Positions 1-36,000 of a stretch of 36,000 bases of DNA are shown here, in pieces. Position 1 is the stretch's first letter. Each line of letters starts with the position of its first letter. Source of the stretch: a virus; IMG/VR virus record IMGVR_UViG_3300009703_000052, positions 1 through 36,000 of that record, one strand, 5' to 3'. The notes under the pieces are model-generated. The model saw nothing but the letters and a program-made list of their open reading frames with translations. It made no database searches and was not told the DNA's origin. The translations under genes were made by a program, and so were the position numbers.

Positions 1-2
1 TG

Positions 3-83
3 GAAGCTCCACAAGAAGTTGTGATTTTTAAACAGCGTAGAACACGCAGTTGTAACGATGACAAACAAAACGAACCGGAATAA
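3..83 (+). CDS. C-terminal fragment of a small protein cut by the window edge
   Basis: The frame is open from base 3 and ends with TAA at 81-83, giving the last 26 codons of a gene whose start lies outside the left edge. The residues APQEVVIFKQRR recall the last strand of CsrA-like small beta proteins, but this is too short to name. If base 36000 is joined to base 1, the split codon becomes ATG and the frame runs straight on from the partial gene at 35928, giving a protein of about 51 residues. A rho-independent terminator and the tail gene at 220 follow. Real coding is likely from position and frame; the function is a guess. Confidence 0.5.
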   Translation, partial: EAPQEVVIFKQRRTRSCNDDKQNEPE

Positions 84-166
84 ATCGTAAAAATGGTTGC
101 CATCGCTTGATGAATAAGAACAATTATTAGCGTAGTTGAACTACAACAACCGAACATTACCTGTCG

Positions 167-204
167 AACGGGCTATCTCTTAACGAGGTCGCCCGTTTTT
201 TTTT
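167..204 (+). terminator. Rho-independent terminator
   Basis: AACGGGC (167-173) pairs perfectly with GCCCGTT (191-197) around a 17-nt loop and is followed by a run of T up to 204. It lies just before the Shine-Dalgarno of the gene at 220, so it would end or attenuate transcription from the early genes before the tail-spike and terminase block. Confidence 0.75.
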
Positions 205-219
205 GAATTGGGAGAACCT

Positions 220-663
220 ATGAGCGGCACAACTGACCGTGGCAAATACCTATTACTTAAATATGCGTTCGACGGAGAAACTGTCCCGACCACCTACCGC
301 CTCATTCTTTGCACCGACGATGATACGCCTACCAAAGCAAGTAACACGTTGGCGGACGTCACCGAGATAGCCTCTGGTTCAGGTTACGATTCCGGTGGAA
401 AGGCACTCGCGACGTCAGATGCGACTGTTACAGAAGTTGACGGTACGATCGGTGCGAAAGTTGTGTACAGCGATCAAACTTGGTCTGCCACTGGTACGTT
501 TCCGTCGAGCGGCACAGGTGCGCGATGGGCTGTTATCACGGACGGCACGACCTCTACGGATAATATCTTGGCTTATTTTAGCCTCGGGAGTAATCAGACT
601 CTCACGGACGGACAATCACTTACGCTTCAATCTGTAGAAATAGATTGCAACGAACCGAGTTAG
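220..663 (+). CDS. Putative phage tail/virion protein, 147 aa
   Basis: The product is Ser/Thr/Gly/Asp-rich with alternating short hydrophobic stretches, as expected for a beta-rich virion protein. Its opening (KYLLLKYAFDGETVPTTYRL) is followed by a Thr/Ala-rich middle and an ordered C-terminus, a pattern seen in small tail-fibre-associated proteins. ATG 220 is chosen over an upstream TTG (208) because GGAG at 211-214 sits five bases before it. It is the first of four plus-strand genes ending in the terminase, and its stop overlaps the Shine-Dalgarno of the next gene. No domain is recognised; the tail role is inferred from composition and from the neighbouring beta-helix protein. Confidence 0.6.
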   Translation: MSGTTDRGKYLLLKYAFDGETVPTTYRLILCTDDDTPTKASNTLADVTEIASGSGYDSGGKALATSDATVTEVDGTIGAKVVYSDQTWSATGTFPSSGTGARWAVITDGTTSTDNILAYFSLGSNQTLTDGQSLTLQSVEIDCNEPS

Positions 664-671
664 GAGTTGCC

Positions 672-1445
672 GTGGAGCTTCTACTTAAGGTTGGTGATAG
701 TGAATCACACGCAGGGTATAGAGATGGAGATATCGTCTGCGCTTTTGCGACGGATCACATCCTGAAGGTTAATGCGCAGACGCTGATGTCTGCGCCGGTC
801 ATATTAGATTCAGTGTCCGGCCTCAATCCGTCGGGAACACTTCTCGAACTAGTGTGTGAGATCTCTAGTGAGTTTAGGTTCGTTCGCGAAGCGGACACCG
901 TGACGCGGACGAGCCTGGCCACTGGTGAGCAGACAGTTCACGACGCCACTACGCCTGAGTCGATTCATGTAGATGCGTTTTTAAAACGTCGACTAAAACA
1001 TCCTCGCCATAGAATCTTTGGTGATACAGGAAGCGAATATTGGTTCGGCGGTACACGCGAGTTTTCAGCTGCGGATATATGGTCTGTATTAGAGCAGCAC
1101 TCTGATCACGTCCGCGAGGATTACCGGCAGTGGCCGTTTACGTGTGCGGAGCGATCGCATTTTCTTCCAATCTCCTGTGCGGGATACGGCGGGCATGAGG
1201 ATGATATTTCGCATCCCACCGCCCAACAACGATGTGCGCCGGTCACCGAAGATACCGGAACGCCAGAACCGATTGATATCGCGAAGCGTGAATGGTTTGT
1301 TCCGTACTGGGATCTCTCAAATACTCTCAACCTCACGGTCGACGATGTCCGCGATAACCAGCAGATTATCGATGCAAGGCTGATGCAAGGGAGTCCGGCT
1401 TTAGATAGCACAAACATTAGCAAAGTCGCAAACGGTCTGATTTAA
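672..1445 (+). CDS. Phage protein of unknown function upstream of the tail spike, 257 aa
   Basis: A GTG start at 672 is supported by TAGGAG at 661-666, which overlaps the previous stop. The N-terminus (ELLLKVGDSESHAGYRDGD) is a pattern I remember from planctomycete prophage proteins found near terminase genes, but I cannot attach a function. The central part has WFGGTREF and a Trp/Arg-rich stretch, and the C-terminus is hydrophilic. There is no signal peptide or membrane segment. It lies two bases before the beta-helix gene and is probably co-transcribed and virion-associated. Codon phase and tight spacing make it a confident gene. Confidence 0.6.
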   Translation: MELLLKVGDSESHAGYRDGDIVCAFATDHILKVNAQTLMSAPVILDSVSGLNPSGTLLELVCEISSEFRFVREADTVTRTSLATGEQTVHDATTPESIHVDAFLKRRLKHPRHRIFGDTGSEYWFGGTREFSAADIWSVLEQHSDHVREDYRQWPFTCAERSHFLPISCAGYGGHEDDISHPTAQQRCAPVTEDTGTPEPIDIAKREWFVPYWDLSNTLNLTVDDVRDNQQIIDARLMQGSPALDSTNISKVANGLI

Positions 1446-1447
1446 AA

Positions 1448-3589
1448 ATGGCAACTGTCACTACAAGCATTGGAACTAATAGCTCGCTTGGCACGTCAAC
1501 GCCCAGCGGTTGCAGCGGCTCTGGACCGTGGGATGTCACAATTTCACTTAGCCCACACAATGTGAGCGTCGGTGACACCGCAAAAATTACGGATTATACT
1601 CTAGGTGATTTTTACTACTTAATCACAGCCATTTCAGGCACTACCTGGACCTTTAAGTACATCAGCGGGGGAATGGGATCGACCAGTCCTTGTACGCTTG
1701 TTGATATGTCGTATGGTCAGGCCAGCGCCACTTTCCAGCGTACTTACAGCACGATAGGTGCATGGGAAAGTGACCTCGACGACACCAGTTATTATTCGTC
1801 CAGCGATGATGCCGTCGGTGAAGCGTACAACGACTCCGTCTTCGATGAATACATAGTCATCGACGGGGGCGGCACGGTTGGGCTGTCTTCCGTAACATTA
1901 ACTGCGCCTTCATCGCAGCGGCATGATGGCAAGGCTGGCACTGGTACGCGGATTGAATACACAGGCAACGAGGGCAGTTCATTTCGCATCAAGCGAAGTC
2001 AGTGTACCGTCGAGTGGTTGGAACTCGATCTTACTAGCACCGGCTCATCGGTGGCGGCAGGAGTGAACTTTGGAGCAAATTCAACGCAAGACGTTTACTG
2101 CCGAAATAATATAATTCATGGCCTCACGACCCAAAGTACGCATATTCACGGCGTCTACGTTTGGGGGACAGGTAACTCATCAAATACTCGTTATTTTATG
2201 AATAATATCCTGTACAACATTGACAACTCGTCCACGACAAAAGAAGCGTCTGGCATAACGGTATCGTCGGGCAACTGGGGAGTCTATCTCTACAACAACA
2301 CCGTCTATTACGTGAAAGCTACCGGAAGTGGCGACCAAGCGCTTTGCTTCAGTATTCACGATACCGATACTTTTCTCAAAAATAATATTGCTGCACGGGC
2401 AGATGCGGCAAGTGCTTCAAATGAAAAGTGCTTCGGTGAATCTGGCTTCTCTGGATCTACTCATGACTACAACCTATCAACAGATTCTACTGCGACGGGA
2501 ACAAACTCGTTAACAGGCGAGGACTATGAAGATCTGTTTGTCTCGGTCACAGGCGGCACAGAAGATCTGCACCTAGAGGAAGGTGCGGCTGCTATCGATG
2601 CGGGTGTGGATCTAGGCACATCTCCGACGAACGTCAACATCGATATCGACGGATTTGACCGGGACACAGTGGCGTCGTGGGACATCGGGGCTGACGAGTA
2701 TGTTTCAAGTGCAATCAATATCACCCCAGCCTCGGCTGAGTGCGTATTCGCAGCGGATCTCACGGTAACGATTGCAAAGTTCGTCACACCCGATGCCGCA
2801 GCATGCGTGTTGGCCGCTGTTATTGACAATGTTGGTAAAGCTATTGCACCAGACGCCGCAGCATGTGTATTTGCCGCGGATCTCACCGTCACGATTGATA
2901 AGGTCGTTACACCCGATGCCGCAGCATGTGTATTCACATCAAGCCTTACAGTCACGGTCGATAAGGTAGTCTCACCTGACGCAGCAATCGCTGACTTAGC
3001 CGCAGTCGATCCAACCGTCTTTATTGAAAAGTTCGTTACACCCGATGCCGCAGCATGCGTGTTGGCCGCTGTTATTGATAATGTTGATAAAGGTATTGCA
3101 CCAGACGCCGCTGAGTGTGTATTTGCCGCGAGCGTGACAGTCACGGTTGAGAAGGTCGTTACACCAGACGTCGCTGAATGTGTATTTTCCGCGGATCTCA
3201 CAGTAACGATTGAGAAGTTCGTTACACCCGATGCCGCAGTTGCTGATTTATCCGCAGTCGATCCAACCGTCTCGATCACGGGTGGCGGAACGACAGTGTC
3301 ACCCGCCTCCGCAGTGGCTACTCTGGCTGCACCCGATCCGACCACATTTATTGATACGGTACTCACAGCCACAGCATCCTTCAACTTGGCTGCTCAGTCT
3401 CCGACCGTTGTGGTGAGTGGTAACACAACGATTACGCCATCAGCAGCTACCGTTCTTCTCGGAGCATCGCTTGGGGGACTCAACCCGCCCGGCTTAATCT
3501 ACGTCAGCGATCCACAAATCAACGCACCATTTGTCAGCGGTGCACAAATCGATGTCCCGAATATATTCAAGCCACGAATTGAGAGGTAA
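1448..3589 (+). CDS. Tail spike-like protein: parallel beta-helix plus about twelve short repeats, 713 aa
   Basis: Residues 1-110 are a small beta-rich head. Residues about 130-415 carry Asn/Gly-rich rungs (YCRNNIIHG, FMNNILYNI, YLYNNTVYY) and end in DGFDRDTVASWDIGADEY, typical of right-handed parallel beta-helix proteins of the pectate-lyase superfold. Residues about 420-680 are some twelve repeats of 20-23 aa with the core PDAAxCVFAADLTVTI. The C-terminus (LIYVSDPQINAPFVSGAQI) is a short Pro/Val segment. Beta-helix spikes bind or cut host polysaccharide; no catalytic residues can be assigned. The repeat DNA contains a near-identical 252-bp duplication. It lies in the terminase operon, far from the tape-measure module. 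Confidence 0.75.
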   Translation: MATVTTSIGTNSSLGTSTPSGCSGSGPWDVTISLSPHNVSVGDTAKITDYTLGDFYYLITAISGTTWTFKYISGGMGSTSPCTLVDMSYGQASATFQRTYSTIGAWESDLDDTSYYSSSDDAVGEAYNDSVFDEYIVIDGGGTVGLSSVTLTAPSSQRHDGKAGTGTRIEYTGNEGSSFRIKRSQCTVEWLELDLTSTGSSVAAGVNFGANSTQDVYCRNNIIHGLTTQSTHIHGVYVWGTGNSSNTRYFMNNILYNIDNSSTTKEASGITVSSGNWGVYLYNNTVYYVKATGSGDQALCFSIHDTDTFLKNNIAARADAASASNEKCFGESGFSGSTHDYNLSTDSTATGTNSLTGEDYEDLFVSVTGGTEDLHLEEGAAAIDAGVDLGTSPTNVNIDIDGFDRDTVASWDIGADEYVSSAINITPASAECVFAADLTVTIAKFVTPDAAACVLAAVIDNVGKAIAPDAAACVFAADLTVTIDKVVTPDAAACVFTSSLTVTVDKVVSPDAAIADLAAVDPTVFIEKFVTPDAAACVLAAVIDNVDKGIAPDAAECVFAASVTVTVEKVVTPDVAECVFSADLTVTIEKFVTPDAAVADLSAVDPTVSITGGGTTVSPASAVATLAAPDPTTFIDTVLTATASFNLAAQSPTVVVSGNTTITPSAATVLLGASLGGLNPPGLIYVSDPQINAPFVSGAQIDVPNIFKPRIER
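2713..3473 (+). repeat. Coding tandem repeats in the spike gene (20-23 codons each, about 12 units)
   Basis: Units alternate between the types PDAAACVFAADLTVTI, PDAAACVLAAVIDNV and PDAAIADLAAVDPTV. The order of unit types recurs: the stretch beginning near 2779 matches the one beginning near 3031 with a 252-bp offset (four units) and only scattered differences. This indicates recent duplication of a multi-unit block on top of older single-unit repeats. Confidence 0.8.
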
Positions 3590-3592
3590 ACC

Positions 3593-4225
3593 ATGTCAAC
3601 CGCATTGAAAAATTCGTCTGGGGAATACATCACGATTCAAAGTGGTGAGTCATGTAATCTGACCGGCACGCTCAAGAGCACCGAGAGCGAAACAGTTAGC
3701 AGTGTGAGCTCACTAACAATCACGCTCTACGATAAAGCCAGTGGCACTATCATAAACAGCAGAAACAGTCAAAACGTGAATAACGTGAACGGAGGTACAT
3801 TCTCAGCAGGGGTGTACACAATCGAGCTCGATGGTGCGGATACTGAAGCAGTCGGTGAGGTTGCAGACGGCAGCAGCCAGGAACGGATTGCTCGGATCGA
3901 GTGGGGTTATAGCGACGGCGATTCGACACGCACTGGAATCGAAGAATTCAGTTTTTTAGTTCACAAGATGGTCACTGCGATAGGGGTAGGCACAGGGGCA
4001 AATCAAATAACGCTAACAGTAACGGATACCTCATCAAATCCAGTTGCGGAAGCAACAGTTCATGTCAGTACCGACCTTGCTGGTCAACAGATAGTGGCTG
4101 GCCCAGTCTTTACAAATGTCTCTGGCGTGACGCCCACGCTCTTTTTGGACACAGGCACATATTATTCGTGGAGCTCACACACAGACTATAGCTTTACGAA
4201 TCCGAGTAAATTTACAGTTAGCTAG
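3593..4225 (+). CDS. Putative tail/virion protein with C-terminal Ig-like (carboxypeptidase regulatory-like) domain, 210 aa
   Basis: ATG 3593 has GAGAGG eleven bases upstream. Residues 1-125 form a domain (LTGTLKSTESETVSSVSSL, SAGVYTIELDGADTE) resembling baseplate or receptor-binding N-terminal sandwich domains. Residues 130-210 (ITLTVTDTSSNPVAEATVHV, then FLDTGTYY) match the pattern of a carboxypeptidase regulatory-like/transthyretin-type beta sandwich, common in phage adhesion proteins. It starts four bases after the spike gene and ends with TAG in the same frame as the terminase. It probably decorates the spike or tail tip; the fold is inferred from pattern only. Confidence 0.6.
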   Translation: MSTALKNSSGEYITIQSGESCNLTGTLKSTESETVSSVSSLTITLYDKASGTIINSRNSQNVNNVNGGTFSAGVYTIELDGADTEAVGEVADGSSQERIARIEWGYSDGDSTRTGIEEFSFLVHKMVTAIGVGTGANQITLTVTDTSSNPVAEATVHVSTDLAGQQIVAGPVFTNVSGVTPTLFLDTGTYYSWSSHTDYSFTNPSKFTVS

Positions 4226-4273
4226 CTAAGGGGTGAGCTAATTTCAACAGCGTATGAATCACATCGCGAGACG

Positions 4274-6310
4274 ATGCGGTCGCGTACGGCTGCACAGAGT
4301 CAGTCCGGGCGTGACATTGCACCGCTTCCACGCATCCGAAGTGGTCGGCGTAAGAAGGCGTGTTCGCTCAATTTCAGAAAATTCTGCGAGACGTATTTTT
4401 CAGCCACGTTCCATCTCGACTGGAGCGACGACCACCTGAAGGTGATTGAGAAAATAGAGCACGCTTGTTTGAAAGGTGGCCTGTTTGCATTGGCGATGCC
4501 GCGGGGGTCAGGAAAAACGAGCCTTTGTGAGACGGCGGCATTGTGGGCAATCCTGTACGGCCATCGTAAGAGTGTCGTCTTGATCGGGGCATCCGAGGAT
4601 GCTGGTGCGATGATGCTCGATAGTGTGAAAGCGGAAATCGAGATGAACGAACTGCTAGCCGCTGATTTTCCAGAGGTTTGTCACCCGATCGAAAAGCTCG
4701 ATGGCATTGTGAACCGCACAGCGGGTCAGTTATACAAAGGCAACCGCACGCACATCACCTGGACCGCAAAAAAAATAGTGCTGCCAACGATACCAAAGTC
4801 CCACGCCAGTGGCGCGGTTTGCCTCGCACTCGGTATCACAGGAAGGATACGTGGACTAAAGCACAAGCTTCCAACCGGCGAAGCTGTCAGACCGGATTTC
4901 GTTATTGTGGATGATCCGCAAACTGATGAGTCTGCGCGGAGTCCAAGTCAGTCGGCGACTCGGGAGAATATACTGGCGACGGCCATTCTCGGACTCGCTG
5001 GTCCAGGTAAAAAGATGTCTGGTTTTATGCCCTGCACGATAATCAGGCCAAATGACATGGCCGCGAGCATTTTGGATCGGGATAAGCACCCAGAATGGCA
5101 AGGTGAGACAACGCAGATGGTCTACAAATGGCCTGTGAATGACGCATTGTGGAATGAGTATGCAGAAATCCGGCAGGAGGATCTCAAGGCCGACGGTGAT
5201 GGATCGCGGGCAACAAAGTTTTATTCTAAGAACCGAAAGAAGATGGATGAAGGTTCAGTTGTTGCTTGGGAATCACGATTCAACGATGACGAGCTCTCAG
5301 CACTTCAGCATGCCTTTAACCTGCGGATTCGGGATGAGAACGCTTTTTTCTCCGAGTACCAAAATCTGCCAATGGTCGATGAAGAGACTGCTGATCTTTT
5401 GACGGTAGACGAGATTTCCAGAAAAATTAATGGTTACAAGAAGCTAGATATCCCTAACGACGCTGAACGCATAACTACTTTTATTGATATACAACAGAAG
5501 TGCCTGTTTTATGTGACGACCGCGTGGACGATGGGATTCACGGGCTACGTGATCGACTATGGTGCTTACCCGGATCAGCAGCGGCGATATTACAGTTTGC
5601 GGGATATTTCAAAAACGCTACAACGGGCAAAGCCCGGAGCGGGGCTTGAGGGCGCGATCTTCGCGGGATTGCAAAACCTGACAAATCATATTCATGAGTC
5701 AGTCTATCTACGCGATGACGGGGCGGAGATGACTAATGACCTGACGCTGATCGACGCAAACTGGGGTATGTCGACCGACATCGTCCACCAGTTTTGCAGA
5801 AATACTAACCATCGCGGTCGCATCATGCCTGCACACGGTAGGTATGTCGGTGCGAGTAGCAGAAGTTTCAGCGACTACGCCAAGCGGAAAGGCGAGCGCG
5901 TTGGATACAACTGGCGTATGCCGACGGTGAAGGGGAAACGGGTTGTTCGTCACGTTCTGTTTGATTCAAACTTCTGGAAGTCATTCGTACACGCGAGACT
6001 TTCACAGTCCCTTGGAGATCCCGGCTGCTTGAGTCTTTTTAAAGCGAAGCCATCCACGCATCAGATGTTGGCAGATCATTGCCACGCTGAGTATCGCATC
6101 AAAACGACTGGACGTGGCCGTGAGGTAGATGAATGGAAGCTGCTACCCAACAAGCCCGACAATCACTTCCTCGACTGCCTGTCAGGATCAGCCGTCGCAG
6201 CGAGCGTCACCGGCTGTAACTTGAGCGGAATAAATAATCGAAGCGCCGAAGATCTGGCGATGCAAGCCGAAACAAAGCGAACACGACGGGAACGGGTTAC
6301 ATACCTTTAA
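4274..6310 (+). CDS. terL: Phage terminase large subunit (DNA-packaging ATPase/nuclease), about 678 aa
   Basis: This is the ATP-driven packaging motor and genome-cutting nuclease. Walker A is PRGSGKT at residues 76-82 and Walker B is FVIVDDPQTDE near residue 210. RNase H-fold nuclease acidics are visible in TFIDIQQK, in LIDANWGMST and in the C-terminal HFLDCLSGSAVA. Length is at the upper end for the family. ATG 4274 has no good ribosome site; the frame is open upstream to the TAG at 4223, and ATT 4241 preceded by GGGGTGAG would add ISTAYESHRET, which looks like coding sequence. It follows tail genes on the plus strand and lies about 21 kb from the portal, an unusual split. Confidence 0.92.
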   Translation: MRSRTAAQSQSGRDIAPLPRIRSGRRKKACSLNFRKFCETYFSATFHLDWSDDHLKVIEKIEHACLKGGLFALAMPRGSGKTSLCETAALWAILYGHRKSVVLIGASEDAGAMMLDSVKAEIEMNELLAADFPEVCHPIEKLDGIVNRTAGQLYKGNRTHITWTAKKIVLPTIPKSHASGAVCLALGITGRIRGLKHKLPTGEAVRPDFVIVDDPQTDESARSPSQSATRENILATAILGLAGPGKKMSGFMPCTIIRPNDMAASILDRDKHPEWQGETTQMVYKWPVNDALWNEYAEIRQEDLKADGDGSRATKFYSKNRKKMDEGSVVAWESRFNDDELSALQHAFNLRIRDENAFFSEYQNLPMVDEETADLLTVDEISRKINGYKKLDIPNDAERITTFIDIQQKCLFYVTTAWTMGFTGYVIDYGAYPDQQRRYYSLRDISKTLQRAKPGAGLEGAIFAGLQNLTNHIHESVYLRDDGAEMTNDLTLIDANWGMSTDIVHQFCRNTNHRGRIMPAHGRYVGASSRSFSDYAKRKGERVGYNWRMPTVKGKRVVRHVLFDSNFWKSFVHARLSQSLGDPGCLSLFKAKPSTHQMLADHCHAEYRIKTTGRGREVDEWKLLPNKPDNHFLDCLSGSAVAASVTGCNLSGINNRSAEDLAMQAETKRTRRERVTYL

Positions 6311-6328
6311 TAGAAAAAGGATTTTGCA

Positions 6329-6586
6329 ATGGGTAAAAAGAAGGCTGTGAAACGTGGACGCCCGAAGGGCAGTCCCAATCGAACGGTAGATGTGGTTGAG
6401 GTGATCGAAAGTCGATGCGACAAGTGTGGGTCTGGCGAGCGGGAGAATTACATCAATAAGCGGACGCTGACCTTGAGCGGACGGACGATGGACGGTAGGT
6501 TATACACGTCAGTCACCTGGCGACGCACGCGATGCCTCAAGTGCGGACAATGGCGTGACGATAAAACCTATGACGACCGTGGATAA
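6329..6586 (+). CDS. Small AT-hook/zinc-ribbon protein, 85 aa
   Basis: The basic N-terminus contains RGRPKGSPNR, an AT-hook-like minor-groove binder, followed by a four-cysteine zinc ribbon (CDKCGSG and, 35 residues later, CLKCGQW). The start has AAAGGA upstream. It is 18 bases after terL and is the last gene of the rightward arm, before a strong terminator. DNA binding is likely from the motifs. A role as terminase partner or small subunit is possible because no small subunit is visible upstream of terL, but that is speculation. Confidence 0.65.
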   Translation: MGKKKAVKRGRPKGSPNRTVDVVEVIESRCDKCGSGERENYINKRTLTLSGRTMDGRLYTSVTWRRTRCLKCGQWRDDKTYDDRG

Positions 6587-6622
6587 TACAAATCGAGCGT
6601 AGTTGACATATGTCTCGATTCT

Positions 6623-6664
6623 GCGGCGGGGAGTTCGATGCACCTTTCTCCCCGCCGCTCTTTT
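6623..6664 (+). terminator. Strong rho-independent terminator ending the rightward arm
   Basis: GCGGCGGGGAG (6623-6633) pairs perfectly over 11 bp with CTCCCCGCCGC (6648-6658), followed by TCTTTT. It sits 36 bases after the last rightward gene. Confidence 0.85.
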
Positions 6665-6666
6665 AA

Positions 6667-6738
6667 CTGACTGGTTTGCTGACTGGTTTGCTGACTGGTT
6701 TGCTGACTGGTTTGCTGACTGGTTTGCTGGCTGGTTTG
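6667..6738. repeat. Tandem repeat, 12 bp x 6 (CTGACTGGTTTG)
   Basis: Five exact copies of CTGACTGGTTTG are followed by a sixth with one change (CTGGCTGGTTTG), immediately after the terminator of the rightward arm. It lies outside any credible gene. The function is unknown: a replication-slippage tract or protein-binding iterons are both possible. Confidence 0.9.
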
Positions 6739-7190
6739 CTGGCCACTCTAAGTGACTCTCTGATCGTAAACCCCTGTAAACTAAGGCTTTAACGTGTGTA
6801 CCGTTCCGGCCACTGCACGCCCAAGAGCCACTGGTGCATAAATAAAGTCTTCGGTACAGTCTACTTCTTCGCGGCGGGCTCACGGTCGAGGGAGCAAAGA
6901 GTACCTGTGACCCCCCCTGATGGGGGGGTAGTGCCTATTTGGCAGCATGCAACCCGATAGGGGGGGGTGAAAATAGGGTAAATGTGGTCATAATGATGAC
7001 AAAATGGGCATAAAATCGCGTTTAAAATATCCCATGAGAAGCCCGTACAAGCCGGTATGCGCGTGTTTGCGAGAATGGCATTAGGGGTAGGCTGAATAGA
7101 AAAGCGCGCGAGAAGCTCGCCGGGGGGCTCTGATTAGATAATGGTAAATACGTGCTTTAAAAATAATCCCGCCTATTTTGGTAGGCGCAT
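6739..7190. other. Convergent intergenic region without genes, with G/C-tract hairpins
   Basis: About 450 bases between the ends of the two arms show no credible coding frame. They hold a perfect C7-TGAT-G7 inverted repeat (6911-6928), a G8 tract (6960-6967), and an inverted repeat CGCCTA/TAGGCG (7170-7187) next to the leftward terminator. A packaging (pac/cos) or replication site would be reasonable here, close to the terminase, but nothing in the sequence proves it. Confidence 0.5.
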
Positions 7191-7227
7191 TAAAAAAGCC
7201 CCCGCGGATTTACTATCCGCGGGGGCT
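7191..7227 (-). terminator. Strong rho-independent terminator of the leftward arm
   Basis: A perfect 13-bp stem (7197-7209 with 7215-7227, sequence AGCCCCCGCGGAT and its complement) has a 5-nt loop. Read leftward it is followed by six T. It lies 20 bases after the stop of the 7247-8017 gene and is the last signal of the leftward arm. Confidence 0.88.
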
Positions 7228-7246
7228 GACTGTTAACAGGTAACAG

Positions 7247-8017
7247 CTACACGACTAACTGACCGTTGTTGCATACGGGGCAGGTGATAGCGCCGGTATC
7301 TTCACAGTACCGATATTCAGCCGCGCCCGTTATCACTTCCGTATCGGTTGGGCATAAATCATTCAGATCCATATCGCAATTGTGACTAGTCCAATATGAA
7401 CCGTCACTATACCATTCAGCATCACACTCATCGCACCCGATATGCCCGTCACTAGTCGAGAGTAATGGGTACTCGCTCATTCCCGATTCAGTAAAGCAAA
7501 CGGGCATCGTATACCCGCCGCGGATATCCGCCCCACCGTGTATTTGTAAGAGAATGTAGTCATTATCATCATATGGGTCATGCCACTGGATAAACTGGAT
7601 ACACTGGGACAACTTGCAACCCTCGACCTCATAGGTATTGCAAGTTATCGGCTCGCCCTCACCATACAATCCGCGCCCGTTCCTGAATTCCTTTGCAAAG
7701 TCATCCATAATTGATAGGTCGCTATTACCTAAGTCAATGCACCCTTCACGGAATGCTTGAAACATGGAATCCATCGTTTCATCATATTCGAGGTGCTCGG
7801 TCAGATAGTGAAATATGTTAGTTGTGTATTCGATGCCATATCGACCGCAAAGGGTCGCGCTATCGGCATTCTTGAAACTCTCATACTTCTCCATCAATTC
7901 GCGGTTGCGTTGCCACGCGCGCCCGTTAATTCCGCCTGAGTCGAGCATATTGATACCCGTATTTTCGAGCAGCATATCTGTAATAACTTGTTCTGTTTTA
8001 GTGAGCATAGTTGTCAT
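7247..8017 (-). CDS. Conserved phage protein of unknown function, DSGG...GRxWxRN type, 256 aa
   Basis: The N-terminal part has ENTGINMLDSGGINGRAWQR, a pattern I remember in many uncharacterised phage proteins. The middle is acidic (HYLTEHLEYDETMDSMFQAF). The C-terminal 80 residues hold Cys pairs (CDECDAEW and CPVCNNG), suggesting a metal-bound ribbon. ATG 8017 is preferred to GTG 8026 because AAGG then sits eight bases upstream, as in neighbouring genes. It forms a single-gene transcription unit with its own operator-promoter (8079-8107) and terminator (7191-7227), that is, a moron-like cassette. Confidence 0.75.
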   Translation of the reverse strand: MTTMLTKTEQVITDMLLENTGINMLDSGGINGRAWQRNRELMEKYESFKNADSATLCGRYGIEYTTNIFHYLTEHLEYDETMDSMFQAFREGCIDLGNSDLSIMDDFAKEFRNGRGLYGEGEPITCNTYEVEGCKLSQCIQFIQWHDPYDDNDYILLQIHGGADIRGGYTMPVCFTESGMSEYPLLSTSDGHIGCDECDAEWYSDGSYWTSHNCDMDLNDLCPTDTEVITGAAEYRYCEDTGAITCPVCNNGQLVV

Positions 8018-8042
8018 CGTTTGCACCTTATAAAAGTTAGAC

Positions 8043-8065
8043 GGGAAACCGCGGGAAACCGCGGG
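8043..8065. repeat. Two direct 10-bp repeats GGGAAACCGC in the 5' leader of the 8017 gene
   Basis: GGGAAACCGC occurs at 8043-8052 and 8053-8062, followed by GGG. In the leftward mRNA this becomes two CCGCGG-centred segments between the promoter and the start codon, which could fold and affect translation. Confidence 0.5.
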
Positions 8066-8078
8066 TTAACACCTATCT

Positions 8079-8107
8079 ATAATATCGGTGGAGCGATAAT
8101 AAAACAA
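8079..8107 (-). promoter_or_regulatory. Leftward promoter with spacer operator (third copy)
   Basis: On the minus strand there is TTGTTT (8107-8102), a 17-bp spacer, then TATTAT (8084-8079). The inverted repeat TATCGGtggaGCGATA (8083-8098) fills the -10-proximal half of the spacer, with one imperfect pair. Geometry and sequence match the promoters at 9519-9547 and 11855-11883. Confidence 0.7.
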
Positions 8108-8121
8108 CAGGCTATTTAGCT

Positions 8122-14143: not shown

Positions 14144-15204
14144 GACACCTCTACACTCACGCTAGCTCCCGCACCGGCATTTGCAGGTTCAGTGTTATTA
14201 AATACAGTGCGGGTGGTTGGCACGACGGTGATGCTCGGAGGCGTCCCTGACCAGTCCTCCCAATAGGTAGGTAATGGTGCGCGTGTAAAAACAGGGTCTG
14301 GCCACTGGTCGAAGTCTCGGACACGTTTGTATTGGCGAGTCGACCATTTTTGTTGGCTCGTGGTAGATAGCGGTACATCAATTCCGGCATAGTCTTCACA
14401 GCGGATCTTGTCGGTAATGATATCCGTGTTGCCGGTGTGATAAATCGCCTGCTGGACGCCGCCCCACCACCCACAAGCGATGCCTGACAATGTATCGTAG
14501 CACCACGGCTGGTGACCTGGACCATATTGGGCATATAACCACTGCGACGGATTTTCAATTGGCGTTTGTGGAAACGCCCAAGCATCTTGATATGGCCAGC
14601 TAATCCCGCCGGTGGAGGTAGTCGTTACTTTACACGGACCGCGAGCCCATGAGCGTGTTAGGACAACTGTAAGTCCGAATCCTTGGAACTTAACATCGGT
14701 CGTCCTTTTTCCACCGACGACATCGGATGTGACCAGAGTGTATTGACCAAGGTACATCGCGATGCCGCACATATCTGATGTAGTCATCGTTCCCGAAAAG
14801 CCAGATACGGTTAAGCCGGGATTCGTAGGCCAGTACAAACTTTGGGTTTCAAAATCTCCGTACGGTCCACCTGTTGTTCCGAAAAGATGCTGTTGCGCCG
14901 GACTGTATTTGACACTCACCGTCGCTCTGGCTGCGTTTCCAAACATGGGACTATCCCCAGTGTCTGAACCACCATTGATAATCACCGTCCATTTTTCTAG
15001 ACACTTTTGATTGTCGTCATCGCCGTCGCCATCACTCGACGGATCAACATCGCAAATAGGGCACGCCGTTGGACGATTGCACGAAAGACAAAACCCAGCC
15101 GAGACGCTATTATCGGCAAGGAAAATTGGACGTTTTAAAATGTTACGCACCTCTACCGATCCGCTCGAACTGGTAGTGATCGTCGTTTGTTGTGAAAAGG
15201 TCAA
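14140..15204 (-). CDS. Putative tail-tip/virion protein, 354 aa
   Basis: A beta-rich, Trp/Tyr/Gly-rich protein with a cysteine cluster near residue 40 (CLSCNRPTACPICD) followed by an acidic linker (SSDGDGDDDNQ). The rest is strand-like with aromatic loops (WPYQDAWAFPQTPIENPSQW). No family is recognised. It shares four bases with the gene before it and the gene after it, so it is part of a continuous tail operon. The Cys cluster may bind metal or form cross-links. Confidence 0.55.
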   Translation of the reverse strand: MTFSQQTTITTSSSGSVEVRNILKRPIFLADNSVSAGFCLSCNRPTACPICDVDPSSDGDGDDDNQKCLEKWTVIINGGSDTGDSPMFGNAARATVSVKYSPAQQHLFGTTGGPYGDFETQSLYWPTNPGLTVSGFSGTMTTSDMCGIAMYLGQYTLVTSDVVGGKRTTDVKFQGFGLTVVLTRSWARGPCKVTTTSTGGISWPYQDAWAFPQTPIENPSQWLYAQYGPGHQPWCYDTLSGIACGWWGGVQQAIYHTGNTDIITDKIRCEDYAGIDVPLSTTSQQKWSTRQYKRVRDFDQWPDPVFTRAPLPTYWEDWSGTPPSITVVPTTRTVFNNTEPANAGAGASVSVEVS

Positions 15205-16667
15205 TAGACTAAACTCCCATCGATCTCTTCGATAAAACCGGCTTCGACAAATGCCGCCGCAGCGACCGAACCGGAATCGAGCTCTGTTTGAAATGTGCTA
15301 CACCAACGCATTCGATACCATGTTTGTGATTTCACTGGGTAACTTTCGCCGTTGATACTGCCGCCGTCGCCATCCGCGTCGCCGATCACTAACGTCCACC
15401 CGTGAACGATTTGATCACCGGCGTTTCCCCGTACTTCAATATCAGAAGCCAGGCCGATCCGCACTGGACTATTCGTGTAATTGTCTTGCAATGTTCCGTC
15501 TGGATCAGTGTACGAACGTATGCCCATTTGGCTTGCTAGCTTTACTACCTGCGACGAACCAACAGTAAGCGTTGTGCCGTCAAATGAAGCAGTGCCATCG
15601 ATAACAAGTAAATCGGTTTCATCACGATTACGTGAGTCGAGCCATGCAATATCAGTAGCGTCACCGCATTGCCACGAAATGCACCCCGGACAGGCTGGTT
15701 CGTTATCGTCTGGGTCACTCTGGTCTGTGTACGAAAGTTGGACGCTATGACATTTAACGCTTGCGTCGAGGGAGATCCCAGCCTTGTCTCCCATGCCGGA
15801 TACGCCGTCCCCGTAACCTGATCCATTTTGCATGCCAACCGGCTTTTCAATAGATGGTCCCACCAATGCCACAAACGAAAGATCGCTGGTGGAAATGCTC
15901 CCAGCGTTTTGCTGCTTGATGCAATACCTTAGAAACACTACCCCGTCGTCATTGGCTATCTGCCCGTGTAGCTTCCCGTCACTCGCTGGCAAAATTCCGA
16001 GGTTGGAAATATCAGGTGGACATACTTCGGTTGTTGACGAGCCTTGCACTAACGTAGACACCAGACGATAGTCATCCTGACAATCCGTGCAGTCACTAAA
16101 GGTTAACTGCGTTTGGTTGTAATTTGCTGACGAGGCATCGCACGAAGAGCGAACACGCAGGTGGTCAGGGTCTGCGGAATCACCGCGTCCACTGCCTGAG
16201 ATTTCTAAGACATAGCTATAGAGCTCGTCTGCATCACTAATGAACAACGTGGAGCTCGCACCGGCCTTGGAAACTAAACACTCATCATCAGTTACGCCCC
16301 AGAGATAATTAGCTTTGGTTGTATCGGTGTAATATTCAGTGCCCAGTCGTTTGACTGTTAGTTCTGAAATTCCGTTTGATTGCGGATCGAGATCGGCTGG
16401 GTTCTCTGCGTCGCTAAAAAGAAAACGAACTGTGACGTTCGAGCCACTGACATCATCGACGTACCAGTAGTATTTTTTGGAATCTACTGTCGACGTACCG
16501 GCAACCGTATCACCGATCTGCACGTAGCTCGGTGTGCTCATCAGCGCGAGGGTCCAGGTGGGACCTGTGCCATATTGCGTGCTCACCATCAGCGTTTCTA
16601 GACTGATCCGGCTGAACGAATCACGCAGCAAGCAACAACCGTCACAGAGTTCGTTACAACAGCCCAT
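15201..16667 (-). CDS. Cys-rich putative tail protein, 488 aa
   Basis: It opens with an unusual cysteine cluster (GCCNELCDGCC), followed by a beta-rich body with more cysteine pairs (CTDCQDD and CPGCISWQCG). A glycine/aspartate loop (VIGDADGDGGSINGES) could bind calcium. No known domain is recognised. It overlaps the next gene by four bases and lies one base after the 16669-17550 gene. Position between tape measure and lysis genes suggests baseplate or tail fibre. Confidence 0.55.
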   Translation of the reverse strand: MGCCNELCDGCCLLRDSFSRISLETLMVSTQYGTGPTWTLALMSTPSYVQIGDTVAGTSTVDSKKYYWYVDDVSGSNVTVRFLFSDAENPADLDPQSNGISELTVKRLGTEYYTDTTKANYLWGVTDDECLVSKAGASSTLFISDADELYSYVLEISGSGRGDSADPDHLRVRSSCDASSANYNQTQLTFSDCTDCQDDYRLVSTLVQGSSTTEVCPPDISNLGILPASDGKLHGQIANDDGVVFLRYCIKQQNAGSISTSDLSFVALVGPSIEKPVGMQNGSGYGDGVSGMGDKAGISLDASVKCHSVQLSYTDQSDPDDNEPACPGCISWQCGDATDIAWLDSRNRDETDLLVIDGTASFDGTTLTVGSSQVVKLASQMGIRSYTDPDGTLQDNYTNSPVRIGLASDIEVRGNAGDQIVHGWTLVIGDADGDGGSINGESYPVKSQTWYRMRWCSTFQTELDSGSVAAAAFVEAGFIEEIDGSLVY

Positions 16668-16668
16668 G

Positions 16669-17550
16669 TTAGCACTGCACTCCCGTTAGTTCCCATCTGT
16701 CGAGATACCATGAATAGCTCAGATCGACGTAGTAATCCTCTGCGCCTTCCATCGCCATTTGGTTATAGGCAGTAATAGTGTTCCCTTTGAATGTCGTTGG
16801 AAGCAGCCCGTCGAACGGGATTACATCTTTTACTAACACGCTGGTATCGCTAACGTCCATGTTTGCATCAAGCTTTCCACGCAAGCGCGTAGCATATGGA
16901 CTAACAAAAGACCCGATCCGCACATAACACCATGTGTACTTCGAGACGTCCGGATTTGGCAGCGACGCAGGTTTTGAAAAAATCTCGAATCCTGACCGAC
17001 CAGCCAGACATCCACGCAACGCTCCAGTCATTCCGGTATCACCGGATGTAGAGACATAGGCAATGACATCGTCGAGCGACGATAACGCAACTCGACACGC
17101 AGCTATACCGGCCACCTGCACCAACCCAGCAGATCCTTTAAGAATCGCATCCTTGGTGACCCCAAACACTCCACGTCCGGCGTCCTGACCGTAGGTGCTA
17201 GATTCGGTGTTGTCGACAATCGGACGACTGGCATAACACGCTGGGAAGTTAGCCAGCAGATTAGTGTTCACAGTCATGCCGACTGTCATCCAGCTACGGT
17301 ACGCGGTGGGTGCATGCGGAAAATCTCGCGTGATATCAACGATTGGATTTCCAAGCTGCACCACAGTGCCTGGCCTGAGGAAGTCGAGTGCTTTCACCAT
17401 GATGTAGATGTTATTACGTTCATTGTTAATGTGTGTGTTATCACGTTCCACATTTGCATTTACATAGTTGACGGCGCGTGCCATCGCGTTATGCTCGTTC
17501 GCTGAGAGAGCTTTCGGCTGACCGGGAATTGCCGGATTGACGTTTGTCAT
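16669..17550 (-). CDS. Phage tail-region protein of unknown function, 293 aa
   Basis: ATG 17550 is preferred because GAGGGGAG precedes it and the stop of the upstream gene lies just before. The N-terminus (NVNPAIPGQPKALSANEHNA) begins a helical segment (NAMARAVNYVNANVER), then a compact beta domain follows (VQLGNPIVDITRDFPHAPTA). I remember similar openings in planctomycete phage tail genes but not their function. Virion role inferred from position. Confidence 0.55.
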   Translation of the reverse strand: MTNVNPAIPGQPKALSANEHNAMARAVNYVNANVERDNTHINNERNNIYIMVKALDFLRPGTVVQLGNPIVDITRDFPHAPTAYRSWMTVGMTVNTNLLANFPACYASRPIVDNTESSTYGQDAGRGVFGVTKDAILKGSAGLVQVAGIAACRVALSSLDDVIAYVSTSGDTGMTGALRGCLAGRSGFEIFSKPASLPNPDVSKYTWCYVRIGSFVSPYATRLRGKLDANMDVSDTSVLVKDVIPFDGLLPTTFKGNTITAYNQMAMEGAEDYYVDLSYSWYLDRWELTGVQC

Positions 17551-17551
17551 A

Positions 17552-18430
17552 TCATACGCTCCCCTCTGCTGGCTGCTCGTCGACTGGCCAGTCGGACGCT
17601 GGCAAAGGATTGGTCGGTATTCCGACGCGATCTGGAACAAATGTTCCGAAGTTTACATAATCGTAAACACGCTCTTCATACCCAGCCATCGGGACTTGAA
17701 AGCCAATGCCTGTGGAAAGGTCGACCTGTGGCATGAAGAAATACCACAGGTAATTCCAGCCTTGGATCGTGTGTGCTACTTCATTGTGAATCCACGTAAA
17801 GTTTCGTGATACAGAAAACTCGAACGATAGTCCTATCACATCAGGATCTGTTTGGCCGCTCACTCCGAGGAACAGAACTTCGCCGGGATTAAAACCCCTG
17901 AACTTTACTGCGTTCACCGTACCAGTTTTTTGCATAAAGCCAGCAATAAGGTCGTCGTCCACATCGCTCGGGTCATATTTGTGTGTTTCAGTGAAAGACA
18001 GAACAGGTATCGTCACATCAACGCCTTCGACCTCGTCTTGCGTGACGTTTATTGCACCTTGGAAATCAGGCGGACCTTGCCACGGGTTGTAGTCAAAATC
18101 AAACACACTCTCGGTTGCCTTAGATCGAAAGATTTTTTGGGTTGCACCTGTCGTACTCCACGACACGTCAGTGACATACCGCATCTGTTCGTTCAAGCTA
18201 TATGTAACGACCACCTCCCACACGTCATGGTCAACCGGCTTGGCTTCAATACTAGATCGACGTAAGCCACGATATGAAATCGGCGACGTCGCTTTGATCT
18301 TGTTCGTGACGAGCGTGTCACTACTCGTTCCGACGACACTGTATATTTTTTCTGAAGTTGGATCAGAGTTGTCGAGACTTGTCGATCCGCTACCAAGTTT
18401 CTCAGTAACTTGCACGTTGTTGTCTACCAT
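17552..18430 (-). CDS. Phage tail protein, 292 aa
   Basis: Beta-rich protein with FDFDYNPWQGPPDFQGAINV, VTIPVLSFTETH and FRGFNPGEVLFLGVSG motifs. The RGFxxGEVLFLGxSG pattern is one I remember from tail proteins immediately downstream of tape-measure genes in related prophages. It overlaps the tape measure by seven bases. It is probably a distal-tail or baseplate-hub-type component, though the exact role cannot be read. Confidence 0.6.
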   Translation of the reverse strand: MVDNNVQVTEKLGSGSTSLDNSDPTSEKIYSVVGTSSDTLVTNKIKATSPISYRGLRRSSIEAKPVDHDVWEVVVTYSLNEQMRYVTDVSWSTTGATQKIFRSKATESVFDFDYNPWQGPPDFQGAINVTQDEVEGVDVTIPVLSFTETHKYDPSDVDDDLIAGFMQKTGTVNAVKFRGFNPGEVLFLGVSGQTDPDVIGLSFEFSVSRNFTWIHNEVAHTIQGWNYLWYFFMPQVDLSTGIGFQVPMAGYEERVYDYVNFGTFVPDRVGIPTNPLPASDWPVDEQPAEGSV

Positions 18431-21084
18431 AACAGTCCTTTTAGTTGAGCCCGTGTGTTTTTGTCGACGTGACGCAGGTGGTCATTGATCGAGTCGAGCT
18501 TGTCGAGTACGTTGTTTTCCCAAGTCGCTTCTCGGCCTAGCATGTCTGTGATATTGCGAAGCTTCGCGGCACTTTGAAACGCACCTTGATGACCCATTAA
18601 GATTGCGTTTGCAGCAGTATCCATGCCGGTGGTCATGTCGCCCATGCTGTCGGACAGGCTCGCCAGTTGAGGTATCTCAATGTCTGGAAGATCTCCGGCG
18701 TCGATCTCGCCTGTAACAGAACCTACAAGAGCGTCAATGTACTCATCACTAACAGCCTCGACCGGCGCATCGTGTTCAGTCGCGCCTTCGAGCATTCCAC
18801 GCTTACGTTCAAACTCGTTAAACTTATCCGCGATCTGGATTTCGAGCCCTAACTCCTCCAGATTTTCGCGGATTTCATTAACTTCTTTGAGGTCTTCTTT
18901 GAGCAACTCAGCACGTTCAGCCGCTGAATTTTGTTGGCGGCGACCGCCCTCAAATAGTGCTCCTTGTGTTTTCATGTGTTCCTCATACCGCGCGAGACGT
19001 TTTTTCTCGGCTGCGGACATGTCGCGTTGTCTGGCTTCCCATGCAATCCGTTTTTGTTCTTCATGTTTTTCAGCCAACTCTTCGGAACTATCGCCGAGGC
19101 CAGATATGTCATGCCAAACGCCTTTCACCCAATTCCAGGTTTCCGTCCACATATCATCAATCCAATTCGTGAAATGCCAAAAGGCGGTGATGATTCCTTC
19201 AAGAAGTCCAGCCCAAATTTCTCCGCCCTGAAACCAAAATTCGTTCCACGCGAATATTATTGTGTCAACAACGTCTTTTCCGTAGTCGATAATACCGTCG
19301 CTGCCACGTCTCCAAATGTCTTTAAGCCATGCCCAAAATCCGCCCCAAATAGCTTTCAGTCCGAGAACCGCCATCTCAGCAGCCATCTCAAACTTGCCCA
19401 TCTTCATCGCGGTAACGATTCCTCCAAACGCGGTAACGGCATCGTCTTTTATATTTCCAAATATCTTGCTTGTATTTTTTCCGAAATTATCGAAGACGCC
19501 CTGTGTCTTAATGGCCTGGGCCATACAGAGGCCAAACGTCGTGAGAAGTGCTGTACCAAAGAGAAGGATGGGGTTTGTGGCGATGAGCATGATTGCTTTA
19601 AGAGCAATCATGGCGGCGGCGAACACGGTTTGAACCATAATCACTGCGAGAAGGATAGCTTTATAAGCCACCCAAGCTCCGATAACGATTCCAATCGCGA
19701 CAGCTAACGATTGCATGAGCGTTAGCCCCCAATCGAACGCCTGACTCGTTCCGTGAATTGCGAGTGTGAGTGCTCCGAGTAGTGGCAGCAAATAGCCAAA
19801 TTTCGTGACGAGCTTCAAGACCGCTTTTCCGAGGAACAGGACTACGACGCCTGCGACTTTGAGTAACGGTATCAAACTTCCAAGCGCGAGGGATAGAATT
19901 TTCAACCCGACCCCGGCGGTGAAAATGATCGCCGTCCATTTCACAAATGCCAGCACCATCGCTTGGTTTTGCTTGATAAACTGTTCCGTCCATACGAGTG
20001 CCTGTTTTATGTTGACCGCCAACTTCTGAAAACCGACCGCAAGTTGTTCACCCATGACCGTGAACACGGCTTTTCCGTGTTGCACGATCTGATCAAAGAC
20101 GTAGCTCATCGTTGACGTCATCTTTTCAAACGCCTTCTCAGTTGCACCAGTTGAGTTACGCATCAAACTCATGTCTTTTTCGAGCGCTTGGAGATTTCGC
20201 ACTAACGGCAGAATCGCTGTGAGAGCTCGACGATCGGGAAATATCGTTGCGATTTCAAAGTCAGTCAGTGTGGAGAGATTCTTAATCAGTCCCGGCAGAC
20301 CACCCATTTTTGACAGTGCATCGGAGTCCATTGTCATGCCAAACATTTTTTCAAACATCTCAGCACTTTGACTGGCTGGCTTGAGTAGTGTGCTAAATGC
20401 TTGCCGTAGGCCAGTGACCGCGATATCCGTCGGAATTGCATTTCTGGTGACGGTAGCGATTGCCGCACCAACCTCTTCAAACTCGATACCAGCGGTTGCA
20501 GCGATTGCCGTCATCTTTCCGAGATTATTCGATAGTTCGCTGAAGGTTGTCTTTCCACGTTTCACCGTCGTGAACAAGATGTCTGATACTTTCGTTGCGT
20601 CAGATGTTTCCATGCCATAGGCGTTCAAAACACCCGTGATCACGTCGGCAGTTTGCCCAACGTCGCTCAATCCGGCAACGGCTGCTTTAGCAGAAACGCC
20701 TAATACCTCAATGGATTTTTCAACCGGCACGGTAGCGGACAAAATGTTGTAAAGACCGCGACTTAATCCTTCGGTTGCGACTCCAAAATTCTTAGACATA
20801 TTTAACACATCATCACTAAGAGTGCGTAGATGTTTGCTAGGCACGTCGATCATCGTGGAGACTTCTGCCATCTGTTTTTCAAACGTCGCGAAGGCTCGCC
20901 CTGCCATAGCCACTGGCACTGCCATCATCACGCCGGTTCGCATCATCTGCATTCCAACGCGATCCGCCACGCGGGCAAATGACTTAAGTGATACGGCTGC
21001 ACGCCGTAGCCCTTCGGACACTCGATCATGGACGAGCAGTTCTACAGAAGCTTTACCGGCTCGGATCGCACTTGAACTTGGCAT
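18424..21084 (-). CDS. Tail tape measure protein (TP901 type), 886 aa
   Basis: Sets tail length and is ejected with DNA. Residues 60-350 hold the conserved TP901 core (FEKQMAEVSTMIDVPSKHLR, then GVLNAYGMETSDATKVSDIL and TVKRGKTTFSELSNNLGKM). A long hydrophobic middle (residues about 380-520) contains several membrane-like helices, and the C-terminus is charged coiled coil (RAELLKEDLKEVNEIRENLE). No muralytic domain is visible. An 886-residue tape predicts a moderately long flexible tail. It follows the chaperone genes, the usual order. Confidence 0.9.
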   Translation of the reverse strand: MPSSSAIRAGKASVELLVHDRVSEGLRRAAVSLKSFARVADRVGMQMMRTGVMMAVPVAMAGRAFATFEKQMAEVSTMIDVPSKHLRTLSDDVLNMSKNFGVATEGLSRGLYNILSATVPVEKSIEVLGVSAKAAVAGLSDVGQTADVITGVLNAYGMETSDATKVSDILFTTVKRGKTTFSELSNNLGKMTAIAATAGIEFEEVGAAIATVTRNAIPTDIAVTGLRQAFSTLLKPASQSAEMFEKMFGMTMDSDALSKMGGLPGLIKNLSTLTDFEIATIFPDRRALTAILPLVRNLQALEKDMSLMRNSTGATEKAFEKMTSTMSYVFDQIVQHGKAVFTVMGEQLAVGFQKLAVNIKQALVWTEQFIKQNQAMVLAFVKWTAIIFTAGVGLKILSLALGSLIPLLKVAGVVVLFLGKAVLKLVTKFGYLLPLLGALTLAIHGTSQAFDWGLTLMQSLAVAIGIVIGAWVAYKAILLAVIMVQTVFAAAMIALKAIMLIATNPILLFGTALLTTFGLCMAQAIKTQGVFDNFGKNTSKIFGNIKDDAVTAFGGIVTAMKMGKFEMAAEMAVLGLKAIWGGFWAWLKDIWRRGSDGIIDYGKDVVDTIIFAWNEFWFQGGEIWAGLLEGIITAFWHFTNWIDDMWTETWNWVKGVWHDISGLGDSSEELAEKHEEQKRIAWEARQRDMSAAEKKRLARYEEHMKTQGALFEGGRRQQNSAAERAELLKEDLKEVNEIRENLEELGLEIQIADKFNEFERKRGMLEGATEHDAPVEAVSDEYIDALVGSVTGEIDAGDLPDIEIPQLASLSDSMGDMTTGMDTAANAILMGHQGAFQSAAKLRNITDMLGREATWENNVLDKLDSINDHLRHVDKNTRAQLKGLLW

Positions 21085-21089
21085 ATGAC

Positions 21090-21815
21090 TTATCTCCCGT
21101 AGCGTGCAGCCGAAGCCTGGCCACGCTGGTAAAAAATGTCTTTCAGGGTCGAAGGGATATTCATGTCGCGGAGCAGCTTGTTCATTCCTGCGGTCGGGTG
21201 GTATATCACCTTCGTGAAAGCTGGCCGCATATATGGACGCGGTGCATATTTAATTGTTTTTCGTTTCAGGTACTTCTTATTACGCGAGATAATAAGCCTG
21301 CCCGATTTAGATCTCTTCCACGCGACATAGATATTTTGCGAACCACCATGCTCAAGCAAACCTGCAATCCTCGTACCGCGAGGGATAGGACCAATCACAA
21401 CATTAAGCTGACGGACTTCCGGCTTGAAGAAGATGTTGTTTTTAAGAAGCTTCGTGTGCGATTTTGGTGCGTTGCCAGCGGTGCTGTAACGCCAACTCTT
21501 ATAGCGTTTGCCGTTCCACCAGACTTTATCTTTTTCCCATTTACGGCGGATCGTGTTGCGACCGATTTCCCGTCTGGCCGTCGTTCTTACGTAGCCGCCA
21601 AATCTGTATAAAAACACACGGGCGGCATTATCAATACGACGCTGCGCCTTTGCGTTGAGCACATGTACTGTACGAAAGTTCGTAGTGAATGAGATGCCGT
21701 TAGTAACAGCTTTACCTGCTTTGCCCAGTTCGCGACGAAACACACCCCGCGCAGCCGATACGCTGGTACGCGGCATCTTTACGTTCATCGTACTACCGAG
21801 TCGCAGGGCGGGCAT
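21090..21815 (-). CDS. Putative minor tail/head-closure protein (gp10-like), 241 aa
   Basis: A very basic protein with FLYRFGGYVRTTARREIGRN, KSHTKLLKNNIFF and VVIGPIPRGTRIAGLLEHGG, and a late PRPYMRPAF. This combination is typical of HK97 gp10-like tail-completion proteins. The true start may be ATG 21788, five bases after the upstream stop, rather than ATG 21815, which overlaps it. Lying between chaperone and tape measure is slightly unusual for this family. Confidence 0.6.
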   Translation of the reverse strand: MPALRLGSTMNVKMPRTSVSAARGVFRRELGKAGKAVTNGISFTTNFRTVHVLNAKAQRRIDNAARVFLYRFGGYVRTTARREIGRNTIRRKWEKDKVWWNGKRYKSWRYSTAGNAPKSHTKLLKNNIFFKPEVRQLNVVIGPIPRGTRIAGLLEHGGSQNIYVAWKRSKSGRLIISRNKKYLKRKTIKYAPRPYMRPAFTKVIYHPTAGMNKLLRDMNIPSTLKDIFYQRGQASAARYGR

Positions 21816-22254
21816 GCTCCAAGCTTTCTCTGTCAGGATCGCCTTGTGGCAACAGCACCTTCAGCCAGTCGATTGAGCCGGTTGTGCGGCTCACCCGTCG
21901 CTTACGCATGAACGGGTGAAACTCTTCAGCTTTTCGGACACGGCTTCCTTTCTTGCGGTTCATGTTCACATGCAGCGAAATCAGATGCGCAGTATGCCAC
22001 CACTGCTGTTCTAATTTTCCGCTGGCCATCCAGCTTAACTCGCGATATGAGAAGGGTCCTGGGTCGACTCCGAGGAATCCGGCGATACGATAGAGTTCAT
22101 TCCAGAGATTGCGTCCTGAATCCCCGCCTCGCGAGCCTCTAGGAAGCTCTTTTCGAGGTGAGTCTCCAGACGTTTGTCGTCCAGAATCGAAAGCATCTCG
22201 TCGTTCGCCTTGTTCATATGCGCCGTCGACTTGTCCCATAGTTTCTTCACCCAT
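21793..22254 (-). CDS. Tail assembly chaperone, downstream (T-like) frame reached by -1 frameshift
   Basis: Convincing coding sequence begins near 22107 (LWNELYRIAGFLGVDPGPFS, then WWHTAHLISLHVNMNRKKGS), which reads like a gpT-type segment. The frame overlaps the G-like gene and is offset by exactly -1 from it. Upstream residues down from 22254 look like a shadow of the G frame. An AAAAG run (22149-22153) lies in the overlap and could be the slip site, giving a G-T fusion from 22568 to 21793, as in many long-tailed phages. Independent initiation is less likely; no good ribosome site is seen. Confidence 0.65.
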   Translation of the reverse strand: MGEETMGQVDGAYEQGERRDAFDSGRQTSGDSPRKELPRGSRGGDSGRNLWNELYRIAGFLGVDPGPFSYRELSWMASGKLEQQWWHTAHLISLHVNMNRKKGSRVRKAEEFHPFMRKRRVSRTTGSIDWLKVLLPQGDPDRESLEHARPATR

Positions 22255-22568
22255 TCCCGCTTTCGCGGGTTCGGGAAAAAATCCACGAGTGCCTGTACCA
22301 GTGCACCGACCGCCTCATTAAGGCAGTCGCCTGAAAGGCTTCTTCCGAACTCGACATCTGAAATATCTGCCGTGTCTAGTTTGTCTTTGAGCGCTAGGTA
22401 TAGAACATCAATGGCAAGCACCAAATCTTCAGCAAGTTTTTGGAGAGTTTCGTGGACTTTCTCATCGAGAAGATCCAATCCAAGTTCTTGCTTTATCGAC
22501 TTGATACTGTGCACATTGAGTGTTACTACCCAGTTTCGTCCGTCCTTATCGCTAAAATTATTAGCCAT
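22035..22568 (-). CDS. Tail assembly chaperone, gpG-like, 177 aa
   Basis: Helical, acidic protein: WVVTLNVHSIKSIKQELGLD, then LQKLAEDLVLAIDVLYLALK and VEFGRSLSGDCLNEAVGALV. Size, composition and place (after tail tube, before tape measure) match the gpG class, which coats the tape measure before tube polymerisation. The C-terminal 70 codons overlap the next frame (-1), supporting a programmed frameshift. Confidence 0.75.
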   Translation of the reverse strand: MANNFSDKDGRNWVVTLNVHSIKSIKQELGLDLLDEKVHETLQKLAEDLVLAIDVLYLALKDKLDTADISDVEFGRSLSGDCLNEAVGALVQALVDFFPNPRKREWVKKLWDKSTAHMNKANDEMLSILDDKRLETHLEKSFLEAREAGIQDAISGMNSIVSPDSSESTQDPSHIAS

Positions 22569-22584
22569 CTACGCCCCTACCTTT

Positions 22585-23019
22585 CTATGCAATGGTGACC
22601 CATGAAGGTGCGGTTGCGTTGTACGCCGTATTGAGCGTTACATCGACCGTCATGGCCTCTTCCAAGTTTTCATTGATGTTAAAACCAGTGATGGTGAAAT
22701 ACGCTTCTAAACCTTGCGTTCCCGAATCGTCACGGTCACCGTCCATGATCTGAAGCTGAACATCGTCATTACTTAAGAATGCGTCTTTTACGGCTGCAAA
22801 GTCATCTTGCGCAGTGTCGTAGACCATCGAAAAACTGACGTTGCCATCTTTCAAAGTTGCGACAGATTGTCGCCAGCCATTACCGCCTCGCGTAGTGATA
22901 TCTGCCGTTGATTTTTCCAAATTCAACGAAAGGTCCTTTACGTTAGTCATTTCATTCCATTCAGTAGCGTCGGTATCATATCGATACATTTTCGCGTTCA
23001 ATCCTAAGACGTATGCCAT
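22585..23019 (-). CDS. Major tail tube protein, 144 aa
   Basis: Beta-rich protein: GLNAKMYRYDTDATEWNEMT, DITTRGGNGWRQSVATLKDG and a C-terminal EEAMTVDVTLNTAYNATAP. The TTRGG-GWR motif and EAMTVDVTL are typical of siphophage tube proteins of the gpV-like superfamily. It lies between tail-terminator and chaperone genes, the standard order. Confidence 0.85.
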   Translation of the reverse strand: MAYVLGLNAKMYRYDTDATEWNEMTNVKDLSLNLEKSTADITTRGGNGWRQSVATLKDGNVSFSMVYDTAQDDFAAVKDAFLSNDDVQLQIMDGDRDDSGTQGLEAYFTITGFNINENLEEAMTVDVTLNTAYNATAPSWVTIA

Positions 23020-23037
23020 TGTGGAATTCCTTTTCTA

Positions 23038-23463
23038 TTATTTGATGGTTAAATACGTGACGGTGATGATTGAAAGAAACTCGTTTCGATCAGCGAGTGC
23101 CTCCAGATCAAATGCCTGCTCGTTCTGAATGCTGCTGTACGAACAATCAGCAAGAGATTTAAGAGCAAGCGCGTCGGTAACTTGTTCTGCAAAATACAGG
23201 TGTGTTGAAATATCAGGATCAGCGGCAGGGCTCACCGGCACACGCACAACAACATTGAGCGTGTAGATGAACTGCTGGCTATCGCGGCTCGCTATCGCGG
23301 TTTGCGTTCCTTGCGGAAACACACTGACCTCAGCACCAGTCAGTTCTTCACGTTCAAAGTCAGGGAGGTAAGTTCTAGATGCTGTGAACGACATCGATAG
23401 CGATTGGCTCGACAGGTGCGTAACAACTGCGTCGCAAAGCGTCGTGATAGTCGCATCAGGCAT
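23038..23463 (-). CDS. Putative tail terminator/completion protein, 141 aa
   Basis: Mixed alpha/beta: a helix (ITTLCDAVVTHLSSQS), strand pairs (FIYTLNVVVRVPVS) and a helix followed by a strand near the end (LSIITVTYLTIK). Pattern, size and location between joining protein and tube fit tail terminators (gpU-like). Sequence similarity is weak, so the name rests on synteny. Start shares one base with the preceding stop (TAATG). Confidence 0.6.
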   Translation of the reverse strand: MPDATITTLCDAVVTHLSSQSLSMSFTASRTYLPDFEREELTGAEVSVFPQGTQTAIASRDSQQFIYTLNVVVRVPVSPAADPDISTHLYFAEQVTDALALKSLADCSYSSIQNEQAFDLEALADRNEFLSIITVTYLTIK

Positions 23464-23828
23464 TACTTAGTCCATTTGGTATGAACGCGAATAATCTTCC
23501 GAAAGGGATCGGAGTATTTGAAATACCGACCGCTCCCGGCGTTAGTCACCGGATAGGTTTGCTGCTGGCCGTTGACCGTTTCTGTTATGGTGTCGCCGCG
23601 ATCAGGCAAAACCGGCTGACCCCCGATGGTCAGGTCGGAGGCGGGGAACACGAAGTCCCTCGCCTCGACCGTTTCCATGTAGCCATCGCCTGTGGCCGAG
23701 ACGAACTCGGTATCACTTGGAATGGCCGTGAGGGTAATGTTTACATCACCGCGTGCGTACGTAATCCGTACGCCTGCTGTGTTCTGCAACAGCTTAAAGT
23801 TCTGCGCAATCGTGTCGGCAAGAGCCAT
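23463..23828 (-). CDS. Putative head-tail joining protein, 121 aa
   Basis: Contains VRITYARGDVNITLTAIPSD, then a DFVFPASDLTIGG segment, then RGDTITETVNG and a C-terminal DPFRKIIRVHTKW. This is the layout of the small head-closure proteins found between capsid and terminator, which form the connector ring. Its start overlaps the capsid stop by one base. Confidence 0.7.
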   Translation of the reverse strand: MALADTIAQNFKLLQNTAGVRITYARGDVNITLTAIPSDTEFVSATGDGYMETVEARDFVFPASDLTIGGQPVLPDRGDTITETVNGQQQTYPVTNAGSGRYFKYSDPFRKIIRVHTKWTK

Positions 23829-24742
23829 TAACTAACGATCGCCTCCGTGCTGCTGATTTGATCCGTGATGATAAGTGGCACGCCAAATGCAGATTCTGGG
23901 AATGGTGCTGGAGCGCCAGTCGAATTCGTGGCTGTCCTAGAATTCTGCAATTGCTTGAGCGAGCGGCGATTGACTGCGATCATGTTAGGTCCACGACCTG
24001 CGGGAAACTTGCTCAACGCATCAGCGATCAGGTCATCGGTGAGTCCTTTTCCGCTGTCGTTAGTGAGGTTGACAATCCGGCCTGCCGAGTAAGCTGACCC
24101 GTATGTCAAGCCGACGTATCCGGTCACGGCGGTGTAATAACTCGGGAACGTACCTGACGCAGCAGCGGATCTTACGATAGTAGTATCCTTCGCTTCGATT
24201 ACGCCTTGATTTCCCCAGCAAACCTGAACATCGTTGAAGCCACTGCGGATTAAATATGCAGATGATGCTTTATCAGCTTCTGTTCCTCCCGCATCAACTA
24301 CCATCGCATCGCTCGCACCATCGAGCTCTTCGCTTAGTGAGGCAAAGCCATCGGACGCGCCACCATTGATGAGTTCATTCTCGATTTTTGCCATCATCGC
24401 TTGCATGTGATTTTGCATTTGCAGAGCAATGAAAGCCGCAGGACCAAGGCGGTAGCCTTCAGCGGCAGCAATATCGATGTTGAAACTGGCATCTGCGATA
24501 GCGAGATCCACGCTAACTTGCGTATATGTCGCCACGTCATTGTCCACGCCCGCGTTGAGAGCTCTGAAGCCCACTACTGGGTCGGCAGATTTTTTGACGT
24601 ATTTTAATTGCGTACCGTCAACGCTAAATGCGCTGAGGGCACTTAAAACCGGAGCGTCATTTAAAACGTCGGAGACGTCAAAACTTAGATCCGATTCATT
24701 AAAGGTGATTAAATTCGCACTTGTGTAATAATCATCAGCCAT
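23828..24742 (-). CDS. Major capsid protein (HK97 fold), 304 aa
   Basis: The body contains RLGPAAFIALQMQNHMQAMM and an ordered DAMVVDAGGTEADKASSAYL loop, then PNMIAVNRRSLKQLQNSRTA and VPLIITDQISSTEAIV at the C-terminus, which is the characteristic end of this capsid group (NRRS..QLQ.SRTA...GVPLI.TD). There is no N-terminal scaffold; a separate protease/scaffold gene precedes it. Subunit length is typical of the family. Confidence 0.88.
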   Translation of the reverse strand: MADDYYTSANLITFNESDLSFDVSDVLNDAPVLSALSAFSVDGTQLKYVKKSADPVVGFRALNAGVDNDVATYTQVSVDLAIADASFNIDIAAAEGYRLGPAAFIALQMQNHMQAMMAKIENELINGGASDGFASLSEELDGASDAMVVDAGGTEADKASSAYLIRSGFNDVQVCWGNQGVIEAKDTTIVRSAAASGTFPSYYTAVTGYVGLTYGSAYSAGRIVNLTNDSGKGLTDDLIADALSKFPAGRGPNMIAVNRRSLKQLQNSRTATNSTGAPAPFPESAFGVPLIITDQISSTEAIVS

Positions 24743-24762
24743 GATGCTTTACCTCTTTCGTG

Positions 24763-25263
24763 TTATCGGGATAGTTGTTGTTCGATGCGAGCAGCTTGCG
24801 TTGCGACGAAGTCGCTACCGACACCGGCCTTCTTAAGCTCTTTAGCACGCAAACTGAGTTCGTCGTCTTCCTTCGGAAGCGCATCTGGGTGACTGAAAGA
24901 AACAGGCGTTTCTTCGCCACGGTCGATTGCTCTCAGCTGAGAAACTTCGTTCTCAAGTAATTCCGTTCGCGCGACGAGCGACGAGATATGAAGCTCGTAG
25001 CACTCTTCGATAGATTTGCCTTCTACAAACCACACAGCACCCTGATCACCAAAAAGTTCGATGTAGCGATGTCCGCTCGATTGTGAAAGCTGAACATCAG
25101 CGTTCTCAGGTGCGTCCTGCTCTTCGAGAGCCTCGGCTACTTCTTCCATTTCGGTTTCAACAGGAGCGGCATCGTCTGAGATGACTTCGTCAACCGCTTG
25201 CTCGGTAGCTTCAGCTTCAATAGCTTCTTCTGCCACAGCCACGGATTGTTGGTCGTCAGACAT
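24763..25263 (-). CDS. Nested scaffold protein from an internal start, 166 aa
   Basis: In frame within the protease gene, ATG 25263 has GGAG at the ideal distance and begins the acidic/coiled-coil region only. Its product would be the free scaffold removed by the protease during prohead maturation. Evidence is the start signal and the domain boundary; there is no direct proof. Confidence 0.5.
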   Translation of the reverse strand: MSDDQQSVAVAEEAIEAEATEQAVDEVISDDAAPVETEMEEVAEALEEQDAPENADVQLSQSSGHRYIELFGDQGAVWFVEGKSIEECYELHISSLVARTELLENEVSQLRAIDRGEETPVSFSHPDALPKEDDELSLRAKELKKAGVGSDFVATQAARIEQQLSR

Positions 25264-25854
25264 ATTCGTCTCCATTTCAAAAAAATCTACAAGGATGTTG
25301 TTGCCTCCTTCAGACAACACGATAGATTCGGTTTCCCCGTCCGCGCCGTACGGAGTTATTGCAACTCCACGCAATGGCCAGGATCGGATGATGGTTGCAG
25401 GTCCACTGAATTCGCGGCTGTTCACAGTCACACTCTCGCCGTCAGGAACGCTTTCAACCTTGATGCCGTCACCGCCAAAATTGATGCTGGCTTGCCACGG
25501 AATACCGGCTTTGCTTTTGCGAGCGATATCAGATGCCCGGTCATCGTCGCTGAAGCTGACCAACTTGCCTGTCGCCAGCAGTCCTTCCGGTGTGTTTTCA
25601 AAGTTATCGAGGTATCCAATCACCTCGCTTGTGTCGTGATTGAAATCAATCGGGATCTTGGCCGACACGTTCATTCCGGCAATGTCGTGAACTGTTTGTT
25701 GTCCCCAATACCAGTGCTCGATTGCCCCGGCACTGCGAGCTAATAGTGACACCTCATATTCGGTGGCTGGGGAATCCGTAGATTGCGGACCGCTAACGCT
25801 GATCTCGCCACTGCTAAATCTCAGTGCATTAGCTGTTACTTCGCGCTTTGTCAT
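24763..25854 (-). CDS. Prohead protease fused to a scaffold domain, 363 aa
   Basis: The N-terminal ~190 residues match phage prohead proteases: KIPIDFNHDTSEVIGYLDN (with a candidate catalytic His), LLATGKLVSFSDDD, KAGIPWQASINF and SWPLRGVAITPYG. Residues 195-363 are acidic and helical, typical of a scaffold (EVISDDAAPVETEMEEVAEA, then HISSLVARTELLENEVSQLR). ATG 25263 with GGAG six bases upstream starts the scaffold part alone (MSDDQQ). Fusion with an internal scaffold start is the same logic as lambda C/Nu3. Sits between portal and capsid. Confidence 0.75.
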   Translation of the reverse strand: MTKREVTANALRFSSGEISVSGPQSTDSPATEYEVSLLARSAGAIEHWYWGQQTVHDIAGMNVSAKIPIDFNHDTSEVIGYLDNFENTPEGLLATGKLVSFSDDDRASDIARKSKAGIPWQASINFGGDGIKVESVPDGESVTVNSREFSGPATIIRSWPLRGVAITPYGADGETESIVLSEGGNNILVDFFEMETNMSDDQQSVAVAEEAIEAEATEQAVDEVISDDAAPVETEMEEVAEALEEQDAPENADVQLSQSSGHRYIELFGDQGAVWFVEGKSIEECYELHISSLVARTELLENEVSQLRAIDRGEETPVSFSHPDALPKEDDELSLRAKELKKAGVGSDFVATQAARIEQQLSR

Positions 25855-27284
25855 AACTCTTCCTCGTCTTCAACAATTTCAATTGCTTGCCGTTGTATTT
25901 CGTTACCGGCCTCATCCGCGTCGAGTGGGACGCCTGCCATATCGACGATGATTCCTGCGTCGGCCATGTACTGTTGCTCATCGCGTAGCTGATCAACGAC
26001 GTCGCGGAATTCTTTTCCGTGTCGTTCACGAACGACCATCGACCGGCTCTTTAGTCCAGAATTGATTGCGGCGATATCTGCGTTGATCTCTTGCAGTGGA
26101 TTCCACCAAGGCGTACCGTCGGCGACCCATTCCCAATTCAGTTCGCCCAACGTCATTCGTCCGGGCAGACGTAATGTGCCGTCAGCGATGAAGAGCTTCA
26201 TCCGCCAGCCAGTGATATGGTTAAGGAGCTCAGAAAGCTGTTGCTGTTTAACTTTGCATGCTTTTTCGTAATGAATAAACGCCGAACGGCTGCCGAAGAA
26301 GTTTGTGTAGCCCTCGTCAAAAAAACTGTACGGAATATCGACGCTTTTAAGACTTAGCGATATCATCTGCTGAGAGAAATTCTGAAACTCATTGGATGGG
26401 TTTCGTGATTCAATGATCGATGCTTCGTCACCCGGATCGAGGTCGAGCATCACTGGGCCTTTTCCAAAGTCCACCTTGTACCCGCCGGTGACGTCGTCAT
26501 CTTTTGTGACATCCGAAAAACCACCAGCGTTCTCACGGGAGAGAACCAGCCCAAACATTTGACTGACTTTGAGCTTTGCTAATGCGTAGTCGTAAGATTC
26601 GTAGCAATCTCGGAGAGTGTTGATGGCCGGAGCAAGTGGCGAGACACCGCGCACCTGGTCAAAGCGTTGAAAATATCCGAGGTGATATACATTCTTCGAT
26701 GGAACAGATCGTTCAAAATCATACCCGCCGGTCTTGTCGCGACGCCAGATAGCCACCCGTTGGCTGCGACCACCGCGGTTCACCTGAATACCGTGAACCC
26801 AGTCTTCGTCAGTGATCTTTTCCGGGTCGCGTACCCTGTCGCTCTCGATGGCTTGCAGTTGACCGTTAGAAAGCTTGATAAAGAAGCAGTCGCCATCCAC
26901 TAACCGGCGTTCTTCAGCCATGCGGATTAGGCTGCTGAGGTTATGTCGACCTGTGACGTCGCAGTTGTATGGCCGTCCAAACCATTCCATTAAGGCTCGC
27001 AGTTCGGCATCCAGACTTTTGTCTCCGGTTTTTGGTTCAAAGCTGAATCGTGACACGTAATCTAAATGCCGACGTATGGCCCATGCGGCTACTGCGAAGT
27101 TCCTCTGTAAATCCCTCGCTGCTGCGGTCAGGCGTTTTCGTTTGACCGGCGAGAGGATCTGATCGGTGCTTTTTAGCCGTGTGGTGGGGCTAAAGCGACG
27201 GTCGCTCGTTTGAGCTCCGTCGTATTCAAAATTTGTATGCAGCCCGGTTAACCGTCGAGCCGCGTTAGCTATCATCGAGAGCAT
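25851..27284 (-). CDS. Portal protein (lambda gpB-like), 477 aa
   Basis: Forms the dodecameric DNA gate at one capsid vertex. Visible family features: FAVAAWAIRRHLDYVSRFSF near residue 75, LRALMEWFGRPYNCD, HLGYFQRFDQVRGVSPLAPA and DIPYSFFDEGYTNFFGSRSA, and a C-terminal GVPLDADEAG. Length matches lambda-type portals. Its end overlaps the protease start by four bases and it starts inside the connector gene's end. ATG 27275 is a possible shorter start. Confidence 0.9.
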   Translation of the reverse strand: MLSMIANAARRLTGLHTNFEYDGAQTSDRRFSPTTRLKSTDQILSPVKRKRLTAAARDLQRNFAVAAWAIRRHLDYVSRFSFEPKTGDKSLDAELRALMEWFGRPYNCDVTGRHNLSSLIRMAEERRLVDGDCFFIKLSNGQLQAIESDRVRDPEKITDEDWVHGIQVNRGGRSQRVAIWRRDKTGGYDFERSVPSKNVYHLGYFQRFDQVRGVSPLAPAINTLRDCYESYDYALAKLKVSQMFGLVLSRENAGGFSDVTKDDDVTGGYKVDFGKGPVMLDLDPGDEASIIESRNPSNEFQNFSQQMISLSLKSVDIPYSFFDEGYTNFFGSRSAFIHYEKACKVKQQQLSELLNHITGWRMKLFIADGTLRLPGRMTLGELNWEWVADGTPWWNPLQEINADIAAINSGLKSRSMVVRERHGKEFRDVVDQLRDEQQYMADAGIIVDMAGVPLDADEAGNEIQRQAIEIVEDEEEL

Positions 27285-27525
27285 TTGAGAGCTTTATTGT
27301 TGGGGCAAGCGGACGAGTGCCGTCGGCACGGGCAACTTTTCGTTGCCAGTAATCCAGTTCTTTGAGAAGTTGTGACCGGTTTACTTCGACCGTCGTGCCA
27401 TCGATGGTGGTTTGAACAACGCCGCCACTGCCAGCAAGAATGTCTGCTTGGAGCTTGGTGACCATTTGCTGCGCGAAGGTTGGCGTACTCGCCGCGGCGT
27501 CGGTTCGTGTAATGTTCGTAGGCAT
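27265..27525 (-). CDS. Head-tail connector protein, gpW-like, 86 aa
   Basis: Size, an SQLLKELDYWQRKVARADG C-terminal helix, and location just before the portal match gpW-type connectors, which bind the portal after packaging. The gene overlaps the portal by 20 bases. The N-terminus is Thr/Ala-rich with a helix QQMVTKLQADIL. Confidence 0.65.
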   Translation of the reverse strand: MPTNITRTDAAASTPTFAQQMVTKLQADILAGSGGVVQTTIDGTTVEVNRSQLLKELDYWQRKVARADGTRPLAPTIKLSNALDDS

Positions 27526-27592
27526 AATGCCATTGTCAGCCCGAGAGTGCTGATAGAGAAAATGGCAATAAACAACCGGCGATTAAAAAATG

Positions 27593-27766
27593 CTAGCCAA
27601 GTGTTTCAATTATTTGGTCAGCCGATAACGCGGTCATAGAAAGCTCATCGATTTGAGATGATTCCGCGTGAAACTGGAATTCTTTAAGAGCCAGATCGAT
27701 ATCCGTGAAGACGAGCTTTTGCTGGCATTTAGAGTCAGCCCATTTGATTTTTAGAATATACAACAT
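27593..27766 (-). CDS. Small protein of unknown function, 57 aa, first gene of the structural operon
   Basis: Codons run from ATG 27766 (TAAG just upstream) to TAG 27593. The product is balanced in charge and looks folded: YILKIKWADSKCQQKLVF, then DIDLALKEFQFHAESS and ADQIIETLG. It lies 67 bases before the connector gene on the same strand. Composition and position suggest a real gene; no family recognised. Confidence 0.55.
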   Translation of the reverse strand: MLYILKIKWADSKCQQKLVFTDIDLALKEFQFHAESSQIDELSMTALSADQIIETLG

Positions 27767-27938
27767 CTTACAATCTCGAATTAATGGTCGTGCACGTAAG
27801 CGTTTGTTTATTAAGCAGTTAAGGTTACTTCATGTTTCGCACTTATGTTGTGGTCAAATTTGCTACGCGCAGTTTTCTTGTAGCGTTTTCAACACATTTT
27901 GACGTTGGTGGTGACACGTTTGGTCACTGTCTACGATG
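27767..27938. other. Intergenic stretch upstream of the structural operon
   Basis: No credible gene. It contains GCTAC/GTAGC repeats flanking 13 bases (27862-27884) and AT-rich sequence where the promoter of the structural operon must lie, but I cannot single out a convincing -35/-10 pair. Confidence 0.4.
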
Positions 27939-27970
27939 AAAAACGCCGAAAATGAGGTTTTTCCGGCGTT
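27939..27970 (-). terminator. Rho-independent terminator downstream of the integrase
   Basis: Read leftward: AACGCCG (27970-27964), a 15-nt loop, CGGCGTT (27948-27942), then T to 27939. It is about 90 bases after the integrase stop and separates lysogeny from structural transcription. Confidence 0.75.
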
Positions 27971-28056
27971 CCTCAAGTGTCCAAACGCAACATTTGTGTC
28001 TGGTAGGTAGGGTTATTCGCTAACAAGGTGGGCTTATTAAAGGGTTTTTTGGTGGG

Positions 28057-29556
28057 TTATCCTAATAATCGTTGAGTTTCAATCGCGAGATTTATATCCT
28101 GACGCATCTTTGAGTAATGCGTGACCATAGAGTCTGTTAAATGCCCCATCACAGCCTGAGCCGCCGAACGACTCGCGTTTGCGACCAAATTGGCCGAGTA
28201 AAAATGCCTGATGGCACTGGGGAAAAAGTCAGGAATGGAAAAGTGGTTCAGCACATCATACAAGTCAGTGCGATAGGCCTTCGTATCGTACCTATCCATG
28301 ACGGTCGTGTGTTTCTCGTAGATCTCTCGCACGCTGCGAACCGGCAACGGTTCTAGAATTCCTGCGCGTATCAATGTGTATTCGCAGCGTTCGCCGGTCT
28401 TCTCCCGACACCGCGTCCTCTTAATTTGAAAAGCTCTATCTCTCAACTGCTTGATTGCAGCGCCTCGCTTTCGGCTGTCAACGATCACATCATCTAGCGA
28501 TATCTGCTGGCCAAGATGCTGTTCCAGACGCGCGGCTACTAGTCGGGCATTACGAAGTTTATCGTCCTGCGGTTTCGCAAAACTCAGTCGATACGCTTCT
28601 GCGACGCGGCGGCTAAATACAAAGCCGCTGTCTGCGGTAATCATTTCGTCGCGATGTTTTTTCAGTGCCTCCACGCTGTGTGGGCCAAGGACGCTAATCA
28701 GCGTAAGGTGCTTCTCTGTTTTGTGCGAACTAGGTCGATAGATCCAAACTCCGTGCTCATCCTCATCAGTTGTATCAATATCTTCCCACCGCATGTTGCA
28801 GATGTTACCAGGTCGAAGTCCCGTGTGCATTTGCACGGTAAGCATCGTCGCGAGAACCGGCGGTGAGAGTTTAATCGCTTCAAGTAGATCCGCTTCATCT
28901 GGTGCGTGTACGACTGTGCTCGCTGGTACGTCATGGTCAAAGTTGCCCAGCGGTTTCAGCGAGTTGATTGCTAGAAATACGTGATCGGGGAATATCGCTT
29001 CCTCCGCCCCCCACGAAAACATACGTTTGAGCACACTAATCTTTTCATTGATCGTTTTGCGGCAGTTGCCGGTCATGTCAATCTCAATTTGTCGAGCACG
29101 CTTGAGGTCGGCAAGAGTGAATTCTGCGGCAGCTTTTTCTGCAAACGGCATCAACATCAAACATGCGCGGCGAAGCAGCGTGATCTGCGCGCGGTCTGCT
29201 TTAGACTCATCAGGTAAGCCATGCCTGCGGCGTTTATCGTGCCATGTGCGATATTGCTCTACCAGATCAACTACTCGAAAACTCTGTTCTTGTGGCTGAT
29301 GCGCGGGCATCTGTGAATTAGTCACCACCGGCGGGGAAGCCACCTGCTCAATGCCAAGCTCAATGCGTAGTTGCTGTAAGTCATCGTACATCTCGCGGCT
29401 AAAAGGATCGCCATCTAAATAAACAAACGGGTAACTCTCGTTACCGCTTTCATCCACCATCTTTGGCCGGACGTAAGGTCGACCAGAGTCGGCCTTGACT
29501 TTGACATTGAGCTTCTTACCTGCAAATGTTTTGCCGAGAATCTGTTTACGAATCAT
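28057..29556 (-). CDS. int: Tyrosine-family integrase, 499 aa
   Basis: Catalyses site-specific recombination between attP and the bacterial attachment site. A core-binding domain (ARQIEIDMTGNCRKTINEKI) precedes the catalytic domain. Box I Arg lies in TGLRPGNICNMRWEDID and the beta-hairpin Lys in HKTEKHLTLISVLGP. Box II reads PSAIRHFYSANL, with Arg kept but Ser in place of the usual first His, followed by MGHLTDSM and the Tyr nucleophile in VTHYSK. A 70-residue insert before box II is like planctomycete integrases I remember. ATG 29556 has AAGGTG upstream. Terminator at 27939-27970; tRNA-like att fragment upstream. Confidence 0.9.
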   Translation of the reverse strand: MIRKQILGKTFAGKKLNVKVKADSGRPYVRPKMVDESGNESYPFVYLDGDPFSREMYDDLQQLRIELGIEQVASPPVVTNSQMPAHQPQEQSFRVVDLVEQYRTWHDKRRRHGLPDESKADRAQITLLRRACLMLMPFAEKAAAEFTLADLKRARQIEIDMTGNCRKTINEKISVLKRMFSWGAEEAIFPDHVFLAINSLKPLGNFDHDVPASTVVHAPDEADLLEAIKLSPPVLATMLTVQMHTGLRPGNICNMRWEDIDTTDEDEHGVWIYRPSSHKTEKHLTLISVLGPHSVEALKKHRDEMITADSGFVFSRRVAEAYRLSFAKPQDDKLRNARLVAARLEQHLGQQISLDDVIVDSRKRGAAIKQLRDRAFQIKRTRCREKTGERCEYTLIRAGILEPLPVRSVREIYEKHTTVMDRYDTKAYRTDLYDVLNHFSIPDFFPSAIRHFYSANLVANASRSAAQAVMGHLTDSMVTHYSKMRQDINLAIETQRLLG

Positions 29557-29650
29557 GATATGCACCTTCTATAGTTGAACGCGCGTAAAAGCGCGGAAAC
29601 CAGAGTATACAGGCCTAATTCGTCCACGCAAGCAAAAACTGTTTAAATAA

Positions 29651-29667
29651 TTGTGCAAATTGCACAA
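29651..29667. promoter_or_regulatory. Perfect palindrome TTGTGCAA-a-TTGCACAA (operator candidate)
   Basis: An 8-1-8 perfect inverted repeat about 95 bases upstream of int. The half-site TTGTGCAA recurs as three direct 10-bp repeats at 29917-29946, so one protein may bind both places. Candidate binders are the integrase arm-binding domain, the excisionase or the unknown 29967-30227 product. Confidence 0.6.
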
Positions 29668-29756
29668 AAATAGATCAGTAAAAACGTCAGCCCCGTGGCT
29701 GAAAATGCCTGTTTTTAGAGTGTTTAAGCACGCTGAGAGATGCGTGTGTATGAGAC

Positions 29757-29797
29757 GGTTATGAGCCTCGCGAGCTACCGGGCTGCTCCACCCCGCG
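29757..29797 (-). other. 5' half of a tRNA-fMet gene; probable attP core
   Basis: Read leftward, these 41 bases match the 5' half of initiator tRNA-Met (start CGCGGGGTGGAGCAGC, end GGCTCATAACC through the CAU anticodon); I count 37 of 41 identical to E. coli tRNA-fMet from memory. The match stops in the 3' strand of the anticodon stem and no T-arm or 3' half follows before int. The true host tRNA would be expected to restore the anticodon stem after recombination. An exact TATAAT lies 18 bases upstream. Location beside int supports an attachment site. Confidence 0.75.
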
Positions 29798-29815
29798 ATG
29801 TTGTTTCGTTCGGTA

Positions 29816-29821
29816 ATTATA
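29816..29821 (-). promoter_or_regulatory. TATAAT box upstream of the tRNA-fMet half
   Basis: Leftward TATAAT at 29821-29816, 18 bases before tRNA nucleotide 1. The -35 region is poor (CTAGCA/TAGCAA). It could supply transcription to a tRNA gene rebuilt by integration. Confidence 0.5.
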
Positions 29822-29916
29822 GTCTCAAACCTCTGTTTTGCTAGGGGGTGTGATTGGTTTAAGTTGGTGTACCAAAGACCCATTAAAACCCGTTGTATTT
29901 CAATCGCGCCCAATTT

Positions 29917-29946
29917 TTGTGCAAAATTGTGCAAAATTGTGCAAAA
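29917..29946. repeat. Three direct 10-bp iterons TTGTGCAAAA
   Basis: Exact copies (TTGTGCAAAA twice, then TTGTGCAAAA followed by TTC) at 29917, 29927 and 29937, i.e. one per helical turn, placing sites on one DNA face. Same half-site as the palindrome at 29651. Typical of cooperative protein-binding sites, such as repressor or integrase arm sites. The stretch 29557-29966 holds these, the tRNA half and no credible gene. Confidence 0.7.
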
Positions 29947-29966
29947 TTCAAAAACGAGGAGTGAAA

Positions 29967-30227
29967 TCACCCCTCAGCCCCGCGGCTGTCACGGACGTGC
30001 TTACTGAGCCTGTGTTCAAGCAAGCTCTCCCTGATCGCAGTTGTGAAACTTTGAACACGCCGCATCCCTTCAACAAAGTTGCGGTGGTTCGCAACCGGGA
30101 GCTCCTCGATCTGGAGTGTCTCTAATTCTTCCACGCCCAATTTGAGATCGACGAGCATCTTCTCTAGCTCGACACACGCCTCACGAAACGCTTGGATCTC
30201 AAGAGTCGTTAAGTTCTTCTGAGGCAT
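29967..30227 (-). CDS. Unknown small helical protein at the regulator position, 86 aa
   Basis: ATG 30227 with AAAGG upstream. The product is mostly helical (LTTLEIQAFREACVELEKML, VDLKLGVEELETLQIEELP) and ends basic (EHRLSKHVRDSRG). It is transcribed divergently from the excisionase-like gene, where a lysogeny repressor would be expected, yet I see no clear helix-turn-helix. It may be a novel repressor, an antirepressor or a coiled-coil accessory. Confidence 0.6.
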   Translation of the reverse strand: MPQKNLTTLEIQAFREACVELEKMLVDLKLGVEELETLQIEELPVANHRNFVEGMRRVQSFTTAIRESLLEHRLSKHVRDSRGAEG

Positions 30228-30246
30228 CGCAACGGCCTTTCCTTTA

Positions 30247-30275
30247 TATACACCAATGTTGATGTGTGTAATCAA
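30247..30275 (-). promoter_or_regulatory. Leftward promoter of the 29967-30227/int unit
   Basis: On the minus strand TTGATT (30275-30270), 17-bp spacer, TGTATA (30252-30247). An imperfect inverted repeat ACACCAATgttgATGTGTGT (30250-30269) fills the spacer, repeating the operator-in-spacer design seen elsewhere here. Confidence 0.6.
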
Positions 30276-30362
30276 AACTATACCTATTTGCACCAATTAC
30301 CACCACATCTCTGTGTGACCAAATCCCCATATTTAACTAATTTCGGGATTTATTTCTGTAAA

Positions 30363-30394
30363 CGCTTGTAACCGCGGGTACAAGCGGGTAGATT
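30363..30394 (+). promoter_or_regulatory. Rightward early promoter with palindromic operator
   Basis: TTGTAA (30366-30371), 17-bp spacer, TAGATT (30389-30394). The palindrome CGCTTGTA (30363-30370)/TACAAGCG (30379-30386) with an inner CCGCGG (30372-30377) covers the -35 and half the spacer. This is the expected early lytic promoter and a likely repressor site. Confidence 0.7.
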
Positions 30395-30434
30395 GCGTCA
30401 CGATTTAGCACAAGGTTTGAAAAGGGGGACAAAA

Positions 30435-30701
30435 ATGGATTCCGCGACTATGCAGAATTTAAAGACGGTTAAAGAAGCTTGTGAGATATTGCGGTGCAGC
30501 CGCAACACAATCTACCGCTGGTTAACTGAAGGGAAGATTGAGGGTTATCAAGTCTGCAACAGCTATTGGCTCATACCAGATGAGGAACTCCTTAGAGTCA
30601 TCTCGCAGGGGCGTAACACTGCGAACCGCAACCAAGCGCGTCCTGAAGCGGCGACGCAGCTAACGCCAGAAGAGCGTCTTAAAGAACTATGTAAGAGCTA
30701 G
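30435..30701 (+). CDS. Excisionase/AlpA-like HTH DNA-binding protein, 88 aa
   Basis: The central 50 residues (TVKEACEILRCSRNTIYRWL, then EGKIEGYQVCNSYWLIPDEE) form a winged HTH of the MerR-like/helix_17 type, used by excisionases and AlpA regulators. ATG 30435 with AAGGGGGAC upstream. First gene of the rightward arm, directly after the early promoter. It may direct prophage excision or early transcription; the two cannot be separated from sequence. Confidence 0.75.
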   Translation: MDSATMQNLKTVKEACEILRCSRNTIYRWLTEGKIEGYQVCNSYWLIPDEELLRVISQGRNTANRNQARPEAATQLTPEERLKELCKS

Positions 30702-30709
30702 GAAGTACG

Positions 30710-31039
30710 ATGCAACAATCATTATTTACAGAACCGCATACATTATCACGGGCTTCTGATCCAGACACGAGCAAAGAAGCTGCGTCAGAGATATCATCCG
30801 TCGGCACAGTAGCAAACTTAGAGCTTCTTGCACTGAATCTCATAATGCTGCATCCGGGCAAAACAGCACGGCAGCTTGAAGACATTGCCGATCTGGAACG
30901 CTGCACGCTACAGCGACGCATCTCATCGCTTTTGCAAAAAGGGCTGGTCGTGCGGGGCGAGAAAGCAACAAACGACAATGGTCGCACTGCATACACATTG
31001 TATTTACCAACAGCCTTCAACAAAAGGAAGCCACGATGA
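30710..31039 (+). CDS. Winged-helix phage protein, 109 aa
   Basis: SRASDPDTSKEAASEISSVG, then NLIMLHPGKTARQLEDIADL and LQRRISSLLQKGLVVRGEK follow the MarR-like pattern of a small phage winged-helix family (helix-turn-helix with RRISxLxxxGLV). Probably DNA-binding, of unknown role in early regulation or replication. ATG overlaps with the next gene by four bases. Confidence 0.65.
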   Translation: MQQSLFTEPHTLSRASDPDTSKEAASEISSVGTVANLELLALNLIMLHPGKTARQLEDIADLERCTLQRRISSLLQKGLVVRGEKATNDNGRTAYTLYLPTAFNKRKPR

Positions 31040-31296
31040 CTGTTTATAAATTTGAAAATCGCGAAGAAGCACTCCAGTTCTGCAAGGAAACCGACGGCGA
31101 CAAGGCGCTGCTGGAACGAAATGGCGAAGTGTTTGTTCGCGTCGAGGATGGCAAAGACGATTCGGAAGCACCCGTCGTGAAAATCGAAGCGGACGATGAG
31201 CTTGAGGAAGACGAGCCTCAGGAAGACGAGCCTCAGGAAGACGAGCCTCAGGAAGACGAGAATGACGCGAGCGAAGAAGAAAACAACGACGACTGA
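31036..31296 (+). CDS. Acidic protein with EDEPQ repeats, 86 aa
   Basis: The N-terminal half is an ordinary small domain (YKFENREEALQFCKETDGD, then NGEVFVRVEDG). The C-terminal third is almost wholly acidic with three exact EDEPQ repeats and an EENNDD tail. The acidity could mimic DNA or bind a basic partner. Start shares ATGA with the previous gene. Function unknown. Confidence 0.6.
   Translation: MTVYKFENREEALQFCKETDGDKALLERNGEVFVRVEDGKDDSEAPVVKIEADDELEEDEPQEDEPQEDEPQEDENDASEEENNDD
31207..31260 (+). repeat. 15-bp tandem repeat GAAGACGAGCCTCAG x 3.6 (coding)
   Basis: Three exact copies and a partial one, identical at DNA level and so recently expanded, encode EDEPQ inside the acidic protein gene. 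A unit length divisible by three keeps the frame. Confidence 0.85.
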
Positions 31297-31540
31297 CCCG
31301 ATCCGTGAACCGGCTCACTATGCTCGCAGCGAGGGATCGCTTGAGTGCTTCGATGCCTTTGTCGCTGCGCATGGACGCAAGGCGGGTATCGAAGTGTGTC
31401 GGTGGAGCGTCTGGAAATACAGTTATCGATTTGATTTGAAGGGATCACCGGCGGCGGACTGGGACAAAATTCGGCAGTATGCGGAAATGGCTCTCCGCCT
31501 TGATCCAGATGGGGTGTATGAGAATGGCAACAGTGGCTAG
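31262..31540 (+). CDS. DUF3310-like phage protein, 92 aa
   Basis: Core PIREPAHYARSEGSLECFDA, then GRKAGIEVCRWSVWKYSYRF and ADWDKIRQYAEMALRL closely follow the DUF3310 pattern (PxHY...ECIDA...KYLWR...DLxKAxxYL), a widespread phage family of unknown function, often near nucleotide metabolism or replication genes. Start ATG 31262 overlaps the previous gene; AGGAAG lies upstream. Confidence 0.7.
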   Translation: MTRAKKKTTTTDPIREPAHYARSEGSLECFDAFVAAHGRKAGIEVCRWSVWKYSYRFDLKGSPAADWDKIRQYAEMALRLDPDGVYENGNSG

Positions 31541-31748
31541 CGAGTTTGCAAAATATGAACTGCGTTATTACGAGTCTGATCGTCAGTTACGGCTGTATCT
31601 CATCCACGACTTCCCGCTTGCAGCCTCAGAGGAGCTCCTGAGGATTTTTCCTTCGCCCGACGGAGAACACGACGATCACGCCCGTTCCTCCGCGATTGAT
31701 TTCATCGTCAAGAAGAGAAACGAGGACACGGATGGGCTGCAAGGTTAA
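31518..31748 (+). CDS. Small protein of unknown function, 76 aa
   Basis: ATG 31518 (or 31524) overlaps the end of the previous gene; GGGG precedes it. The product has YELRYYESDRQLRLYLIHDF and a helical, acidic C-terminus (EHDDHARSSAIDFIVKKRNE). No family recognised; it is one of a set of tightly overlapping early genes. Confidence 0.55.
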   Translation: MRMATVASEFAKYELRYYESDRQLRLYLIHDFPLAASEELLRIFPSPDGEHDDHARSSAIDFIVKKRNEDTDGLQG

Positions 31749-31935
31749 ACCTGAGGGCATTTACAAGAACGTCGCTAAATGGCGATGTCCAGACTGCGGA
31801 GGGTCAGTTCGTACACAGATTTGCTTGAAGTGTTACATCGAAAGAATGAAGAAGATCGATGCTGAACCAGCTTTTTACCTACCAGACGTACAACCACATC
31901 ATGACAGACGAAGTGCTCCGCACGATCGCGAATGA
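31732..31935 (+). CDS. Small zinc-ribbon protein, 67 aa
   Basis: CPDCGGSVRTQICLKCYIER gives two CxxC knuckles about ten residues apart, a compact zinc ribbon. Such mini-proteins often occur in phage early operons and may bind nucleic acid. ATG 31732 overlaps the previous gene by 17 bases; the end overlaps the next gene's start by about 77 bases, which is long. Confidence 0.55.
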   Translation: MGCKVKPEGIYKNVAKWRCPDCGGSVRTQICLKCYIERMKKIDAEPAFYLPDVQPHHDRRSAPHDRE

Positions 31936-32170
31936 TGACGCGAGCGTGGCCGATCAGATGTCGCGTGCCAGAAGCCTTGTGGACGGAGGACGGCTTGGTA
32001 ACGGCGAGCCCTTGGGCATCTGGGACATGCACATCATCAGGAACTACCTCACGTTCACAAACAGATATTACAAAGCGTATGAAAATTTTAAGCGAGAGCA
32101 TTTATTGCTAATTGAGAATCTAGAAAGGGTGCGTAATGCAAGTAAACGACAAACAAATAAGCCTGAGTGA
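31859..32170 (+). CDS. Unknown helical protein preceding recT, 103 aa
   Basis: Mostly helical (TDEVLRTIANDDASVADQMS, then HIIRNYLTFTNRYYKAYENF), charged C-terminus. It overlaps the recT start by 35 bases. A position just before the annealase would suit an exonuclease partner, but length and motifs do not match a RecE/YqaJ nuclease. ATG 31901 is an alternative start. Confidence 0.5.
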   Translation: MLNQLFTYQTYNHIMTDEVLRTIANDDASVADQMSRARSLVDGGRLGNGEPLGIWDMHIIRNYLTFTNRYYKAYENFKREHLLLIENLERVRNASKRQTNKPE

Positions 32171-32909
32171 CTCACTTCAGAAGACCGAAACATTGCTGCG
32201 AGAGACGCAGCAGAAGTGGCAGCATCTGCTTCCTGCACATATTGATGCGGAGCAGACATTCCACCTGGTTATGAATGTGCTTCGGCAAAACCCCGAGTTG
32301 CTCAACTGCACGCAACCGAGTTTTTGGGGCGCGATCATTCAAACGATGAAGCTGGGACTGCGTCCAGACGGCGTGATGGGAGAGGCATACCTTGTTCCGT
32401 TCAAAGGGACAGTCAAACTTTTCATTGGATACAAAGGGTTGATAGCTCTTGCGAGGCGCAGCGGCGATATCGCGAAGATAACTGCGTCGGTTGTTCGCGA
32501 GGGGGACGACTTTGCGTACGTGATGGGAGATGAAGAAAAGATTGTTCACACACCAAACCCATCTCCGACGCGAGGGGAAGGTGCAATCACACATGCGTAC
32601 GTGATCATCACGCAAACGAACGGCGAAAAAGTTCGGCTGGTCATGGATGCCGCAGCAATCGAGGCTCACAAGCAACGCTACGCCAAGGGAGCGTCGAAGA
32701 AAGACTCAGCGTGGCACACCGCTGAAGAGCAGATGACTCTCAAAACAGTTCTTCGCAAAATGCTCAACAGCGGAATGATTCCATTATCAACGGAAGTGTC
32801 AGACACGCTCAACGCTGATGATTCCATCGAACCGCTGGGGTTTTCCGATCTCTCGCAATCTTTCAATGCAAACGTCATTGACGCCGAAGCCATGGAGGTT
32901 GGAGTTTAG
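32136..32909 (+). CDS. recT: RecT-family single-strand annealing recombinase, 257 aa
   Basis: LRQNPELLNCTQPSFWGAII, then MKLGLRPDGVMGEAYLVPFK and FIGYKGLIALARRSGDI are the classic RecT signature. A basic, helix-rich C-terminal half follows (YAKGASKKDSAWHTAEEQMT). It anneals complementary strands in phage recombination and replication. No RecE or Exo-type nuclease is recognisable next to it. ATG 32136 with GAAAGG upstream. Confidence 0.9.
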   Translation: MQVNDKQISLSDSLQKTETLLRETQQKWQHLLPAHIDAEQTFHLVMNVLRQNPELLNCTQPSFWGAIIQTMKLGLRPDGVMGEAYLVPFKGTVKLFIGYKGLIALARRSGDIAKITASVVREGDDFAYVMGDEEKIVHTPNPSPTRGEGAITHAYVIITQTNGEKVRLVMDAAAIEAHKQRYAKGASKKDSAWHTAEEQMTLKTVLRKMLNSGMIPLSTEVSDTLNADDSIEPLGFSDLSQSFNANVIDAEAMEVGV

Positions 32910-32912
32910 CAA

Positions 32913-33794
32913 ATGAAAATCTGCTGTGTTAATCACGTCAAAACCAAGACGCTGCAACGTCTATTGGGACTGCGGCATTACGAAGCGGTTGGTCTTCTTG
33001 AAATGTTGTTCAACTTCGCCGCCCAGAATGCTGATGACGGCCACGTTGGGAAATACACTAACAACCAAATCGCCATTTGGATCGATTGGTTTGGAGATGC
33101 AGATGATTTAGTTCACGCATTAGTCGAATCAGGATACTTAGAAGAGATCGATAGAGACGCTCGTCTGGCGGTGCATGATTGGAACGAGCATGCTCCGACG
33201 TACATTAAAAAACGGCTCGATAAGCGTCGCCAGCGGGCCCAGAAAACAGAGACGCGGGATTCCGTGTCGCCTGATGTCGCCGCGTGTCTCCAAATGTCTC
33301 CCGATGACGACATTAACCATGCCATGCCAAGCCAAGCCAAAGAAAATACGATCGGAGATCGTGATATTGATCTTTTGGTTGAAAAGTGGAATAAGGTCGC
33401 GCAAGTTGCAAAGTGCAGGTCGCTTTCGCCACGGCGGCAGAAAGCGGTTGCTCGCAATCTCGATGAAGACGACCGTTGGATCGATAACGCGATGAATGCG
33501 CTCGATAAGTTCCCTCTGCCGTGCTGGACGGATGGATCATTCACTCCGAACTTTGACTGGTTCATTAAGCCAGACACCGTCACGCGGATTCTCGAAGGGC
33601 AATACAACTGGGGCGATAACGCGAAATCACAACCAATCCCGCCAAAGACGAAGACGCCCGAACAGATACAAGCGAAAAAACAATATCGTTTGTTGCACGC
33701 GGAGCTCAAAGAGTTCCAGCGTCGCGGGGAAGGGTTAACTGAAACGGCTGACAATATCCGCGAGTCCCTTAACGAACTTGAGGCCAAATTATGA
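32913..33794 (+). CDS. Phage replication initiation protein (winged-helix N-terminus, O/DnaD-like), 293 aa
   Basis: The N-terminal ~110 residues look like a winged helix (GLLEMLFNFAAQNADDGHVG, ESGYLEEIDRDARLAVHDWN). The C-terminal SPRRQKAVARNLDEDDRWID, then FTPNFDWFIKPDTVTRILEG is the helicase-loading end of many phage replication proteins (the PDTVTKILEGxY motif). Gene order after recT and before the resolvase fits a replication module. Its start is three bases after the recT stop. Confidence 0.75.
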   Translation: MKICCVNHVKTKTLQRLLGLRHYEAVGLLEMLFNFAAQNADDGHVGKYTNNQIAIWIDWFGDADDLVHALVESGYLEEIDRDARLAVHDWNEHAPTYIKKRLDKRRQRAQKTETRDSVSPDVAACLQMSPDDDINHAMPSQAKENTIGDRDIDLLVEKWNKVAQVAKCRSLSPRRQKAVARNLDEDDRWIDNAMNALDKFPLPCWTDGSFTPNFDWFIKPDTVTRILEGQYNWGDNAKSQPIPPKTKTPEQIQAKKQYRLLHAELKEFQRRGEGLTETADNIRESLNELEAKL

Positions 33795-34240
33795 CAACGC
33801 ACATCGGAATCGATCCGGGTAAGAAAGGTGGCATCGCCATCATCACATCTGACGGAATAACGGTTGCTCACCCCATCCCTGAAACGGAACGAGATACTCA
33901 AGAAATATTTGAAGAAATAAGCCAGTACCGGAAGGTGTTTGCGTTGATCGAAGATGTCCATGCCATGCCCGGCCAAGGCGTAAGGTCTTGTTTTACTTTT
34001 GGTAGGGGCTACGGGATGCTTCGGGGGATGCTGGTAGCGAACTACATTCCGTTCGAGACGGTCACTCCGGTGACTTGGCAACGCGAATTTGGGTTGATCA
34101 ATCGCACGCTGACAAAAACGCAAAAGAAAAACACTCATAAGGCTCGGGCGCAGGAGCTCTTTCCACATATCGAGAAAATGACACACGCGATTGCCGATGC
34201 GTTACTGATCGCGGAATACGCACGAAGGAGTACGAAGTAA
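33791..34240 (+). CDS. RuvC-like Holliday junction resolvase, 149 aa
   Basis: RNase H-fold nuclease: first catalytic Asp in IGIDPGKKGG (D8), Glu in ALIEDVHAMPGQG (E54), and the C-terminal HAIADALLIAEY (D136, H132). It would resolve branched replication or recombination intermediates before packaging. Overlaps the replication gene by four bases and the next small gene by one (TAATG). Confidence 0.85.
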   Translation: MTTHIGIDPGKKGGIAIITSDGITVAHPIPETERDTQEIFEEISQYRKVFALIEDVHAMPGQGVRSCFTFGRGYGMLRGMLVANYIPFETVTPVTWQREFGLINRTLTKTQKKNTHKARAQELFPHIEKMTHAIADALLIAEYARRSTK

Positions 34241-34413
34241 TGAAAGCTAGATTCATTAAACCACACAAAAGGCAACGATGTTTGGTACGCGCCAGCACCA
34301 TCGACGTATTTGCCGCAATTAAGCCGCAGGTCAAAAACTTGGGGATGGAAGAAGTTGGAATTGTGCGTTACTGGCTGCACGTCGTTTTTTGGTGGCGGAA
34401 ACCGAAAAAATAA
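34240..34413 (+). CDS. Small basic protein, 57 aa, coupled to the resolvase
   Basis: Begins at ATG 34240 sharing one base with the resolvase stop and ends at TAA 34413. The product is strongly basic with a helix (TIDVFAAIKPQVKNLG) and a Trp-rich tail (VRYWLHVVFWWRKPKK), which could be membrane-associated or nucleic-acid-binding. No family recognised; tight coupling makes it a likely gene. Confidence 0.55.
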   Translation: MKARFIKPHKRQRCLVRASTIDVFAAIKPQVKNLGMEEVGIVRYWLHVVFWWRKPKK

Positions 34414-34436
34414 GTCGCTATTGGGGGTGGCGCATA

Positions 34437-35375
34437 ATGCAGAAATTAGTTTCCGAGAAACGGGGCAAAAATACCAGAAATAGACTGATTACTGTCGGAG
34501 AGTTGTTTGCTGGTATTGGCGGAATCGGACTGGGTCTGGAGATGACCGGCGGATTCGAGGTTAAGTGGCAAGTCGAGATCGACGAATATGCGTCACAGGT
34601 GTTAACCAAGCATTGGCCAGATGTAACCCGCTGGGATGACGTCTGCACGTTTCCTCCGGCAGATGGCGACTGGACGGTAGATATGATCACGGCGGGCTTT
34701 CCGTGCCAAGATTTATCTTTCGCAGGTAAGGGCGGTGGATTAGAAGGGGAACGAAGTGGATTGTTTTATGAAGTTGTGCGAATTGCATCAAGACTCAGAC
34801 CACGATACTTGTTATTGGAGAACGTCGCAGCGCTCCTTGTTCGGGGGCTGGGAGACGTTCTCAGAGCGTTGGCCGAGATCGGGTATGATGCGGAATGGCA
34901 CTGCTTATCTGCTGCCACCGTTGCCGGCGCGCCCCACATCAGAGACAGGATTTTCATACTGGCTTACCCCAACGGCAACAGAAATTTACCCTTCCTCAGA
35001 TCGGCGGGAGAAACGGGCGGCGTACAGGAAGTCAATTGGTCGGAAGGATGTTCCAGGGTGTTTGTCGGAACAGGTCAGCCACAGGGAGTTTTGGCCGACA
35101 CCGAGAGCGAGCGAGTACAAGGATTGCGGACCACTGGGGAGCAAATCCTACCGCCATATGTTAGACCGTCATTACCTTTGCGCGAAAGCCCAGGAAGCGG
35201 AGAACACTTCTGGGAAATTGAACCCAAGGTTCGTCGAGTGGTTGATGGGCTTTCCGCAGGGGTGGACAGAGCTAAACGAATCAAAGGATTAGGTAACGCA
35301 GTCGTACCACAGGTAACCCAGTTCATCGGAAACCAAATTCTAGAAAGACTCAAGGATGATAGTGCTAGAAGATAA
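34437..35375 (+). CDS. DNA (cytosine-5) methyltransferase, 312 aa
   Basis: All key C5-MTase motifs are present: motif I ELFAGIGGIGLGLE (about 22-35), catalytic PCQ (Cys90) in GFPCQDLS, ENV 128-130, motif VIII-like APHIRDRIFILAYP, and C-terminal RVVDGLSAGVDRAKRIKGLG, then GNAVVPQ. The recognition domain is short. Likely protects phage DNA from restriction. ATG 34437 has GGGGGTGG upstream. Much of its second half (34756-35292) is also open in the +1 frame with its own protein-like sequence. Overlaps the next gene by 20 bases. Confidence 0.92.
   Translation: MQKLVSEKRGKNTRNRLITVGELFAGIGGIGLGLEMTGGFEVKWQVEIDEYASQVLTKHWPDVTRWDDVCTFPPADGDWTVDMITAGFPCQDLSFAGKGGGLEGERSGLFYEVVRIASRLRPRYLLLENVAALLVRGLGDVLRALAEIGYDAEWHCLSAATVAGAPHIRDRIFILAYPNGNRNLPFLRSAGETGGVQEVNWSEGCSRVFVGTGQPQGVLADTESERVQGLRTTGEQILPPYVRPSLPLRESPGSGEHFWEIEPKVRRVVDGLSAGVDRAKRIKGLGNAVVPQVTQFIGNQILERLKDDSARR
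34756..35292 (+). CDS. Overlapping frame inside the methyltransferase gene, possible 178-aa protein
   Basis: The second frame has motifs (WPRSGMMRNGTAYLLPPL, WLTPTATEIYPSS, WPTPRASEYKDCG, NPRFVEWLMGFPQGWTEL) that I remember from annotated phage proteins linked to cytosine methyltransferases. In DNA these coincide with methyltransferase motifs VIII to X read in the other frame. So the two readings are locked together. No strong start signal is visible (ATG 34756 has only a weak context). It could be a true overprinted gene or a widely annotated shadow frame. Confidence 0.4.
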   Translation: MDCFMKLCELHQDSDHDTCYWRTSQRSLFGGWETFSERWPRSGMMRNGTAYLLPPLPARPTSETGFSYWLTPTATEIYPSSDRREKRAAYRKSIGRKDVPGCLSEQVSHREFWPTPRASEYKDCGPLGSKSYRHMLDRHYLCAKAQEAENTSGKLNPRFVEWLMGFPQGWTELNESKD

Positions 35376-35937
35376 AGAGGTCGTAATCATTACACCACCG
35401 CGAACCGGATCGTTAATGCTACACGAGCTCTTATGTAAACGCAGACACTCGTATTGGATTGAATCGACTGACAAAAACCGGCACACGATAACGATTCCAA
35501 ATGACTTTAAGCGATTCCGGCAGATGCTGCTGGTGCGAAACCCTTATCCGAGACTGCTCGGGTTGAGAGACGAACTGAATGAACATTTGGCGATCCGGCA
35601 AAAAAGGCCGTTGTCGTTGCCTGAGTACATCGATCGTCGGCATCAATTCAAAATGCGTCATTCGACGCTGATAACTACATGGGTGGATGAGATTGAAGCC
35701 TGTGCACTCTTACATCTCGAAACGCTCAAGCAGGATTTGGCAGAGCATCTCGACATAAACGTCAGCGTGCCAAGACTAGATTCTGACAAGCAGCGGGATT
35801 GGTTGAACGAATTTAAACAAGTTGATTACGAGCGGCTGGCCGTTTTATATACGGAGCTCGTGCCCGACCTAGTATATGGTTATTACCACAGTGCGATTAC
35901 ACCTGTTAAAGCGAGGGCCTGGTCCCCGTGCCTTTGA
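35356..35937 (+). CDS. Sulfotransferase-like protein, 193 aa
   Basis: TPPRTGSLMLHELL at residues 13-26 fits the 5'-phosphosulfate loop of PAPS-dependent sulfotransferases, and LLVRNPYPRLLGLRDEL (58-74) fits their 3'-phosphate-binding strand-helix (VRNPxxRLxSLxxE). C-terminal DWLNEFKQVDYERLAVLYTE also matches the family's end. It would transfer sulfate to an unknown acceptor, perhaps host polysaccharide or a virion component. Phage carriage of such a gene is unusual. Short for the family. Overlaps the methyltransferase by 20 bases. Confidence 0.6.
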   Translation: MIVLEDKEVVIITPPRTGSLMLHELLCKRRHSYWIESTDKNRHTITIPNDFKRFRQMLLVRNPYPRLLGLRDELNEHLAIRQKRPLSLPEYIDRRHQFKMRHSTLITTWVDEIEACALLHLETLKQDLAEHLDINVSVPRLDSDKQRDWLNEFKQVDYERLAVLYTELVPDLVYGYYHSAITPVKARAWSPCL

Positions 35938-36000
35938 AGCTCCGTTTAAAATCCGGTGACCGGCTGATTCTTGGGTCTGCATATTTAGAGGTAGAAAAAA
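35928..36000 (+). CDS. N-terminal part of a small CsrA/FlbT-like protein, cut by the window edge
   Basis: From GTG 35928: PLKLRLKSGDRLILGSAYLE, then VEK at the edge. LxLxxGDRLILG is the opening of CsrA-like or FlbT-like small beta proteins that bind mRNA, though only 24 codons are visible. It overlaps the sulfotransferase end. Its frame fits the gene fragment at base 3 if the ends are joined. Start and identity are tentative. Confidence 0.45.
   Translation, partial: MPLKLRLKSGDRLILGSAYLEVEK

Follow-up and report, generated by a model that had tools for sequence, protein, structure and literature searches.

Islands that supply a tRNA gene with a new 5' part, displacing the 5' fragment of the host, amount to 159 of 3,919 in the available text of the Islander paper (PMC4383910), where an anticodon-centred crossover is common for this class and the class itself is given as counts. 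In archaea, the integrases of the pTN3-like plasmids and viruses also use a tRNA 5' half, and the promoter of the integrase gene drives the tRNA afterwards, something that the available sections of the review concerned (PMC8371274) describe as seldom met in bacteria, where integration leaves reconstituted tRNA genes under their own earlier promoter with very few exceptions. The pTN3-like integrases are suicidal: their att is located within int, and the gene is cut by integration. Among protein-coding targets, the partial text of PMC4482086 describes dusA islands and prophages of proteobacteria that replace the 5' end of their target gene, with promoter-like sites seen both before integration and after it.

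The locus studied here lies in a 36,000-base virus record (hereafter the window, i.e., the whole stretch of DNA analysed) and combines the 5' half of a tRNA-fMet with the gene of a tyrosine integrase (int). Like the 5'-fragment islands, the element would carry in a tRNA 5' part and displace that of the host, and like the dusA elements it would replace the 5' end of its target; it differs in that tRNA-fMet is the gene targeted and in that an entire clade of phage integrases is fixed on this gene. It resembles the pTN3-like elements in the proposed exchange of promoters, but it is not a member of that group as the available text defines it: its int gene stays whole, 191 nt past the core, and an initiator tRNA is targeted. 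The sequence-only reading of this DNA had presented the carriage of a 5' half as unusual. The rarity stands with the Islander counts, but the mode is less unprecedented than was implied, since both the 5'-fragment class and the archaeal promoter swap have been published, as far as the accessible parts of these papers go. Thus, the mode is already known but rare, and what is notable here is the initiator target and the fixation across the clade: in a group of integrases spanning ~25% identity, all members with a readable att region carry the 5' half. A literature search, with most subscription papers outside its reach, found no report of 5'-half integration at an initiator tRNA.

The half tRNA-fMet and its host gene

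The genes of the window include those for a terminase, a portal, head and tape-measure proteins, RecT and a resolvase. Tandem repeats are found at 6667-6741 and 8121-8183 (period 12 each), at 31191-31260 (period 15/30, inside the ORF 31036-31296) and at 2744-3272 (period 63/252, inside the ORF 1448-3589).

The minus strand reads, from 29797 to 29757, CGCGGGGTGGAGCAGCCCGGTAGCTCGCGAGGCTCATAACC, which comprises in order the 5' strand of the acceptor stem, the D arm, the 5' strand of the anticodon stem (CGAGG), the loop CTCATAA and CC. The tRNA-fMet match therefore takes in the first two bases of the 3' strand of the anticodon stem and ends there. The bases past CATAACC are unrelated to the tRNA 3' half, and thus this is not an ordinary 3'-half attP. 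ARAGORN found no complete tRNA in the window, and no Rfam family was matched in it. The earlier reading had recognized the 5' half of tRNA-fMet upstream of int, broken off in the anticodon stem, and this is confirmed by the exact match to planctomycete genes on the minus strand, a strand which had been left unstated; its figure of 37/41 to the E. coli gene agrees with the 90.2% over 41 nt shared with a Salmonella tRNA-Met. The half tRNA is not a chance occurrence, since shuffling the sister locus 100 times never yielded a match at ≤3 mismatches, and the exact 41-mer recurs in eight other viral contigs as well as in at least 117 stretches of genome sequence.

As for these genome stretches, 74 of the 80 listed genome titles are planctomycetes by name, and the att sites link otherwise hostless viral contigs to this phylum. 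Among the matches listed (L021-L137), 113 of 117 continue as tRNA-fMet, three run off the contig and one is a phage half (L086). In the 113 genes the break is followed by TCGAGG or a close variant and then by the tRNA 3' half; host genes completing the CGAGG/CCTCG stem had been expected at this point, and indeed TCG follows the break. The full tRNA-fMet gene (≤1 mismatch) is present in one copy per genome in the three genomes examined. Initiator-tRNA genes are in general essential, as this one presumably is to the host.

We consider it very probable that the site is an attP: a temperate phage infecting planctomycetes would use its tyrosine integrase to recombine with the host tRNA-fMet gene at the anticodon loop (Table 1). 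Strand exchange would take place inside CTCATAACC. The host promoter and the host 5' half would be displaced, as a broken fragment, to the int-side end of the prophage, while at the other end the phage leader with its TATAAT and the phage 5' half would join the host 3' half into a complete tRNA-fMet, to be transcribed from the phage promoter. Excision would restore the host gene. This mode would mirror the usual 3'-half integration, in which the target retains its own promoter. An in-silico exchange after CTCATAACC gave a tRNA-Met on the phage-leader side in 6/6 cases and none on the int side, an outcome that is expected because the halves are identical.

Table 1. Features around the putative attP, in window coordinates
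Feature	Position	Strand	Remarks
5' half (nt 1-41) of tRNA-fMet, putative attP core	29757..29797	minus	exact match to planctomycete tRNA-fMet genes
CTCATAACC, probable strand-exchange region (anticodon loop + CC)	29757..29765	minus	common to both half types
TATAAT, candidate -10 box for the rebuilt tRNA-fMet	29816..29821	minus	6/6 match, gap 18
Left-arm repeats, three TTTGCACAA	29917..29949	minus	offsets -148, -138, -128 from tRNA nt 1
Right-arm repeat pair TTGTGCAATTTGCACAA	29651..29667	minus	TTTGCACAA at +138
Tyrosine integrase	28057..29565	minus	PF00589 E 8.6e-11; PHROG integrase E 2e-22
TATACT, possible int -10 box	29604..29609	minus	kept in L002 within an otherwise diverged stretch
Terminator-like hairpin between tRNA half and int	29687..29702	minus	consensus scan only
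Terminator-like hairpin upstream of tRNA half	29955..29976	minus	consensus scan only
Small conserved ORF (MPQKN[L/M]T...) adjoining the putative attP	29967..30296	minus	similar ORF in relatives

The integrase and its recurrence beside the half tRNA

The integrase has 502 aa when read from GTG or 499 aa from the ATG at 29556, which is the more likely start, and thus begins 232 nt (GTG) or 241 nt (ATG) downstream of tRNA nt 1, outside the core. It shares 94% identity with that of the sister contig L002 and 25-32% with those of the other half-tRNA phages. In an unrooted maximum-likelihood tree of 38 rows, the nine half-tRNA phage integrases are grouped apart (100/100) from 29 integrases of planctomycete genomes, 27 of the latter taken from the best profile hits and two from fMet-linked loci (3/30 loci had no usable ORF). 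Residues R251, K282, R453, H475 and Y484, which we take to be those of the R...HxxR...Y motif, are invariant in the alignment of the nine proteins. The first His of HxxR (residue 450) is kept in seven of them and is Ser in the window and L002, a point against the attP model.

A possible promoter of its own and a terminator-like hairpin, whose stem carries a change in L002, intervene between the half and int, and so the idea that the host fMet promoter might drive int after integration was dropped. On the other side of the half, the small conserved ORF ends 149-197 nt upstream of it and is kept in L002, L004, L005, L008, L009, L010 and L086. It had no Pfam or PHROG match; as a guess, it could be a candidate excisionase or directionality factor.

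An exact scan of viral contigs found the identical 41-mer in eight contigs besides the window (L003 and L002 are one contig), with no full tRNA at any of these eight loci. The break point lies in all of them within 0-10 nt of that of the window, and the match to the host consensus goes past the 41-mer by ≤3 bases in seven and by 10 in L006. An integrase of 426-523 aa adjoins the half in 8/8 contigs. With the exception of L006, int is encoded on the strand of the half and starts 148-242 nt past tRNA nt 1; in L006 int is upstream and divergent and no arm words are shared, which speaks against the attP model. A profile search of viral contigs with the integrase returned 10 loci, i.e., the eight contigs plus L017 and L020, in which the match starts so close to the beginning of the contig (4 and 22 bases) that the att region is unreadable. 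Related integrases at a different site had been named as the observation that would tell against this target; none was found, and the 8/8 clade contigs with a readable att have the same half. Among cultured phages the integrase had no tblastn match; 222 cultured-phage records match the 41-mer, and the nine examined among the 60 matches listed are all full tRNA-Met genes.

The half could act instead as an RNA, as a tRNA-half decoy or as the leader of the int mRNA, rather than as a recombination site, and the promoter-like box and the terminator-like hairpin after the half would make a short RNA from the free phage possible. Nevertheless, the half constantly adjoins diverse integrases, is surrounded by co-varying arm repeats and breaks where the 3'-half islands described below cross over, three hallmarks of att sites, and we regard an RNA role as the most remote of the explanations considered and the attP as the preferred one.

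Arm repeats, the free phage and the candidate promoter

The repeats flanking the half co-vary on both arms in three sister pairs (window/L002, L004/L009 and L007/L008). In place of TTTGCACAA, L002 has GTGCACA at -147, -137, -127, +131 and +139; GTACATC in L004 and GTACAAC in L009 occupy five exactly identical offsets; L007 has GTACACAAA at -150, +137 and +158, and L008 has GTACGCAAA at -150, -139, +138 and +159. This concerted change fits integrase arm-type sites that track a change in the protein, and in this respect the repeats behave like such sites. Against the attP model, the repeats of the L005/L010/L086 group are changed in the left arm only. A further pair of words around the half, GAGAC/GTCTC, was dropped, as it is absent from L008.

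L086 and L010 are 98.6% alike over 3.5 kb and sharply different in the ~150 nt just upstream of the half, as though an exchange had affected the leader together with the left arm.

An attL would also resemble a displaced 5' half beside int, and the fragment might then be host DNA at a prophage edge that was captured by assembly. However, the window and its sister are circularly permuted: window positions 35295-36000 correspond to L002 4346-3641 and positions 1-3612 to L002 3613-1, so that the end and the start of the window are neighbours inside L002, which points to a permuted free phage and not to a prophage edge. In their longest alignment block the two genomes are 94% identical, while the half sits in an unbroken run of 210 identical positions (columns 78-287), and the 126 nt directly upstream of the half are identical. 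In addition, the upstream side is phage DNA in eight loci, with the same small ORF. A prophage edge is thus very improbable, and the attP of a free phage remains our reading.

No lysogen of the integrase clade was found among ~1,000 genomes sampled, and the prophages with this integrase at tRNA-fMet that the sequence-only reading proposed to look for were not among them; this absence is weak evidence, because the sample holds one genome per species, often metagenome-assembled, and prophages are easily lost. A scan of genome contigs with the integrase alignment gave no lysogen either. The integrase profile, which recovered 5/5 viral records as a control, detected at 1e-20 generic recombinases in 184 of 397 genomes (best 7.6e-41) and nothing in the genomes at 1e-60. 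A pattern for the half only (next base not T), which misses halves like those of L006, L007 and L008, had its sole genome match in G001, the genome containing L086. This locus was rejected as a host junction, being a phage contig near L010 in a Pirellulales MAG. When 13 window proteins and nine clade integrases were compared by tblastn with the 117 listed fMet loci, the phage L086 was found; the remaining matches were a weak tape-measure match in L088 and distant integrases in L118, L070, L123 and, weakly, L031.

With regard to the promoter, the exact TATAAT that had been claimed 18 bases before nucleotide 1 does stand there, on the minus strand from 29821 to 29816. A box of ≥5/6 matches to TATAAT at a gap of 15-22 occurs in four of six phage representatives (shuffle mean 0.55; 0/2000 shuffles reach 4), and on the host side such a box, at a gap of 8-30, precedes 31 of the 113 genes for which 60 nt upstream could be read, vs 4 when shuffled. 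Scored with a matrix of host leaders, the last 10 nt before the tRNA rank among roughly the best 10% of the positions nearby in 7/7 phage loci, two close relatives being included in the seven. No -35 box was recognisable at the window site, and no site had both hexamers; L007 lacks a good -10, and those of L004/L009 lie 29 or 36 nt upstream, which speaks against promoter supply. Judging from these leader sequences, we consider it likely that the phage leader supplies a promoter that would replace that of the host.

The missing -35 boxes and the leader of L007 would also be compatible with an attP at tRNA-fMet whose promoter is irrelevant, the rebuilt gene being weak or silent or a second host initiator gene being present, and the 41 nt serving as the integrase core only. 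Against this, the match extends exactly to nt 1, far past any 7-bp exchange region, the -10 box and the leader are enriched with respect to shuffles or neighbouring positions, and the three genomes have a single full gene copy. We therefore consider this explanation improbable and maintain an attP that brings its own promoter. A bolder proposal, which we put forward as a doubtful one, is that the integrating phages take over the transcription of the only initiator tRNA of the host, so that a prophage could set or switch its supply and translation initiation, with fixation across the clade. If this were true, a lysogen would need either an undamaged prophage end or exact excision. Should a lysogen be found, the takeover by a prophage of the promoter of an essential RNA gene would become directly testable.

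Other elements at tRNA-fMet genes

The planctomycete tRNA-fMet gene looks like an integration hotspot. In G381 (C10:157500-184500) a full fMet gene is followed by int, and the 3' half, starting from CTCATAACC, is found again 10.9 kb away, with a shorter copy carrying one change 13.5 kb beyond this first recurrence. In Adhaeretor mobilis HG15A2 (G314:C1:3122900-3184400) a 3' fragment starting from GGCTCATAACC lies 58 kb from the gene. Both elements look like ordinary 3'-half islands. They share with the window the target gene, an identity that starts at (GG)CTCATAACC and a distantly related downstream integrase of the same kind; in contrast to it, they bring the 3' half, the host promoter stays, and their integrases fall outside the 5'-half group, that of G381 being 23-27% identical to the phage integrases and placed elsewhere in the tree. 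The only sequence that the 5'-half phages and the 3'-half islands have in common is CTCATAACC, with GG preceding it in one case, and if the two modes share a single crossover point, it would fall in the anticodon loop. Such mirror-image elements, with the same crossover and host phylum, offer a natural comparison for the factors that determine whether an element carries the 5' or the 3' half.

A general scan of viral contigs for fMet 5' halves gave at least 117 new loci; of the 117 listed, 115 continue as tRNA, L264 runs off the contig and L216 is a half. In L216, an unrelated viral contig (minus strand, near base 7050) the 5' half of another tRNA-fMet lies 267 nt before an integrase-like ORF. 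This arrangement is like that of the window, but the half has the stem TCAGG, which points to another host, and the ORF has a marginal similarity to the clade (best E 5.6e-4). Judging by L216, the architecture of half tRNA plus integrase may have arisen more than once.
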